Below are positions 1 through 64,000 of a DNA stretch of 64,000 nucleotides, piece by piece; within the stretch, counting starts at the first letter, position 1, and the number at the start of each line of letters is the position of its first letter. Position numbers and translations under genes: made by a program. Below the pieces are notes generated by a model. That model was not told the origin of the DNA and searched no databases. It was given only the letters and a program-made list of their open reading frames with translations. Origin of the DNA: Stigmatella ashevillena (GTDB taxonomy: Bacteria > Myxococcota > Myxococcia > Myxococcales > Myxococcaceae); contig NZ_JAQNDM010000002.1 in the NCBI RefSeq assembly GCF_028368975.1, forward strand, positions 248,001-312,000. Reading direction: 5' to 3'.

Positions 1-2
1 TG

Positions 3-151
3 GGCGCTCAGCGGCTGATGCTGTTCCACCATGATCCGGCGCACAACGACGACATGCTGGAGAACATGGCCGAAGAAGCACGCCTCCACTTCTCCGCCAG
101 CGAGCCGGCCCGGGAGGGCCACCGCATTGTCCTGGGCTCGACCGTGATCGC

Positions 152-155
<4 letters not shown>
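3..155 (+). CDS. MBL-fold metallo-hydrolase, C-terminal end only
   Basis: This is the last 50 codons of a gene that begins outside the window; the frame is open from base 3 to the TGA at 153-155. The visible peptide contains LMLFHHDPAHNDDMLENM, which resembles the closing segment of metallo-beta-lactamase-fold hydrolases (LxLFHHDPxHxDxxL), where the second His normally helps bind the dinuclear metal site. The substrate cannot be inferred. The stop codon overlaps a possible GTG start of the next gene (GTGA at 152-155), so the two may be translationally coupled. The family call is from the motif alone. Confidence 0.6.
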
Positions 156-1729
<1,574 letters not shown>

Positions 1730-1741
1730 AGCCTCCCGGAA

Positions 1742-2704
1742 TCAGGTGGCCCGGCCCGCGCCGGCAATCCGCCGCGTCAACAGCTTCTGGAGCATCACGA
1801 AGGCGAGCAGCAGCGCTCCGATGGCCACCCGCGTGAGCCCGGAGCTCATCATCCCCTCGTAGGTCGTGATGGAGGTGAGGATGAGGCCCAGCATCAACAC
1901 GCCGATGAGCGTGCCGAACACCGAGCCGACGCCTCCCGCCAGAAGCGTGCCGCCGATGACCACGGTGGCGATCGCATCCAGCTCCATGCCGACTCCCTCC
2001 AGGTGGCTGCCGCTGGAGAGGTAGAACGTGAGCGCTGCTCCGGCGAAGGACGCGCAGAACCCGCTCACCGCGTAGACGGCGATCCGGGTGTGCTGGACGG
2101 GCAGCCCCATCAGCACCGAAGCCTCCTCCCCTCCTCCGAGGGCATAGACATTGCGGCCAAAGGGAGTGAACACCGCGACGTACCAGGCGACGGCCACGAA
2201 GGTCAGGAACAGCAGCGCGGTCACCGGCAGGGGGCCGAGCCGCAGTATGGCGATAGCGGTGTGCTTCGGGTCCGAGATGGCGATCGACTCGAGGTGGATG
2301 ATGAACGCCAGCCCTCGCACGAAGAACATGCCCGCCAGCGTGACGATGAAGGGCTTGATGCCCGTCTTGTGGATGATGGCCCCCATCACGGCCCCCAGCG
2401 CGGTGCCACAGACGAGCGAAGCTCCGATCGCGGCGAACACGTTCCACTGGTAGTCCATGATGAGGAAGCCAATGAGCACGCTGGAAAAGGACATGACGGC
2501 CCCGACGGACAGATCGATTCCGCCCGAAAGGATGACGAACGTCATGCCCACCGCGACGATGCCAAGCACCGCGTTGTTGGACAGGAAGTTGACGAAGACC
2601 GGGAGCGACAAGAAGCCGTCGTACCTTGCCGCCGCGATGGCGTAGAGCACGATGTAGGCCAGGAGCCCCGCCAGAACGGTGATGTGCTTGCGCAGAAAGC
2701 TCAC
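1742..2704 (-). CDS. yjfF: sugar ABC transporter permease, YjfF-type
   Basis: An inner-membrane permease of 320 residues with about nine hydrophobic segments and the CUT2-family signature GMTFVILSGGIDLSVGAVMS. It is very similar in register to E. coli YjfF, the second permease of the galactofuranose importer; both share GMTFVILSGGIDLSVG and, later, GxELDAIAxVVIGGTLLxGG. It would pair with the YtfT-like permease encoded just upstream to form the channel. The GTG start at 2702-2704 overlaps the upstream stop by 4 bases (GTGA), the usual coupled arrangement. It is the last gene of the leftward operon and ends 12 bases from the convergent sigma-54 activator gene, leaving no room for a separate terminator. 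Confidence 0.92.
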   Translation of the reverse strand: MSFLRKHITVLAGLLAYIVLYAIAAARYDGFLSLPVFVNFLSNNAVLGIVAVGMTFVILSGGIDLSVGAVMSFSSVLIGFLIMDYQWNVFAAIGASLVCGTALGAVMGAIIHKTGIKPFIVTLAGMFFVRGLAFIIHLESIAISDPKHTAIAILRLGPLPVTALLFLTFVAVAWYVAVFTPFGRNVYALGGGEEASVLMGLPVQHTRIAVYAVSGFCASFAGAALTFYLSSGSHLEGVGMELDAIATVVIGGTLLAGGVGSVFGTLIGVLMLGLILTSITTYEGMMSSGLTRVAIGALLLAFVMLQKLLTRRIAGAGRAT

Positions 2705-3681
2705 GTGCCCTCCGCGGGCCGGAAGCGCCGCACCATGCGCTCAAAAGAAGGCGTCTGCATGAAGCACACGGAGAGCGCCACGATGGCCTTGATGATGAGC
2801 GTGTGCTCGGTGATGACCCCGCGCATCTGGAGCATGATGGTGAGCGTCTGGATGAAGGTGGCGCCGATGAGCGAGCCGACGAGGTTGGCCCGGCCTCCGC
2901 TCAGGCTGGTGCCTCCGAGCACGACGGCCAGGATGGCGTCCAGCTCCAGGTAGAGCCCGGCGTTGGCGACGTCGGCCTCCTTGATGTCCGCGGCGGCGAT
3001 GAGCCCGGCCGACCCGGCGCACAGCGCGCACGCCATGTAGGCCATCAGCCGAATCACATGCACGCGCAGGCCACACAGCCGGGCCGCTTGCGGATTGCCG
3101 CCCATGGCCTCGATGTAGAGGCCCGTCGCGGTCTTGCGCAACAGCAGGCTGACCCCCAGGGCGACCGCGGCCACCAGAAGGACCGGAAAGGGCAGGCCCA
3201 GCACCGTCCCATTCCCGATGAACTCGAACGCCGGAATCTCGAAGCGGACCTTCTGGTCCTGGGTGAGCGTTTGAGCCAGCCCTCGCCCCATCACCAGGGT
3301 CACCAGGGTCACGATGATGGGTTGAATGCTCGCGTAGCTGACCAGGGCGCCATTGATGGCCCCCACGAGCAAGGCCACGCCCAGCGCGGCCAACACGCCC
3401 ATTGGAACGGACAGTCCGTGTTCCGTCATCAGCAGCGCGGCGACCGCTCCGGAGAGCGCCATCACCGAGCCGACCGACAGATCGATCCCTCCCAGGGCAA
3501 TCACCAGCGTCATCCCGACCGCGAGGAGCATGACCGGAGCGCCGTTCTGGAAGATGTCCACGAGCGTTCCGAAGAGCCGGCCGTCCCTGAACTCGATCCG
3601 GGCAAAGCCCGTGGTGAACAGGAGGTTGAAGACCAGCAGCGCCGCCAGCGCCACCAGCGGCCAGAAGTTTTTAGGGCGCAT
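2701..3681 (-). CDS. ytfT: sugar ABC transporter permease, YtfT-type
   Basis: A 326-residue inner-membrane permease of the CUT2 (ribose/galactofuranose) family. The segment LAVGMTLVIALGGIDLSVGS and the EAMGGNPQAARLCGLRV loop, which contacts the ATPase, are family hallmarks. The ATG at 3679-3681 was chosen because the protein then begins MRPKNFWPLVALAAL, a normal first membrane segment. Longer in-frame extensions are Ser/Arg-rich shadow of the ATPase gene. The start overlaps the end of the ATPase gene by 11 bases, and its stop overlaps the next permease by 4, so all four importer genes are tightly coupled. Confidence 0.92.
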   Translation of the reverse strand: MRPKNFWPLVALAALLVFNLLFTTGFARIEFRDGRLFGTLVDIFQNGAPVMLLAVGMTLVIALGGIDLSVGSVMALSGAVAALLMTEHGLSVPMGVLAALGVALLVGAINGALVSYASIQPIIVTLVTLVMGRGLAQTLTQDQKVRFEIPAFEFIGNGTVLGLPFPVLLVAAVALGVSLLLRKTATGLYIEAMGGNPQAARLCGLRVHVIRLMAYMACALCAGSAGLIAAADIKEADVANAGLYLELDAILAVVLGGTSLSGGRANLVGSLIGATFIQTLTIMLQMRGVITEHTLIIKAIVALSVCFMQTPSFERMVRRFRPAEGT

Positions 3682-5155
3682 GGGTCTCCTCACCGGCGAT
3701 GACTTGCATGACCTCCGGAAGGGTTGTCTGGGTGAGTTCCTGGATCTTCTTCCGGTCCCGGAAGACCGCGATGCGGTGAGAGAGCCGGAGGACCTCCTCC
3801 AGCGCGGCGGAGATGAAGAGCACCGCGAGCCCCTTCTGGGAGAGCTGTTGGATAAGGCGTTCGATCTCCCCCTTGGCCCCGACATCGATGCCACGGGTCG
3901 GCTCGTCGAGGATGAGCAACCTCGGCTGATAGGCGAGCCACCGGGCGAGGATGACCTTCTGCTGGTTGCCGCCGCTGAGCAGCCGGATGGGCTGCTCGAT
4001 GGACGGCGTCTTGATGCCCAGCTTCGTCACGAACTCCTGGGCCAGCGCGTCCTGCTGGGCGCGCGACAAGGTGAAGCCCAGCTTGCGTTGGACGACGATG
4101 GCGATGTTCTCCCGCACCGAGAGGTCGGGAAAGATGCCCTCGGCCTTCCGGTCCTCGGGCAGGAACGCCATGCCCTGCGCGATGGCATGGCGCGGGCTCT
4201 TGGGCACCGAGCCGTTGACCGTCCCGCTCCGGGCGTGGTCGGCCCCGAAGAGCAGGCGGGCGGCCTCCGTTCTTCCCGAGCCGAGCAGGCCCGCGAAGCC
4301 GACCACCTCTCCCTCGTGGATCGTCAGATCGAACGCCTGGAAGCCCCGGCGCTCCAGGCCTTGGGCGGAGACGACGGCGGGGCGTGAGGTGCTCGAGTGC
4401 TCTCGAAGCGCGGGCTCCACTTCCTCGGGGACTTTGCCCAGCATCTGGGAGACCAACTCCAGACGCGAGAGCTGGGCGGCCTCGTAGGTCCCCACGAAGG
4501 TTCCGTTGCGAAGAACGGTGATCCGGTCACTCACCCGGTAGACCTGATCGAGGAAGTGCGTGACGAAGACGATGCCCAGCCCCCGGGCCTTGAGCCGGGT
4601 GATGATGCCCAGCAGGAGCTCCGTCTCGTGGGCATCGAGGCTCGAGGTCGGCTCATCCATGATGATGACCCGGGCCTCGGTCTGCACCGCCCGGGCGATC
4701 GCGACGAGCTGCTGCACGGCGGCCGACAGGGTTCCCAGCGGCTGGGTGACGTCGATCCGCAGATCAAAGGTCGCGAGGACCTCCTCGGCCTTGCGCCGCA
4801 TGGCGCGCCAGTCAATGCCATACCAGCGGCGGGGAGCCCGGCCGAGACACAGGTTCTCCGCGACCGTGAGCGTCGGGATGAGGCTGAGTTCCTGGTAGGT
4901 GGTGCTGATGCCCTGCCGTTGGGCCTCTCCGGGCGAGGTGGGGCGGAAGTCGCGGCCCTCGAAGGTGATGGTCCCACCGTCGCGGGCATAGACGCCCGTG
5001 AGGATCTTGATGAGCGTCGACTTGCCGGCGCCATTCTGCCCCATCAGGGTATGCACCTCGCCTGCCCTCACCTCGAAGTTCACGCCCGCGAGGGCGTGAA
5101 CTCCGGGGAAGCGCTTCTCGACGCCCTGGGCGACGAGAAGGGGCTCAGTACTCAC
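3671..5155 (-). CDS. ytfR: sugar ABC transporter ATPase (two-domain), YtfR-type
   Basis: A cytoplasmic energising subunit of 494 residues with two fused nucleotide-binding domains, as in RbsA/MglA/YtfR. The first domain has Walker A GQNGAGKST, a degenerate signature (LSAAVQQ) and Walker B VIIMDEPT. The second has a degenerate Walker A (GLLGSGRTE), an intact signature LSGGNQQKV and Walker B LLILDEPT. This asymmetry is normal for the CUT2 class. The start is the GTG at 5153-5155, which overlaps the binding-protein stop by 11 bases and gives VSTEPLLVAQGVEKRFPGV. Its length matches E. coli YtfR (about 500). Confidence 0.93.
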   Translation of the reverse strand: MSTEPLLVAQGVEKRFPGVHALAGVNFEVRAGEVHTLMGQNGAGKSTLIKILTGVYARDGGTITFEGRDFRPTSPGEAQRQGISTTYQELSLIPTLTVAENLCLGRAPRRWYGIDWRAMRRKAEEVLATFDLRIDVTQPLGTLSAAVQQLVAIARAVQTEARVIIMDEPTSSLDAHETELLLGIITRLKARGLGIVFVTHFLDQVYRVSDRITVLRNGTFVGTYEAAQLSRLELVSQMLGKVPEEVEPALREHSSTSRPAVVSAQGLERRGFQAFDLTIHEGEVVGFAGLLGSGRTEAARLLFGADHARSGTVNGSVPKSPRHAIAQGMAFLPEDRKAEGIFPDLSVRENIAIVVQRKLGFTLSRAQQDALAQEFVTKLGIKTPSIEQPIRLLSGGNQQKVILARWLAYQPRLLILDEPTRGIDVGAKGEIERLIQQLSQKGLAVLFISAALEEVLRLSHRIAVFRDRKKIQELTQTTLPEVMQVIAGEETHAP

Positions 5156-6122
5156 GGGTGCTGATGACCTGCGCTGCGTTCGCCTGCTCGAAGAGCTGGT
5201 CCTTGCTCTGGATGAACTTCGGCACGGACTCACCGGCACGGACCTTGTTGATCGTGTCGAACACCAGGGGCCCCAGCAGCGGGTTGCACTCGACGGTGGC
5301 GCTGAGCTTGCCAGCGACCATCGCCTCGAAGGCGCCCTTCACCCCATCGATGGAGATGAGGGTGACGTCCTTGCCGGGGTTCATGCCGGCCTCGTCGAGC
5401 GCCTGAATGGCGCCCAGGGCCATGTCATCGTTGTGGGCGTAGACGGCCTGGATCTGCTCGCGGTCCGACTTGATGAAGGCCTCCATCACTTCCTTGCCCT
5501 TGGCGCGGGTGAAGTCGGCGCTCTGGCTCTTGAGGATCTTCATGTCCGGGTACTTCTGGAGGACTTCCTCGAAGCCCTTCTTCCGGTCAATGGCCGGGGC
5601 GGCCCCCGTGGAGCCCTGAAGCTCGTAGATGTTGGCCTTGCCGTTGGTCTTCTTCGCGAGCCACTCGGCCGCCATCCGGCCCTCCTCCACGAAGTCGCTG
5701 GCGATGAGCGTGGTGTAGAGGCTCTCGTCGCTCACCTTGATGCCGCGATCGACGAGGATGACCGGGATCTTGGCCTCCTTGGCCTGCGTGAGGACGACCT
5801 CCCAGCCCGTCTCGACGACCGGGGCCAGGACGATGACGTCCACCTTCTGCGCGATGAAGGACGTGAGCGCCTGGATCTGGCTGGCCTGCTTGCCCTGCGC
5901 GTCCGCGAACTTGAGGTCCACGCCGCGCTTCTCTCCCTCGCTCCGGATGGACTTCGTCTCCGCCGTGCGCCAGGCGCTCTCGGCGCCCACCTGCGAGAAG
6001 CCCACGGAGAGCTTCTTGGCCGCGGGAGGGGTCGTTCCTCCAGAGGGTTGCTGGGCGGACTCGGCCGGTTGCTGCTTACAGCCCACCAGGGCCACGAGGG
6101 CCAATGCCATCATCCATTTCAT
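5145..6122 (-). CDS. ytfQ: galactofuranose-type substrate-binding lipoprotein
   Basis: The solute-binding component of the importer, 325 residues. A short signal peptide ends in the lipobox LVGC (Cys15), so here it is a lipoprotein, whereas E. coli YtfQ is a free periplasmic protein. The mature part tracks YtfQ closely, with shared segments VGFSQVGxESxWR, LAPVVxTGWE, AIDRKKGF, SQSxDFTRxKGKEVME and VYAHNDDM. E. coli YtfQ binds the furanose form of galactose, so galactofuranose is the first guess; arabinofuranose is the main alternative. A clear ribosome site (GGAGAGAG) precedes the ATG at 6120-6122. The GH43 gene ends only 12 bases upstream, placing hydrolase and importer in one transcript. 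Confidence 0.92.
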   Translation of the reverse strand: MKWMMALALVALVGCKQQPAESAQQPSGGTTPPAAKKLSVGFSQVGAESAWRTAETKSIRSEGEKRGVDLKFADAQGKQASQIQALTSFIAQKVDVIVLAPVVETGWEVVLTQAKEAKIPVILVDRGIKVSDESLYTTLIASDFVEEGRMAAEWLAKKTNGKANIYELQGSTGAAPAIDRKKGFEEVLQKYPDMKILKSQSADFTRAKGKEVMEAFIKSDREQIQAVYAHNDDMALGAIQALDEAGMNPGKDVTLISIDGVKGAFEAMVAGKLSATVECNPLLGPLVFDTINKVRAGESVPKFIQSKDQLFEQANAAQVISTREY

Positions 6123-6134
6123 GCGTCTCTCTCC

Positions 6135-8009
6135 TTATTCCTTGAGTCCGTAGACACGGACATAGTCAAAAGTTGCGGTAAAGCCTGCGCCCGACATCGA
6201 TACCAGCCCAATCCGAGCACTGGGCCCCAGTTGGTGCATCCACGTCCCCGCCCGGGTCCACGACGTACCATTGATGCTGGAGTAAGCGGTGTACAATTCC
6301 TGGCTGCCCTGGGCACGCCGGACGATCCGCAGCCAGACCGTTTCGGTGGCAGGACCTCCAAAGGTCTCCCCATAGAAGGGCAGGTCCGGGCCCGGCGCCG
6401 GAGATTCCTTGGCAAAGGCGATCTGCCGCGTCTCCCAGAAGGAGAAGTGGACCAGCTTCACGTAGTGGTCGTCATCCCCGTGGATGACGAGCCCGGCCTG
6501 GACGAAGTTATGGCAGCAGCTCACCGGGGGCAGGTTCAGCGTCAACTTCGTCTCGACGAGGTAGTCCCCGCTGGGCACGGGCTCGGTGAGCACCGAGGCC
6601 GTGTTGTTGCCTCCGTGGAGATCCGCGGCCTGGGTGTTCATCCGGAGGCCGCCCTGCCCCAGTCCGAAGTCATTCGCGGACGGCGGGCGGATCCAGGTCC
6701 ACTGTCCGCTCAGCGTGGCACCGTCGAACTCGTCGGAAGCCGAGGCAATGGCGGCCCCGGGCTCCGCTTCCTTCGCGGCCACCATCTTGTAGCGGCTGAT
6801 CTCGTTGGGCTGGGTGGCGGGGGCGGGCTGCTCGGTGTCGGACGCCCACAGGCCTCCGCGCACGGTGGGCCACCCGTCCACCCAATCCAGCGCATCCATC
6901 AAGAGAAAGCGCTGGGTGAAGCGCTCCTGGCCGGGCTCCGTGCCCAGGTAGGGGTGGTCGCGGTCCACGGCGTGATACAGCAGCCACTGCTGGCCCCCCG
7001 AGTCCGTCAGGACGGTGGTGTGGCCGGTCCCCACCCAGCGGTTGCCATTGAGCCCCAGCACGGGTGTGCCGCCCACCCGGGCGTCGGTGAGGCGAATCCC
7101 CTCGCGATCCACGAAGGGGCCATAGGGGCTCCGAGATCGCCCGGCGAAGACGCTGTAGCCCGTGAGGGGGCCTACGCAGCAGTCCGTGGACGAGGCCAGC
7201 AGGTAGTAATACCCATCGTGCGGGATGATGCTGGTGGCCTCGTAGCGGTTGGCGACGGTGACCTCCACCTGGGTGTACGGATCCGACGTCAGCCCATCCT
7301 CAGAGAGCCGCCGCACGGAGACGCCGCCGTAGTAGCTGCCGTAATAAATATACCGGGCACCCTCCGCATCGGTGATGACCTCGGGATCGATCGTCCAGCG
7401 GCGCTCCCCCCCACAGCAGGGGGGCTCGTGCGGTTCCACGACCGGTTGCGCCGCATGGGTCCAGGGGCCGAGGGGCCCCTCGCTGGTGGCGACCCCAATC
7501 GCATAGCCGCCCGCCTTCGTGTCGACCACCGAGTAATACAGGTGATACTTCCCGCCGAAGTATTCGATCTCGGGCGCCCAGAGATCCGTTCCGGGCTGAG
7601 CCCAATCTGGTGGAGCGGAGAAGGCATCTCCCGCGTAGGTCCACTCCACGAGATCCATGGACTTCAGGGTGGGGATCAGGTGCTGCTTGAGTTTGCCCTC
7701 ACTGTCTTTGTCCTGAGCGTTCAGCGGGTCCATCGTGCAGTAGATGTACCAGGCGGTATCACCCGGTTGCTGTCCGCGGATGATGGTGGGATCTGGGCAA
7801 TTTTCGACCAGGCCTCCCCCAGGAATCGTGGCCCGCAGGGGATTGGTGTAACTCTTTGTGTTGACGGTGGGTGGGGGCGGCTCTTCCGTGGGCGGAGGAT
7901 CCGGTGGTGCTTCATCCTCCGAACAGGCCGTGGCGCTCAGCACCGCGAGCACCGTCAGCCACAGTCCCATCCGGCTCCAGCCTCGCGATGAGGACGGACG
8001 TCTCCGCAT
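6135..8009 (-). CDS. GH43 glycoside hydrolase lipoprotein with C-terminal beta-sandwich
   Basis: A predicted surface or periplasmic exo-acting glycosidase of 624 residues. The ATG at 8007-8009 gives a signal peptide with lipobox SATAC (Cys29), then a Pro/Glu-rich linker and a five-blade propeller domain of family GH43 (about residues 55-400). The acidic triad is visible: Asp73 in CPDPTII (base), Asp208 in TIDPEV (pKa modulator) and Glu257 in RYEATS (acid). Residues from about 430 form a concanavalin-like/DUF1349 sandwich (DEFDGATLSGQWTW...FDYVRVYG). GH43 acts mainly on alpha-L-arabinofuranosides and beta-xylosides, and some members act on beta-D-galactofuranosides. The linked Ytf importer and galactokinase favour a furanoside substrate. 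It contains several CC pairs likely to form disulfides. Confidence 0.9.
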   Translation of the reverse strand: MRRRPSSSRGWSRMGLWLTVLAVLSATACSEDEAPPDPPPTEEPPPPTVNTKSYTNPLRATIPGGGLVENCPDPTIIRGQQPGDTAWYIYCTMDPLNAQDKDSEGKLKQHLIPTLKSMDLVEWTYAGDAFSAPPDWAQPGTDLWAPEIEYFGGKYHLYYSVVDTKAGGYAIGVATSEGPLGPWTHAAQPVVEPHEPPCCGGERRWTIDPEVITDAEGARYIYYGSYYGGVSVRRLSEDGLTSDPYTQVEVTVANRYEATSIIPHDGYYYLLASSTDCCVGPLTGYSVFAGRSRSPYGPFVDREGIRLTDARVGGTPVLGLNGNRWVGTGHTTVLTDSGGQQWLLYHAVDRDHPYLGTEPGQERFTQRFLLMDALDWVDGWPTVRGGLWASDTEQPAPATQPNEISRYKMVAAKEAEPGAAIASASDEFDGATLSGQWTWIRPPSANDFGLGQGGLRMNTQAADLHGGNNTASVLTEPVPSGDYLVETKLTLNLPPVSCCHNFVQAGLVIHGDDDHYVKLVHFSFWETRQIAFAKESPAPGPDLPFYGETFGGPATETVWLRIVRRAQGSQELYTAYSSINGTSWTRAGTWMHQLGPSARIGLVSMSGAGFTATFDYVRVYGLKE

Positions 8010-8318
8010 TTTCCACTTCCCCTTTGAGAGATGAAACGGCTTGCGGCACCCGGGTTTTCCCCCGCACCAGGCGCCCTGCAAGTGGCCGGGCATCTCATGA
8101 CAAACATCTGGAACGTGTCAAGGACGGCGTTCGATGCGGCTCCGGGCACAATGTTTAACGCGATAGGTCAAAACATGTGTTGATTCAACAACACATGACG
8201 ATGGAAAGACATATCAACGCGGCGCGGCGCGTGCCGTGCGTGAACATCGCTCCCATTGACCCGTGAGTCTGCCCTGCATAGCCTGCCGCCCCCTTCCCAC
8301 AAGGTTCTGGCTTTGCAC
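8010..8318. promoter_or_regulatory. divergent control region between the two GH43 genes
   Basis: This 309-base stretch holds no gene and separates two outward-facing operons. It is locally AT-rich around 8150-8215, unlike the flanking coding DNA. It contains a perfect palindrome at 8174-8197 (listed separately). On the plus strand a possible weak promoter is TTGACC (8256-8261), a 17-base spacer and TAGCCT (8279-8284), 35 bases before the GH43 start at 8319. For the leftward gene, AAGGGGAAGTGGAAA lies directly before the ATG. No promoter for the leftward transcript was recognised. Confidence 0.55.
8174..8197. promoter_or_regulatory. candidate operator: 9-bp perfect inverted repeat
   Basis: The arms CATGTGTTG (8174-8182) and CAACACATG (8189-8197) are exact reverse complements with a 6-base spacer ATTCAA, making a 24-base dyad whose centre also reads TTGATTCAA. 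It lies between the two divergent sugar operons, where a single dimeric repressor or activator could control both. No regulator gene sits in the locus, so the protein is unknown; a LacI/GntR-type sugar regulator elsewhere is the likeliest class (inference). Confidence 0.55.
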
Positions 8319-9932
8319 ATGCGTTCTCGCGGCGTATTTCTTTCCGCAGCCCTGCTCTCCCTGACCGTCCTGGCCGCGCTGGCAACCCCGAGCTGTTCCT
8401 CGGACGAGCCCAAGCCTCCGGAGAACCCACCGGAGAATCCGCCTCCCCCGCCGCCCGCGTTGGACATCACCAACCCGGTCCTGTCCGGTGACTATCCGGA
8501 TCCCTCGATTCTGCGCGTTGGAGACACGTACTGGGCCACCGCGACGTCCTCCGAGTGGGCGCCCCACTTCCCGCTGTTGCGCTCGACGGACTTGCTCCAC
8601 TGGGACTTGGTGGGGCCTGTCTTCGAGAGCGAGCCCACCTGGTCCGAGGGCAACTACTGGGCGCCAGAGCTCGCCACGGACAACGGCCGCTACTTCATCT
8701 TCTACACGGCGAAGAAGAAGGGAGGCCCCCTGTGTGTCGCCGTCGCGACCGCCTCGCAGGTGTCCGGGCCGTACACCGACCGGGGACCGCTCGTCTGCCA
8801 GGAGCTCGGCTCCATCGACGGGGCGTTGATCCGCGACGAGAACAACACGCTCTATATGGTGTGGAAGGAGGACGGCAACAGCCGGGGCCTGCCCACCCCT
8901 CTCTGGGCGCAGCCCCTCTCCGAGGACGGCACGCAGCTCATCGGTGAGAAGAAGCAGATTCTGCTCAATGACGTGCCGTGGGAGGGCCAGGTCGTCGAGG
9001 GCCCCTACTTCATCAAGCGCAACGGCTGGTTCTACCTTTTCTACGCCGGCGCCGGGTGCTGTGGGCGCGCCTGCAATTACGGGGTGGGCGTGGCCCGCTC
9101 GAAGAGCCTGCTGTCCGGCTGGGAGAAGGATCCCCTCAACCCCATCGTGAAGAACAACGAGTCCTGGAAGTGCCCAGGGCACGGCAGCGTGGTGACGGAC
9201 CCCGAGGGCCGGGACTATCTGCTCTACCATGCCTACAGCACCACCGGCTCCGTCTACGTCGGCCGACAGGGCGTGCTGGACGCCATCGAGTGGGGGGAGA
9301 ACGAGTGGCCCTCCATCAACTCGCGCCGGGGCGTGGGGGGCAAGGTGCTGGCCAAGCCCACCGCGTTCTTCGATGACTTCACCACCGCGGCGCTGATCCC
9401 CGGCTGGCAGTGGCCGAAGAGCCGCGCGCCCTCCACCACCCTTGCCGGGGGCGTGTTGACGCTCGCGCCTCCCGCCGCCCAGGCCGCCGATCCCCTCGGC
9501 GCGACCCTGGCCCGCTCCACCAACACCGGCAACTACACGGCGGAGGCGATCCTGGAGGTGGGAGGACTCCCGGCGGAGATCTCGGCGGGCCTGGCCGCCT
9601 CCGGTGATCCGGCGAACGGGCTTGGCATCGCGCTCCAGGCGGGAAAGGTGGCGTTGTGGACCCGGAGGGGCAACACCCATGCGGTGGATGCCAGCACCTC
9701 CCGGGAGGCGCCCGGGGTGAATGGAAAGCTGCACCTGCGCATGACGGCGAGGTCCGGGCACCTCTACCGGTTCGCCGTGAGCGGCGATGGCGCCACCTGG
9801 ACGGACGTCGGGGGCGAGGTGAACGGCGACTTCCTCCCTCCCTGGGATCGCGGTGTGCGTGTGGCACTCACGGTCGGAGGGAACACGGGGGCGGCGGCAC
9901 GGTTCGACTCGTTGCGCATCACCCCCGAATAG
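8319..9932 (+). CDS. GH43 glycoside hydrolase lipoprotein
   Basis: A second GH43 enzyme, 537 residues from the ATG at 8319. The signal peptide ends ALATPSC (Cys26, lipobox-like), followed by a Pro-rich linker and the propeller domain (about 50-350). Triad residues are Asp61 (DYPDPS), Asp167 (GSIDGAL) and Glu227 (WEGQVVEGPY). A C-terminal sandwich domain from about 355 ends FDSLRITPE. It resembles family-43 arabinofuranosidase/galactofuranosidase-like proteins more than its divergent neighbour, so the two probably cut different linkages. The galactokinase gene starts 4 bases after its stop, which links surface hydrolysis to galactose phosphorylation in one transcript. The upstream in-frame ATG/GTG codons before 8319 would add a non-signal N-terminus and were rejected. 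Confidence 0.9.
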   Translation: MRSRGVFLSAALLSLTVLAALATPSCSSDEPKPPENPPENPPPPPPALDITNPVLSGDYPDPSILRVGDTYWATATSSEWAPHFPLLRSTDLLHWDLVGPVFESEPTWSEGNYWAPELATDNGRYFIFYTAKKKGGPLCVAVATASQVSGPYTDRGPLVCQELGSIDGALIRDENNTLYMVWKEDGNSRGLPTPLWAQPLSEDGTQLIGEKKQILLNDVPWEGQVVEGPYFIKRNGWFYLFYAGAGCCGRACNYGVGVARSKSLLSGWEKDPLNPIVKNNESWKCPGHGSVVTDPEGRDYLLYHAYSTTGSVYVGRQGVLDAIEWGENEWPSINSRRGVGGKVLAKPTAFFDDFTTAALIPGWQWPKSRAPSTTLAGGVLTLAPPAAQAADPLGATLARSTNTGNYTAEAILEVGGLPAEISAGLAASGDPANGLGIALQAGKVALWTRRGNTHAVDASTSREAPGVNGKLHLRMTARSGHLYRFAVSGDGATWTDVGGEVNGDFLPPWDRGVRVALTVGGNTGAAARFDSLRITPE

Positions 9933-9935
9933 GAG

Positions 9936-11072
9936 ATGAGACCCGGCGTGACCTCTTCCTTTCAAGATCTCTACGGCCACCTTCCGGAGACCGTCGTCCA
10001 GGCCCCCGGCCGGGTGAATCTCATCGGCGAGCACACCGACTACAACGGCGGCTTCGTGCTGCCGATGGCCATCCCGCAGCAGACGCACATCGAACTGCGG
10101 AAGCGGCAGGACCAACGGGTCCGGGCCTTCAGCCTCAACACGGACCATCGTGGAGAGATTCTTGAGTACGAGCTGGGCCACGAGGACCGGCGCAAGGGGT
10201 GGCTCGACTACCTTCAGGGCGTCACCTACGTCCTGCGGCGTGCGGGCCATTCCCTGACGGGCTTCGAGGTCCGCATCACCTCCGAGGTTCCACTGGGCAG
10301 TGGGTTGTCTTCCAGCGCCTCGCTGGACGTGAGCCTGCTCCGGGCCCTGCGCCAGGCGTTCTCGCTGCCGCTGGATGACGTCCAGATCGCGCTGCTGGGG
10401 CAGCAGGTCGAGGTGGACTTCGTGGGCGCGCCCGTGGGCGTCATGGATCCCATGGCCGCCAGCATCGCCGGGGTGGGCGTCGCCCTCTTCCTCGATACGA
10501 GGGATCTGCGCTTCGAGCGGGTGCCCCTGCCCCCGGGCGTGGACCCCATCGTCATCAACTCAGGCGTCGCGCACAACCACTCGGCGGGCGACTACCGCGT
10601 CCGCCGCGCGGAGTGTGAGCGCGCCGCGGAACTCTTGGGGGTCAAACAGCTCAGGGATCTGACCGAGGCGGACCTGCCCCGGGCCGAGAAGCTGCCGGAT
10701 CCGCTGGGCCGCCGTGTGCGGCACATCGTGACGGAGAACGCCCGCGTGCTCGCCACCGTGGAGGCGCTCCGGACGGGGGACCTGCCGAAGCTGGGCACCC
10801 TCTTCTACGCCTCGCACGACTCGCAGCGCCTCGACTACGAAGTCTCCGTGCCCGAGATCGATCTGCTCGTGGACCTCGGGCGTGCGGATCCGGACGTGTA
10901 TGGCGCGCGCCTCACGGGAGGTGGCTTCGGCGGCTCGGTGGTCATGCTGGCCCGGGAAGGAACCGGGGTGGCCGTGGCCGCTCGGATCGCCAAACGCTAC
11001 GCGGACCAATCGGGCCAGCGCCCGGCGATCTTGCTGCCCCAGGCCTCCAGCGGCACGCTATCCTCCAGGTAG
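9936..11072 (+). CDS. galK: galactokinase
   Basis: A cytoplasmic GHMP kinase of 378 residues that phosphorylates galactose at C1 with ATP. The galactokinase signature GRVNLIGEHTDYNGG is near the N-terminus, the GHMP phosphate-binding loop is PLGSGLSSSASL, and the third motif reads LTGGGFGGSVV. Length is normal for the family. The TAG stop of the GH43 gene and the GAG just before this ATG act as a short ribosome site, so expression probably depends on the upstream gene. No galT, galE or galM lies in the window. A eukaryotic-type UDP-sugar pyrophosphorylase gene is 4 kb downstream on the other strand. Confidence 0.95.
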   Translation: MRPGVTSSFQDLYGHLPETVVQAPGRVNLIGEHTDYNGGFVLPMAIPQQTHIELRKRQDQRVRAFSLNTDHRGEILEYELGHEDRRKGWLDYLQGVTYVLRRAGHSLTGFEVRITSEVPLGSGLSSSASLDVSLLRALRQAFSLPLDDVQIALLGQQVEVDFVGAPVGVMDPMAASIAGVGVALFLDTRDLRFERVPLPPGVDPIVINSGVAHNHSAGDYRVRRAECERAAELLGVKQLRDLTEADLPRAEKLPDPLGRRVRHIVTENARVLATVEALRTGDLPKLGTLFYASHDSQRLDYEVSVPEIDLLVDLGRADPDVYGARLTGGGFGGSVVMLAREGTGVAVAARIAKRYADQSGQRPAILLPQASSGTLSSR

Positions 11073-11118
11073 CGCTGAAGCGCGCAGGCAGCTTTTAGAG
11101 GTCCAGGGGGGGCCGGAC

Positions 11119-14073
11119 ATGAGATGCGTTCTTGGATGGATGACGGTCGTCATACTCTGCTGGACAGCTGGAGCGTCGGCTGCGGAGGAGCCTGGAGATG
11201 CGCGCCTCCAGGAGGCGCAGACCGCCTTTGACGAGGCGACGAAGCTGAAAAACGCGGGCAGCTATTCCGAAGCCCTGGCGCGGGCCGAGCATGCGCTTGC
11301 GCTGAGGGAGGCCGCACTCGGGGGGACACATCCAGAGGTCGCCCATTGTCTGCACCTGCTGGGTGACATTCACCGGCGGCGAGGGGACATGGCACACGCC
11401 GAGCCCCTGCTTCAACGTGCGCTCACCCTCCGGGAGGCAGCTCTCGGCAAAGACCCCCTCTCCGTCGCCTCCACGCTCAACAACCTCGCCATCCTCTATA
11501 CCGCCCAGGGGTTGTACGACCGGGCTAGTCCACTCTTCCAGCGCGCGCTCGCCATCAATGAAGCAGCCCCCGGCGATAACCACACCCGCGTTGCCGCCTC
11601 GCTCAACAACCTGGCCAGTCACTACTTGGAACTGGGGTTGTACGGCCGGGCTGAGCCGCTCCTCCAGCGCGCGCTTGCCCTCTATGAGGCAGCGCCCGGT
11701 ACCCCTCCCCCCCTCGTCGCCTCCGCGCTCACCAACCTCGCCAGCATCTACATGAAACAGGGGTTGTACGACCGGGCTGAGCCACTCTTCCAGCGTGCGC
11801 TCGCCATCGACGAAGCGGCCCTCGGCAAAGACCACCCTGATGTCGCCACCGTGCTCCACAACCTCGCCACCCTCTATGCGGAGCAGGGGTTGTACGGCCG
11901 CGCCAGGCCTCTGTCTCAGCGCGCACTTGCCGTGAGAGAAGCGGCCCTTGGCGAAAATCACCCCGACTTCGCCAGTTCACTCAATCACCTCGCCAGCCTC
12001 TCCATGAACCAGGGGTGGGTCGGCCAGGCCGAGTCACTGTACCAGCGCGCTCTCACCGTGAGAGAAGCGGCCCTCGGCAAAAGCCACCCCGATGTCGCCG
12101 CTTCGCTCACCAGCTTGGCCGCCCTCTATATCGAGCAGGGGGCGTACGGCCGAGCCGAGCCACTTCTCCTGCGCTCACTCGCCATCAGTGAAGCAGTCTT
12201 CGGAAAGGACCACCTCGACTCCACGCTCGTGCTTCTCAACCTCGCCCTGCTCCGGGTCGCCCAGCATCGCGTTGCCGAGGCCGTGGCGCTGTCCACGCGC
12301 GCCTTCACCGTGTCAGAGCAGCGCCTGCGCCAGGAGGCACTCGACTTCTCCGAGTCGCGCCTTGCGGGCTTCCTCCAATATCTGCGCACGACCGAGCAGG
12401 TTCTCTACGCACTGCTGCGTGCGCATCCCAAGGACGTCCGGGTGCAGCGCCTGGCCCTCAGCGCCGTGCTCCTGCGCAAAGGCCGCTCCATCGAGGAGAC
12501 CGCCAGTATCTCCCGCACCCTCTACCGGAGCCTGGAGGCCAAGGACCTTGACGCCTTCGAGCGGCTGCGCGGCCTGCGCACCCAACTGGCCACCCTCTCG
12601 CGCGCTGGGCAAGGATCGCTCTCCCCCCAAGACTACCAACAGCGCCACAAGACGCTGGCGGACGAGGGCGATGCCCTCGAAGCGGACTTGGCCAAACGCT
12701 CCGCTTCCCTCCGTGCGCTCTCCGCGCTGCCCTCTCCCGCCGAGATCGTCGGCCGGGTCGCCGCCTCTCTTCCCAAGGATGGCGCCCTCGTCGAGTTCAT
12801 CACCTACCAAGACAGCCACCTCATCGAGAAGCCCGGCACACCCCGCACGAAGATTTCCAGGCAGCTCCGCTACCTGACGCTGGTGCTCTTTCCCGATGGC
12901 TCCACCCGTGCCTTGGACCTGGGCCCTGCGGCCCCCATCGACGCCGCTGCTGTGCGCCTGCGCGATGCCCTCGCACGCAGCGACGCTCAATTCCAAACCT
13001 CGGCCCAAGCGCTCTACCGGCTCGCCTTCCAGCCTCTGCTGCCGCTCCTGGGCAACACCCGCCGCCTCTTCCTGTCCCCCGACGGGCAGCTTGGCCTCGT
13101 CCCTTTTGCCGCGCTCCACGACGGCCGCCGCTTCCTTCTCGACTCCTTCGAGTTCACTTACCTCACCTCCGGCAAGGAGCTCCTGCCTCGTTCCCAGGAC
13201 ATCCCCCCTTCCTCCTCCGTCGTCGTCTTCGCCGATCCGGACTTCCAAGCCTCACCGCGAATGGCGTCCTCGGACTCCGCTCTCCCTCCCTCGCCGGCCG
13301 AGCGCTCCGGCGCTCTCGAGCACTTCTTCACCACCTTGCGCGCGGACCTCGCCGCCACCCCCTGGGTCCCCCTGCCGGGAACTCGCCAGGAGGCCGAGGG
13401 CATTCACCGGCTCTTCCCCCAAGCTCAGCTCTTCCTGGGCCCCGAGGCCTCCAAGGAGCGGCTGCTCCACCTGCCCAAGCCCGGTGTCCTCCACCTCGCC
13501 ACTCACGGCTTCTTCCTCGACGATGCCCCCATCCCCAAGGGCTCCCGAGCCGTGGGCCACTTTGGTGCGTTGGGGGATGAGGTCCTCTCGCGTCCCCCTG
13601 ACCCGTTGCTTCGCTCGGGACTGGTCCTCGCGGGCGCTCGGGCCCCGGCGTCCGAATCCTCCCAGCCTTCCAAGCCCCAGCCCGATGCCGCGCTTGTCAC
13701 CGCGCTCGAGCTGGCCGGGCTCAACCTCTGGGGGACCCAGCTCGTCGTCCTCTCGGCGTGCGACACCGGCCGTGGCGATGTCAAACTGGGCCAAGGCGTC
13801 TACGGCCTGCGCCGTGCCCTGGTCGTGGCCGGGGCCGAAACGGTGGTCATGAGCCTCTGGAAGGTGGACGACGGTTCCACCCACCTGCTCATGGACACCT
13901 ACTACCGCAACCTGCTGGCCGGACAGGGACGCGCCTCCGCCCTGCGCGAGGCCATGCGCTCGCTGCGGGCTTCCCGGCCTCATCCCCACGACTGGGCCCC
14001 CTTCATCGCCTTGGGCAGCGATGCTCCCTTGCGCGCTTTGACGCCCATCCCTCAGGTCCCCCCCGAGGGATGA
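11119..14073 (+). CDS. secreted TPR-CHAT protease-like protein
   Basis: A 984-residue protein with a Sec signal peptide (cut after about AGASAA), nine tandem 42-residue TPR units of the kinesin-light-chain type (about residues 25-400), a helical middle, and a C-terminal CHAT domain (about 600-970). CHAT is a caspase-like (clan CD) cysteine protease fold; its catalytic pair is visible as His796 in HLATHGFF and Cys881 in LSACDTG. The repeats share the core QRALAxxEAALGxxHPDVA. ATG at 11119 follows a G-rich ribosome site (AGGGGGGG) 46 bases after galK, so it may be read through from that operon, but its role looks unrelated. CHAT-TPR proteins are common in predatory and multicellular bacteria; the substrate is unknown, and export of this one is unusual for a signalling protease. 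Confidence 0.88.
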   Translation: MRCVLGWMTVVILCWTAGASAAEEPGDARLQEAQTAFDEATKLKNAGSYSEALARAEHALALREAALGGTHPEVAHCLHLLGDIHRRRGDMAHAEPLLQRALTLREAALGKDPLSVASTLNNLAILYTAQGLYDRASPLFQRALAINEAAPGDNHTRVAASLNNLASHYLELGLYGRAEPLLQRALALYEAAPGTPPPLVASALTNLASIYMKQGLYDRAEPLFQRALAIDEAALGKDHPDVATVLHNLATLYAEQGLYGRARPLSQRALAVREAALGENHPDFASSLNHLASLSMNQGWVGQAESLYQRALTVREAALGKSHPDVAASLTSLAALYIEQGAYGRAEPLLLRSLAISEAVFGKDHLDSTLVLLNLALLRVAQHRVAEAVALSTRAFTVSEQRLRQEALDFSESRLAGFLQYLRTTEQVLYALLRAHPKDVRVQRLALSAVLLRKGRSIEETASISRTLYRSLEAKDLDAFERLRGLRTQLATLSRAGQGSLSPQDYQQRHKTLADEGDALEADLAKRSASLRALSALPSPAEIVGRVAASLPKDGALVEFITYQDSHLIEKPGTPRTKISRQLRYLTLVLFPDGSTRALDLGPAAPIDAAAVRLRDALARSDAQFQTSAQALYRLAFQPLLPLLGNTRRLFLSPDGQLGLVPFAALHDGRRFLLDSFEFTYLTSGKELLPRSQDIPPSSSVVVFADPDFQASPRMASSDSALPPSPAERSGALEHFFTTLRADLAATPWVPLPGTRQEAEGIHRLFPQAQLFLGPEASKERLLHLPKPGVLHLATHGFFLDDAPIPKGSRAVGHFGALGDEVLSRPPDPLLRSGLVLAGARAPASESSQPSKPQPDAALVTALELAGLNLWGTQLVVLSACDTGRGDVKLGQGVYGLRRALVVAGAETVVMSLWKVDDGSTHLLMDTYYRNLLAGQGRASALREAMRSLRASRPHPHDWAPFIALGSDAPLRALTPIPQVPPEG

Positions 14074-14092
14074 GCCCTACCGAAACAGCCTC

Positions 14093-15187
14093 TTAGCGCA
14101 CCAGCAATTCGGGCCGGGCGCGGCCGTCCACCTCGAAGGTGGGCCAGCGGGGATCGGCGGTGAGGATCTCCAGGCCTCCCTCATTCACGACGACGGTGTC
14201 CTCGATCTTCGCCCCAGGCAGTGAGGGGTTCCATGCCACCGCGTTGCCCGGTTGGAGGACGGCCTCGGTGCCGGGCAGGGCGACGATGTCCCGGGAGAGG
14301 TATCCGCAGGAGCCGCCCTGGTGGTGGAAGGCCTCGGCGCCCGGGTGGCCCTGGGCTGCATAGGCCTCGACGATGGCCGAGTAGACCTTGCCCAGGGTCG
14401 CGCCCGGCCGGGAAGCCCGGAAGGCCGCGGCTTCCACCCGGGCCACATCGGCCGCGAGCTTGCGCTCGGCCGCTGTGGGCTCCCGAAAGGAGACGAACCG
14501 GGTGAGGTTGGCGAACAGGCCGTGTCGGCGGGCACAGAAGACGAGCATGGCGCGCGCCCCCAGGCGCTCATGGCTCGCGGTGGCATGCCGGTGCAGCGGC
14601 AAGCGCCGCTCCTCTCCCACGAGCGTCAGCGCGGGGTGGATGCCCCGGCCCCAGAGCGCCTCGGCCCCGGCGCCCGCGAGCTGCCAGCCCGTCCATTCGG
14701 GGCGCGCCGCGAGCATGACCTCGGTCATCGCTTCGGCCGCATCCCGTCCCAGCGCCCGGTACCGCTCCAGCTCCTGTGGGAGCAGGGCCCAGCGGGAGTG
14801 CACCAGTTCGCTGGGCAGCGGCACCTCGTTGCCCGTGGGCCGATCGGAGGCCACCGGAGCCCCCTCTCGCTGAGTGTCGACGAAGGCCTCGCGCCGGGTC
14901 TTGTCCGTCCAGGGGCAAGACCAGACCGAGAGTCCCTTGGGAACTTCTTCCTCCTCGAGCCGGGCCGCCTCGATGGCGTCCGTCAGCACCCAGGCGCCCG
15001 TGCGGGTGATGAGCACCTCGGCGATGCCCGTGTCGGTGGTGAGCAGCACCACGTTCGAGCCGCCGCAGGTCGCCCAGGCGAACCAGTCGACGCCGCGCAG
15101 GCGCACCGCGCCCAGCCCCTTCTGGGCCAGCAGCGCCCTCACGCGCGCCAGCTTCACATCGAGTTCAGCCGCCTGATGGGTGCTCAT
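14093..15187 (-). CDS. M24 (aminopeptidase P/creatinase-fold) protein with degenerate metal site
   Basis: A 364-residue cytoplasmic protein with a creatinase-like N-terminal half and a pita-bread C-terminal half. In active M24 peptidases five residues (Asp, Asp, His, Glu, Glu) bind two metal ions. Here the first pair falls in [16 protein letters not shown], where Val or Cys and Asn replace the Asp residues. The His is kept (AFHHQGG), the first Glu is replaced in AWNPSLPG, and the last is kept (KIEDTVVV). Three of five ligands are therefore missing, and it is probably not a conventional metallopeptidase; a pseudo-enzyme or creatinase-like metal-free hydrolase is more likely. ATGA overlap at 15184-15187 couples it to the upstream pyrophosphorylase gene. 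Confidence 0.8.
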
Positions 15188-16290
15188 GGGGTGCTCTTTC
15201 TGGACTGAAGCCGCTCACGGAGACGGGGGACGACGTAGTTCATGTCCTCGGGAGCCTTGAGCGGCTCGAACCGCGAGGTGAGCGCATCCTTCCGGGGCAC
15301 CTCGATGAAGGCCACGGGGAGCAGGGGTCCTCCGCCCGGGGCCACCAGGGTGCTGGCCTCGCCGGTGATCTGCTCGATCTGGAGCACCTCCTGGCCCTCC
15401 ACCTTCTTGCGGGCCACGCGGTAGGGCACGGGGATGTCCTTGTCGAGGATGGCGGACAGCTCGAAGGCGATGTTGTTGGTGGAGATGAGCGGGTGCTTCT
15501 TGCCGTCGACGTGCTCGATGAGCTGGAGGTGCTCTCCAATCCGGACGGGCGCGGCCCCCGTGTCCAGCGCGCCGCTGGGATTGAGGCGAGGGGTGACTTC
15601 CACCGTCATCGCCTTGCCGAGCTTCACGTGGAGCCCGACGACCACCGGATCCAGCGTGGCCCCCATGTTGTCGATGTTGGAGAAGAAGATGTGACGGACG
15701 CCGCGCTTGCGCAGCGCGTCCCCCACCCCGCTCTCCCGGAGCGCCCGGAAGAAGTCTCCGTGCCCCGCGGGCGCCTCGGACAGCTGGCCATCGGCGCCCC
15801 GGAACAGCTCCCAGCCGGGCGTCAGCCGGGGCAACATCCGCTGCTGGAACAGCAGAATGTCCCGCTCCAGCTTCTTCTGCGAGACGTACTCCGCGATCTC
15901 CTTGTGCGTCATGGGCGAGGTCATCAGCGCCACGGGCACCGGCTTGCCACAGCGCTGGCCCACCTGGCGGATGTCCTCCAGCCGCAGGTCCAGAATGGTG
16001 TGCTCATCGATGAGCGGAACCAGCGCCTTGACCGCGCCCCCGAAGCGGGTGGCCGCGCCCCCTACCAGAATGGCGGAGGCAATCTCCCCTCGCCGCAAGG
16101 CTTCCTCGCCCAGGCGGGTGTACTCCGCATGGAGCGCGGTGCCAGGGGTGGGCAAGGACTGGAACTCGGAGGGAGCGAGCGGCTGGAGATCCGCCGCCGG
16201 GGTGGAAGCCGAGGGGCTCTGAGCCTCCTTGCGGAGCTGGGCCACCAGCTCCTGAAACTTCGCCAACTCGAATCCGGATGTGTCGGTCAT
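15184..16290 (-). CDS. UDP-sugar pyrophosphorylase (UDPGP family)
   Basis: A 368-residue nucleotidyltransferase of the eukaryotic-type UDPGP/UAP fold, with the nucleotide loop reading [20 protein letters not shown]. Later family landmarks include [18 protein letters not shown], where the Asp helps bind metal, and the [10 protein letters not shown] stretch. It would make UDP-glucose, UDP-galactose or UDP-GlcNAc plus pyrophosphate from UTP and the sugar 1-phosphate; specificity is not readable. The ATG at 16288-16290 ([13 protein letters not shown]) is preferred to one 24 bases upstream because the added residues are atypical. It is followed with a 4-base overlap by the M24-like gene. Because galactokinase lies nearby and galT does not, a promiscuous USP-like role on Gal-1-P is possible. 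Confidence 0.85.
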
Positions 16291-16351
16291 GGAAGCCCGA
16301 TGACTTAGCCCCATGCCTCCGAGTCATCAATTCCAGAGAGCGGTAACTGTT

Positions 16352-17254
16352 TTATAGGGTGCGCGAAAGGACGAACGCCGCCGCCACCGAGAGGGCCCCC
16401 GCCGCCGCGAAGCAGCTCCAGGCCCTGCGGGCCAGCGCGTGGCCCGAGCCCAGGGTCTCGTTGCCCAGCACCATCATCGCGGGCCCCCCCTGCTGCCCAC
16501 GCAGCACGTAGGAGCCGGGGGCCGGTCCGCGCTGCAACTGGCCCACCACCAGGCACGTCTCCCCGAGCTTCCCCACGCGCTCGTAGGAGAGCACCTCCTC
16601 CACGGGCTGGCCTTCGGCGAGCTCCCCCGCCTCGGGCTCCACCAACCGGGGATTGGTCTGGCAGCGCAGCACGCGCACCGGCGCCATCGTCGTGGACGGG
16701 GCGTAGCTCACCGCCGCCTCCGAGCGCTCTCCGCGCAGGGTGATGACGAGGGCATGGCCGCGATCCTGGGAAATCAGAGATCCCTTGCGTCCCTGGTCGC
16801 CCACCGAACGCAACTCCGCCTCGTAGAAGGCGCACACCACGCCGCTGGGGGAAGTCACCTGATCGCTGGCTCCCAAGCGGCCCCGGTAGACGCCCCACCC
16901 CGGGGCGCGGCCCGCGCGCAGCGCCTCAATGGCGTCGTCGAGGCTCTGGGGGGCGGTGCTCCGCAGGGTGTCCGCGCGCAGGCGGGCCCGCGAGCCCCAC
17001 AAGGCCAGCGCCGCCGCCAGCCCCACGAGGACGAACCCCAGTCCCCGGCTGAGCGCGTCTCCTGAGAGGAACACCGCCAAGGGCACGGCATCCGCGATCC
17101 ACAGCAGGGACACGGTGGCCAGGAGGCCGAAGCCCACCAGCGGCCAGCGCGGCGTAAATGCGTGGGCATCCTTCCGCCCAAAGGCGAAGGCCGCGACAAC
17201 CAACGCACTCAGCGCCGTGGCATACATCGGCGCCAGCAACATCCGCGCATCCAT
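16352..17254 (-). CDS. GIDE-domain membrane protein (MUL1-like architecture)
   Basis: A 300-residue membrane protein. It has three N-terminal hydrophobic helices (about 5-90), a soluble region (about 110-265) and a final helix ending FVLSRTL. The soluble part (VYRGRLGASDQVTSPSGVVCAFYEAEL onward, with TCLVVGQLQRGPAPGSYVLRG) resembles the GIDE domain of eukaryotic MUL1/MAPL and its prokaryotic relatives, usually placed between membrane segments. Prokaryotic members lack the RING finger, as here, so ubiquitin ligase activity is not implied. The ATG at 17252-17254 follows a GGGGAAGGG ribosome site. It lies downstream of a kinase gene (148-base gap with a palindrome) and 61 bases upstream of the pyrophosphorylase gene. 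Function unknown. Confidence 0.7.
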   Translation of the reverse strand: MDARMLLAPMYATALSALVVAAFAFGRKDAHAFTPRWPLVGFGLLATVSLLWIADAVPLAVFLSGDALSRGLGFVLVGLAAALALWGSRARLRADTLRSTAPQSLDDAIEALRAGRAPGWGVYRGRLGASDQVTSPSGVVCAFYEAELRSVGDQGRKGSLISQDRGHALVITLRGERSEAAVSYAPSTTMAPVRVLRCQTNPRLVEPEAGELAEGQPVEEVLSYERVGKLGETCLVVGQLQRGPAPGSYVLRGQQGGPAMMVLGNETLGSGHALARRAWSCFAAAGALSVAAAFVLSRTL

Positions 17255-17388
17255 CCCTTCCCCCGCGACTGATGGAACGTGGGCTCCAGGCACACGTCGA
17301 GCAACACGAGGGTGGGGATGCGCCAAGGCCGATGCAAGGGCCTGTGAGGAAGAGCTGGCGAGCGTGCGTCGAGGACTGGACCGTTCAA

Positions 17389-17404
17389 GAACGGACGTCC
17401 GTTC
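17389..17404. terminator. 16-bp perfect palindrome at the kinase stop codon
   Basis: GAACGGAC followed directly by GTCCGTTC overlaps the TGA of the kinase gene (17403-17405). A third related arm (ACCGTTC, 17380-17386) lies beside it, separated by AA, so the minus-strand RNA can form either of two competing hairpins. There is no T-run, so this may be a stall, processing or rho-linked site rather than a simple intrinsic terminator. The rest of 17255-17388 shows nothing recognisable. Confidence 0.4.
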
Positions 17405-19469
17405 ACTCCTGGGCGCCAACGACTTCCTGGGGACGGCTCCTCGGCCGTTCCACCAGAAGCCCTTGCACGGAGAGTTTGTCAAACGTGCAGGCGAGGTTGC
17501 GGCAGCCCAGGGCCACCTTGCCCACCCGGTCTTCCATCCCGGGGAGCATCTTGTAGGCAAAGCGCCGGTTGTTGACGAAGCCCTCCACCATCACGCCGTT
17601 TTTGCGCCGCTTCATCATCAGGCGCACGCGGAACGAGCCCAGGGCGGGAACGGGCATCTCATCGGCCGTGAGGTTCTCGAGATCCTGGGCGCTGTTGCCG
17701 ACGATCTCCTGGCCATCGTCCAAGAGGTAGCGCCAGGACAGGCGCATGCCCACCCCGGGGATGGCGAACGCGGACACCTGGAGATCCTTGGTGCGAAACG
17801 TCAGCTCGCCGAAGTGCTGGGCATCCGATTCGTCCGAGTATTCGGGGCCCAGGGGCATCACCGACATGTCGACCTCGGCGGTGAAGTCGTTGCTGGAGAA
17901 GTAGCGTTGCGCCACGTACGTACGGGGCCGGAAGCGGTTGCTGGTGCCCATGTCACTGCCGCCCTGGAGAACCTCCAGCTTCCCGTCCTTCATCTTCCAT
18001 TCGCCCGACCAGGCATTCAGCTCCTCCGGGCCCTCCACGAAATCCATCGAGAGGCGCGACAGGCCTCCGGGCAAGGCCAGCAGCTCCAGCTTGGAGGCGA
18101 CGTACAACTCGTGATCCGTATTGGCCGGCCACGGCTTGGTGTCCTGCTTCACCTGAATGCCGGACGTGCCAATGGTGAAGTCGCCCACGTGCAGGTTCAC
18201 CGGCCCGATGAATGCCCGCACCGCATAGGCCAGGAGCATGAGGCTGCCCACCACGGACGCGCCCGTGCGCACTTTCGACAAGCCCGCGCGCAGCTTGTGC
18301 AGCAGCGGATGGCCCCGCGCGGGGCGCGTGGTCCGCGCTTTGCGCGCGGACACGAGGGGACTCCCACCGGGGGGCACCGAGCCCGTGGTGGAGTCGATCA
18401 GCGGCTCCAGCTCGGCATTCACCTCGCCCGCGGTCGCGTAACGCTCCTCCGGCTCGTTCTCCAGCAGGCGCTCCACCACCGCGTCCACGCGGGGGTCCAG
18501 CTCCGGAATGCGCTCGGAGGGCAACCGGAAGCGCCCCACGGGCACCTCGCCGGTGAGCAGCTCGTAGAACATCACCCCCAGGGAGAACAGGTCCGCGCGC
18601 CGGTCCACGTTCTTCGCGTCCCGGCGCTGCTCGGGGGCCATGTAGTTGAGCGTCCCCATGGCCACCGAGGTCGCCGTGAGGTGTTGCTCCGAGCCGGGGC
18701 GCCGGATGCCGGCCAGGCCGAAGTCCGCCACCTTCACGTGCCCCCGCGCGTCCAGCAGGATGTTCTCGGGCTTCAGGTCGCGGTGGATGATGCCCTGGTC
18801 GTGCGCGTACTCGATGGCACTCGCCACCTGGCGGATGATGCGCAGGGTCTGCTGGAGGGGAAGCCGGCTCAGCCCCATCTCGTCCCGCAGGGAGTGGCCC
18901 TCCACGTACTCCATCACGAAGTAGTAGTGCTCTCCGGCCACGCCCCGGTCGAAGATCTGGATGATGTTCGGGTGGCTGAGCGTCGCGAGCGCCGTGGCTT
19001 CCTTCTCGAAGCGGGTGACGAACTCCGCGTCCTTGGCGAGCCGGGGGGGCAGGAGCTTCACCGCCACCGTGCGCTTGAGCGATTGCTGCCGGGCAAGCCA
19101 CACCTCGCCCATGCCACCCCGGCCAATCACCCGCAGCAGCTCGAAGCCCGGCAGGTCCACGGGGCCCTCGGAGGGCCCGGAGCCCGGGGGCTGCGAGCCC
19201 GACGCTTCCGGAGAGGCGCCGGGCTGGCTGCCTCGCAGCACCGTGGCCCCCACCATGTCGGCCTGCACGGCCTGGGCCTGGGACGCCACGCCCCGGCGGG
19301 AGGGGCCCACGGTGGTGTTGCCGCGCCCTTCGAGCTGGACGGCCGCGGAGGAGACGTCACCGCGGCGCACGTCGAAGCGGATGCCGCACTGGCACAGCAT
19401 GCGCTGGCCGCTCACATACACGCCGACGTCATGCGTCCGGCCACAGTTGGGACAAGGCTGGGCGGTCAT
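17403..19469 (-). CDS. Ser/Thr protein kinase with zinc ribbon and extracytoplasmic domain
   Basis: A 688-residue Hanks-type kinase. A zinc ribbon opens the protein (CPNCGR...CQCG), followed by a Ser/Gly/Pro linker, the kinase domain (about 95-355), one membrane helix (near SVVGSLMLLAYAVRAFIGPV, about 430) and an external C-terminal domain of about 250 residues that looks like a beta-sandwich (concanavalin/laminin-like) fold. Kinase motifs are complete: GRGGMGEVWLA loop, VAVKLLPP Lys, HRDLKPENIL catalytic loop, DFG and APE. It would phosphorylate Ser/Thr targets, with the external domain as the likely sensor. The ATG at 19467-19469 overlaps the cyclase stop by 4 bases, so kinase and FHA-cyclase are made together. 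An FHA domain binds phosphothreonine, which makes the cyclase an obvious candidate partner. Confidence 0.92.
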   Translation of the reverse strand: MTAQPCPNCGRTHDVGVYVSGQRMLCQCGIRFDVRRGDVSSAAVQLEGRGNTTVGPSRRGVASQAQAVQADMVGATVLRGSQPGASPEASGSQPPGSGPSEGPVDLPGFELLRVIGRGGMGEVWLARQQSLKRTVAVKLLPPRLAKDAEFVTRFEKEATALATLSHPNIIQIFDRGVAGEHYYFVMEYVEGHSLRDEMGLSRLPLQQTLRIIRQVASAIEYAHDQGIIHRDLKPENILLDARGHVKVADFGLAGIRRPGSEQHLTATSVAMGTLNYMAPEQRRDAKNVDRRADLFSLGVMFYELLTGEVPVGRFRLPSERIPELDPRVDAVVERLLENEPEERYATAGEVNAELEPLIDSTTGSVPPGGSPLVSARKARTTRPARGHPLLHKLRAGLSKVRTGASVVGSLMLLAYAVRAFIGPVNLHVGDFTIGTSGIQVKQDTKPWPANTDHELYVASKLELLALPGGLSRLSMDFVEGPEELNAWSGEWKMKDGKLEVLQGGSDMGTSNRFRPRTYVAQRYFSSNDFTAEVDMSVMPLGPEYSDESDAQHFGELTFRTKDLQVSAFAIPGVGMRLSWRYLLDDGQEIVGNSAQDLENLTADEMPVPALGSFRVRLMMKRRKNGVMVEGFVNNRRFAYKMLPGMEDRVGKVALGCRNLACTFDKLSVQGLLVERPRSRPQEVVGAQE

Positions 19470-21109
19470 GTGTCGCGGACGACCGTGCGCTCGGAGCCCG
19501 TGACCCGGAACGTCTGGACTCCCTTCTCCTTGCCCTTGACCTGCGCGACGGGCAGCGACTCCGCGAGGAAGCCCTGGCCGGCCTTCTTCACCGTGGTCTC
19601 CGTGGCGAGCACCTCTCCGCCCTTGGCCAGGCCACACAGCCGTGAGGCCGTGTTGACGGTGTCGCCGATGGCGGTGAACTCGTGGCGCTCCAGGCTTCCC
19701 ATGTAGCCCACGACGGCCTGGCCGGTGTTCACGCCGATGCCCACCGCGATGGGCTGGCGGCCCTTGGCCTTGCGCTGCTCGTTCAGGTCGTCCATCGCGT
19801 CCTGCATCTCCAGCGCGGCCTGGAGCGCGCGCGCGGGATCATCCGGATGAGACAAGGGAGGCCCCCAGACCGCCATCACACAGTCGCCAATGAACTTGTC
19901 CAGGTTGCCCTCGTGGCGGAACACCACGTTGGCCATGGCGGTGAAGAACTCGTTGAGCATCTCCACCACTTCCTGCGGCGAGTCATTCTCCGCCAGGGTG
20001 GTGAAGCCCCGGATGTCGGCGAACAGGCAGGACACCTCGGCGAGCCGGCTCTGGCCCAGGCCCTCCGTTTCACCTTTGATCACCGCGTCCGCCACCGCCT
20101 TGGACAGGAAGCGGCTGAGCTCGGCGCGGGTGACGGCCTCGGTGCGGATCTGCTCGGCCAGCGCCGCGTTCTCCAGCGCGATGCCCGCCTGGGCGGCGAT
20201 GCCCGAGAGGATCGTCAGATCGTTCTCGGAGAAGGCGTTGATGCGCTGGCGGCTGTCCAGGAAGAGCACCGCCTTGACGGTGCCGTTGATGGTGAGCGGC
20301 ACCGCCATGGCGGAGCGGATGCCCTGGGCGACGATGCTCTCGGCCGCCGAGAAGCGCTCGTCGATGATGGCATCCGCCGTCAGCACCGCCTTGCCCGTCT
20401 CCACCACCCGGCGCAGCACCGTGTCGGACACCATCACGTTCATCACCTTGCCCTGCCGGTGGTGGACGGTCACCGCGGTGAACTCGCCGCCCGCGCTGGG
20501 GGTGAGGATGACACCGTTGTCCGCGGGCAAAAGCTGGAAGGCCACGCGGATGATCTGATCGAACAGCTCCTGCTGGGTGCCGGCCAGGCTCACCTGGCGG
20601 TGGAACTCGTGGGCGATGCGCAGCTTCTCGTAGTCCCGGCGCAGCGCCTCCATGTCGCCCAGCTCATCGGCGGGGCGGAAGTTCTGCGGCCCCTGGTCCA
20701 TCTGCGCCAGGAAGGCCGGAATGGAGCGCGGGTTGGCCACGACGGTGACGCCCGCGGGCGCGGAGGGGATCGACGGCGCGTCGCCCCCGTGGAAGGTGAA
20801 CTTGGAGCCGCCCAGGGTGATTTCGTCCCCGTCCTTCAGCCGCATCTCCTTCACCCGGCGCCCGTTCACGAAGGTGCCGTTGGAGGAGTCCAGATCGCGG
20901 ACGATGAAGTCACGGCCGTTCTGCTCGATGACGGCGTGCTCCTTGGAGACCTCGCGGTCCACCAGGCGCAGGGTGTTGGCCGGGTGCCGGCCCAGCGTCG
21001 TCTTGGGCCCGAGCGGGAACTCCCCGAGCGTGCCGTCGGCGAACATGCCGGACAGGCGCGGCCCCTTCAGGGACCGGGGCGGAGCAAGAGAAGGAGAAGC
21101 TTGGGTCAC
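19466..21109 (-). CDS. FHA-GAF-class III adenylate/guanylate cyclase
   Basis: A 547-residue cytoplasmic signalling enzyme with an FHA domain (about 25-105; GRHPANTLRLVD, SKEHAVIE, DLDSSNGTFVNG), a GAF domain (about 170-320) and a class III nucleotidyl cyclase domain (about 350-530). Metal-binding aspartates appear in CLFADIRGFT and FIGDCVMAVWGPP, and dimer-partner residues in GIGVNTGQAVVGYMGS, so it should be active. Whether ATP or GTP is used is not settled by eye. Start is the GTG at 21107-21109; an in-frame ATG 63 bases later would truncate the start of FHA. Its stop overlaps the kinase start (ATGA), suggesting that kinase phosphorylation is read through the FHA domain to set cyclic-nucleotide output (inference). 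Confidence 0.92.
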   Translation of the reverse strand: MTQASPSLAPPRSLKGPRLSGMFADGTLGEFPLGPKTTLGRHPANTLRLVDREVSKEHAVIEQNGRDFIVRDLDSSNGTFVNGRRVKEMRLKDGDEITLGGSKFTFHGGDAPSIPSAPAGVTVVANPRSIPAFLAQMDQGPQNFRPADELGDMEALRRDYEKLRIAHEFHRQVSLAGTQQELFDQIIRVAFQLLPADNGVILTPSAGGEFTAVTVHHRQGKVMNVMVSDTVLRRVVETGKAVLTADAIIDERFSAAESIVAQGIRSAMAVPLTINGTVKAVLFLDSRQRINAFSENDLTILSGIAAQAGIALENAALAEQIRTEAVTRAELSRFLSKAVADAVIKGETEGLGQSRLAEVSCLFADIRGFTTLAENDSPQEVVEMLNEFFTAMANVVFRHEGNLDKFIGDCVMAVWGPPLSHPDDPARALQAALEMQDAMDDLNEQRKAKGRQPIAVGIGVNTGQAVVGYMGSLERHEFTAIGDTVNTASRLCGLAKGGEVLATETTVKKAGQGFLAESLPVAQVKGKEKGVQTFRVTGSERTVVRDT

Positions 21110-21313
21110 TCGGCAGACCTCACCGGGAGGACCTTACCAGAGCCCCTCAGGCGGGGGGAACGGCTGGCGCAGGGCCCTGGGCACCCTTCCCTGCGAAAGC
21201 CTGCACGGCCGAGCAGCCGCCGGGCCCCTGGCCCGGAATTTCGGGTTTCCCTGGCGCTTGCGCCGGGACGGAAACCTTTCATTCCGTGCGCTCGCGCTGC
21301 TAAGGGAGCCTGC

Positions 21314-22831
21314 GTGCGAATCAAGCAAAGGCCTGAGGACTTCTCCGTCAAGGAGTCCTATCGCTTCGACGAAGTTCCCGGCGCTCTTTTCCGCGTCTAC
21401 CTGATGGACAAGCAGAAGCTGTCCACCTTCGAGGCGGTGGACCGCATCCGCGATGCCTTTGGGCTCAAACCAGGTGCCATCAGCTTCTGCGGCCTGAAGG
21501 ACAAGCAGGGGCGCACCGAGCAGATCATCGCCGTGCAGGGCTCGGATGTGGACGTGCAGGAGGCGAACCTGCGCCTGAAGTACCTGGGGCGCACGGACAA
21601 GCCGCTGTCGGCCGCGAACATCACCTCCAACCGCTTCGCCGTCACCGTGCGCTCGCTGGACGAGTCCGTGCTGGGGCCTCTCAACGGGGCCGCGGCGGAG
21701 GTGAACCGGCTGGGGGTGGTGAACTACTTCGATAGCCAGCGCTTCGGCTCGCTCAAGCACGGCCAGGGCTTCATCGCCAAGGATCTCATCCGCGGGGACT
21801 TCGAAGCCGCCCTGCGCAACTACTTCGCCAAGCCCTCGGAGCTGGACCGGACCGAGGACGCCAAGGTGAAGCAGTTCTGGAGGGAGAACTGGGGCCGGTG
21901 GGATGCGCGCGTGCCCTTCGAGGGCTCGAAGAAGTACCACCGCATCCTCCGCTCGCTGCGCGACCACCCGGGCGACTACGTGCGGGCCTTCCTGCAGATC
22001 GACGCGGACTACCGCGCGATGCTGCTGTTCACCTACCAGAGCTATCTGTGGAACGAGGGGGTGCGGCGCTACCTCCAGCTCCTGATGCCCCGCGAGCACC
22101 TCTTTCCCCTGCGCTACCAGGCCGGCACGCTGCTGTTCCACCGGGATGCGAGCCCCGAGGCGCTGCGCACCCTGCGGGACGCGACTTTTCCGCTGCTCGG
22201 GCCGGACTCCACCTTCAAGAACGCCCAGGTGGAAGAGGCCGTCCAGTGGGTCCTGGGCCGGGAGAAGCTCGCGCTGAAGGACTTGCGGATCGAGGAGTCG
22301 CCGCGGCTGCTCTTCTTCAAGAGCGAGGAGCGCCCCGTGCTCGTCTTCCCGCACAAGCTGGTGCTGGGCCGCCCGCAGCGGGACGAACTCAACCGGGGCT
22401 CCATCAAGAGCAACGTCGCCTTCACCCTGCCCCCGGGCGCCTACGCCACCCTCGTCGTCAAGCGCCTCTTCCACTTCTCTTGGCGCGAGGACAGCCCGGC
22501 GGACATCCGCGCCTCCCAGCGCCCCCGGCTCACCGAAGTCGAACAGGCCGAAGCGCCTCGGGCCCCCGAGCCTCGCGCGCGCCCTTCCTTCGAGCGAGCC
22601 GCTCCCGGACGAGCCGCTCCCGGACGAGTCGCTCCCGGGCGCTCCGCTCCCGAGCGCTCCCGGGCTCCCGGGCGTGCTGCGTCCTTCCGGCCGGCCGAGC
22701 CCCCTCCCCCTGAGTCCCCATCGCCTCCCCCCCCGGGCTATCGGGAGACGCAGCGCATCAAGAAGGAAGCCAAACAGCGGGCACAGGCGGAGACGGCCGC
22801 AAAGTCCTCGAAATCAAAGAAGAAAAAGTAA
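21314..22831 (+). CDS. truD: tRNA pseudouridine synthase TruD with basic tail
   Basis: Isomerises U13 of certain tRNAs to pseudouridine. The GTG at 21314 follows AAGGGAG by 7 bases and begins VRIKQRPEDFSVKE, the usual TruD N-terminus. The catalytic Asp63 is in FCGLKDKQGRT, and later motifs NYFDSQRFGS and TYQSYLWNEG are present. At 505 residues it is longer than E. coli TruD (about 350). The extra roughly 100 residues are low-complexity: Arg/Ala/Pro repeats (APGR units, 22600-22680), a Pro stretch, then a Lys-rich end KSSKSKKKK. This tail resembles RNA-binding extensions and is probably lineage-specific. It is divergent from the cyclase gene, with 204 bases between them that show only weak GC-rich hairpins. 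Confidence 0.94.
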   Translation: MRIKQRPEDFSVKESYRFDEVPGALFRVYLMDKQKLSTFEAVDRIRDAFGLKPGAISFCGLKDKQGRTEQIIAVQGSDVDVQEANLRLKYLGRTDKPLSAANITSNRFAVTVRSLDESVLGPLNGAAAEVNRLGVVNYFDSQRFGSLKHGQGFIAKDLIRGDFEAALRNYFAKPSELDRTEDAKVKQFWRENWGRWDARVPFEGSKKYHRILRSLRDHPGDYVRAFLQIDADYRAMLLFTYQSYLWNEGVRRYLQLLMPREHLFPLRYQAGTLLFHRDASPEALRTLRDATFPLLGPDSTFKNAQVEEAVQWVLGREKLALKDLRIEESPRLLFFKSEERPVLVFPHKLVLGRPQRDELNRGSIKSNVAFTLPPGAYATLVVKRLFHFSWREDSPADIRASQRPRLTEVEQAEAPRAPEPRARPSFERAAPGRAAPGRVAPGRSAPERSRAPGRAASFRPAEPPPPESPSPPPPGYRETQRIKKEAKQRAQAETAAKSSKSKKKK

Positions 22832-22874
22832 CGCCAGGCAGGGGTGCAATGGGGTTCTCCGTACCTCGTAAAAC

Positions 22875-22896
22875 AGAGCGTGACCGCTCACGCTCT
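22875..22896. terminator. 9-bp hairpin between truD and the ECF sigma gene
   Basis: AGAGCGTGA (22875-22883) and TCACGCTCT (22888-22896) pair perfectly around CCGC. It lies 44 bases after the truD stop and 17 before the preferred sigma-factor ATG. There is no T-run, so it could be a truD terminator, a roadblock or an operator for the sigma operon. Its presence argues against the sigma gene starting upstream at 22844. Confidence 0.4.
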
Positions 22897-22912
22897 CAGC
22901 CCCTTCGGCGAC

Positions 22913-23503
22913 ATGCCCTTGGCCATCGGTTCTCTGATGGCTGAGGAAGCCCCCACGCTCCCCTGGAAGGCGGACGTGCAGGCTGCCCGCCGGGGGGATC
23001 CCAACGCCTTCGAGGCCCTGGTGCGCAGCGTCCAGCGCGCCGTGTACGGCCTGTCGCTGCGCTTGCTCAACAACGAGGCCGAGGCGGCCGAGGTGGCACA
23101 GGAGGCCTTCCTGCGCGCCTACCAGAATCTGCACCGCTACGATGACGCGCGCCCCTTCGATCTGTGGGTGATGGCCATCACGCGCAACCTCTGCCTGGAT
23201 CTGCTCCGGCGGCGCACCAAGGTGCGCACCGAGGAGATCGACTCCATGAAGGAGCTGCTTCCCAGCGGGGAGGCCTCCCTGGAGGAAGGCGCCATCGCGC
23301 GCCAGGAGCGCCAGTCGCTCGAGGAAGCCATGGCCACCCTGTCCGTGGAGGATCGGGAGGTGCTCGCGCTCTACTACGTCCAGAAGCGCACCACGAAGGA
23401 GATTGCCCAGATTCTGGGTTGTGCTCCCGGTACGATCATGGCCCGCCTGTTCCGGGCGCGGGAGAAGCTGCGCAAGCGGATGCCCACGGAGGAGCCCACA
23501 TGA
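22913..23503 (+). CDS. ECF-type RNA polymerase sigma factor
   Basis: A 196-residue extracytoplasmic-function sigma factor. Region 2 (about 35-105; AEVAQEAFLRAYQNLHRYD, then FDLWVMAITRNLCLDLLRRR) binds core and the -10 element. Region 4 (about 130-190; VLALYYVQKRTTKEIAQILG, then MARLFRAREKLRKRM) is the -35-reading helix-turn-helix. The start is uncertain: ATG 22913 is used here, ATG 22937 (MAEEAPTLPWKAD) is equally plausible, and ATG 22844 would place a strong hairpin inside the gene. The stop overlaps the anti-sigma start as ATGA. It resembles the M. xanthus RpoE1-like group from memory, but I cannot confirm orthology. Confidence 0.9.
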   Translation: MPLAIGSLMAEEAPTLPWKADVQAARRGDPNAFEALVRSVQRAVYGLSLRLLNNEAEAAEVAQEAFLRAYQNLHRYDDARPFDLWVMAITRNLCLDLLRRRTKVRTEEIDSMKELLPSGEASLEEGAIARQERQSLEEAMATLSVEDREVLALYYVQKRTTKEIAQILGCAPGTIMARLFRAREKLRKRMPTEEPT

Positions 23504-24003
23504 CTCCCACCCAGTGCCCCGAGCTGGAGGTGCTGTTCACCGAGCTGGAGGTGGGCGAGGGCCCGGCGCTCGAACACGCCGCCGCCTGCCCCCTGTGCAG
23601 CGCCATCCTGGAAGAGCATCGCCAGTTGGAGAAGGACCTGTACCGGCTGGCCGATCCCCTGCCACCCCCCGCCCTGGTCGCCACCGTGATGGCCCGGGTG
23701 GCCGTGGAGCCCCCTCCTCTGCGGCGGGAGCTCTGGGCCGGGGTGAGCATCCTGGCCGTTTCGCTCTTCACGGGGCTGGGGTTGCTGATCTCCAACGATC
23801 GGGCCCTGTCGCACCTGGGCCTCGCCCTGGCCTCCCTGGTCTCGGATGGAAAGTCGCTCGCCTTGGATCTTGCCAACGGTGGAAGCGCGCTTTGGAACAT
23901 CGCGGCGGGCCCCATCACCGCCATCCTCCTGTCGATGCTTTTCGTTTGCCTGTTCGGGCTCAAGCGGCTCGCGGGTTCCCCTCCTCCCTTGACCGAAGCG
24001 TGA
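23500..24003 (+). CDS. zinc-binding anti-sigma factor, membrane anchored
   Basis: A 167-residue protein with the ZAS motif HAAACPLC (HxxxCxxC, about residues 28-35), which in family members binds zinc and clamps the cognate ECF sigma factor. Two hydrophobic helices follow (SILAVSLFTGLGLLI, about 85-100, and AILLSMLFVCLFGL, about 145-158), so it would hold the sigma factor at the inner membrane. The 4-base start-stop overlap with the sigma gene supports partnership. The envelope protein encoded 8 bases downstream may supply or receive the signal. Confidence 0.85.
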   Translation: MTPTQCPELEVLFTELEVGEGPALEHAAACPLCSAILEEHRQLEKDLYRLADPLPPPALVATVMARVAVEPPPLRRELWAGVSILAVSLFTGLGLLISNDRALSHLGLALASLVSDGKSLALDLANGGSALWNIAAGPITAILLSMLFVCLFGLKRLAGSPPPLTEA

Positions 24004-24011
24004 GTGCGCCC

Positions 24012-25463
24012 ATGAAGATCGCTTCCCATCTGCTGCTCCCCTCCCTGTTGCTCGGCTCCCCCGCAGCGCTTGCCGCGCAGACGCCCTCTCCCCCTCCGGT
24101 CCAGGCGGCCGCCTCCAAGCCCATCGACGTGAGCTTTCGCGGCACGCTCCGCGATGCGCTCAAGCAGATCGCCGAGGAGGGCGGGCTCAACGTGGTCGCC
24201 ACGGGCGAGCTGGACACGGCCGTCGAGGTCCACCTCCGGGGCATCACCGCCGAGCAGGCTTTGCGGACCATCGCGCGGACTTACTCGCTGCGCCTGCTCC
24301 AGGATGGCTCCATCTATACGCTGCGGCCTATGAACAGCGCGGAGAAGCAGGCCGCCGAAGAGGACACCGGCGAGAGCCCGCCTGACTCCGCTCCGGTCCC
24401 CGTGGCGCCCCTCGCTCCCCCCGCTCCCCCCGTCGCGGCCGCACCGCCGGTCCCTCCCGAGCCCCTGATCGAGGAGCAGACACCTCCAGAGGTCCACAGG
24501 CGGATCCGCGACGAGATGCGGAAGGCGCAGCGCCGCACCAAGGGCGAGCACGACGTGGTGGCGCGCGGCCAGTCCATCGAAATCAAGAAGGGCGAGAGCG
24601 TGGACAACGCCGTCGTCTACGGCGGCAACATGGTGGTGCGCGGGCACGTCGACGAGGACGCGGTTGTCTTCGGTGGCAACCTGGACGTCTTCGGTACGGT
24701 GGACGGGGACGTTCACGCCTTCGGAGGCAATGTCACCCTGCACCCGGGCGCGAACGTGGGCGGAGATGCCTCGGCCATTGGGGGCTCGGTCATCCAGAAC
24801 GATGGCGCCCACGTGGAGGGCGGCACCGAGTCTCTGGAGGGCAAGAGCATCGGCAGCATGGTGCTGGGAGAGGTCAAGGACAGCCTCGAGAAGGAGTTCA
24901 CGAACTCCCGGAATGAAAAGAACGCGCAGAAGGACGAGGACGAGGACGCGCATGAAGACTCGCGGGGAGCCTTCCCGGGGTTCATCCTCAAGTTCGCCGC
25001 GCTCTTCGGGCTCGGCTTCCTGGGACAGCTCCTCTTTCCCACGCGCATGAAGGAGCTGTCGGCGGAGATCAAAGCCCAGCCGGTCAACAGTGGGCTGACG
25101 GGACTGCTGGGCACCGTGGCCCTCATCCCCATCTCCGTGATTCTGGCCATCACCCTGGTGGGGATTCCGGTGCTGGTGCTGCTGTGGCTCGTCGTTCCCC
25201 TGGCCGCGGCCCTGGGTCTGGCAGCCGTGGCGAGCGAGATCGGCATGCGGTTGCCCGTGCTGCGTGGACGGAAGACGCAGGCGGCCGTGCTGGCCCTGGG
25301 GTTGCTCGTCCTGTTGGGACTTGGGTCCATCCCGGTCCTGGGCTGGGTGGTGATGGGCGCGGCGTACCTCGTGGCCTTTGGCGCGGTCATCCGGACCCGG
25401 TTTGGCAGCAGGTCCCGGGGCATGCCCGAGCCCTTCACCCCCCACTCCACCAACTCCTATTAA
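24012..25463 (+). CDS. STN-domain and bactofilin-like polytopic envelope protein
   Basis: A 483-residue exported protein in an unusual domain order. A signal peptide (to about ALAAQ) is followed by a secretin/TonB short N-terminal (STN) domain (about 33-100; FRGTLRDALKQIAEEGGLNVV, ITAEQALRTIARTYSLRLL), a Pro/Ala linker, a short right-handed beta-helix of bactofilin type (about 195-270; repeated VVYGGNMVVRGHV, VVFGGNLDVFGTV, AFGGNVTLHPGANV), a charged Glu/Asp linker and about four C-terminal membrane helices. STN domains serve as signal-exchange modules in outer-membrane gates such as FecA. Here it is the third gene of a sigma/anti-sigma operon, 8 bases after the anti-sigma stop, and may be its envelope sensor or main target. 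Function not established. Confidence 0.75.
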   Translation: MKIASHLLLPSLLLGSPAALAAQTPSPPPVQAAASKPIDVSFRGTLRDALKQIAEEGGLNVVATGELDTAVEVHLRGITAEQALRTIARTYSLRLLQDGSIYTLRPMNSAEKQAAEEDTGESPPDSAPVPVAPLAPPAPPVAAAPPVPPEPLIEEQTPPEVHRRIRDEMRKAQRRTKGEHDVVARGQSIEIKKGESVDNAVVYGGNMVVRGHVDEDAVVFGGNLDVFGTVDGDVHAFGGNVTLHPGANVGGDASAIGGSVIQNDGAHVEGGTESLEGKSIGSMVLGEVKDSLEKEFTNSRNEKNAQKDEDEDAHEDSRGAFPGFILKFAALFGLGFLGQLLFPTRMKELSAEIKAQPVNSGLTGLLGTVALIPISVILAITLVGIPVLVLLWLVVPLAAALGLAAVASEIGMRLPVLRGRKTQAAVLALGLLVLLGLGSIPVLGWVVMGAAYLVAFGAVIRTRFGSRSRGMPEPFTPHSTNSY

Positions 25464-25527
25464 GTCCAGGCCGCTGGTGCGGCGGGTGGAAGATAACGCG
25501 ATGCAGTAGGAGATATCGTGCAGGACG

Positions 25528-25551
25528 GGCCGAAGCTTTCCCTCGGCCTTT
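25528..25551 (+). terminator. candidate terminator of the sigma operon
   Basis: GGCCGA (25528-25533) and TCGGCC (25543-25548) form a 6-bp GC-rich stem with a 9-base loop followed by TTT. It is 65 bases past the stop of the STN/bactofilin-like gene and 38 before the next ATG. The short T-run makes it weak. The rest of 25464-25589 shows no clear promoter for the next operon. Confidence 0.4.
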
Positions 25552-25589
25552 GACCGCTGGGGGCAGTTGGGCCAAGTTGCGCGGCATCC

Positions 25590-26948
25590 ATGCGACGCCT
25601 CCCTGATGCCTCCCCTCGCGGCAAGGCCATCACCGTGGACCTCGAGGGCGAAACCATCCCCGCCATCGAGGGCGAACCGGTGGCTTGTTCCCTCATCGCC
25701 GCGGGCGAGTCCATGCTTGCCCGCTCCATCAAGTACCACCGCCCCCGCGGGGCCTACTGCTTCGCCTCCGCGTGCTCCCACTGCCTGATGCGTGTGGATG
25801 GCCAGCCCAACATCTATACGTGCCGGACTCCCGCCCGCGAAGGCATGAAGCTGGAGCGCCAGAACGCGTTCCCCTCCACCAAGGTGGATGTCTTCGCCAC
25901 CATCGATTGGTTCTTCCCCGGCGGGTTGGACCACCACGAGATGTTCGCGGGCGTCCCCGTCGCCGAGCAGGTGATGGCCAAGGTCGCCCGGCAGCTCGCG
26001 GGACTGGGCCTGCTGCCAGATCGCGAGGCCCCTCCCCGTCCCCCCGCGCGCACGGTCCGCACGCGCGTGGCGGTGGTGGGTGGCGGCGCGGCGGGGCTCG
26101 CGGCGGCCCGCGTGCTGGCCAGCCAGGCCATTCCCTTCCTCCTCGTGGAGCGCGAGGCGCGCCTGGGCGGACGGCTTCTTCGGGGCGCACCGTTGGCGGA
26201 TGACCCGCCTGCCTCGGAGGCCTCCTCCTTTCCCAAGGGCAGCGTGCTGACCCGGGCCCACGCGGTAGGCCTCTTTAATGATGAGGAGGGGTATTTCCTG
26301 GTGGTGGCGTCTCTGGAGCCCGAGGGGCCGCAGCTCTCCAAGGTGTACGCCGAGCGTTTCCTGCTCACCCCCGGCGGTCATCCGTCCTGTCTTCCCTTCG
26401 AGAACAATGAGCTGCCCGGCGTGTACGCGGGGCGCGCCGCCAGCCAGTTGCTGCGCGAGCACGGGGTGGCTCCCGAGCGGGCGGCGCTGGTGGGTTGGGG
26501 CGCGGAGCTGTACGCCCTGGCGCGGCTGCTCGAGTCGAATGGCACTCAGGTGGCCGCGCTGGTGGACCTCCGGGGCCCTGTGCCCGCGGGTGCCCCGGCC
26601 GTGGCGTGCGTGGGCGCCGAACCCAAGGCGCATGGCCTCCGGAAAGTGGGCGCCTTCAGCTTCGCCCGCGGCGGTGGACGGCGGGAGAAGGTGAACTGCG
26701 ACGCGGTGCTCGTCTCGATTCCCACCAGCCCCAGCTTCGAGCTGGCGCGGCAAGGTGGCGCGCACGTGCGGTTCGACACGGAGCGAGACCTCTTCGTGGT
26801 GGAGGCGGACGCGGACGGGCGGACGGCGGCCCCGCAGGTGTTCGTGGCGGGAGACATTACCGGCGGAGGCAGCGCCCAGGAGGCGGCCGCCTCAGGGGTC
26901 CGGGCCGCGGAGTCCCTCGTGAAGTCTCTTGGAGGAGGACCGTCATGA
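25590..26948 (+). CDS. 2Fe-2S/pyridine-nucleotide-disulfide-type dehydrogenase subunit (HcnA-HcnB-like fusion)
   Basis: A 452-residue flavoprotein that joins two modules usually split or arranged differently. Residues about 10-100 form a Fer2_4 plant-type [2Fe-2S] domain (SIKYHRPRGAYCF, Cys in CFASACSHCLMRVDG and YTCRTP). Residues about 150-450 form a FAD/NAD(P)-binding fold (VAVVGGGAAGLAAARVL, closing VFVAGDITGGG). Such subunits occur in sarcosine oxidase alpha, cyanide synthase HcnAB, opine oxidase and D-hydroxyproline dehydrogenase. The [2Fe-2S] BFD domain normally carried at the HcnB C-terminus is missing here and sits on the partner. No glycine-cleavage-T domain is present, so it is not a full sarcosine oxidase alpha. 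The stop overlaps the partner start by ATGA. Substrate unknown; an amino or imino acid is expected. Confidence 0.82.
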   Translation: MRRLPDASPRGKAITVDLEGETIPAIEGEPVACSLIAAGESMLARSIKYHRPRGAYCFASACSHCLMRVDGQPNIYTCRTPAREGMKLERQNAFPSTKVDVFATIDWFFPGGLDHHEMFAGVPVAEQVMAKVARQLAGLGLLPDREAPPRPPARTVRTRVAVVGGGAAGLAAARVLASQAIPFLLVEREARLGGRLLRGAPLADDPPASEASSFPKGSVLTRAHAVGLFNDEEGYFLVVASLEPEGPQLSKVYAERFLLTPGGHPSCLPFENNELPGVYAGRAASQLLREHGVAPERAALVGWGAELYALARLLESNGTQVAALVDLRGPVPAGAPAVACVGAEPKAHGLRKVGAFSFARGGGRREKVNCDAVLVSIPTSPSFELARQGGAHVRFDTERDLFVVEADADGRTAAPQVFVAGDITGGGSAQEAAASGVRAAESLVKSLGGGPS

Positions 26949-28432
26949 GCAAGGCGATCATCTGCTCTTGTGAGGATGTCACCGCCGACGATGTCCGGCA
27001 TGCGCTGGCCAAGGGCTACCACGATGTCGAGTCGGTCAAGCGGTACACCGGCTTTGGCACGGGGATCTGCCAGGGGAAGAGCTGCCTGTCCGCCGTGGCG
27101 GCCCTGGTCGCCAAGGAAGGGCCCCTGAAGTCCCCGGGCATCCTCCCCTTCACGCCCCGGCCTCCGCTCTACCCCACCGAGCTGTCCCTCTTCGCCAGCA
27201 TGCCGGTGGAGGAGTCCCAGCCCCCCGTGGGCGGCGTCCCCCAGGAATTGGGCGTCTTTCCTCAGGCGCTGCGGCCCACCACCGAGCTGCCGCAGAAGGC
27301 CAAGGTGGTCATCATCGGCGGGGGGGTGATGGGGCTGGCGCTCGCCTACAACCTCAGCCTGCGGGGCGAGAAGGACGTGGTGGTGTTGGAGCGGGGCTAC
27401 CTCTGCGCGGGCGCCTCGGGCCGCAATGGCGGCGGGGTGCGCATGCAGTGGGGCACCGCCTCCAACATCGAGCTGGCCAAGCGGTCCATAGATCTGATGA
27501 AGCAGTTCGCGCGCGATCTGGGCATCAACGTCTGGTTGCGCCAGGGCGGCTACCTCTTCCTCACCCGCACCGAGGCGGTGGCCAAGCGGCTGGAGCGCAA
27601 TGTCGCGCTCCACAACAAGCACGGAGTGCCCACCCGGATCATCACCGCGGGCGCGGCCCGGGAGATCGTCCCCGGGCTGACGCTCAAGGGCGTCATCAGC
27701 GCCTCGTACAATCCCGAGGATGGGGTCATGTTCCCCTGGGCCTTTCTCTGGGGCTATGCGCAGCACTGCCTGAAGAAGGGCATCCGGGTCGAGACCTACA
27801 CGAATGTGACGGGCTTCGACATTTCGGAAGGCCAGATCCGCAAGGTGAAGACGGACCGGGGCGACATTGCCTGTGAGCAGGTGGTGCTGGCGGCGGGGGC
27901 CTGGAGCCCTGAGATCGCCCAGTTGGCGGGAGTGAAGCTGCCCAACGAGCCCCACCGCCACGAGATCCTCAGCACCGAGCCGCTCAAGCCCTTCCTGGGG
28001 CCGCTGGTGTCGGTGTTGGACTCGGGCCTCTATTTCAGCCAGTCCATGCGGGGGGAGATCGTCGGTGGCATGGGGGATCCCCACGAGCCCGCCGGGCTCA
28101 ACATGGGCTCCACCCTGCGCTTCACCGCGCGCTTCTCCCAGGCGCTGACGGAGCAGTTGCCCCAGGTGGGCCACGTGAAGGTCCTTCGCCAGTGGGCCGG
28201 CTGCTACGACGTGACGCCGGACAACAACCCCGTGTTGGGAAGAACGCCGGGGTTGGACAACCTCCTTCAGATGTCCGGCTTCGTGGGCCATGGCTTCATG
28301 ATGGCGCCGGCCGTCGCCGAGCGGATGGCGGCCTGGATGGTCACGGACGAGGACGATGAACTCTTCCAGCGCTTCAACCTGCGCCGCTTCAGCTCGGGCC
28401 GGTTGGAGCGCGAGGACATGATCATCGGCTGA
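26945..28432 (+). CDS. BFD-fused FAD-dependent amine/amino-acid dehydrogenase subunit
   Basis: A 495-residue catalytic partner of the preceding protein. Residues about 3-60 are a BFD-like [2Fe-2S] domain (CSCEDVT, then GTGICQGKSC, giving the C-x-C and C-x4-C ligands). After a linker, residues about 120-480 are a DAO-family FAD oxidoreductase (KVVIIGGGVMGLALAYNL; closing WAGCYDVTPDNNPVLG and GFVGHGFMMAPAVAE), close in form to sarcosine oxidase beta and HcnC. It would oxidise a secondary amine or amino acid on FAD and pass electrons through both iron-sulfur domains. Having BFD on the DAO subunit is an uncommon arrangement. ATG at 26945 overlaps the upstream stop, and the 3' end overlaps the convergent SDR gene by 11 bases. 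Confidence 0.85.
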   Translation: MSKAIICSCEDVTADDVRHALAKGYHDVESVKRYTGFGTGICQGKSCLSAVAALVAKEGPLKSPGILPFTPRPPLYPTELSLFASMPVEESQPPVGGVPQELGVFPQALRPTTELPQKAKVVIIGGGVMGLALAYNLSLRGEKDVVVLERGYLCAGASGRNGGGVRMQWGTASNIELAKRSIDLMKQFARDLGINVWLRQGGYLFLTRTEAVAKRLERNVALHNKHGVPTRIITAGAAREIVPGLTLKGVISASYNPEDGVMFPWAFLWGYAQHCLKKGIRVETYTNVTGFDISEGQIRKVKTDRGDIACEQVVLAAGAWSPEIAQLAGVKLPNEPHRHEILSTEPLKPFLGPLVSVLDSGLYFSQSMRGEIVGGMGDPHEPAGLNMGSTLRFTARFSQALTEQLPQVGHVKVLRQWAGCYDVTPDNNPVLGRTPGLDNLLQMSGFVGHGFMMAPAVAERMAAWMVTDEDDELFQRFNLRRFSSGRLEREDMIIG

Positions 28433-29315
28433 GTCCAGGGGCCCCGGGAGACGGCGTTCCCGGGGGCAGCAGGGACGGCATGGCCCCTGCCAGCCGGGGG
28501 TTGCCCTCCTCGGAGCCCTCCCGGGCCCGGCGCCCCGCGGCGAACCGTCCCAAAGCCCTGCGGAAGGCCCGGGGAAGCATAGGCATCAACCCCATCACCC
28601 GGCGGTGTCCCGCGCCTGGGTACACGAGGGGTTCGGCCCGCTCGAAGCCCGCGAGGATCTCTCGGGCGCATTGCGTGGCGGAGATGCGGAAGAAGGGGGC
28701 GGGTTCCTCGGGAGCGCCGGGGTGTTCAGCCCAGGGATTTCGCACGGGGCCAGGGGCCGCGTAGGTCATGACGACGCCCGAGCCCTCCACCTCCAGCCGC
28801 AAGGACTCGAAGAATCCATCCATGCACCGGTGGGCCGCCGAGGCGGCCGCGAAGCCGGGAAGGAACAGCTGGGAGGAGCCCGAGCCCACGTGGAGGATGC
28901 CACCGCTCTTCCGGGCGACCATGGACGGCAGGAGCCGGTGCGTGAGCAGCAGCGGGGCCACGATGTTGGCCTGGAGCGTCCGCTCGATGTCCTCCCAGGA
29001 CTGCTGGGTGAAGGGATCCTGGGCCCCCACCCCTCCCGCACTCACCAGGATGCCGGGGGTGATGAGGTGATTGGCCAGCTCCTCCATGATCCGGTCCACC
29101 TCGTTGGGCAGCGAGAGGTCCGCGCACAGGAGCACCACGCCCAAGGTGGGATTCCGGACCTGAAGCTCCTCCGACAGCGCGTCCAGCCGCTCCGCGTGAG
29201 GGCACACCAGCACCAGCGTCCTGGCTCGGTGGGAGAGCTGGCGGGCAAGCTCCCGGCCCAGAACCGAGCAGGCTCCCGTGATGAGAATGGATCCAAAGTC
29301 GATGGGGGGACGCAT
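28422..29315 (-). CDS. SDR-fold protein lacking the catalytic Tyr-Lys pair
   Basis: A 297-residue short-chain dehydrogenase/reductase-like protein. The nucleotide loop is ILITGACSVLGRELARQL and the mid-fold motif is SAGG in place of NNAG. Where active SDRs have YxxxK, this protein reads AAASAAHRC: Tyr is replaced by Ala and Lys by His, although the preceding Ser-rich strand (HVGSGSSQ) is kept. It probably binds NAD(P) without classical oxidoreductase chemistry, or uses other residues. The start is the ATG at 29313-29315, because GGAGGTG lies 5 bases before it; an ATG at 29325-29327 has no such site. The C-terminal 40 residues are Arg/Pro-rich and unlike the family. Convergent 11-base overlap with the amine dehydrogenase gene. 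Confidence 0.82.
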   Translation of the reverse strand: MRPPIDFGSILITGACSVLGRELARQLSHRARTLVLVCPHAERLDALSEELQVRNPTLGVVLLCADLSLPNEVDRIMEELANHLITPGILVSAGGVGAQDPFTQQSWEDIERTLQANIVAPLLLTHRLLPSMVARKSGGILHVGSGSSQLFLPGFAAASAAHRCMDGFFESLRLEVEGSGVVMTYAAPGPVRNPWAEHPGAPEEPAPFFRISATQCAREILAGFERAEPLVYPGAGHRRVMGLMPMLPRAFRRALGRFAAGRRAREGSEEGNPRLAGAMPSLLPPGTPSPGAPGLSR

Positions 29316-29548
29316 CCACACCTCCATTAAGAAAAGGGCTCGTCCGGCGCACGGACCCAAAGGGGGACGCGCAAAGCTAAGCCGACCCCTCCGGCCTCGC
29401 ACGGCCCTTCCCCCTGTGCTCACCAGGCAAGCGCCCGAGGGCTCCTGGTCTTGAAGTGTCGCGGCTCCGACACGTCTCGGACACGCAGTGCAGGGGGCTG
29501 TGAGCTTTCCGTGAAGCTGCGCACCTTATCCGGGAGGAGGAAAAGCAC

Positions 29549-30013
29549 ATGCCCGTGCCATCTCGAATCCTGGTTCCCGTGGACTTGTCGGAAGAGGCTT
29601 TGGGGCTTGTCCAGTACGCCCTCCACTTCTCGCTGGCGTTTCGCGCCCCCATTGATCTCATCCACGTTTGGGAGCCCCCGCAGTACGTGGCGCCCGATCT
29701 GCTCGTGGCCTCGCCGGGATGGGACTCCCAATCCATCGAGAAGGTCGCCGTCGATGCCGCCAAAAAACGGCTGATGGCCCTGTCGGATCAGGTCCGAGAC
29801 GCCCCCGCTCCGCTCAAGCACCATGTGGTGGTGGGCGAAGCCGCCTCCTCCATTCTGCGCACCGCCGAGGAGGGCAAGCATGACCTCATCGTCATCGGCA
29901 CCCATGGCCGCCGGGGCCTGCCCCGCCTGTTGATGGGCAGCGTGGCGCAGAAGGTCGTCGCACGGGCCCACTGCCCCGTGCTCACCGTGCACCTCTATGA
30001 GCACACGAAGTAG
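29549..30013 (+). CDS. universal stress protein (UspA family)
   Basis: A single-domain cytoplasmic Usp of 154 residues. The N-terminal strand is RILVPVDLSEEAL, and the ATP-binding signature G-2x-G-9x-G-S appears as GTHGRRGLPRLLMGS, so it belongs to the nucleotide-binding subgroup. A strong ribosome site (GGGAGGAGG) precedes the ATG at 29549. The 233 bases upstream, shared with the divergent SDR gene, contain a small inverted repeat GTGTCG/CGACAC (29456-29473) but no certain promoter. It converges with the acyltransferase gene 14 bases downstream. Its specific partner is unknown. Confidence 0.92.
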   Translation: MPVPSRILVPVDLSEEALGLVQYALHFSLAFRAPIDLIHVWEPPQYVAPDLLVASPGWDSQSIEKVAVDAAKKRLMALSDQVRDAPAPLKHHVVVGEAASSILRTAEEGKHDLIVIGTHGRRGLPRLLMGSVAQKVVARAHCPVLTVHLYEHTK

Positions 30014-30027
30014 CCCGAAGCCGAGGC

Positions 30028-30807
30028 TCAGGCGGCGGAGACGCCCGGAGTCTCCGGGGACTCCGGGCCCATGGCCGTGAGCGGCGCCAGGGTGGCCCGC
30101 AAGGCGAGGATCTGCTCGCGGGCCAGGGCCTTGAGCCGCTCCACATCCGCCAGCGTCATGCCCTGGGTGGAGATGGGTGTGCCCACCGCCACCAGCCCCC
30201 GGGAGGCGGCAAACCGCCACGAGTCCTTGGGCAGGGCCCGGCGTGTGCCGCTCACCGCCAGGGGAAGGATGTCCGCCCCCTTCTCGATGGCGAGCCGGAA
30301 GGCCCCATCCTTGAAGGGCAGCAGCTCATCTGTCTTTGAGCGCGTGCCCTCGGGGAAGATCATCACCGGCATGCCCTTGTCGAGCCACTGGGCACACCGC
30401 GCCATGGCGCCCTTGGTGGAGCTCTGCTCTCCGCGGGTCACGGGAATGTCCCCCGCGATCCACATGCTCCAGCCGAACGCGGGGATCTTGAAGAGGCTCG
30501 CCTTTCCCAGCCACTTCATTTCCCAGGGCAGATGGGAGAGGAGGAAAGGATCCGCGATGGACTCGTGGTTGCCCACCACCACCGTGCGTGGCGCGATTTG
30601 CTTCGGCACTGAGCCGTGGACCCCAAAGTGCCAAAAAGGCGCCAGCTTCGCGGATACCCAGGCGATCCGCCGGAGACACCGCCCCGTCACATACCTTCGC
30701 CGGTCAAACGGCCAAGTGACGATGGCCAGCACCAGTTGGATGAAGAATCCCAACAGAGACACCAGTCCGATTTCCAGCCACGTCCAGACAGAGAGAAGGA
30801 TGTTCAT
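30028..30807 (-). CDS. 1-acyl-sn-glycerol-3-phosphate acyltransferase (PlsC family)
   Basis: A membrane-associated acyltransferase of 259 residues that transfers a fatty acyl group to lysophosphatidate or a related lipid. The N-terminal hydrophobic stretch (about 3-33) anchors it. The catalytic HX4D motif is NHESIADPF, and the second motif is FPEGTRSK, with a third, ADILPLAVSG, behind it. Length and order are typical. It follows the alpha/beta hydrolase gene on the same strand after 42 bases, so the two may form a small lipid-related operon. Other PlsC paralogues are usual in myxobacteria, so it need not be the main enzyme. Confidence 0.9.
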   Translation of the reverse strand: MNILLSVWTWLEIGLVSLLGFFIQLVLAIVTWPFDRRRYVTGRCLRRIAWVSAKLAPFWHFGVHGSVPKQIAPRTVVVGNHESIADPFLLSHLPWEMKWLGKASLFKIPAFGWSMWIAGDIPVTRGEQSSTKGAMARCAQWLDKGMPVMIFPEGTRSKTDELLPFKDGAFRLAIEKGADILPLAVSGTRRALPKDSWRFAASRGLVAVGTPISTQGMTLADVERLKALAREQILALRATLAPLTAMGPESPETPGVSAA

Positions 30808-30849
30808 GGAAGGCCCCCGTGAGCTTTATGGCGTGTTTGCGAGCCAAAG

Positions 30850-31797
30850 TCACGGACGGCTTGAGGCGGCGGGCTCCAGACAATGGTCTACAAGGAAGGC
30901 CCGCACGGCGTCTGCGATCTCGCTGCCTGCTTCCAAGAGCCCCGCGTGGCCCGCGTCTTCCACCAGCAGCCAGTGGGCGTGGGGCAGACGCTGCCGCATG
31001 CGTTGCATGTGCCGCAGGGGGACGATCTGATCATTGGCCGCCGCGATGAGCTGCACGGGCACCGTCACGGCTGGCAACACGTCCCAGGCATCCCCTTCCA
31101 TCAGGCCCAGGAGCGTCCGCCAGTAGGCGATGGGGCTCATCCGGCTCACGGCGGAGAAGAACTCGCGAATGTCCTCGCGGGGCGCGCGCGAGCGCAGGGT
31201 ACCGGCCAGCCGGCCGACCGGATAGGCAAAGGGGCTGGCCAGGAAAGCCCGGACCGCGGGAGAGGCCAGCGGCACCACGGGAGTGGCCACGCGCAGCATG
31301 CGCCGCACGGCGCCCAGGGTGATGCGTGCCGCCCACCGTTCGTCTTCCCCTCCGGTGGCGCCCGCGGGCCCCGCGATGAGCGTCATGGCAGGCACCAGCT
31401 CGGGGCGGCGGCGGTACAGCTCCAGCACGACGCGCACCCCCATGGAGAAGGCGATGTGGTGAGGGGGGCGGCCGTTGCCTTGCTTCATCATGGCCTCGGT
31501 CACCCGCTCCAGATCATCCACATGCACGGGAATGCGGTAGTCCCCGCTCGCTGAGTCGTCGCTCTGGCCGTGGCCCCGGTAGTTCCAGTGCACCACCCGG
31601 TGGTCCTTCTCCAGGTTGGCGACGATGTAGCGCCAGAAGTGTTCCGAGGAGCCAATGCCATTGGTCAGCAGGACAGGAGGCCAGCCGGCCAGTTCCCGCT
31701 GAAGGTTCTCATCGGGCCAGTCTCCGCTGTGCGTGTGGTACGCAATCCGGCTTCCGTCTGGAGCAGTGACAAAGCGGATGACGCGGCGGAAGGTCAT
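30850..31797 (-). CDS. alpha/beta-fold hydrolase
   Basis: A 315-residue cytoplasmic hydrolase. The nucleophile elbow is AFSMGV (Ser within A-x-S-x-G, a small variation on GxSxG), the oxyanion region is TNGIGSSEHFW, the acid is Asp in AANDQIVPL, and the base is His in EDAGHAGLLE. It is probably an esterase, lipase or lactonase; the substrate is not readable. The ATG at 31795-31797 is used; an ATG 36 bases upstream adds MPGGHAPCIDSP, which is not family-like, but no ribosome site distinguishes them. The downstream PlsC-like gene suggests a role in lipid remodelling (inference). Confidence 0.85.
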   Translation of the reverse strand: MTFRRVIRFVTAPDGSRIAYHTHSGDWPDENLQRELAGWPPVLLTNGIGSSEHFWRYIVANLEKDHRVVHWNYRGHGQSDDSASGDYRIPVHVDDLERVTEAMMKQGNGRPPHHIAFSMGVRVVLELYRRRPELVPAMTLIAGPAGATGGEDERWAARITLGAVRRMLRVATPVVPLASPAVRAFLASPFAYPVGRLAGTLRSRAPREDIREFFSAVSRMSPIAYWRTLLGLMEGDAWDVLPAVTVPVQLIAAANDQIVPLRHMQRMRQRLPHAHWLLVEDAGHAGLLEAGSEIADAVRAFLVDHCLEPAASSRP

Positions 31798-31905
31798 GGG
31801 ACTGTCAATACATGGGGCATGCCCTCCGGGCACGCAAGCTCACCGGCGCCGTCCCCGCCTTTTCTTCCGCTGGACGGGGCACTCCTGGCCGCCGAGAGTG
31901 AAGCC

Positions 31906-32898
31906 ATGAGCCTTGCCGATTCCTCCCTTGCTCCCTGGCTGGCGCCCTGCCCGCAAGGGGCCCGCCGTCCCCCCGTACTGTCGCTGGGGACGATGAACTT
32001 TGGGGCGCGCACCCCCGCCGCCGAGGCCCACCGCATCGTCCACCATGCCCTGGAGCACGGCATCCTCTTCTTCGACACGGCCAATGCCTACGGCAACGGC
32101 GAGTCAGAGCGCATCCTGGGCCAGGCCCTGCGGGGCCGGCGCGCGGAGGTGGGCATCGCCACCAAGGCAGGGTTTGCCCGTGTCCAGGGAAAGCCCGAAG
32201 GGCTGGCGGCCCCCATCGTGGAGCGGGCGCTGGAGCAAAGCCTGGAGCGACTGGGAACCCCTTACGTGGACCTCTTCTATCTGCACCAGCCGGATCCCGC
32301 GACGCCCATCGAGGAGACGCTGGGGGCGGTGGAGCGCCTGCTCCAGGCGGGGAAGGCCCGGCACTGGGGGGTGTCCAACTTCGCGGCGTGGCAACTCCTG
32401 GAGCTGAACACGCTGTGTGACGCGCGGGGCATGCCCCGGCCCGCGGTCTCCCAGGTGCTGTACAACCTGCTCGTGCGCCAGATCGAACTGGAGTACCTGC
32501 CCTTCGCGCGCCGCTATCCCGTGCACACCACCGTCTACAATCCGCTGGCGGGAGGCGTGCTCACCGGCCGTTACCTCCGGGGCGCTCCCCCGCCCCGGGG
32601 CTCCCGGTTGGTCACGAACCGGATGTACCAGGGCCGCTACGGCTCGGACCGGTTGCTGGAGCAGGTGGAGGCGCTTCAGGCCGTGGCCGCGGCCGAGAGC
32701 ATGACGCTGGTGCAGATGGCCTATGCGTGGCTCCTGGGAAGGCCAGGGGTGGACTCCCTGCTGGTGGGGCCTGGCTCCGTCGAGCACCTGGACGCCGCGC
32801 TGGAGGCCCAGGCCCGGCCCCTGTCTCCGGATGCCCTCGCCCGGCTCGATGAGCTGCATCAAACGTTCTTGGGCACGGATGCCCGCTACGCGAGGTGA
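31906..32898 (+). CDS. aldo/keto reductase
   Basis: A 330-residue NADPH-dependent oxidoreductase with a TIM-barrel fold. The catalytic tetrad can be read as Asp and Tyr in FFDTANAYGNGESE, Lys in ATKAGF and His in FYLHQPD. The cofactor-binding end is present (LLVGPGSVEHLDAAL). It resembles the AKR11/YhdN-type clade that reduces aldehydes or sugars. The start at 31906 gives MSLADSSLAPW; an in-frame ATG at 31819 would add a Pro-rich lead. It is divergent from the hydrolase gene by 108 bases. The stop overlaps the GTG of the dioxygenase gene (GTGA), so the two are probably a functional pair. Confidence 0.9.
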   Translation: MSLADSSLAPWLAPCPQGARRPPVLSLGTMNFGARTPAAEAHRIVHHALEHGILFFDTANAYGNGESERILGQALRGRRAEVGIATKAGFARVQGKPEGLAAPIVERALEQSLERLGTPYVDLFYLHQPDPATPIEETLGAVERLLQAGKARHWGVSNFAAWQLLELNTLCDARGMPRPAVSQVLYNLLVRQIELEYLPFARRYPVHTTVYNPLAGGVLTGRYLRGAPPPRGSRLVTNRMYQGRYGSDRLLEQVEALQAVAAAESMTLVQMAYAWLLGRPGVDSLLVGPGSVEHLDAALEAQARPLSPDALARLDELHQTFLGTDARYAR

Positions 32899-33722
32899 AC
32901 GTGTTGCTCGTGGACCCCCTGCGCTTCGATGTGGACTCAGCGCTCGCGCACTATGCCGAGCACGGGTACGCCCGCCTGGGCACGCTGCTGAACGCGGAGG
33001 GCCTGGCCGCCCTGCGCGAGCGCGCCGATGACCTGATGCTCGGACGCGTGAGCTACCCGGGCCTCTTCTTTCAGCTCGATGCCTCCACCGGCCGCTATGA
33101 GGACGCGCCCTTGGGTCTGGGCTGGCAAGGCCCCTCGCTCGACTACCGGAAGCTGGAGAAGCTGGAGCTGGACCCGCGCTTCCGGGCGTGGCTGGAGAAC
33201 CCCCTCTTTGAACGCATCGTCCGGGCCCGCATCGCCGGAGACATCGTCCTCTACCGCTCCATCCTCTTCCACAAGGGCCAGGCGGGGGGCAGCAACCTTC
33301 CCTGGCACCAGGATGGCGGCAAGCTCTGGGGCATCACCCAGGAACCGGAGTTGCAGATCTGGACGGCCCTGGATGACGCGCCCGAGGACGGCGGCTGTCT
33401 GGAGGTGGTGCCCGGCTCCCACCGGGGCGGATTGGTGACACCCTTGGGAGGGGTCATCCCTCCGGATCAGGTGGCCGCCCGGGAGGCCGAGGCCCACCGG
33501 ATGCCCCTGCCCGTGCGCGCGGGCGAAGTGCTGCTGGTGCACAACCACCTCTGGCACCGCTCGGGCCGAGGGCGCGCGGGCCAGCGCCGCCGCGCTTTCT
33601 CCGTCTGCTACATGAGTGCCAGCACGCGCTGCGTCCGCAAGAAGAAGGCCCCCCGGGTGTTCACCCCGGTCTTCCGTCACACGCGGGAGGCGAAGGCGCC
33701 GCAGGCAGGCATGGCCGACTGA
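32895..33722 (+). CDS. phytanoyl-CoA dioxygenase (PhyH) family Fe(II)/2-oxoglutarate oxygenase
   Basis: A 275-residue non-haem iron oxygenase. The metal-binding His and Asp are in LPWHQDGG, the distal His in VHNHLWHRSG, and a following Arg in RRRAFSV can hold 2-oxoglutarate. Members hydroxylate lipids, small metabolites or natural-product intermediates. The GTG at 32895 overlaps the reductase stop by 4 bases, suggesting oxidation and reduction of the same metabolite. The gene end overlaps the convergent histidine kinase gene by 46 bases (33677-33722), so the last 15 codons of both are read from the same DNA in opposite directions. Confidence 0.87.
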   Translation: MNVLLVDPLRFDVDSALAHYAEHGYARLGTLLNAEGLAALRERADDLMLGRVSYPGLFFQLDASTGRYEDAPLGLGWQGPSLDYRKLEKLELDPRFRAWLENPLFERIVRARIAGDIVLYRSILFHKGQAGGSNLPWHQDGGKLWGITQEPELQIWTALDDAPEDGGCLEVVPGSHRGGLVTPLGGVIPPDQVAAREAEAHRMPLPVRAGEVLLVHNHLWHRSGRGRAGQRRRAFSVCYMSASTRCVRKKKAPRVFTPVFRHTREAKAPQAGMAD

Positions 33723-36115
33723 GCAACCGGCTCGTGGAGGGTCTTCTCGGCGGGGAAGATCAACCGGAACGTCGTCCCCTGGCCTGGCTGGCTGTCGACG
33801 GAGATCTCCCCGCCAAAGCTCGTGACGATGCCCTGGCAGACGAAGAGTCCCAGTCCCGTGCCCTCGCCCACCGGCTTGGTGGTGAAGAAGGGATCGAAGA
33901 TGCGGGCCCTCAGGTCCGCGGGAATCCCGCCTCCCGTGTCCTTCACCTCGACGATGACGTGCTGCTGGGCCGAGCGCAGCGTGATGCGGATCTCGTTGTT
34001 CTCGGGCTGCCCCGGCGTGATGGCCTGGGCGGCGTTGATGAAGAGGTTGAGGAAGACCTGGGCGAAGCGGCCCTCGCTGCCCTGCACCCGGGGGATGTCC
34101 ATGTAGTCCCGCACCACCCGGGCCCGGGGGCGCAGCTCGGCGCGGGCGATGGTGAGCGCCGACTCGATGACGTGCTTCAGGTTGACGGGGGCTGGGGCCT
34201 CGTCGTCCGCGCGCGAGAGCATCTTCAGATCTCCGACGATCTGCCGCATGCGGGTGGTTCCCATCGACGCCTCGCGCAGCACCTCCTCCAGCTCCGCCAC
34301 CCGGCCCGGGGGCAGCTCCCGCGCCACCGCTTGAAGCTCGGCCGACATGAAGTCCAGGTTGGACACCACGAAGGCCAGCGGGTTGTTGATCTCATGCGCC
34401 ACGCCAGCAGCCAGCGTGCCCATGGCCACCAACCGGTCCGAGAGCACCAGCCGCGTCTGCATCTGCCTGCGCTCGGTGAGATCCCTCGCGCTGATGACGG
34501 TGGCCGGCTCGCCCAGGAAGGCGAGGCTCAGGCAGCTCACCTCGGCCGTCAGCACCCGGCCATTGGCGCTCAGGAAGCGCAGCTCCCGGGCGCCGCTCTG
34601 GCCTCGCCCCGGGGGCCCCAGCATCGCCTGGGCCAGGGCGCGATCCTCCGGGTGCACGAAGTCCAGCAGCGAGGAGCCTTCCACCCGGGACGCGGGTTGC
34701 TTCAGGAAGACCAGCGCGGAGGGGTTCACATAGACGAGCGGGCCTCCCCGGTGGACGAAGATGGCCTCGGGCGAGCGCTCGATCAGCGAGCGGAAGCTCT
34801 CCTCGGAGTGCCGCAGCGCCACCTCGGTCCGGGTGTGCTCGGTGATGTCCAGCGCCGCGTGGGCCAGGAGCTTCTGTCCGGCCTTGTCCCGCAGGGTGAA
34901 GCGGTAGGTGATCCAATGGCACGGCTTGCCGTCCAGGGAGGGAATGATCGCCTCGGTCACGGAGGGTTGCCCCGTCTCGAGCACCTCGAGATCCTGCTGG
35001 CGTATCCGCTTCGCCACCTCGGGCGGCATGAGCTCCGCGTCCGTCATGCTGCGCAGGTCCGCCTTTCCCAGCGTGTAGAAGCGCCGGAAGGGCTCGTTGG
35101 CCCAGACGTACCGGCCCTCGGCGTCTTTCATGAGGGCCAGGGCGGGACTGTTGTCCATGAAAGAGGTGAACATCTGCTGCGTGTCCTGGAGCGCGGCGAG
35201 CGCGGCGCCGTGCTCGGCCACCAGCGTCTGCTTGGCCTCGTAGTCGGAGGCGTTGGCCATGGCGGCCCCGAGCATCACGGCCAGCAGCTCCAGGGTCCGT
35301 CGGCTCCGCTCACCGAAGGCATGGGGCCGGGCGGAGACGATGTTGAGGACGCCCTTCACGCCCCCCCCGGCCTTCAAGGGCACGGTGATCATGGAGCGGA
35401 TGCCCAGCCGGCGGCTGCCCTCCCGGTTCACTCGGGAGTCCGTCTCGGTATCGTCAATGAGCAGCACCTCTCCGCTCAAAAGGCTGGGACTCGCCAGGCT
35501 CGTATCGGCCTGGAGCTGGAGGCCCGAGAAGGGCTCCAGGCTCCCGAGGGAGACGCGGTAGCGCAGCATGTCGGCCTCCAGCAGCCCGAGCGACACGCCC
35601 TCTGCCTCGCAGAGCGCGCGCGCCTGCTCGCAGATGCGCTCCATGACCCGCTGGAGATCCAACCCCGCCTGCATGATGTCGCTCTGGATCTGGATGACGT
35701 CCGCCATCCGCGACAGCTCGTTGCGGCTGGACGCCCCCAGGGCCTGCTGCCGGGCGAACGCGGCTCGCCGGTGCGCCAGCAACCCGAGCCGCGTGCGCAC
35801 CTCCACGGGCGGAAAAGGGGCCACCAGGAACTCATCCACGCCCGCCGCCAGCAGAGGCGCCAACATCGCCTCGTCCAGGCAAGGTGCCAGGCCCAGGATG
35901 AGCGTCCCGGGGGCCGCACTGGCCCGCAGCGACTCCAGCCATTGCGCATCGCGGCTCAGACGCGTGGCCTCCACGGCCAACACCTCCACGCACTCCGTGG
36001 CGAGCACCCGTCCGGCGGCCTGGGCATCCGGCTCCACGAGCACGAGGTGGCCCAAGCGCGTCAGCTCGTCGATGAGTTCTGGATAGGCTCCGATGGTGAC
36101 GAGAAGAATTCTCAT
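33677..36115 (-). CDS. GAF/PAS sensor histidine kinase with pseudo-receiver
   Basis: An 812-residue cytoplasmic kinase. An N-terminal receiver-like fold (1-115) has lost the acidic pocket: strand 1 ends LVTIG, the phosphorylation strand reads EVLAVEAT and the switch Lys position reads LVAPF, so it is a pseudo-receiver. Then come a GAF domain (about 150-300), PAS domains (about 325-440 and 450-560), a HisKA dimerisation helix with the phospho-accepting His in GVAHEINNPL (about 585) and a HATPase_c domain (N box LFINAAQAI, G1 DTGGGIP, F box DPFFTTKP, G2 GTGLGL). There are no membrane segments, so the signal is internal. No response regulator is adjacent. Divergent from the WbqC-like gene. Confidence 0.9.
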   Translation of the reverse strand: MRILLVTIGAYPELIDELTRLGHLVLVEPDAQAAGRVLATECVEVLAVEATRLSRDAQWLESLRASAAPGTLILGLAPCLDEAMLAPLLAAGVDEFLVAPFPPVEVRTRLGLLAHRRAAFARQQALGASSRNELSRMADVIQIQSDIMQAGLDLQRVMERICEQARALCEAEGVSLGLLEADMLRYRVSLGSLEPFSGLQLQADTSLASPSLLSGEVLLIDDTETDSRVNREGSRRLGIRSMITVPLKAGGGVKGVLNIVSARPHAFGERSRRTLELLAVMLGAAMANASDYEAKQTLVAEHGAALAALQDTQQMFTSFMDNSPALALMKDAEGRYVWANEPFRRFYTLGKADLRSMTDAELMPPEVAKRIRQQDLEVLETGQPSVTEAIIPSLDGKPCHWITYRFTLRDKAGQKLLAHAALDITEHTRTEVALRHSEESFRSLIERSPEAIFVHRGGPLVYVNPSALVFLKQPASRVEGSSLLDFVHPEDRALAQAMLGPPGRGQSGARELRFLSANGRVLTAEVSCLSLAFLGEPATVISARDLTERRQMQTRLVLSDRLVAMGTLAAGVAHEINNPLAFVVSNLDFMSAELQAVARELPPGRVAELEEVLREASMGTTRMRQIVGDLKMLSRADDEAPAPVNLKHVIESALTIARAELRPRARVVRDYMDIPRVQGSEGRFAQVFLNLFINAAQAITPGQPENNEIRITLRSAQQHVIVEVKDTGGGIPADLRARIFDPFFTTKPVGEGTGLGLFVCQGIVTSFGGEISVDSQPGQGTTFRLIFPAEKTLHEPVAQSAMPACGAFASRV

Positions 36116-36225
36116 GTTGTTGAAAGTCCCCCCCTTCGCCGATGTGTCCCCACCATTTCAGCCCCGAGTGGAAAAGTCCACTCTCAATGTGATTTTACAG
36201 CGGGAAGCTGCTGGGTGATGTCGGA

Positions 36226-36234
36226 TGGTATACT
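36226..36234 (+). promoter_or_regulatory. extended -10 promoter of a leaderless transcript
   Basis: TGGTATACT matches an extended -10 element (TGnTATAAT, one mismatch in the hexamer) and ends 6 bases before the GTG start at 36241, so transcription would start at the start codon. No good -35 element is seen 17 bases upstream, which extended -10 promoters tolerate. The same intergenic region holds a 7-bp hairpin, GAGTGGA/TCCACTC (36166-36183), on the kinase side. Confidence 0.45.
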
Positions 36235-36240
36235 TCCTCT

Positions 36241-37020
36241 GTGTCAGGCACTCCCGGCGTCGTCGTGGCGGAGCAACCCCACTACCTGCCCTGGCTGGAC
36301 TTCTACGAGCAGCTGGCGAGGGCCCACACGCTGGTAGTCCTGGACAACGTGCAGTGGTTGCGGCGGGGATGGCAGCGGCGCGCGCGAGTGGCCCTGCCCC
36401 ACCATGTTCCCACTCCCTCCGCCACCGAACCGGGCTTCCAGTGGCTCACCGTTCCGCTGGAGGACGCCCACCGGGACAGCCTCCTTTCCGAGCTGGCGGT
36501 GGATTCGCGCCAGCCTTGGGCACGCAAGCACTTGCAGGCCTTCCGCACCTTATATGGACAGCGGCCCTATTTCCGCACCCAGGTGTTGCCCCGGCTGGAG
36601 TTCTTCTACGCGCAGGTGGCCGAGGCGCGCGGGCCGGGGTCGCTGCTGAGCACCTTGCTGGCCAGCATGGCGCTCTTCTCCGAGCCGCTGGGCCTGAGCC
36701 CCCGGGTGGTGTTGGCGTCCACGCTGGAGCGCTCCCACCCGGATCGAACGGGGCGCCTGGCCTCGTACTGCGCGCAGCTCGGGGGGGACACGTACTACTC
36801 GGGCGTCGGCTCGATGTACGTCCAACCCTCCTTCTTTCGCGAGGTGGGGGTGCGCCTGCTGTGGCAGCACTTTCGCTACCCCGCGTATCCCCAAGGGCGA
36901 GAGGGCCGCTTCGTGGTGGGCCTGTCCATCGTGGATGTGCTCTCCAACGTGTCCTTGGACGAGGTGCGCGAGTGGCTGAAGCCCTCGCCGTGGGGGCCCT
37001 TCGCCCCTCCTGCGGGATGA
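36241..37020 (+). CDS. WbqC family protein
   Basis: A 259-residue protein of the WbqC family (PF08889 type), recognised by EQPHYLPWLDFYEQLARA followed by LVVLDNVQWLRR and YSGVGSMYVQPSFF. Members occur in O-antigen and other sugar or secondary-metabolite clusters, but the reaction is not well defined; roles in sugar or glycine N-acylation steps have been proposed. The start is GTG at 36241, which would make the mRNA leaderless. A later GTG (36265) is possible. No glycan genes surround it. It converges with the AAA ATPase gene, with a 1-base gap. Confidence 0.8.
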   Translation: MSGTPGVVVAEQPHYLPWLDFYEQLARAHTLVVLDNVQWLRRGWQRRARVALPHHVPTPSATEPGFQWLTVPLEDAHRDSLLSELAVDSRQPWARKHLQAFRTLYGQRPYFRTQVLPRLEFFYAQVAEARGPGSLLSTLLASMALFSEPLGLSPRVVLASTLERSHPDRTGRLASYCAQLGGDTYYSGVGSMYVQPSFFREVGVRLLWQHFRYPAYPQGREGRFVVGLSIVDVLSNVSLDEVREWLKPSPWGPFAPPAG

Positions 37021-37021
37021 G

Positions 37022-38683
37022 CTACGGGGAGGGAGGCGGCTCCTTGTCGAAGCGGACGAAGTAGCTGCGCACGGCGCGGTCCAGCAGCACGGGGTTGAGC
37101 TGGGGAACGATGCCCAGGTAGTTCGCCATGTCGATGACCTGATCCAGCAGATCTCGGGGCTGGCAGGCGGCGAACAGGCGGCCCGTGGCGCGGTAGTGCT
37201 TTTCCACCAGGTACTCCACCATGGCGGCGTCATAGGCGACCCCGCGCTTGTGGCAGATGTCCTCGAAGAGCTGGAAGAACTGCTCCTCGTCCGGGCGATG
37301 CACCTCGAGCTTGTAGCGCACGCGGCGCAAGAAGGCGTCGTCCACCAGATCCGAGGGCTCCAGGTTGGTGGAGAAGGCGGCGAACACATCGAAGGGCACC
37401 TGCACCTTCTTGCCCGTGTGCAGGGTGATGTTGTCCGTGTCGCTCTCCAGCGGGACGATCCACCGGTTGAGCAGATCCACCGGAGAGACCTTCTGCCGCC
37501 CGAAGTCGTCGATGAGCAGGACGCCGTTGGTGGCCTTCATCTGGAAGGACGCCTCGTAGAACTTCACCTCGGGCGAGTAGACGAGATCCAGCATCTCCAT
37601 CGTCAGCTCGCCGCCGACCACCACCATGGGCCGGCGGCAGCGCACCCAGCGCCGGTCATACGGCGGCTGGCCCGGCTCATCGTCGATCGCACGGTGGAGG
37701 ATGTTGTCGTAGATGCGGACGATGAAGTCGTCGATGAGGACGGCGTGGGGAACGAAGATGTCCCCCTCGAAGCAGTTGACCATGCGCTGGCAGATGGCCG
37801 TCTTGCCATTGCCGGGGGGCCCGTAGAAGAAGATGGCGCGGCCCGAGTTCATCGCGGGGCCGATGCCGTCGAAGATGTAGTCGCGAATGATGAGATCGCT
37901 GAACTTGTCCTCCATCTGCTCGCGGGTGATGCGGTTGCCGCGGATGGTCTGCTTGCGCACGGCCTGGACCCACTCCTGGAGGGAAACGGGGGCGGGGCCG
38001 TTGTAGCGATTGCGGTCGAGGATCTGCCGCAGCATGTCGGTGGCGAACGAGGTGAGCTGGTAGATCATCGTGGACTTGCCCACGCCGGATGAGCCGCCGC
38101 CGCGGATGTCCAGGTACTTCTGGCGGCGCAGCCCCTCGATGATTTCATCCACGAGGGCGGTGGGCAGCTTGAGGCGGTTGGCGATGTCCATGCCGCGCAT
38201 CTCGCCGGCGAAGAAGATGGCCTTGAGGATGAGCTCCTCGACCATGGAGACGGTGAGGCCGCACTCCTCGAGCGTCCGCGGCTGTTGAGGCCAGTAGCGG
38301 TGGGTGGGCGGGGCGGCGGGCTCAATGGCGCGGCGCTGGCTGGTGCCCGTGCGGCGTTCGGGAATGGCGCCCACCTGGACCGGTGTGCGGCGCTCCGTGC
38401 CCACGTACCCGGTGTGGGTCGTCGCACGGCGGTCAGGGCCGTTGTAGCCCGCAGGGTGGGGGGCAGCACGGCGCTCGGCTCCCGGCTCGCTGGGCGGCAG
38501 CACCGGCGGCGCACTGGCGGGAACTTTGGGCCGAAGGGGTGCGGACACCGTGGGACTCACGGAGAGTTGTGGCTCCACCACGACCGACGGCATCTCCTTG
38601 GGGGTGATGCTGCGGTTCGGATCGGTGTCCAGTTCCGGTGGTTCGAACCCTGGGGGAACTCCCGGCCTCTTCATCTCGGGCAT
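37022..38683 (-). CDS. AAA-type ATPase with RR-repeat N-terminus
   Basis: A 553-residue ATPase. The first 115 residues are Pro-rich and disordered-looking, with repeated acidic-Arg-Arg units (AERRAAP, GPDRRAT, GTERRTP, PERRTG). A winged-helix-like region follows (about 130-200). The ATPase domain (about 255-540) has Walker A FFYGPPGNGKTAIC and Walker B GVLLIDDFGRQ, and a sensor-like FAAFSTNLEP. A second glycine loop, GGGSSGVGKSTM (about 195-206), also fits GxxxxGK[ST] but lies in the helical part, so it may not bind nucleotide. I know related proteins from myxobacteria and other bacteria near pilus or secretion genes, but nothing here supports a particular target. Divergent from the acyl-CoA dehydrogenase gene. 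Confidence 0.8.
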   Translation of the reverse strand: MPEMKRPGVPPGFEPPELDTDPNRSITPKEMPSVVVEPQLSVSPTVSAPLRPKVPASAPPVLPPSEPGAERRAAPHPAGYNGPDRRATTHTGYVGTERRTPVQVGAIPERRTGTSQRRAIEPAAPPTHRYWPQQPRTLEECGLTVSMVEELILKAIFFAGEMRGMDIANRLKLPTALVDEIIEGLRRQKYLDIRGGGSSGVGKSTMIYQLTSFATDMLRQILDRNRYNGPAPVSLQEWVQAVRKQTIRGNRITREQMEDKFSDLIIRDYIFDGIGPAMNSGRAIFFYGPPGNGKTAICQRMVNCFEGDIFVPHAVLIDDFIVRIYDNILHRAIDDEPGQPPYDRRWVRCRRPMVVVGGELTMEMLDLVYSPEVKFYEASFQMKATNGVLLIDDFGRQKVSPVDLLNRWIVPLESDTDNITLHTGKKVQVPFDVFAAFSTNLEPSDLVDDAFLRRVRYKLEVHRPDEEQFFQLFEDICHKRGVAYDAAMVEYLVEKHYRATGRLFAACQPRDLLDQVIDMANYLGIVPQLNPVLLDRAVRSYFVRFDKEPPPSP

Positions 38684-38769
38684 GGGGATCAGCCTACCCC
38701 ACTCTTCCCGATTTCTCCGCCCTCCCCTGGGGCCATTTCCCCCCTGAAACCCAGTGTTACCGTAGGAGC

Positions 38770-40428
38770 ATGAGCTTCTTTCAGGACGGCCCCCGGCTCG
38801 GGAACCAGTACGACGATGACTCCCTGCTCCAAGGCTACCTGGCCCGCAAGCTGCCCGAGGAGCTGAGACGCTCCCTCACGGACGGGTTTCGCGAGTTGGG
38901 CGAGCTGAGCGGACGGTACTTCTATGAGTTCCAACTGAGGGACCGGCTCAACGAGCCGACGCTGACGCAGTGGGATGCGTGGGGGCAGCGGGTGGACCGG
39001 ATCGACGTGACGCCCCTGTGGCGCGAGGCGGCGACGTTGACGGCGCGGCACGGCCTGGTGGCGGTGGCCTACGAGCAGAAGAGCGCCGAGCTGAGCCGGA
39101 TCCACCAGTTCGCGCTCAACTACGTCATCCAGCCCTCGCTGGACGTCTACTCGTGCCCCCTGGCCATGACGGACGGGGCGGCGCAGACGCTGGTGTCGCT
39201 GGGCAACACGGCGCTGATCGATCGCGCCCTGCCCCACCTGACATCGCGGGATCCGGCGGAGTTCTGGACGTCGGGCCAGTGGATGACCGAGCGTACGGGA
39301 GGCTCGGATGTGGGGCTGACGGAGACGGTGGCGCGGCAGACGCCGGAGGGCTGGCGGCTGTACGGGACGAAGTGGTTCACCTCGGCGATGACGGCCCAGA
39401 TGGCCCTGACGCTGGCGCGGCCCGAGGGCAATGGACCGGGCGGCAAGGGGCTGGCGCTGTTCTACGTGGAAACGCGCAAGCCAGACGGGCTCATGAATGG
39501 GATTTTCGTCAACCGGCTGAAGGACAAGCTGGGAACGCGCAAGGTGCCCACGGCGGAGCTGACGCTGGACGGAGCGCTGGCGGTCCCGGTGGCGGGGCTG
39601 ACAGACGGCATCCGACACATGTCGCCCATGCTGAACGTGACCCGGACGTGGACCGCGGTGGGCGCGGTCTGGTTTATGCGGCGGGCGATGGCGCTGGCCA
39701 GGGACTACGCCTCGCGGCGGGTACAGTTCGGCGCGCCGCTGTCGCAGAAGCCGCTGCACGTGGACACGCTGGCGGGGATGGAGGCGGAGTTCGAGGGGGC
39801 TTTCCTCCTGGCCTTCCGGGCGGTGGAGTTGCTGGGCCGGTTGGAGGCGAAGACCGCCACGGAGGAAGACCTTCAGTTGCAGCGGCTGGTCACGCCGCTG
39901 GCGAAGCTGACCACGGGCAAGCAGACGGTGGCGCTGACCTCGGAGGCACTGGAGAGCTTTGGCGGCGCGGGCTACGTGGAGGACACAGGGCTGCCGAGAT
40001 TGCTGGCGGACGCCCAGGTCCTGAGCATCTGGGAGGGCACGACGAACGTGCTCTCTCTGGATGCGCTGCGGGCCTTGGCGAAGGAAGGCACGCTGGAGGT
40101 GTTCCACGAGGATGTGGAGGCGCGGCTGGCGGGGGCGAAGGACTCCCGGCTCAAGCCGTGCGTGAAGGCGGCGCAGGACGCGCTGGAGCACGCCCGGGGC
40201 TGGATGTCCCAGGCCCTGGCGAACCCGGCGGGATTGGAAGCGGGGGCGAGGCGCTTCGCGCTCACGCTGGGCCGGACGATGGAGCTGGCCTTGTTGGTGG
40301 AGCATGCCCAGTGGTGTTGGGACCATGGCCACGGACCGAAAGTCCTGGCCGCGGCCCGGCGGTTCATGCGCCACGGCGTGAACCTGATCACCGACATGGA
40401 CCTGGACGACTCCCAGCTACTGGCGTGA
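38770..40428 (+). CDS. AidB-like acyl-CoA dehydrogenase
   Basis: A 552-residue flavoprotein of the acyl-CoA dehydrogenase superfamily, in the larger AidB subgroup (about 540 residues). Flavin-binding stretches are MTERTGGSDVGLTET and YGTKWFTSAM; AidB-like features include the NRLKDKLGTRKVPTAEL segment, the MxNVTRxWTA loop and IWEGTTNVLSLDALR. E. coli AidB belongs to the adaptive response to alkylation and binds DNA through its C-terminal domain. Whether this protein has that role or is a branched-chain acyl-CoA dehydrogenase is not settled. The ATG at 38770 follows TAGGAG. It overlaps the convergent lnt gene by 12 bases. Confidence 0.88.
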   Translation: MSFFQDGPRLGNQYDDDSLLQGYLARKLPEELRRSLTDGFRELGELSGRYFYEFQLRDRLNEPTLTQWDAWGQRVDRIDVTPLWREAATLTARHGLVAVAYEQKSAELSRIHQFALNYVIQPSLDVYSCPLAMTDGAAQTLVSLGNTALIDRALPHLTSRDPAEFWTSGQWMTERTGGSDVGLTETVARQTPEGWRLYGTKWFTSAMTAQMALTLARPEGNGPGGKGLALFYVETRKPDGLMNGIFVNRLKDKLGTRKVPTAELTLDGALAVPVAGLTDGIRHMSPMLNVTRTWTAVGAVWFMRRAMALARDYASRRVQFGAPLSQKPLHVDTLAGMEAEFEGAFLLAFRAVELLGRLEAKTATEEDLQLQRLVTPLAKLTTGKQTVALTSEALESFGGAGYVEDTGLPRLLADAQVLSIWEGTTNVLSLDALRALAKEGTLEVFHEDVEARLAGAKDSRLKPCVKAAQDALEHARGWMSQALANPAGLEAGARRFALTLGRTMELALLVEHAQWCWDHGHGPKVLAAARRFMRHGVNLITDMDLDDSQLLA

Positions 40429-42057
40429 TTTCAGAGGGCCTACCGAAGCCAGCAGCAGCGCCACGCCCAACACCAAGGCGGTAGGCCCGAACCAATCTCC
40501 CCAAGCCACCATCAGCGTGCCGATGTGCCGCGTGGGAGGCACCGTCATCAGCACGCCGGCGCGCTGGCCCACCTGGGCCTCGCGGGTGATGTCTCCCGTG
40601 GGGGTGATGAGCGCGGAGATGCCCGAGTTGGTGGCCCGGACCTGCGGCAACCGCGTCTCGATGCTCCGGAAGGCCGCCACTGTCAGGTGCAGCCTGGGCC
40701 CGGCGGACGTTCCGAACCACGAGTCGTTCGAGAGCGTTACGATGAGCTCCGCGCCCTGGCTCACCGCCTGCGCCACGTAGCCTGGGAAGATGGCCTCGTA
40801 GCAGATGAGCGGCGCCACCTTGAGCACCCGCCCTCCGCGCAGCGGGAAATCCAGCGACTGCGGACCAGGTCCCCGCTTCCACGTGCCCAGCCAGGGCAGG
40901 AGGCCTCGGAGCAAGGGCGTGTCCACCGCCTCGGGGATCCACTCCGTCAACGGAAACAACAGCGTCTTGCGGTAGGAGGCGAACTCCAGCCGCTTCTCGT
41001 CTTCCTGTCCCACGGGGCCCAGGAACATCGCGGCGTTGAACTCACGCTCCTGCGCCAGCTCGTAGGCGCCGAAGATGAGCGGCATCTGGCGCTCGCCCAC
41101 GAAGGTGATGAGCTCGCGGTCGAATTCCTCGCCCTCCTCGCTCTTCGGAGAGCCGAACGTCGTCGGATACACCGTCTCCGGCCAGACGAGCAGATCAGGC
41201 CGGGTGTTCTTCATCAACTCATCGGACAGCGTGTAGTGCGTATCCAGGATCATCCGGAGCGCATCGAACGTCCCCAGCTTCGCCGCGAGCTGGCCGTAGT
41301 TCGTGATGTTCGCCTGCACCACGCCCACGGTCAGTCCCGGTCCCGTCCCGGCTTGCGCGCTTACGTACCGGTACCGGAGTGCGCCATACCCGGCGAGTGT
41401 CGCCAGCAGGGCCACGGCCACCCCCAGGGGGGCGCGCAGCGGCTTGCCTCCGGGCCACCGCCCTCCCTGGGCCGCGAAAGCCCGCATCGCCGCGAGCACG
41501 CACTCGTTGACGAGAAAGAGCACCGCCGTCAGCCCATGCGCCCCGGCAACATCCGCGCCCTGCCTCAACCAGACGGAGCCGTGCAGGCCATGCCCCAGCG
41601 TGTCCGCGAAGAGCTTGGGCCAGGCCCATTCCGTGCCTACGTAGACCAGCGCCGCCGTCAGCCCCACCCGGAGGAATGCGCCTTCGGGCGCAGCCCGCCG
41701 CGTCAGGTGCCGCGCCAGCGCCGCGGTGATGAACTGAGGCTGAAGCACCGGCGCGCACAGCAGCAGCACGAGCCAGTAGGCCCACCCACCGGAGGACTGG
41801 GCGTACTCGCGCAGGGAGTCCGCGAACCATCCAAAAACGATCCCGGTGAAGACGACGCTGAGCACCCATCCGGCAGCCAGTGCCTGCCACACCGTGCGAA
41901 GCCGGTGGAGCACGGCCAGCCAGGGCACCAGGGCCACGAAGCCCACCCACACCCAAGCCGCCTCCACCCGCCCATACAGCAAGACCAGCAACGAGGACGC
42001 CACGGACCCGAGGAAGATCTCCCCCGCCCGGCGCCGCAGGGACGGCTCCAGGCTCAT
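40417..42057 (-). CDS. lnt: apolipoprotein N-acyltransferase
   Basis: An inner-membrane enzyme of 546 residues that adds the third acyl chain to the N-terminal Cys of lipoproteins, completing maturation for outer-membrane export. About six N-terminal helices (10-225) precede a nitrilase-type domain (240-510) and a final helix. The catalytic triad is readable: Glu294 in WPETVYP, Lys364 in YRKTLLFP and Cys419 in LICYEAIFP. Several lipoproteins encoded in this window (the two GH43 enzymes, the YtfQ-like protein, the VWA protein) would be substrates. The ATG at 42055-42057 overlaps the stop of the upstream membrane-protein gene (ATGA). Confidence 0.93.
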   Translation of the reverse strand: MSLEPSLRRRAGEIFLGSVASSLLVLLYGRVEAAWVWVGFVALVPWLAVLHRLRTVWQALAAGWVLSVVFTGIVFGWFADSLREYAQSSGGWAYWLVLLLCAPVLQPQFITAALARHLTRRAAPEGAFLRVGLTAALVYVGTEWAWPKLFADTLGHGLHGSVWLRQGADVAGAHGLTAVLFLVNECVLAAMRAFAAQGGRWPGGKPLRAPLGVAVALLATLAGYGALRYRYVSAQAGTGPGLTVGVVQANITNYGQLAAKLGTFDALRMILDTHYTLSDELMKNTRPDLLVWPETVYPTTFGSPKSEEGEEFDRELITFVGERQMPLIFGAYELAQEREFNAAMFLGPVGQEDEKRLEFASYRKTLLFPLTEWIPEAVDTPLLRGLLPWLGTWKRGPGPQSLDFPLRGGRVLKVAPLICYEAIFPGYVAQAVSQGAELIVTLSNDSWFGTSAGPRLHLTVAAFRSIETRLPQVRATNSGISALITPTGDITREAQVGQRAGVLMTVPPTRHIGTLMVAWGDWFGPTALVLGVALLLASVGPLKSRQ

Positions 42058-42710
42058 GGCTCCTGCTCCACCGTCTCGCCGGACTTCGGCTCTTCGAGGA
42101 GCTGGATGGGCATGCCCGGAGGCGCCAGCTCGGGCGGGACGATCCCGTTCTCCGTCACCTTCATTGGCTGGCCATTCGCGTCCAGGGGAGGACCATCTGG
42201 GCTGAACATCAAAATGGCGGGCAGGCGCTCGCCATCATCGGTGGCCTGGTAGTGGCGCACGTACCCGGGAGGAAGCTCGAAGTCCTCCGGCACGATGATG
42301 CCCTTCTTGAGGGGATCCGTCCCGGGCGCGGGGAACAGCATGAGGCCGGTGGGGGCCTCGCCTGGCTTCGGCATCTCGAAGACTCCCTCGGGAATCTGCT
42401 CCAGCACTTCCTGGGGAATGGCGGCCACCTCGGCTTGCAGGTGCTTGGGCAACGGAGGCCGAGCAGGTACGGGGCGAGGAGGAGGCGCGGGGTGGGGCCT
42501 GGGCGGAGGAGGCTCCTGTTGGGAGAAGATCGGCAGACTCTCCACCGTCGGCGTGTCGAAGACCAGCCATGCGCTCAGGGCCAGGAAGACACAGGTGAAG
42601 ACAATTCCCAGCCGGAGCACCCACGTGGCACCGCTCGTGCGCCGGTGTTCGATCCGGACGACCCCATCGCTGTCGACGCGCCGATTGGGAGCTGGTTGCT
42701 GCGCCGACAT
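42054..42710 (-). CDS. single-pass membrane protein with Pro-rich segment
   Basis: An unrecognised protein of 218 residues. A charged N-terminus is followed by one membrane helix (LRLGIVFTCVFLALSAWLVF, about 34-53), a Pro-rich spacer (about 65-90), and a C-terminal domain of about 120 residues rich in Pro/Gly/Glu, probably outside the cytoplasm. It is translationally coupled to lnt by a 4-base overlap, so a role in lipoprotein maturation or the envelope is the natural guess but has no motif support. The ATG at 42708-42710 is 27 bases downstream of a good -10-like element; see the promoter entry. Confidence 0.6.
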   Translation of the reverse strand: MSAQQPAPNRRVDSDGVVRIEHRRTSGATWVLRLGIVFTCVFLALSAWLVFDTPTVESLPIFSQQEPPPPRPHPAPPPRPVPARPPLPKHLQAEVAAIPQEVLEQIPEGVFEMPKPGEAPTGLMLFPAPGTDPLKKGIIVPEDFELPPGYVRHYQATDDGERLPAILMFSPDGPPLDANGQPMKVTENGIVPPELAPPGMPIQLLEEPKSGETVEQEP

Positions 42711-42736
42711 GCTCGCTCGTGACCTCCAGGCTTCGT

Positions 42737-42765
42737 ATAGTACCGGCCCCTTCCGCCGAGGCCAA
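42737..42765 (-). promoter_or_regulatory. housekeeping-type promoter for the membrane protein-lnt operon
   Basis: Read on the minus strand: TTGGCC (42765-42760), a 17-base spacer, then TACTAT (42742-42737). Each hexamer matches the -35/-10 consensus at four of six positions. A start near 42730 would leave a leader of about 20 bases before the ATG at 42710. On the plus strand the same bases include TATAGT (42736-42741), a possible -10 for the divergent gene at 42798. Confidence 0.4.
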
Positions 42766-42797
42766 CCGCCCCGCCCGGACGTTCTTCCCCAAGCCCC

Positions 42798-43661
42798 ATG
42801 CCCGAAGCCGTCCCTCACTTCCCCGTCCATGCTTGGAAGCCTGCCATCCGGCTGCTCGCCGCCGGGGCCCAAGTGATGAGCACGGCGAACCTGCTCTTCT
42901 TCATGTACATCTTCGCCCTCGACACCGTCACGGGCGAGGGGCTCGTGACGCCCCAGAGGGCGGCCATCCAACTCGTGGGGTTCTCGCTGCTCCCCACCTT
43001 TCTCACCTGGCTGCTGCGCCGCTCCTCCAAGGCCACGCTCGAGGTGGGCCCGGAGTTCCTCGTCCTGACCCTGCGGGAGGAGCGCTTTGAAGTCCCCCGG
43101 GAGTCCATCGCGAGCGTTCACCCCTGGCGGCTCCCGTTGCCCGGCGCGGGAGTGGTGCTGCGGATGAAGTCAGGGCGGCTCTTCACGCACCACCTCGAAG
43201 TCCCATCGCCCTTGCCGCTGCTCGCCGCCTTGGGAGAAGTGCCCCCCACCGTGGCCTCGGCGGCCCAGCACCCCCATTCGCTCTTCGGACAGGCCCGGTA
43301 CGAGGGACGGCGCAAGTACTGGGATTCGGTGGCCCTCAAGTTCGGCCTGTTCCCGCTCATTCCCACGGGAATCATGTTCCGGGCGCACCAGTACATCACC
43401 TTCGGTGGGCCCTTCGGGCAGTACCGCATGTTCGGGCTCACCTCGTACCTGAAGACCTTCGCGGGCTACTGGATCCTCTTCACCACCAGCCTCGTGCTGT
43501 ATGCCTGCTTCTGGCGGATCCTCTCGGAAGCGCTGGCGTTCGCCCTCACTTGGCTGATGCCCTCGCGAGCACGCGGGGTGCGGCAGTCCGTGGAGTGGCT
43601 CTGCCGGCTCGTCTACTACGTGGGGATCCCCGCGATCCTGGCGCTGCGCTTTCTCAGCTGA
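42798..43661 (+). CDS. polytopic membrane protein, function unknown
   Basis: A 287-residue protein with two N-terminal membrane helices (about 18-70), a cytoplasmic or periplasmic segment of about 85 residues (LEVGPEFLVLTLREERFEVP, a PH-like beta-rich stretch such as is seen in bacterial bPH2/YdbS-type proteins), and three further helices (about 180-285). I do not recognise a specific family. It is divergent from the membrane protein-lnt operon (87 bases between starts). It ends 85 bases from the convergent GDSL gene; that gap contains a 13-base direct repeat (43673-43685 and 43701-43713) with GGCGCGCC cores that could act as a two-way terminator. Confidence 0.6.
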   Translation: MPEAVPHFPVHAWKPAIRLLAAGAQVMSTANLLFFMYIFALDTVTGEGLVTPQRAAIQLVGFSLLPTFLTWLLRRSSKATLEVGPEFLVLTLREERFEVPRESIASVHPWRLPLPGAGVVLRMKSGRLFTHHLEVPSPLPLLAALGEVPPTVASAAQHPHSLFGQARYEGRRKYWDSVALKFGLFPLIPTGIMFRAHQYITFGGPFGQYRMFGLTSYLKTFAGYWILFTTSLVLYACFWRILSEALAFALTWLMPSRARGVRQSVEWLCRLVYYVGIPAILALRFLS

Positions 43662-43746
43662 AGCGGAAAACACGAAGGCGCGCCCTGCTTCTCTTCGAAG
43701 CGAAGGCGCGCCCGGTGCACGGCGGCGTTCGAAGCGCGTCAGCGGA

Positions 43747-44844
43747 TTATGGGGCCGCCGGGTTGTAGGTGGAGATCGACCAGCCCGACCGCTCGTGGCC
43801 CGTCTTGTTCCACTCGCTCTGCTTGCCATTGGAGATGGCGCTGTCGGCGAAGTCCGAGGCGCCCGAGCCCGAGCCGCTCCCCGAGAAGATGCTCACGCTG
43901 ATGGTGGAGGAGGTGTGGTAGGTGGGGTGCGTGTTGTCCGACTGGATGTAGTCGAAGCTGGTGCTGCTGTTGGCGTAGTGAGTGTTGGCGTCGCGGATCG
44001 TCGAGCGCAGCGTGCTGGAGATACGGGTCACGTAAGCCGCCTCGGACTCACCGCTCTTGTAGCGCAGCGCATCCGCATCGTTCAGGCCATCGCCGTTGGA
44101 GTCGTAGTCCGAGCCCATCATCTCGGCGAACGCATCGGCGCACTGGAAGCCATACTTCTCCGCCAGGTTGCAGGCGCGCCAGTTGCTCTTGGCCAGATAC
44201 GGGATGAACTTCTCTTGCCGGTTCTCCTTCTTCCCCGTCGACGCATCCGTGCAGCCGTTCAGCACATTGTCCGCGTCGTAGCCCGGGTAGTAGATGTTCA
44301 TGATGATCTTCGACTTGGCGGAGGTGGCGTACTGGTTGATGGCCTGCATGCCCTTCTCCATGTACGAGGTGCAGCTGGCCAGCGCCGTGTCCAGGCCGCT
44401 GTAGCTACACGTGCCCGTCTGCTCCGAGAACGCGCTACGGGCTTGCAGATAGTCATTGCCACACATCTCGAACATCACGACGCGGGTCTTCGCGTCCTGC
44501 ATGTACGAGCGATCAGAGATGATCTTGTTATTATAGATGTCGTCGGCCTTGGCGCCGGACTTGGTGCGGCGGATGACTTCCACGTTGGCATTCCACTTGT
44601 GCGCCAGATACTCGCCGCTGGTGTAGGGCGAGGCGCGGCGGGCCACGCTGAACAGGCCCCCGTTGTACCCGGCGAAGATGGAGTCGCCGTAGGCCACCAC
44701 CCGGTAGGTGCTGGAAGCGCCGCTGCGCGTGATGGTCCACGAGGTGTTCTGATTGATGGTGCTCGCGAACGCGGAGCCACTCACCACGCTGGCCGCGAAG
44801 ACGCAGGCCAGGGACATGTCACGCACGTTGAGACGAAGAAACAT
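43747..44844 (-). CDS. secreted SGNH/GDSL hydrolase, copy 1
   Basis: A 365-residue exported esterase-like protein. A signal peptide ends SAFA-S (about residue 28). Block I is VVAYGDSIFAGYNG (nucleophile Ser), block III is MCGNDYL (oxyanion Asn), and block V is SDNTHPTYH (Asp/His pair), so the catalytic set is complete. A calcium-loop-like sequence DYDSNGDGLND (about 245-255) resembles dockerin/thrombospondin-3 loops. Several Cys residues suggest disulfides. It differs from the copy at 45025-46101 by roughly 6% of residues and a longer Ser/Gly linker (SGSGSGSG) after block V. Likely substrates are acetylated polysaccharides or lipids of prey; not established. Confidence 0.88.
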   Translation of the reverse strand: MFLRLNVRDMSLACVFAASVVSGSAFASTINQNTSWTITRSGASSTYRVVAYGDSIFAGYNGGLFSVARRASPYTSGEYLAHKWNANVEVIRRTKSGAKADDIYNNKIISDRSYMQDAKTRVVMFEMCGNDYLQARSAFSEQTGTCSYSGLDTALASCTSYMEKGMQAINQYATSAKSKIIMNIYYPGYDADNVLNGCTDASTGKKENRQEKFIPYLAKSNWRACNLAEKYGFQCADAFAEMMGSDYDSNGDGLNDADALRYKSGESEAAYVTRISSTLRSTIRDANTHYANSSTSFDYIQSDNTHPTYHTSSTISVSIFSGSGSGSGASDFADSAISNGKQSEWNKTGHERSGWSISTYNPAAP

Positions 44845-44930
44845 GAAACCAACTCCTTGGAGACGGGGGATGAGGCGCGCAGGCTACCGGCGTTCCTCTC
44901 CCCCTTTCCAGGGGAGGCTGGTAAAAATCT

Positions 44931-45006
44931 CTCTTCTGGAAATTGACGCAATGCACCAGCTTGTTTCATGTGTGAAACACTGACGCAGCGCACCATTCCA
45001 GAAGAG
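44931..45006 (-). terminator. nested stem-loop after GDSL copy 2
   Basis: Minus-strand RNA past the copy-2 stop can pair CTCTTCTGGAA (45006-44996) with TTCCAGAAGAG (44941-44931), a perfect 11-bp stem. Inside is a smaller 7-bp hairpin, TGTTTCA/TGAAACA (44962-44979, four-base loop). The outer stem is followed 2 bases later by ATTTTT, as in an intrinsic terminator, but the large loop (54 bases) is unusual. The same DNA overlaps the likely promoter of copy 1. Confidence 0.5.
44942..44954. promoter_or_regulatory. shared upstream element, GDSL copy 1
   Basis: ATTGACGCAATGC lies 98 bases upstream of the copy-1 ATG. The matching ATTGACGCATTGC at 46192-46204 lies 91 bases upstream of copy 2. A related TGACGCA occurs at 44981-44987. 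The 13-base motif is near-palindromic (GCAwTGC core) and is kept while flanking bases differ, so it could be a regulator site. No experimental or database support. Confidence 0.35.
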
Positions 45007-45024
45007 GATGGGACGGCTGAGAGA

Positions 45025-46101
45025 CTACGGCGTGGCCGGGTTGTAGGTGGAGATCGACCAGCCGGACTTCTCGTGGCCCCACTTGTTCCACTCGGCGTGC
45101 TTGCCATTGGAGATGGCGCTGTCGGCGAAGTCCGAGGCGCCCGAGCCCGAGCCCGTGCTGATGGTGGACTTGTAGTAGGTGGGGTGCGTGTTGTCCGACT
45201 GGATGTAGTCGAAGCTGGTGCTGCTGTTGGCGTAGTGGGTGTTGGCGTCGCGGATCGTCGAGCGCAGCGTGCTGGAGATGCGGGTGACGTAAGCGGCCTC
45301 GGACTCACCCGCCTTGTAGCGCAGCGCGTCCACATCGTTCAGGCCGTCGCCGTTGGAGTCGTAGTCCGAGCCCATCATCTCGGCGAACGCATCGGCGCAC
45401 TGGAAGCCGTACTTCGCGGCCAGGTTGCAGGCGCGCCAGTTGCTCTTGGCCAGGTACGGGATGAACTTGTCCTGGCGGTTCTCCTTCTTCCCCGTCGACG
45501 CATCCGTGCAGCCGTTCAGCACGTTGTCCGCGCCGTAGCCCGGGTAGTAGATGTTCATGATGATCTTCGACTTGGCGGAGGTGGCGTACTGGTTGATGGC
45601 CTGCATGCCCTTCTCCATGTACGAGGTGCAGTTGGCCAGCGCCGTGTCCAGGCCGCTGTAGCTACACGTGCCCGTCTGCTCCGAGAAGGCGCTGCGGGCT
45701 TGCAGATAGTCATTGCCACACATCTCGAACATCACGACGCGGGTCTTCGCGTCCTGCATGTACGAGCGCTCGGAGATGATCTTGTTGTTATAGATGTCGT
45801 CGGCCTTGGCGCCGGACTTGGTGCGGCGGACCACTTCCACGTTGGCGTTCCACTTGTGCGCCAGATACTCGCTGCTCGTGTAGGGCGAGGCGCGGCGGGC
45901 CACGCTGAACAAGCTCCCGTTGTACCCAGCGAAGATGGAGTCGCCGTAGGCCACCACCCGGTAGGTGCTGGAGGCGCCGCTGCGCGTGATGGTCCACGAG
46001 GTGTTCTGATTGATGGTGCTCGCGAACGCGGAGCCACTCACCACGCTGGCCGCGAATGCGCACGCCAAGGACACATCTCGCACGTTGAGACGAAGGGACA
46101 T
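45025..46101 (-). CDS. secreted SGNH/GDSL hydrolase, copy 2
   Basis: A 358-residue paralogue of the preceding gene with the same signal peptide (MSLRLNVRDVSLACAFAASV), the same catalytic blocks (GDSIFAGY, CGNDY, DNTHP) and the same DSNGDGLND loop. The linker after block V is 7 residues shorter. The ATG at 46099-46101 follows AGGAGG. The proteins look about 93-95% identical by eye and the upstream regions are also alike, so this is a recent tandem duplication that included the promoter. It lies downstream of dnaE2 on the same strand, 191 bases after its stop. Confidence 0.88.
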   Translation of the reverse strand: MSLRLNVRDVSLACAFAASVVSGSAFASTINQNTSWTITRSGASSTYRVVAYGDSIFAGYNGSLFSVARRASPYTSSEYLAHKWNANVEVVRRTKSGAKADDIYNNKIISERSYMQDAKTRVVMFEMCGNDYLQARSAFSEQTGTCSYSGLDTALANCTSYMEKGMQAINQYATSAKSKIIMNIYYPGYGADNVLNGCTDASTGKKENRQDKFIPYLAKSNWRACNLAAKYGFQCADAFAEMMGSDYDSNGDGLNDVDALRYKAGESEAAYVTRISSTLRSTIRDANTHYANSSTSFDYIQSDNTHPTYYKSTISTGSGSGASDFADSAISNGKHAEWNKWGHEKSGWSISTYNPATP

Positions 46102-46191
46102 GAACTGCCTCCTGGAACTGCCTGGGGTCGGGAGGCGCGCAGGGTAAGGGCAACCTTCAATGCTATTCCAGCAAAAACAAATCAAACGAAC

Positions 46192-46204
46192 ATTGACGCA
46201 TTGC
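46192..46204. promoter_or_regulatory. shared upstream element, GDSL copy 2
   Basis: ATTGACGCATTGC, the partner of the site at 44942-44954. It sits in the 191-base gap between the dnaE2 stop and the copy-2 start, which otherwise holds an AT-rich patch (46165-46190) suited to a promoter. Confidence 0.35.
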
Positions 46205-46292
46205 GTGGAAGACTCGTTCAGCGTGCAACGACCCTGCAACGCGTCAGACAAAGCCATCCGCCGAAAGTTTCACTCCGGCCAAAGGGGTTGAA

Positions 46293-49200
46293 TCAACCCA
46301 CCGCCCCTTCGAGCGCGAGGATCCGGTGGGTCTTGACGTTGAGCACCTTACCGGAGCGCTCGAGGACGCCCTCGCCCACCAGGAACAGCGCCCCATGGAT
46401 GTCGCGCCGAGAACGCTCGTAGACATCCGGCGGCACCACCAGGTTGGCGATCCCCGTCTCATCCTCCAGGGAGAGGAAACACATGCCCCTGGCCGTTGGG
46501 GGGCGCTGCCGGCAAATGAGCATGCCGCCCACGGCCACGCGTCTTCCGGAGGACACGCGCTGAAGCCCCTCGGCGGAGACGGCACCCAGCTTGCGCAGCG
46601 CGGGCCGCAACAGCTCCAACGGATGCTTCTCCAGGGACAGGCCCACCGTCTCGTAGTCCGCCGTCACGCGCTCGGCCACGCTCATGGGCGGCAGCGCCAC
46701 CTGCGTGCCGTCCATGGACAGCCCGAAGAACAGATCGTCCGCGTCCAGCGGCCCCAGGGCCTGGATCTCCCAGAGGGCCTGACGCCGGGAGCCGCACAGC
46801 GAGGCCAGCGTTCCGGCCAGTGCCAGCCGCGTCAGCTCGTGGCGGGGAATGCGGGTGCGCCGGGCCACGTCGCCCAGGTGGGTGAAGCCCGCTGCCCGCG
46901 CCGCCGCCACGCGCCGCCCGGCGGCCTCGCCCAGGCCGCGCACCATGCGCAGCCCGAGACGCAGGGCCCCCCCCTCTTCCAGCGTGCAGTCCCACTCCGA
47001 GTGGCGCACGTCCACGGGCCGCACCTCCACCCCATGCCGCTTCGCGTCGGCCACCAGCGTGTGGGGCGCGTAGAAGCCCATGGGCTGGGAGTTGAGCAGC
47101 GCCGCGGTGAAGGCCTGCGGGTAGTGGCACTTGAGCCACGAGGAGGCATAGGCAATGAGCGCGAACGAGGCCGAGTGCGACTCGGGAAAGCCATAGTGGG
47201 CAAAGCCCCGGAACTGCGCGAACAGCTCCTCCATATAAGCCACCGGGTAGCCCCGCTTCATCCCTCCCTCCACGAAGCGCATGCGGTAGGGCTCCAGGAG
47301 TTGCTCGGCCCGCTTGTGGCCCAGCGCCCGCCGCAGCCCGTCCGCCTCCCCCGCCGTGAAACCCGCCGCCACCATGGCCAGCTTCATCGCCTGCTCCTGG
47401 AAGAGGGGCACCCCCAGGGTCTTCTCGAGGATGGCTTGGACGTCCGGCGTGGGGTACGTGGCCACCTCCTCGCCGTTGCGCCGCCGCAGGTATGGGTGGA
47501 CCATGTTGCCCACGATGGGGCCGGGGCGGATGAGGGCGATCTCGATCACCAGATCATAGAAGGTGCGGGGCTTGAGGCGCGGCAGCATGTTCATCTGCGC
47601 CCGGCTCTCGATCTGGAACACGCCCACCGTGTCCGCCTCGCACAGCATGTCGTAGACCTTCGGATCCTCCGGAGGAATGGTGGCCAGGGACAGCTCTCGC
47701 CCGAAGTGCTGGCGGATGAGGGCCAGACACTTCGACACCGCCGTGAGCATGCCCAGCGCGAGCAGGTCCACCTTCAGCACGCCCAGGGCGTTGGTGTCGT
47801 CCTTCTCCCACTGAATGACGGTGCGGCCCTTCATCGCCGCGTTCTCCACGGGGATGAGGTCCACCAGCGGCTCGCGGGTGATGACAAACCCCCCGACGTG
47901 GATCGAGACATGGCGGGGAAAGCCTTCCATCTCCCGCGCCAGCGTGAGCGTCTGGCTCACCCGCCGGTCGAACGCGGACAGTCCCGCTTCGACCAGCACC
48001 TCCGGGGTGACCTCGAACCCCGAGGCTGCCGCCACCTTGGAGAGCCGGTCCACCTGGTCGAGTGACAACCCCAGGGACTTGCCCACCTCGCGCAGCGCCA
48101 GCCGTCCCCGGTAGCAGATGAACTCACACACCATGCCGGCGCGGTGTCGGCCGTGCTTCTCGTAGACGTACTGGAGCACCTCCTCGCGGCGCTCGTGCTC
48201 GAAGTCCACGTCGATGTCGGGGGGCTCCCTGCGCTCCATGCTCAGGAAGCGCTCGAAGAGCAACCCCATGCGCACCGGATCGATGGCGGTGAGTTGCAGC
48301 GCGTAGCAGACCACCGAGTTCGCCGCGCTGCCTCGTCCCTGACAGAGAATGCCCCGGGAGCGCGCGAAGCGGACGATGTCCCAGAGCGCCAGGAAGTACC
48401 CGGGGAAGTCCAGCGCCTCGATGAGCCGCAGCTCGTGCTCGATCTGCTTGCGCACCTCGGGGGGCACACCGGCCGGATAGCGCACCCCGAGCCCCTCCTC
48501 GGTGAGCACCCTCAAGTGCCCCATGGCCGTGAGCCCTGGCGGAAGGTCCTCCTCGGAGAAGTGATAGCGCAGATCGTCCAGGGTGGCATAGCAGCGGCTG
48601 GCGATCTCCACCGTGCGCTCCAGCGCCTCGGGCCGGTCCCGGAACAGCCGCGCCATCTCCGCGGGGGACTTCAGTGTCCGCTCGGCGTTGGGCAGCAGCC
48701 GCGTTCCGGCTTTGTCCACGGTCGTCTTGTGGCGGATGGCCGTGAGCACATCCTGGAGCGGCTGACGGCGCCGATGGTGGACGTGGACATCGTTGTGCGC
48801 GCACAGCGGCACGTCCAACTCCCGCGCGAGGGCCTCTGCCCGCGCCTCCCGGGGCCCATCCCCCGCGGACAGCGTGCGGCACAGCCCGACGTGGAAGCGT
48901 CCCGGGAAGGCCTCCGCCAGGGAGCCCACCTGTTCGAGGGGGGCCGGGTTGGGAAGCAGCGCGATCAGGCCTTCGGATCGCTCGGCCACCTGCCGCCAGG
49001 GCAGCCCCGTCTCGCCCTTGGGGTGGGCCATCCGGCTGGCGGATACCAACCGGCACATGTTGGCGTACCCGCCCGAGTCCATCGCGTACACCACCACGGG
49101 AGGGCCATCCGTCAGGGTCAGCTCGGTCCCCAAGAGCAGCTTCAGGCCATGCTCCCGGGCAGCCAGGTGGGCCTTCACCACGCCGTACAGCCCATCCCCA

Positions 49201-49316
49201 TCCGTGAGGGCCAGGGCGGGCAGCCCCAGCCGTGCGGCCGTGGCGATCAGCTCCTCGGGATGCGAGGCGCCCCGGAGGAAGGAGAAGTTGGAGCGGCAGA
49301 CCAGCTCGGCGTACAC
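46293..49316 (-). CDS. dnaE2: error-prone DNA polymerase DnaE2
   Basis: A 1007-residue C-family polymerase for damage-induced mutagenic synthesis. An N-terminal PHP domain (YAELVCRSNFSFLRGASHPEEL, LTDGDGLYG) is followed by the polymerase palm with catalytic aspartates in PPDIDVDFEHERREEV, fingers (FQIESRAQMNMLPRLKP), a helix-hairpin-helix region and a C-terminal OB domain. It is shorter than replicative DnaE1 (about 1150-1200) and has the DnaE2 form GFPESHSASFALIAYASSWLK. In other bacteria it works with ImuA and ImuB; here those genes are 4.3 kb away at 53597-56014 on the same strand. The start is GTG at 49314-49316, and a LexA-like box lies 12 bases upstream. Confidence 0.95.
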   Translation of the reverse strand: MYAELVCRSNFSFLRGASHPEELIATAARLGLPALALTDGDGLYGVVKAHLAAREHGLKLLLGTELTLTDGPPVVVYAMDSGGYANMCRLVSASRMAHPKGETGLPWRQVAERSEGLIALLPNPAPLEQVGSLAEAFPGRFHVGLCRTLSAGDGPREARAEALARELDVPLCAHNDVHVHHRRRQPLQDVLTAIRHKTTVDKAGTRLLPNAERTLKSPAEMARLFRDRPEALERTVEIASRCYATLDDLRYHFSEEDLPPGLTAMGHLRVLTEEGLGVRYPAGVPPEVRKQIEHELRLIEALDFPGYFLALWDIVRFARSRGILCQGRGSAANSVVCYALQLTAIDPVRMGLLFERFLSMERREPPDIDVDFEHERREEVLQYVYEKHGRHRAGMVCEFICYRGRLALREVGKSLGLSLDQVDRLSKVAAASGFEVTPEVLVEAGLSAFDRRVSQTLTLAREMEGFPRHVSIHVGGFVITREPLVDLIPVENAAMKGRTVIQWEKDDTNALGVLKVDLLALGMLTAVSKCLALIRQHFGRELSLATIPPEDPKVYDMLCEADTVGVFQIESRAQMNMLPRLKPRTFYDLVIEIALIRPGPIVGNMVHPYLRRRNGEEVATYPTPDVQAILEKTLGVPLFQEQAMKLAMVAAGFTAGEADGLRRALGHKRAEQLLEPYRMRFVEGGMKRGYPVAYMEELFAQFRGFAHYGFPESHSASFALIAYASSWLKCHYPQAFTAALLNSQPMGFYAPHTLVADAKRHGVEVRPVDVRHSEWDCTLEEGGALRLGLRMVRGLGEAAGRRVAAARAAGFTHLGDVARRTRIPRHELTRLALAGTLASLCGSRRQALWEIQALGPLDADDLFFGLSMDGTQVALPPMSVAERVTADYETVGLSLEKHPLELLRPALRKLGAVSAEGLQRVSSGRRVAVGGMLICRQRPPTARGMCFLSLEDETGIANLVVPPDVYERSRRDIHGALFLVGEGVLERSGKVLNVKTHRILALEGAVG

Positions 49317-49328
49317 GCCACCACGTTA

Positions 49329-49345
49329 CTGGACGGGCGTTCAGA
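49329..49345 (-). promoter_or_regulatory. candidate LexA box of dnaE2
   Basis: CTGGACGGGCGTTCAGA matches 14 of 17 positions of the Myxococcus-type SOS box CTRHAMRYBYGTTCAGS (consensus quoted from memory), with the invariant GTTCAG half intact. It is 12 bases upstream of the dnaE2 start codon, in the 139-base gap shared with the divergent nfeD-like gene. The short distance means LexA would cover the transcription start or ribosome site. Chance occurrences of GTTCAG are expected in 64 kb, so position carries much of the weight. Confidence 0.5.
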
Positions 49346-49455
49346 CGCCAGCCCGAATGCATGGAAAGTGTCGGATCCCCTGCGGATTCGCGGGGTTCGA
49401 GGGGCTCGTCCGATGTTTGACAGGACATCGAGCAGGGTGACAGACAGAATGTCCC

Positions 49456-49938
49456 ATGGACCTGACCCCTACCGCCTGGCAGCTCTGGCTCGTCGCGGCG
49501 CTCGTCTTTGGTGCCTTGGAGATCAAACTCTCGGGCTTCGTGACGTTGTGGTTCGCCGTCGGCGCGCTCGTGGCCGCGCTCGCCTCGGTGCTGGGGTTGG
49601 GCATCGATGGACAACTGTTGCTCTTCACCCTTGTGTGCGGTGCGCTCTTCGCTGCTTCGCGCACCCTCTTCAAGGAGGCGTTCATGCGCTCGGCGACCCC
49701 CTTGCGGACGGGGGTGGAAGCCATGCTGGGCCAGGACGCGGTCGTGACCGAGGTCGTCCAGGATCCCCATGGCGGTACAGTGCGGATCAACGGTGAGTTG
49801 TGGGCGGCGCGGTCTCTCTCGGGCACATTGGGCGAGGGCGAGCGCGTCACCGTCGAGCAGGTCGAAGGATTGAAGCTGTGGGTGCGGCGCCCGACGGCGC
49901 GGCAAGAAGTTCTCCTCCAGAAGAAAGAAGGGGCGTGA
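49456..49938 (+). CDS. NfeD family membrane protein
   Basis: A 160-residue short-form NfeD (YbbK type). It has two or three membrane helices (about 8-68) and a C-terminal OB-fold domain (about 90-150; GQDAVVTEVVQDPHGGTVRINGELWAARS). Such proteins pair with SPFH/stomatin proteins in membrane microdomains and quality control. The TGA overlaps the ATG of the SPFH gene by one base (TGATG), as expected for a cognate pair. Confidence 0.9.
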   Translation: MDLTPTAWQLWLVAALVFGALEIKLSGFVTLWFAVGALVAALASVLGLGIDGQLLLFTLVCGALFAASRTLFKEAFMRSATPLRTGVEAMLGQDAVVTEVVQDPHGGTVRINGELWAARSLSGTLGEGERVTVEQVEGLKLWVRRPTARQEVLLQKKEGA

Positions 49939-51011
49939 TGACGTTTTTGACCCTGGTACTCATCCTCCTGGCCGTGGGGGCGGGCATTGCCATCGTCACC
50001 GGGCTGAGAACAGTTCCTCAGGCGAAGGTCATGGTGGTGGAGCGGCTGGGGAAGTTTCACCACGTGGCCCACAGTGGCCTGAACATCCTCATCCCCTTCG
50101 TGGACAGCCCCCGCGCCATCGAGATGCGCACGGGCAACCGCTATCTGCGCAGCAACACGGTGGACTTGCGCGAGCAGGTCATGGGCTTCGACACCGTGCA
50201 GGTCATCACCCATGACAACGTGACCATGGAGGTGGGCTCGGTCATCTATTACCAGATCATCGATCCGGCGAAGACGCTCTACCAGGTGGAGAACCTGGCG
50301 CTGGCCATCGAGCAACTGACGATGACGAACCTGCGCAACATCATGGGCGGGCTGACGCTGGATCAGACGCTGACCAGCCGCGAGACGGTGAACACCAAGC
50401 TGCGCATGGTGCTGGACGAGGCCACGGAGAAGTGGGGCGTGAAGGTGACGCGCGTGGAGCTGCGCGAGATCGAACCCCCGCAGGCCATCAAGGACGCGAT
50501 GGCCAAGCAGATGACGGCCGAGCGCGAGCGCCGCGCCGAGGTGACGAAGGCCGAGGGCGACAAGTCCGCAGCCATTCTCCAGGCGGAAGGCGAGAAGATC
50601 TCCCGCATCCTGCGCGCCGAGGCAGAACGCGACGCGGAAGTCGCCCGGGCCGAGGGCCACAAGCGCGCGGTGGTGCTGGAGGCGGAGGGAAAGGCCGAGG
50701 CCACGCGGCTGGTGTTCGAGGCGGTGCACGCTGGACGGGCCACGCCGGAGATCCTGGCGCTGCGCTACCTGGAGACGCTGCAGGAGTTGGGCAAGGGGGA
50801 CAACAAGGTGTTCGTCCCCTACGAGGCCTCAGCAGCCCTGGGCAGCGTGGGCATGCTCAAGGAACTGTTCGCCAAGGAGGGCTCCACTGCCCCAGTCAGC
50901 AAGCCAGCCCCTTCTGCCTCGGCGCTGAGCGCCCAGGCCCTCGCGCGCACCGTGGGTCAGCCACAGGCTCAGCCGGTGCGCCGCGGCTCCTTGCCGGCCC
51001 AGGACGAGTAG
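49938..51011 (+). CDS. SPFH domain protein (stomatin/QmcA-like)
   Basis: A 357-residue membrane scaffold. One N-terminal helix (TLVLILLAVGAGIAIVTGL) is followed by the SPFH/band-7 domain (about 25-190; VPQAKVMVVERLGKFHHVAHSG, IPFVDSPRAIEMRT, VIYYQIIDPAKTLYQV) and a long coiled-coil of Ala/Glu/Arg repeats (KAEGDKSAAILQAEGEKISRIL, about 205-290). A C-terminal Ala/Ser/Pro tail of about 50 residues is longer than in E. coli QmcA. It forms oligomers at the inner membrane in related systems. Coupled to the NfeD-like gene upstream. Confidence 0.92.
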   Translation: MTFLTLVLILLAVGAGIAIVTGLRTVPQAKVMVVERLGKFHHVAHSGLNILIPFVDSPRAIEMRTGNRYLRSNTVDLREQVMGFDTVQVITHDNVTMEVGSVIYYQIIDPAKTLYQVENLALAIEQLTMTNLRNIMGGLTLDQTLTSRETVNTKLRMVLDEATEKWGVKVTRVELREIEPPQAIKDAMAKQMTAERERRAEVTKAEGDKSAAILQAEGEKISRILRAEAERDAEVARAEGHKRAVVLEAEGKAEATRLVFEAVHAGRATPEILALRYLETLQELGKGDNKVFVPYEASAALGSVGMLKELFAKEGSTAPVSKPAPSASALSAQALARTVGQPQAQPVRRGSLPAQDE

Positions 51012-51097
51012 CGGCTCCCGCCCCCCTCTGGATCTGTCCGGGAACCGAATTTCCTCGCAGGTGTCTGAGCCCTCCGAACACCTTGAGGGGAGAACAC

Positions 51098-51463
51098 ATG
51101 TCGGACTTTTTCGTCGCGGGGGGCTGGGGCATGTATCCCACGCTGTTGGCGGGACTGGGACTGCTGGCCGCGAGCCTCCAGTACGCCCGACGGCCCGAGA
51201 AGCGATATGTCCCGCTGATGGGAGCGCTCGGACTGTTCACGCTGAGCGCGGGCGGCCTGGGCTTCATCACCGGGTTCATGGCGTGCCTGCGCGGCTTCGC
51301 GGAGAATGAGGCTGTTCGGAACCCCACCGTGCTCGCGCTGGGTTTGCAGGAGGCGCTGCACAACATCGTGCTCGCATTGTTGCTGGGCATGGTGGCTGCC
51401 TTGCTGGCCTCGATGGGAGCGTGGCGTCTGTCCCGCCAGCCCCAGTCCAGCCCGGCGCATTGA
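51098..51463 (+). CDS. small polytopic membrane protein (MotA/TolQ-like helices)
   Basis: A 121-residue protein with about three membrane helices: GMYPTLLAGLGLLAASLQYA (near residue 20), GALGLFTLSAGGLGFITGFMACLRGF (near 55) and ALHNIVLALLLGMVAALLASMGAW (near 100). The last two recall MotA/TolQ/ExbB-type helices, but it is about half the family length and no partner gene is adjacent. The ATG at 51098 follows GGGGAGA. It sits 86 bases after the SPFH gene on the same strand, so co-expression is possible. Function unknown. Confidence 0.6.
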   Translation: MSDFFVAGGWGMYPTLLAGLGLLAASLQYARRPEKRYVPLMGALGLFTLSAGGLGFITGFMACLRGFAENEAVRNPTVLALGLQEALHNIVLALLLGMVAALLASMGAWRLSRQPQSSPAH

Positions 51464-51644
51464 GCTGACATGACTTCAGGCGCGGAGCATCCCTGCTTGC
51501 ACCGGGAAGGCCTCGCGCCTATATTTTTCGCCACTCACCCTCACACGAGGTCGGAAACGCCAGTGAAGCTGAACGCCTGAAATCCGTGGTCCTTGTGCTT
51601 TTTCGCACGCCGGGTCCTGCCCGGCCGGATTCAGGAGTCGCTTC

Positions 51645-53144
<1,500 letters not shown>

Positions 53145-53210
53145 CCTTCGTTCGGCCCCGGGGTTTTCTGTGCAGGACGGCGATTCGTCCCCTACCAAGG
53201 ACCCCATTCC

Positions 53211-53591
53211 ATGCGCATTCAGTCCACCCTGATGGCTTCTCTTCTCGCTTCGCTGATGTTTGCCACGCCGGTGCTCGCCGCCCAGGAGACCGCCCCTGCG
53301 GCTCAGGCGCCTTCTGGGGAGTGCCACGGTGGAAAGGAAAAGCGGCACCATGGCCGTTGGGGCCACAAGGGCAAGCACCTGGACCGCGCGGTGCAGGAGG
53401 GACGGCTCACGCAGGCCCAGGCGGATCAATTCAAGGCCGAGGCCCGTCAGCTTCGCGAAGAGGCCCGGGCCCTGCGCCAGAGCAGCGGCGGGCAGCTCTC
53501 CGACGCGCAGAAGGAGCAGTTCCGGCAGCGCCGCCATGCCCTGCGTGAGAAGGTGAAGGCCGCCATGGGGCCGTCTGCCTCCGGCGCCTGA
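53211..53591 (+). CDS. small secreted Spy/CpxP-like protein
   Basis: A 126-residue exported protein. The signal peptide ends PVLA-A (about 23). The mature part has a His/Lys/Gly-rich patch (HGGKEKRHHGRWGHKGKH) and two helical segments (LTQAQADQFKAEARQLREEA and LSDAQKEQFRQRRHALREK) resembling the LTxxQ-type helices of Spy/CpxP periplasmic chaperones, though the match is loose. The His-rich stretch could bind metal. It converges with imuB 5 bases downstream. Confidence 0.65.
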   Translation: MRIQSTLMASLLASLMFATPVLAAQETAPAAQAPSGECHGGKEKRHHGRWGHKGKHLDRAVQEGRLTQAQADQFKAEARQLREEARALRQSSGGQLSDAQKEQFRQRRHALREKVKAAMGPSASGA

Positions 53592-53596
53592 GGCCG

Positions 53597-55108
53597 TCAG
53601 TCGAAGAGTCCCTGGAGGTAGAAGCGCCCATCCCGAGCATCCCGGAAGACCCAGGCAGGGCCCAGTCCTTCAAAATGGACCCGGTAGTAGTCCCGGCTGA
53701 AGGGCGTCTCGGCCCACCACTCTCCGCTCAGGCGCTCGGGGCCTGCCATCGCCGTCACCCGGCGTCTCCGGCCCAGCAGCCACGCCGCGAGCAACTCGCC
53801 GGACTCGGTCACTTCGGCATCCAGCGTGGCGGGAGCCTCCAGAAGACGCGACGGGCGCTCTCGAAACGCCTCATCCACGGGCACCTCCACCTCCTCCTTG
53901 GGAAGCAACTCCCCCGCCATGCTCCGCGTGGCGGCAGGAGGCCTGAAGGCCCGGGCCACATAGGCCTGCTCGGGACGGTGAACGGCCTCCAACGCCGCAC
54001 AGAAGAGGGAACCCTCCCCCAGCGTGGTGGCCAGCCGCGACAGCACCACCTCCAGGGCCGCATCCCCTTCGGGTGCGTCTCCAAGGGCGAGTTGCTGTCC
54101 CCGGTCCTCGCTGTGCTCTTCCACCCGGATCGAGAGCGCGGCCACCGGATTCTCCAGCTTCAAATCGGACAGCCGGTGCCGCGCCAGGTCTAACAAGAGC
54201 TTCGAGCGGGCCGAGGGCCTCGCCAACGTGAGTGGGAGCTCCACCTGCCCTCTGGGATCCAGTTGCAAGGCAAAGGTCAGCTGGACGGCGGCCCTGCGCC
54301 GTCCGGCGAGCCGTGCACAGAGCCGGTCCAGCACGGTCTTGAGAGCGAACTGAAGGGGCTCGAAAGACTCGGCGGGCCACTCCAGCGTCATGCGTTCCTC
54401 CAGAAGCTCCTCCAGCACCGCCGCCACGAAGGGCGTGTCATCCCGGCCCTGACAAAGCGTGTGCGCACGCAGGCCTTCAGCGCCTCCTCGCGCCGTCACC
54501 GCGCCGACGGGCAGCGCCGCTACTTCACCAAGGGTGCTGAACCCGAGCGCCGTGAAAGGAGCCCGGGAGGGCTCTTCCAGCGCCAGGAGTGGGAGGGAAG
54601 CCAGGGCCAGGGCGCTCTCCCCTGCCGCAACGACTTGCAGGGGGCGCGTTCCGTGGCGGGCCAGCGCCTGGCTGGTGAACAGCTCCGAAGCCACCACGGC
54701 CCGGCCTCGGTACCCATGGCCTGAGCACACCTCCAGCACCCTCAGGCACAATCCCTCCTCTCCTCCAAAGAGGGGCGCCGCGCTCGCGTCGAACCACAAG
54801 CCCTCCGGTGAGGCGAGCTGAAAGGCCGGCGCCACGCACAGCAGGGCCTCTCCCAGCGAGCTCAGCGCCCGCGCCTCATCCTCGGCACGGTAGGCAAAGT
54901 GCTGAAGGGCGGGTTCCAGGGCATTCGCGGCCGTCAGCGTCATGCCCGCCCGGGCCCCGGCTTTCAGGGCACTCGTCGAGGCAAAAGCCACCCGCCGCTG
55001 GCCACGCACTTCCTCCACCAGCGCGAAGGGTTTGCCCGCAAGCCCCGGCGACTCAATGACCTTCCGCTGCGCTGGAAAGCGCGCGAAGTGCAGATAGCCC
55101 CACCGCAT
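53597..55108 (-). CDS. imuB: ImuB, catalytically inactive Y-family polymerase homologue
   Basis: A 503-residue mutasome scaffold. The fold follows DinB/Y-family polymerases, but the N-terminal acidic residues that bind metal are absent (RWGYLHFARFPAQRKV, FALVEEVRGQRRV), as is usual for ImuB. A possible beta-clamp binding site is RGQQLALGD, and the characteristic C-terminus reads FRDARDGRFYLQGLFD. It recruits DnaE2 to the clamp in other bacteria. It lies 24 bases downstream of imuA and is co-transcribed with it. Confidence 0.88.
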   Translation of the reverse strand: MRWGYLHFARFPAQRKVIESPGLAGKPFALVEEVRGQRRVAFASTSALKAGARAGMTLTAANALEPALQHFAYRAEDEARALSSLGEALLCVAPAFQLASPEGLWFDASAAPLFGGEEGLCLRVLEVCSGHGYRGRAVVASELFTSQALARHGTRPLQVVAAGESALALASLPLLALEEPSRAPFTALGFSTLGEVAALPVGAVTARGGAEGLRAHTLCQGRDDTPFVAAVLEELLEERMTLEWPAESFEPLQFALKTVLDRLCARLAGRRRAAVQLTFALQLDPRGQVELPLTLARPSARSKLLLDLARHRLSDLKLENPVAALSIRVEEHSEDRGQQLALGDAPEGDAALEVVLSRLATTLGEGSLFCAALEAVHRPEQAYVARAFRPPAATRSMAGELLPKEEVEVPVDEAFRERPSRLLEAPATLDAEVTESGELLAAWLLGRRRRVTAMAGPERLSGEWWAETPFSRDYYRVHFEGLGPAWVFRDARDGRFYLQGLFD

Positions 55109-55132
55109 GATCCCCGCTCCCTCTCCGACCCC

Positions 55133-56014
55133 TCAGTTCGAGGCCGGGCCCCCGCCCAGACGGGAGCGAAAGGACGGCATCGCCGCATCCCGTCCCGGGC
55201 GCTGCCCCTGGATGCCGCACACCCCGTTGCGGCGCTCCCAAGAGCGCCCCCGGTAGAACTCCGGCATGCTGTCCTCCTCGCCAGGAGGCAGCTCCTCCGC
55301 GAGCCGCAGGGCGCCCGCTTCCTCCGTCCCCAGCGCGGGATAGAGCGCGTGCCACGGCAACACGGCCCGGGTTCCCAGACCCCCCTGCCTGCTGCGCACC
55401 ACTTCCACCGAGAGGTGGTCCGCGCCCTCGGATTCAGTTCGCAGGCGTGTCACGCCATCCGCGGGAGCGCTGGGGGACGAGAGCAGCAGCAAGAGGCTGC
55501 CCCCCCGGAAGGCGGCATCCGCCAGCTTCTTGCCCTCCGCCAACGACAGGCGCACACCGGACGCCTTTCCCGGGCCTCCGGCCGCCAGCCCCAGGGAGAG
55601 ATCCAGCACCACGCAGGCGAAGGCGCCACTCCGGGCGAGCTGAACCGCTGTCCAAGCCAGCTGCGCCGGTGCCTTGGGGCGCACGATGAGCAACCGGGCC
55701 AGATCCACCCCCATCGCCGCCGCAGCGGGGGGATAGAGCTCCCTGGGCCCGTCCACCCAGGCGCACAACCGGCGCTCCTGGTGGGCCGCCGCCACCGCGC
55801 GCAACGCCAGGCTGGTGCGGCCCGAGGCCATCTCCCCACACAGCTCCAGGGCCTGTCCCAGGGGGAAGCCCCCCGAGGGCAACAGCGCATCGATCTCCTC
55901 GACGCCGGTGCGCAGCGTGGCCAGAGAGCTGCGCGGTGCCGCCTGGAGCTGGCGGATCCGCTCGCGCAGTTGCTCCACCACCGCCCCCGTCCGATCCTCC
56001 GCTGCCGCGCTCAT
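55133..56014 (-). CDS. imuA: ImuA, RecA-like mutasome protein
   Basis: A 293-residue RecA/SulA-related protein of the SOS mutagenesis cassette. The Walker A region is degenerate (CGEMASGRTSLALR, Arg in place of Lys), and the hydrophobic Walker B-like strand reads FACVVLDLSLGL. The ATG at 56012-56014 has an excellent ribosome site (GGAGGAGGGG). A 16-of-17 LexA box lies 30 bases upstream. It would act with ImuB and DnaE2 in error-prone repair after damage. Confidence 0.88.
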   Translation of the reverse strand: MSAAAEDRTGAVVEQLRERIRQLQAAPRSSLATLRTGVEEIDALLPSGGFPLGQALELCGEMASGRTSLALRAVAAAHQERRLCAWVDGPRELYPPAAAAMGVDLARLLIVRPKAPAQLAWTAVQLARSGAFACVVLDLSLGLAAGGPGKASGVRLSLAEGKKLADAAFRGGSLLLLLSSPSAPADGVTRLRTESEGADHLSVEVVRSRQGGLGTRAVLPWHALYPALGTEEAGALRLAEELPPGEEDSMPEFYRGRSWERRNGVCGIQGQRPGRDAAMPSFRSRLGGGPASN

Positions 56015-56043
56015 CACCCCTCCTCCGCATGCGAACCCAGCGC

Positions 56044-56060
56044 CTACACGCTCGTTCAGT
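56044..56060 (-). promoter_or_regulatory. LexA box of the imuA-imuB operon
   Basis: On the plus strand CTACACGCTCGTTCAGT matches 16 of 17 positions of CTRHAMRYBYGTTCAGS (consensus from memory); only the last base differs. It is centred about 38 bases upstream of the imuA ATG, a usual operator position, and supports SOS control of imuA-imuB. Confidence 0.7.
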
Positions 56061-56183
56061 ATGCTCGGGGATCTGGCGGGAACCACGAAGGACCCACTGC
56101 GGTGGCCTGACTGGGAGTCTCAGGGCCGCGCGATCCAGGCGGGATCACGGGCCTCCGGGGGGGCTGGCCCAACCTTGTACGGT

Positions 56184-56211
56184 GGATCTCCGCTCAGAAC
56201 TTTGGAGATCC
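56184..56211 (-). terminator. hairpin after the VWA lipoprotein gene
   Basis: GGATCTCC (56184-56191) and GGAGATCC (56204-56211) form an exact 8-bp stem with a 12-base loop, 15 bases beyond the VWA gene stop on the minus strand. No T-run follows. It may separate this gene from the imuA-imuB promoter 120 bases further on. Confidence 0.4.
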
Positions 56212-56225
56212 TCCGTCCGCGCAGG

Positions 56226-57437
56226 CTACTCCGCGCAAAGCAGCTTCACTTCCACCGCTTGATCATCCGCCTTGCGCAGGCAGTTGCCCAGGAAGAAGAG
56301 GCGCGCGGGACGATCCTCGCCGGAGGCGTCGTAGCGCAGATCCCCCCCGGCCACGCTGCACTTCTGAACCGTACCGTCTCCCCGGCTCACCAGCACCTGC
56401 GCCAATAACGGATCCGGGATGTTCATCACCTCCACGCTCTGGGAGATGGCGGCCAGCGCCGCAATGGACACCAGCGACTCGCGGTAGTTCGCCTTGCAGA
56501 TGGAGTCGAGGTTCGCCAGCGTGCTGTTGAAGCGCTCCGCCATGGCCCGCTGGCGGATGCCCGGCCCGTAGGAGGTCGGGCAGTCCACGTTGCGCACGTA
56601 CGTCGTCCCCTGCGATGTGTCCTTGATCAGCTTCGCCTCTTTGGTGCTCAGCCCCACCGGGCCAATGGTGGCCCACAGCACCTCCCGAGACGCCCCCCGC
56701 CCATCCCGCAGCGACTGGAAGATCTGGAAGTACTCGTCCACGGACGTGAGCGTGTCGGCCTGCTCCGAGCAGAGGTCCCGCGAGGTATCCGCCGTGAGGA
56801 TGACCGGGGGCGGACGTTGCGTGGAGCTGCAGTCTTCCTCGTCCGTCACCACCACCACCAGCAACCGCGCCCCGTCCCTCAGAAATCCCTTGTTCCCTCC
56901 CTGTTCCAGTGGGACGCCCGCCACCCCGGGGTCGGCCACCGCCAGCCGGACGGCCTCGAAGGGCGTCTCCTGGCCGCTGCCCCTGATTCCTTGCACCACC
57001 AGCCTCCGGAACTTCTCCAGCAGCTCCGGATCCGCGCCCTCGATGTACTTCTCGGCGCTTGGCTCACCGCCTGGGGTGGGAACGGGCCTCAGGTGCCCAC
57101 TTTCCTCCGGATAGAAGTCGACCGCCCCCACGGTTCGCACATACACGGACGTGGTGATGACCCCCACCCGGAAGTCCTGAGCCACCCCCCCACCCTGGCG
57201 CAGCTGCTCCAGGAAGGCCGGTAGCTCGGTGGCAATCGCCTCCTGCTCCTCTTTCATCGAGCCCGAGTTGTCGATCACGAACAGGATGTCCGTCTTCTGC
57301 GGGGGGATGACCGGCGCCTCGGCCTGGCACTTTCCGGGAACTCCCGAGCCCGGCCGATCCACCGGAGAGTCACATGCCGCCCCCCACCCCAAGAGGGCGG
57401 ACAACAGGACGATTCGAGCAGGAACTTGGACCCTCAC
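56226..57437 (-). CDS. VWA domain lipoprotein
   Basis: A 403-residue exported lipoprotein: the signal peptide ends LGWGAAC (lipobox-like Cys22). A von Willebrand factor A domain follows (about 50-270) with the MIDAS motif DNSGSM in ILFVIDNSGSMKEEQEAI, a conserved Thr later, and TDEEDCSS. The C-terminal part has several Cys residues. VWA domains bind proteins or metals; myxobacteria carry many such lipoproteins of unknown role. Start is the GTG at 57435-57437 with GGAGGAG 6 bases upstream; the longer in-frame start lacks this site. Divergent from lon by 253 bases. Confidence 0.87.
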   Translation of the reverse strand: MRVQVPARIVLLSALLGWGAACDSPVDRPGSGVPGKCQAEAPVIPPQKTDILFVIDNSGSMKEEQEAIATELPAFLEQLRQGGGVAQDFRVGVITTSVYVRTVGAVDFYPEESGHLRPVPTPGGEPSAEKYIEGADPELLEKFRRLVVQGIRGSGQETPFEAVRLAVADPGVAGVPLEQGGNKGFLRDGARLLVVVVTDEEDCSSTQRPPPVILTADTSRDLCSEQADTLTSVDEYFQIFQSLRDGRGASREVLWATIGPVGLSTKEAKLIKDTSQGTTYVRNVDCPTSYGPGIRQRAMAERFNSTLANLDSICKANYRESLVSIAALAAISQSVEVMNIPDPLLAQVLVSRGDGTVQKCSVAGGDLRYDASGEDRPARLFFLGNCLRKADDQAVEVKLLCAE

Positions 57438-57652
57438 GTGGGCTCCTCCGGCGGGCACGGCGCAGCAGGATGCGCCGCATTAAGAAAGAATGGGGCCCAG
57501 CATGCCCCACCTGCCGCTCGGCGGCGAGCAACCGTCTGACACCCGACTGACCCCCCACTCCTGGGTGGAAAAATGCACGCTGCGTTTGCCATGGCCGTTT
57601 TGGTTGCTACGTTGGGTCAACCGTCACAGAAGAACATCCTAGGTGTTCAACA

Positions 57653-57671
57653 GTCCGATACCCCATCGGAC
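57653..57671 (+). promoter_or_regulatory. hairpin in the lon leader near the ribosome site
   Basis: GTCCGAT (57653-57659) and ATCGGAC (57665-57671) pair perfectly around ACCCC, ending 4-5 bases before the GAGG ribosome site (about 57676-57679) of lon. A folded leader this close to the start could modulate translation, for example with temperature. The remaining 57438-57650 shows a short dyad GTTG-GGT-CAAC (57611-57621) and no clear promoter. Confidence 0.4.
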
Positions 57672-57690
57672 GCTTTGAGGAACGAACCGA

Positions 57691-60198
57691 ATGTCTGACG
57701 ACAAGAAGAAAGGCGCATCGGCCAGCGCCATGCCGACGGCCATGGCCCCCCCGGGCCTCATCAACAAGGAGGACATTCCCCAGGTTCTCCCCATCCTGCC
57801 CCTGCGCAACTCCGTCTTCTTCCCCGGGGGCGTGCTCCCCCTGGCGGTGGGTCGTCAGAAGACCATCGCGCTCATCAAGGACGCGGTGCGCGACGATCAG
57901 GTCATCGGTGTCGTCACGCAGCGCCGCGCCGAGGAAGAGGATCCGGGCGCCTCGGACCTCTACACCATGGGCACTGTTGCCCGCATCGTGAAGCTTCTGA
58001 AGATGGGCGAGGACAACTACTCGCTCGTCGTCCAGGGTCTGGCGCGCTTCCGCGTGCTGGAGCTGGTGCAGGAGGCCCCCTACCTCAAGGCCCGCGTGGA
58101 TGCCGTCGAGGACAAGACGTCGGCGGAGAACGTCGAGGTCGAGGCGCTCGGCATCAACCTGAAGAAGCTGGCGCGCGAAGTCATCGAGCTGATGCCGGAG
58201 CTGCCCGCGGCGGCCACCGAGCTGGTGGAGTCCATCACCCACCCCGGCCACCTGGCGGACCTCATCGCCGCCAACGTGGACGTGCCCATCGAGGAGAAGC
58301 AGGCCGTCCTGGAGACGGTGGACCTCAAGGCGCGCATGAAGCTCGTGCTGGAGCTGCTCAACCGCAAGCGCGAGATCCTCAAGCTCTCCAACAAGATCGA
58401 CTCCGCCGTGAAGGGCGAGATGTCGAAGACCCAGCGCGAGTACTACCTGCGCCAGCAGCTCAAGGCGATCAAGGAAGAGCTCGGCGAGATGGGCGAGGAG
58501 GAGGAGGAGCTCGACGAGCTGCAGGAGCGCCTGAAGAAGGCCGGCCTGCCTCCGGACGTGGAGAAGGTGGCCCAGAAGGAGCTCAACCGCCTGAAGACGA
58601 TCCCGGCGGCCTCCAGCGAGTACACCGTCGCCCGCACCTACCTGGATTGGATCGCCGATCTGCCGTGGTCGAAGATCTCCGAAGACAACCTCGACATCGA
58701 GAACGCGCGCCAGGTGCTGGACAAGGACCACTACGGCATCAAGAAGGTCAAGAAGCGCATCCTCGAGTACCTGGCCGTGCGCAAGCTGAAGAACGACATG
58801 CGCGGCCCCATCCTCTGCCTGGTGGGCCCTCCGGGTGTCGGTAAGACGTCGCTCGGCCAGAGCGTCGCCAAGGCCACCGGCCGCAAGTTCGTGCGCCTGT
58901 CGCTGGGCGGCGTGCGGGACGAGGCGGAAATCCGGGGCCACCGGCGCACCTACGTCGGCGCGCTGCCGGGCCGCTTCATCCAGAGCATGAAGAAGTCCGG
59001 GATGAAGAACCCGGTGATGATGCTCGACGAGATCGACAAGCTGGGCGCGGACTTCCGCGGCGACCCGAGCGCGGCGCTGCTGGAGGTGCTGGATCCGGAG
59101 CAGAACAACTCGTTCAGCGACCACTACCTGGACGTTCCGTTCGACCTGTCCAAGGTGATGTTCATCGCTACCGCGAACCAGCTGGATCCCATCCCCGGGC
59201 CGCTCCGCGACCGCATGGAGATCATCGAGCTGACCGGCTACACGTTCGAGGAGAAGCAGAGCATCGCGCGCATCCACCTCGTGCCCAAGCAGCTCCGGGA
59301 GCACGGGCTCTCGTCGGATCACATCGACGTCACCGACGAGGCGCTGCTCACGCTCACCACCTCGTACACCCGCGAGGCCGGTGTGCGTAACCTCGAGCGC
59401 CGCATCGCGGACCTGTGCCGCGCGGTGGCGGTGGAGGTGGCCGGCGGGAAGATGGACAAGCAGACCATCAACGGAGAGCGGGTCAAGGAGATCCTCGGGC
59501 CCGAGACGTACTACTCCGAGGTGGCCGAGCGCACGGAAGTGCCGGGCGTGGCCACGGGTCTGGCCTGGACGGCGGCGGGCGGCGATCTGCTCTTCATCGA
59601 GGCGACGAAGATGGCGGGCAAGGGCGGCATGACGCTCACCGGCCAGCTTGGCGATGTGATGAAGGAGAGCGCCACGGCGGCCTTGAGCTACCTGCGCAGC
59701 AAGGCGGAGGCGCTGGGCATCAGCCCGAACTTCCTCGAGAAGACGGACCTGCACCTGCACTTCCCCGCGGGCTCCATCCCGAAGGACGGCCCCTCGGCCG
59801 GCGTCACCATCCTCACGGCGCTCACCAGCCTGATGACGGGCATCCGGGTGCGCAGCGACACGGCGATGACGGGCGAGGCCACGTTGCGAGGCCTGGTGCT
59901 GCCGGTGGGCGGCATCAAGGAGAAGGTGCTCGCGGCGCACCGCGCCGGCATCAAGCGGGTCATCCTGCCCGAGCGCTGCCGCAAGGACCTGGTGGACGTG
60001 CCGGATCAGGCGAAGAAGGAGCTGGAGTTCATCTTCGTCACCCACATGGACGAGGTGCTGAAGGCAGCGCTGGAGACGCCTCCGTTCAAGACGCCGGCGG
60101 GCTCTTCCTCGGGCGGCGAGCAGCCCCAGACGCCGCTGCCGGGCGCGGCGGCCGACGGCAGTGCTCCGGAGATCCGGGCCGACGGGATGCGCAACTAG
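57691..60198 (+). CDS. lon: ATP-dependent protease Lon
   Basis: An 835-residue cytoplasmic AAA+ serine protease that degrades misfolded and regulatory proteins. It has the N-terminal LON substrate-binding domain (about 30-225), a coiled-coil, the ATPase domain (Walker [10 protein letters not shown], Walker [12 protein letters not shown]) and the protease domain with the Ser-Lys dyad Ser702 (PKDGPSAG) and Lys745 ([12 protein letters not shown]). M. xanthus has two Lon proteins, LonV (vegetative) and LonD/BsgA (developmental); the N-terminus [22 protein letters not shown] looks like LonV as I recall it. The C-terminal 45 residues are a variable Pro/Gly tail. A strong terminator follows. Confidence 0.96.
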
Positions 60199-60223
60199 GC
60201 CTCCTGAAGCCTCGGATGTGACG

Positions 60224-60260
60224 CGGGCGGGTTCCCCTGGGGAGCCCGCCCGTTGTCTTT
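60224..60260 (+). terminator. intrinsic terminator of lon
   Basis: A GC-rich stem (left arm 60224-60237, right arm 60239-60252, one G-T pair) closes on a very small loop and is followed by TTGTCTTT. It lies 26 bases past the lon stop. This is the clearest rho-independent terminator in the window. The remaining bases to 60369 show no strong promoter. Confidence 0.8.
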
Positions 60261-60369
60261 CGGGGTGGGAAGAGCGGGGGATTCAGGCCGCTCGCGTCCA
60301 TTGGTTTCGTGGGCGGCGGCGAGGCTTGCGTAGAATGGTGGACCCTACGCGACACAGAGGCCCTTCCCG

Positions 60370-61824
60370 ATGCTCAAGCCCGTTGTGCTCCTGCTGCTCC
60401 TCGCCTCCCCCGCGCTGGCCCGGCAGGTGAATGTCTCCTCGGTGTCCCAGCTCCAGACGGCCCTCGCGGGCGCGCAAGCCGGTGATGACATCGTCCTTGC
60501 GGATGGCACCTATGCGGTGAACGCCAACCTGAGCTGCACGGCGCATGGGACGGAGCAGGCGCCCATTACCGTGCGCGCTCAAAACCGGCTGGGTGCCCTC
60601 ATCCGCCTCAATGCGGTGGAGGGCTTCAAGGTCTCCGGTGCCTACTGGAGCTTCGACGGGCTCGACATCCAGGGCGTCTGCGCGGACGACAATACCTGCG
60701 AACATGCCTTCCACGTCACGGGCCGCGCCGAGCACTTCGTCCTGCGAAACAGCCGGGTGCGCGACTTCAACGCGCAGCTCAAGGTGAATGCCTCCCAGAA
60801 CGGAGCCACGTGGGAGATTCCCCACCGTGGCCTCATCGAGCGCAACGAGCTGGCCGACACCCGCCCCCGGGTGACTTCCAATCCGGTGACGAAGCTCAAC
60901 ATCGATACCGGCGACAATTGGGTTGTCCGCGACAACCTTATCCGCGACTTCCACAAGAACGCCGGGAACTCCATCTCCTACGGCGCCTTCATGAAGAGCG
61001 GCGGCAACAACGGCGTGTTCGAGCGAAACCTCGTGCTGTGCACCCGGGATGTCGCCACCGGCGGCATACGCATTGGGCTGTCCTTCGGAGGCGGCGGGAC
61101 GGGCAATGCCTTCTGCGCGCCGAACTTCAATCCCAACGTGACGTGCGATCCCGAGCACAGCGGCGGCACGATGCGCAACAACGTCATCGCCAACTGCTCG
61201 GACGTCGGCATCTACCTGAACAAGGCCCGCTCCACGCAGGTGCTCTTCAATACCCTCGTTGCCACCTCGGGCGTGGACTTCCGCTTTGCCTCCAGCACGG
61301 GCTCCGCGCACGGCAACGTGCTGGCGGGGAACCTGCGCGGCCGGGAGGGTGGCACTTTCGAGGCCGGCACCAACCTGCTCAACGTGAGCTCGGCCACCTT
61401 CTCTGGCTGGTACCAGGAGCCTCTGAAGGGGAACCTCACGATTCAAGGGAACGTGTCCATGTTGATCGGCGCTGCGGCGGCCCGGGCTCAGGTCGTGGAT
61501 GATTTCTGCGGCCAGCCCCGGCCGGCCCAGGGCGCGTACACGCTGGGGGCCCTGGAGCACTCGCTTGGGGATTGCCCGGGATGGCCCACCGATGGAGGCA
61601 GCCCGTCTCCCGGGGGGGAGACCGGCGATGGGGGCGTGGACGGGGGCAGCCCTTCTCCCGTGGACTCGGGGGTGGTCAGCGATGGGGGAGCGGGCGCGGA
61701 GGGTCCTTCCGATGATGAGGAAGCTTCCGGTGGGTGCGGCTGCTCCTCGGGTCTAGAGGGGAGCGCCACGCTCCTTCTGGCGGCCCTGGGGCTTCTTGCA
61801 CTCTCCAGCCACCGGAGGGTGTAG
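60370..61824 (+). CDS. secreted right-handed beta-helix protein with MYXO-CTERM-like tail
   Basis: A 484-residue exported protein. The signal peptide ends SPALA-R (about 18). A parallel beta-helix domain (about 20-385), similar to chondroitinase B/PL6-type and other polysaccharide lyases, opens with SSVSQLQTALAGAQAGDDIVLADGTY. A Gly/Pro/Asp-rich linker (395-440) leads to a tail with a Cys motif (GGCGCSS), a membrane helix (ATLLLAALGLLAL) and terminal SSHRRV. This matches the MYXO-CTERM sorting signal that is processed by a myxosortase and leads to surface display. Substrate could be an acidic or other polysaccharide; the calcium/catalytic residues of PL6 were not confirmed. Confidence 0.85.
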   Translation: MLKPVVLLLLLASPALARQVNVSSVSQLQTALAGAQAGDDIVLADGTYAVNANLSCTAHGTEQAPITVRAQNRLGALIRLNAVEGFKVSGAYWSFDGLDIQGVCADDNTCEHAFHVTGRAEHFVLRNSRVRDFNAQLKVNASQNGATWEIPHRGLIERNELADTRPRVTSNPVTKLNIDTGDNWVVRDNLIRDFHKNAGNSISYGAFMKSGGNNGVFERNLVLCTRDVATGGIRIGLSFGGGGTGNAFCAPNFNPNVTCDPEHSGGTMRNNVIANCSDVGIYLNKARSTQVLFNTLVATSGVDFRFASSTGSAHGNVLAGNLRGREGGTFEAGTNLLNVSSATFSGWYQEPLKGNLTIQGNVSMLIGAAAARAQVVDDFCGQPRPAQGAYTLGALEHSLGDCPGWPTDGGSPSPGGETGDGGVDGGSPSPVDSGVVSDGGAGAEGPSDDEEASGGCGCSSGLEGSATLLLAALGLLALSSHRRV

Positions 61825-61839
61825 AGGCCAGCCAGGTTC

Positions 61840-64000
61840 TTACCTGCGGCCAGGTGGGTCAGCCTTCGGACGGCTGCCGACGAATGCCGCCAGGTGCTTG
61901 CCGGTCAGCGTCGCCTTCGCCGCCACCAGGTCGGCCGGGGTGCCTTCGAACACGATCCGCCCGCCGTCGTGGCCCGCGCCCGGCCCCAGATCGATGATCC
62001 AGTCGGCGTGCGCCATCACCACCTGGTGGTGCTCGATCACGATGACCGACTTGCCGGAGTCGACCAGCCGGTCCAGCAGCCCGAGCAACTGCTCGAGGTC
62101 GGCCAGATGCAGCCCGGTGGTCGGCTCGTCGAGCACGTAGACGCCGCCGTCGGTACCCATGTGCGTCGCGAGCTTGAGCCGCTGCCGCTCGCCACCCGAC
62201 AGCGTGGTGAGGGGTTGGCCGAGCCGCAGGTAGCCGATCCCCACGTCGGCCATGCGCTGCAGGATCGCGTGCGCGGCCGGCGTACGCGCCTCACCGGTGC
62301 CGAAGAAGCCGACCGCGTCTTCGACCGACAGGTCAAGCACCTCGGCGATGTTGAGCCCGCCGAGCCGGTAGTCCAACACCGACGCCTGGAACCGTCGACC
62401 CTCGCACTCCTCGCAGACCGTGGTGACGCCGGCCATCATCCCCAGGTCGGTGTAGATGACCCCGGCGCCATTACAGGTCGGACAGGCCCCCTCGGAGTTG
62501 GCGCTGAACAGTGCGGGCTTCACGCCGTTGGCCTTCGCGAACGCCTTGCGGATCGGCTCCAGCAGATCGGTGTACGTCGCCGGGTTGCTCCGCCGCGAGC
62601 CCCGGATCGGAGTCTGGTCGACCGACACCACCCCGTCCCGGCCACACACCGAGCCGTGGATCAGTGAACTTTTGCCCGACCCGGCCACGCCGGTCACCAC
62701 CACCAGCACCCCGAGCGGGATGTCGACCTTGACGTCCTTCAGGTTGTGGGTTCGGGCGCCGCGCACCTCCATCACACCCGACGGTGTCCTCACCGACGGC
62801 TTCAGGGAGGTCCGGTCATTCAGGTGACGCCCGGTGAGAGAGCCGCTGGCCCGCAGCGCGTCAACGGTGCCCTCGAAAACCACTTCGCCGCCGGCTGTGC
62901 CGGCGCCGGGGCCGAGGTCGACGACGTGGTCGGCGATCGCGATCACCTCCGGCTTGTGCTCGACCACGAGGACGGTGTTGCCCTTGTCGCGCAGCCGCAG
63001 CAGCAAGTCGTTCATCCGCTGAATGTCGTGCGGGTGCAGCCCGATCGTCGGCTCGTCGAACACGTAGGTCACGTCGGTGAGCGACGACCCGAGGTGTCGG
63101 ATCATCTTGGTGCGCTGCGCCTCGCCGCCCGACAGCGTCCCCGCCGACCGGTCGAGGCTGAGATAGCCCAGACCGATCTCCACGAACGAGTCGAGCGTCT
63201 GCTGCAACGTCGCCAGCAGCGGCGCGACGGACGGCTCGTCCAGACCGCGCACCCACTCGGCCAGCTCGTTGATCTGCATCGCACAGGCGTCGGCGATGTT
63301 GATCTTCTTGATCCTGGAGGACCGGGCGGCCTCGTTGAGCCGGGTGCCGCCGCACTCAGGACAAGCGGTGAACGTCACCGCCCGCTCGACGAACGCACGG
63401 ATGTGCGGCTGCAGCGCGTCGACGTCCTTGGACAGGAACGACTTCTGGAGCTTGGGGACCAAGCCCTCGTAGGTCATGTTGATGTTCTCGATCTTGACCT
63501 TGGTGGGCTCTCGATAGAGGAAGTCGTGGAGTTCCCGCTTGGTGTAGCGCCGGATCGGCTTGTCCGGGTCGAGGAAGCCCGAGGCCGTGAAGATGCGCAC
63601 CTGCCAGCCGTCGGCGTTGTAGCCCGGGATGGTGAGCGCGCCCTCGGCGAGCGACTTCGTGTCATCGTACAACTGGGACAGGTCGATATCGGTCACCGAG
63701 CCCATGCCTTCGCACCGCGGACACATGCCGCCAGCGACCGTGAACACGCGTTTCTCGGTCTTCTCGGCCTTCCCAGCGCCCTTCTCGATCGAGATCTGCC
63801 CTACCGCGCGGACCGATGGGACGTTGAAGGAGAAGGCGTTGGCAGAGCCGATGTGGGGTTTGCCGAGGCGACTGAAGACCACCCGCAGCAGCGCATTCGC
63901 GTCGGTGGCAGTGCCAACCGTCGAACGGGAGTTGGCGCCCATCCGCTCCTGGTCGACGATGATCGCGGTCGTCAGCCCTTCCAGGACGTCGACCTCGGGC
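61840..64000 (-). CDS. UvrA-like ATPase (drug-resistance/UvrA2 type), 5' end outside window
   Basis: A two-ABC protein of the UvrA superfamily, with 719 residues visible. The frame stays open past the ATG at 63940-63942 to the window edge and reads [20 protein letters not shown], a standard UvrA segment, so the true start lies beyond 64000. Zinc-finger pairs ([28 protein letters not shown]), signatures [10 protein letters not shown] and [10 protein letters not shown], Walker [12 protein letters not shown] and [11 protein letters not shown], and the second Walker [10 protein letters not shown] are all present. It lacks the length of housekeeping UvrA (about 950) and resembles short actinobacterial forms related to DrrC/UvrA2. 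Its base use (many GTC, CGG, GCC and GTCGAC) and residue style differ from neighbours, suggesting transfer from an actinomycete. Confidence 0.88.

Follow-up and report, generated by a model that had tools for sequence, protein, structure and literature searches.

An ECF sigma/anti-sigma operon with an STN and beta-helix membrane protein, a candidate control unit of a phage-shock-like response in myxobacteria

Organization of the operon

The operon lies in a 64,000-nucleotide stretch of the Stigmatella ashevillena genome (contig NZ_JAQNDM010000002.1, positions 248,001–312,000), referred to here as the window, on which all coordinates are given unless stated otherwise. It consists of three genes on the plus strand (Table 1), encoding an ECF sigma factor, a membrane anti-sigma factor and a third, multi-domain protein. 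The sigma and anti-sigma genes overlap by four bases, and the third gene starts 8 bases past the anti-sigma stop codon. The first protein is by its sequence a clear ECF factor, with regions 2 and 4 both present (Pfam Sigma70_r2, E 6e-18; r4_2, E 1.6e-15), and its best NCBIfam match is SigW (E 2.5e-34), at 118.7 bits and thus below the model cut-off of 209. Relatives conserve a GTG followed by AACGCTCT-like sequence, which makes the GTG at 22880 a more likely start codon than the ATG at 22913 that had been called earlier. This start lies only 9 bases past the −10 box, and the message may therefore be almost leaderless.

The anti-sigma factor carries an H-x3-C-x2-C motif adjoining its membrane part, as expected of the zinc type, together with two hydrophobic stretches (identified by inspection) and a short C-terminus; the motif is absent at loci L061, L066, L067 and L068. 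The protein has no match in Pfam and a sub-threshold match to the NCBIfam anti-sigma family NF052375 (E 3.2e-5; 24 bits, the cut-off being 100). Its structural model (pLDDT 72, pTM 0.32) aligned with a single solved chain, RsiW 5wuq_D, and did so weakly (Z 3.9). The earlier note on this DNA is supported in its view that an ECF sigma/anti-sigma pair is tied to the third gene.

Table 1. Features of the operon in window coordinates
Feature	Coordinates	Strand	Evidence
Predicted ECF promoter GCAAT-N16-CGTA (−35, 22846–22850; −10, 22867–22870)	22846–22870	+	Aligned upstream regions, genome scan
ECF sigma gene, 207 aa from GTG	22880–23503	+	Pfam and NCBIfam matches, start conservation
Anti-sigma gene, 167 aa, overlapping the sigma stop codon	23500–24003	+	Translation, family alignment, weak RsiW structural match
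Third gene, inner-membrane protein (predicted), 483 aa	24012–25463	+	Domain searches, AlphaFold model, structural matches
Signal peptide, residues 1–22	24012–24077	+	Inspection of the sequence
STN domain, secretin N0 type, residues 36–108	24117–24335	+	PDB profile search, model
Bactofilin-like beta-helix, residues 181–275	24552–24836	+	AlphaFold model, Z 12.1 to 6ria
Membrane-helix domain, residues 317–465, five long helices and one short	24960–25406	+	Model helices

Architecture of the third protein

The third protein comprises, in this order, a signal peptide, an STN domain, a beta-helix resembling that of bactofilins and about five helices in the membrane. The succession of STN domain, beta-helix and membrane helices that the earlier note had proposed is supported, and neither of the two outcomes it had named in advance as contrary, a middle region that is not a beta-helix and an STN call without significance, was seen. 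The model has a mean pLDDT of 77 and a pTM of 0.37, and it does not fix the placing of the domains relative to one another. The distribution of basic loops, judged by inspection, suggests that the membrane domain has its N-terminus outside and its C-terminus inside, and the protein is predicted to reside in the inner membrane with its STN domain and beta-helix in the periplasm.

By Pfam, the Bactofilin match (PF04519) in the window protein is below cut-off (12.3 against 27.9 bits, E 0.22), while at E ≤ 0.01 the family is matched in 7 of 33 myxococcal members and in 10 of 19 proteins from other phyla, with a best value of 2.3e-8. In the model, the region has block means of pLDDT of 86–96 up to residue 270. 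Its best structural match is the Thermus bactofilin 6ria (Z 12.1, rmsd 1.6 Å over 82 residues), and BacA, another bactofilin, matches at Z 10.6; the third protein thus has, in its predicted model, the fold characteristic of bactofilins. Bactofilins 6ria and 2n3d polymerise, and the fold match to both could mean that the helix forms bactofilin-like filaments in the periplasm whose state is signalled to the anti-sigma factor. We consider this improbable, as the helix is joined to a membrane domain and probably periplasmic, and its Pfam match falls short of the cut-off.

The STN domain of the window protein is likewise below its Pfam cut-off (PF07660; 19.6 against 28.4 bits, E 7.9e-4), and is matched at E ≤ 0.01 in 19 of 33 family members, at best with 6.4e-20. 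The family profile matches the N0 domain of PilQ (4ar0, E 3e-11), the STN portion alone doing so at 2.4e-14, and the corresponding model blocks (41–110) have pLDDT of 90–94. A search of PDB chains with the STN portion alone gave 13 hits up to E 10. Eight are PilQ/HofQ secretins, all with E ≤ 1.2e-6, and five are transposases and one carbonic anhydrase; neither a TonB receptor nor a FecR chain is among them. By sequence, the domain is thus of the secretin (PilQ N0) type. The fold does not settle the type, because the STN domains of secretins, FecR-like proteins and TonB receptors are tied at Z 9.3–10.6, with FpvA, FoxA and PupR among the relatives (6ovk_R, Z 9.8).

This common fold is what would favour cell-surface signalling of the FecA/FecR kind, in which the STN domain stands in for the signalling domain of the receptor, as the earlier note had considered. 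That reading is not borne out and we regard it as very unlikely indeed. In addition to the PilQ-type sequence, no FecR-type periplasmic domain was found in the anti-sigma factor by Pfam or family alignment, there being only a short segment between its hydrophobic stretches. Nor was a TonB receptor found among the five flanking open reading frames (19466–29423), which encode a cyclase, TruD, two oxidoreductases and a short-chain dehydrogenase, and the regulon predicted below is one of membrane stress.

The module in other genomes

The sigma gene adjoins the third gene in 27 of the 32 myxococcal loci examined. For this count, gene order was inspected in 28 of the 33 other genomes that had a match (all but G009, G010, G011, G015 and G018); of the 35 larger loci, three (L062–L064) hold further genes from the genome of the window itself and were excluded. 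Among 24 loci outside the main myxococcal set, 17 have a sigma gene upstream of the third gene and on its strand, and in 12 of these 17 an open reading frame with the H-x3-C-x2-C motif sits between the two. The pairing of a sigma factor with a beta-helix/membrane protein thus recurs in other phyla; the compared genomes are related, so that counts across them, here and below, are not independent. STN was found in none of the 19 relatives from other phyla that were scanned, 13 of which have an upstream sigma gene, and this further counters the FecA-type reading. The scan covered 19 of 24 such proteins; L109, L110, L123, L127 and L129 were left out, four of them lacking an identifiable start.

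A tree of 55 sigma factors (20 selected myxococcal module sigmas, 17 others and 18 paralogs from the window's own genome) set all 37 module sigmas apart from the 18 paralogs. We make no claim of a separate clade because the separating branch has a support of only 0.274. By bit score to the window's sigma, the factors from other phyla (49–111) are no nearer than its best own-genome paralog (88).

A conserved promoter box

The box (contig positions 270846–270870 in the genome scan) is kept in all 12 aligned upstream regions, which were chosen from 28 sigma loci. Its consensus, GCAAT-N16/17-CGTA, also precedes all four sensor-only copies of the third gene, and before the sigma gene it is presumably autoregulatory. 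A loose form occurs at 46 of 71 sigma loci, a count in which some genomes appear twice under two locus labels and some sites are off-distance and perhaps due to chance, and is missing at most sigma loci outside the window's family.

Genome-wide, sites exceed those of a reversed-pattern control in every genome scanned: 36 against 10 in the window's genome (G000), 29 against 7 in G001, 25 against 7 in G002 and 37 against 5 in Myxococcus xanthus. Of the 36 sites, 12 lie before orthologous genes in G001 and 11 in G002 (one of the 11 being a mere 28% paralog), and spacer identity at such sites falls as low as 29%, at PspA. Among the control sites, 1 of 10 does so with each of the two genomes, with spacers that are identical or 94% identical; this fraction may understate the control because two more control sites are alike in G000 and G001 but have no qualifying downstream reading frame. 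Only downstream frames with a third-position GC of at least 0.8 were kept, and without this filter sites L132 and L148 also match in G001, seemingly through wrong-frame reading frames. Conversely, for 24 of the 36 sites G001 has no matching site in front of an orthologous gene, and many of these may be due to chance. In M. xanthus, 13 of 37 sites match by similarity, 10 of them orthologue-like (44–88% identity).

That the window's sigma reads the box we infer solely from the position of the box at the operon and its copies. The same genome holds 19 further matches to this sigma, and another ECF factor could in principle read the box, the operon being merely one of its targets. The presence of the box at both the operon and operon-derived copies speaks against this, as does general knowledge, since ECF operons are commonly autoregulated, and we think it quite unlikely.

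Predicted regulon

The genes behind the box include those for PspA, PspC, an SPFH-SHOCT protein, Yip1, DUF2807 and DUF1232 proteins, a second secreted beta-helix protein, a MacB-type permease and two small membrane proteins, one of which is PspB-like by eye only, having no match to Pfam or to NCBIfam PspB. Pfam supports PspA (PspA_IM30, E 3.9e-18) and PspC (E 3e-14) as gene identities; as outputs of the sigma factor they are predictions. Nine targets are common to three close genomes and M. xanthus. In 15 of 21 family genomes the box precedes PspA, where shuffles average 0.0135; it is not found there in the other 6, nor at any of 8 PspA loci outside the window's family. A weak second PspA match in G012 (L251, below cut-off) was set aside.

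In each of the four scanned genomes the second beta-helix gene has the box upstream. Together with the sensor-only copies under the same box, this suggests that such proteins are part of the output. The third protein might then be an effector only, made under sigma control to brace the inner membrane or periplasm and taking no part in sensing. Against this, the third gene stays next to the sigma and anti-sigma genes across phyla, where a search of the module loci (4–14 kb) with eleven target proteins at E 1e-4 gave beta-helix matches only and thus no PSP genes beside the module, although this search is weak evidence because the loci are short. On balance, a pure effector role seems rather unlikely to us.

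Proposed mechanism and its significance

The anatomy of the operon, the conservation of its box and the genes behind that box give computed support to the view that it is probably an autoregulated switch governing a phage-shock-like (PSP) response to membrane stress in myxobacteria. In the resting cell, the anti-sigma factor would keep sigma at the inner membrane, from which inner-membrane stress would release it. The freed sigma would recognise the box and transcribe its own operon and a scattered regulon; this direction of control, like the sensing role of the third protein, we infer. The third protein, predicted to act as sensor, feedback partner or effector, would most likely be a membrane partner of the anti-sigma factor that senses stress and feeds back on the switch, while also building up as part of the response. 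The role in envelope stress that the earlier note had suggested is supported indirectly, through the predicted membrane-stress regulon.

The secretin-like STN domain allows a more specific idea. N0 and the domains next to it take part in the packing of secretin rings, and a free PilQ-type N0 in the periplasm might serve as bait, binding mislocalised or misassembled secretin multimers that have lodged in the inner membrane and thereby switching on the PSP regulon. If true, recognition of secretins would be built into this PSP system, and STN would have been added in myxobacteria to a sigma/anti-sigma/beta-helix module that lacks it in other phyla. In Yersinia, however, PspB and PspC are described as binding secretin multimers (PMC5596341), so that a PSP system can recognise secretins without an STN partner, and we hold the bait idea to be unlikely. 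A secretin-type domain in a protein that controls PSP would bear on this recognition, whose mechanism, according to the same source, had not been described until that study.

More generally, the operon offers a concrete, testable regulator, with a predicted promoter box, regulon and sensor that are mostly present in the model organism M. xanthus. Titles and abstract beginnings in the open-licence literature gave no link between ECF factors and PSP in myxobacteria; work on ECF reclassification may mention the module.

Comparison with known systems

One close parallel in parts is SigW/RsiW of Bacillus subtilis, likewise an ECF sigma with a zinc-type membrane anti-sigma factor. SigW drives pspA-ydjGHI, placing PspA under ECF control, and PspA and an SPFH protein are thus outputs there as they are predicted to be here. 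The best NCBIfam match of the sigma (below cut-off) and the RsiW alignment of the anti-sigma model add to this likeness of parts. The SigW promoter box differs from the one described here, and we know of no STN/beta-helix partner gene in that system. YdjI recruits PspA to the membrane (PMC8581546).

In the enterobacterial Psp system (PspF/A/B/C), PspA and PspC are outputs as well, but the psp genes are driven by sigma-54 with PspF (PMC3068692), whereas here an ECF sigma is the predicted driver. For the neighbourhoods of the Toastrack domain, a survey of PSP systems puts forward PSP-like operons that answer membrane stress and include a domain of beta-helical repeats, with a sigma factor operonically linked in one context (PMC11237479); the words bactofilin, STN, ECF and Myxococc do not occur in its main text. 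Its authors argue that Toastrack is intracellular, whereas the beta-helix of the third protein is predicted to be periplasmic.

Among the domain relatives, bactofilins (PF04519) share the beta-helix fold, the third protein differing in being exported and membrane-anchored. Anti-sigma factors of the PupR/FecR type are described as combining a periplasmic beta-solenoid-like part with STN (PMC7186176); both domains lie there inside the anti-sigma factor, with STN last, whereas here they form a separate protein in which STN comes first and whose beta part matches bactofilin. Finally, the type IV pilus secretin PilQ provides in its N0 the closest sequence type of the STN domain, and the PilQ of this genome has an STN domain of its own (Pfam E 6.9e-11). 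The third protein differs in having no secretin channel and in its predicted place in the inner membrane.

Operon architecture and the third protein

The window's genome (10.95 Mb in two contigs) encodes an operon in which a promoter-like box precedes an ECF sigma factor of clear identity, an anti-sigma factor with an H-x3-C-x2-C motif and, by inspection, two hydrophobic stretches, and a third protein that joins a signal peptide, an STN domain, a bactofilin-like beta-helix and membrane helices.

Features and their coordinates in the window and in fetched loci (L-numbers)
Feature	Position	Strand	Remarks
Promoter-like box, ECF sigma gene, overlapping anti-sigma gene, third gene	window 22846-25463
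Third gene (483 residues)	window 24012-25463	+
FHA-GAF-nucleotidyl cyclase gene	window 19466-21109	-	adjoins truD
Two oxidoreductase ORFs	window 25590-28432		directly 3' of the operon; 2Fe-2S, FAD and sarcosine-oxidase-like domains
Secretin-N-terminus-like protein	L063:6096-6695 (window's genome, G000:C2, near 5690239)	-	stand-alone STN + Secretin_N, without secretin channel
Third-protein relative	L056:5696-8026		by reading: several STN-like units ahead of the beta-helix; one alignment member has a PEGA domain, by reading this one

A structure model of the third protein, built on 24 aligned family members, is confident for the STN domain (elements at 38-106) and the beta-helix (residues 181-275), predicts the proline-rich linker poorly and gives the C-terminal part five long helices and one short. 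With a pTM of 0.37, the model does not fix how the domains sit relative to one another. The signal peptide and the basic loops suggest, by inspection, that the STN domain and beta-helix lie outside and the C-terminus inside. The structures nearest to the beta-helix are those of Thermus bactofilin (6ria), at Z 12.1 and 1.6 A over 82 residues, and BacA (2n3d), at Z 10.6 and 2.7 A over 91 residues. Structure comparison of the STN fold gives tied Z scores among secretin, FecR-like and TonB-receptor STN domains. By sequence, the domain is PilQ-like: PilQ and HofQ account for all eight matches at E 1.2e-6 or lower, and the five others in a search extended to E 10 are unrelated proteins. Within the window's genome, the STN region weakly matches PilQ (E 5.8e-4) and a 172-residue secretin-N-terminus-like protein (E 9.3e-5).

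Distribution of the module

A match to the third protein is present in 34 of the 39 related genomes, a count that takes in the window's own. Among the 32 myxococcal loci examined, a sigma gene adjoins the third gene in 27, and an anti-sigma gene is recognised by similarity to that of the window in 25. By reading, more than one STN is present at L049, L052, L053 and L056, and none at L057 and L058. A scan with one short beta-helix pattern, which thus yields a sample and not a census, returned 63 loci, 39 of them (L069-L107) myxococcal by title or similarity. One of the scanned loci, L072, is titled Comamonas sp. KCTC 72670 and is probably mislabelled, since its operon and box are typically myxobacterial. 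The titles of the other 24 (L108-L131) name Chloroflexota and classes thereof, Acidobacteria, Gemmatimonadetes, Eremiobacterota, Latescibacterota, CSSED10-310, one cyanobacterium, one proteobacterium and a few further Myxococcota. An upstream same-strand sigma gene stands at 17 of these 24, two of them at 1.4 and 1.8 kb, with just 322 bases available upstream at L114; STN was found in none of the 19 proteins scanned. The wider unit thus seems to comprise sigma factor, anti-sigma factor and a beta-helix/membrane protein, to which STN would have been added in myxobacteria. The linkage of the third protein to the sigma/anti-sigma pair across phyla favours a role as a sensing or feedback partner, which it may have.

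The promoter-like box and its predicted regulon

The box, GCAAT-N16/17-CGTA, occurs in all 12 aligned upstream regions, directly 5' of a conserved GTG. In four genomes the third gene recurs on a different contig, there with neither sigma nor anti-sigma gene; all four of these sensor-only copies have the box, followed in three by sequence clearly resembling the sigma gene start, as if the operon had been duplicated and its first two genes lost, the promoter being retained.

Genome scans gave 36 sites in the window's genome against 10 with the reversed pattern, 29 against 7 and 25 against 7 in its close relatives G001 and G002, and 37 against 5 in M. xanthus AM003. Of the 36 sites in the window's genome, 12 have a counterpart ahead of an orthologous gene in G001 and 11 in G002, one of these 11 being only a paralog at 28% identity; the corresponding control is 1 of 10 with each relative, its spacer identical or 94% identical, and two further control sites look alike in the window's genome and G001, without a qualifying downstream ORF. 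By similarity, 13 of the 37 M. xanthus sites are common to the window's genome, ten orthologue-like (44-88% identity) and three paralogs at 26-30%. Outside this common set, M. xanthus sites L277, L291 and L300 precede, by eye, further envelope-type genes (a peptidase-like lipoprotein, a PerM-like transporter and a small YeaQ-like membrane protein).

Pfam identifies PspA_IM30, PspC, SPFH (Band_7_1) with SHOCT, Yip1, DUF1232, DUF2807 and a MacB_PCD/FtsX permease downstream of the box, finds no match for the 484- and 99-residue proteins, and matches the 72-residue protein below cut-off only; the label "PspB-like" for the 99-residue protein was given by eye, and an NCBIfam search lent it no support. 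The beta-helix of the third protein finds a match in a second secreted protein (E 4.6e-9, 36% identity), which has none to the Pfam Bactofilin model. Nine targets carry the box in all four genomes: the sigma operon, the second beta-helix protein, Yip1, PspA, the 99-residue protein, PspC, DUF1232, DUF2807 and the 72-residue protein. Of the four, only the window's genome and G001 have the exact box at the SPFH gene; at the orthologous permease it stands in these two and M. xanthus. The second beta-helix protein and the sensor-only copies speak for the third protein as an output of the response; it may be both output and sensing or feedback partner.

PspA provided an independent test. Searched with its own Pfam family, it is present in 29 of 39 genomes, 21 of them in the window's family. 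In 15 of these 21 the box stands no more than 300 bases upstream of PspA, whereas the 21 upstream regions shuffled in two-base units gave 0.0135 on average; the genomes are related, not independent, and the spacers nevertheless differ. None of the eight PspA loci outside the family has the box. At four loci (L061, L066, L067, L068) the anti-sigma gene lacks H-x3-C-x2-C and retains an EEHRQLEKDL-like stretch; in three of these four genomes PspA is present but boxless.

Comparison with known systems

Taken together, the predicted targets resemble a membrane-stress programme of phage-shock (PSP) type. An account of Yersinia (PMC5596341) describes a Psp response triggered by mislocalised secretins, with secretin multimers bound by Psp proteins. 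Because the membrane protein predicted to control the PSP-like response here itself bears a PilQ-type N0 (STN) domain, direct recognition of secretins through it suggests itself; we consider this unlikely, and Yersinia shows that an N0-bearing partner is not needed everywhere.

We favour, as the more probable reading, an autoregulated switch in which the ECF sigma factor, predicted to read the box, would turn on its own operon and a PSP-like regulon. This reading draws on the PSP-type target set and on B. subtilis, where SigW drives the genes for PspA and YdjI. According to PMC8581546, PspA of B. subtilis requires the SPFH protein YdjI to reach the membrane, which gives a precedent for such a programme.
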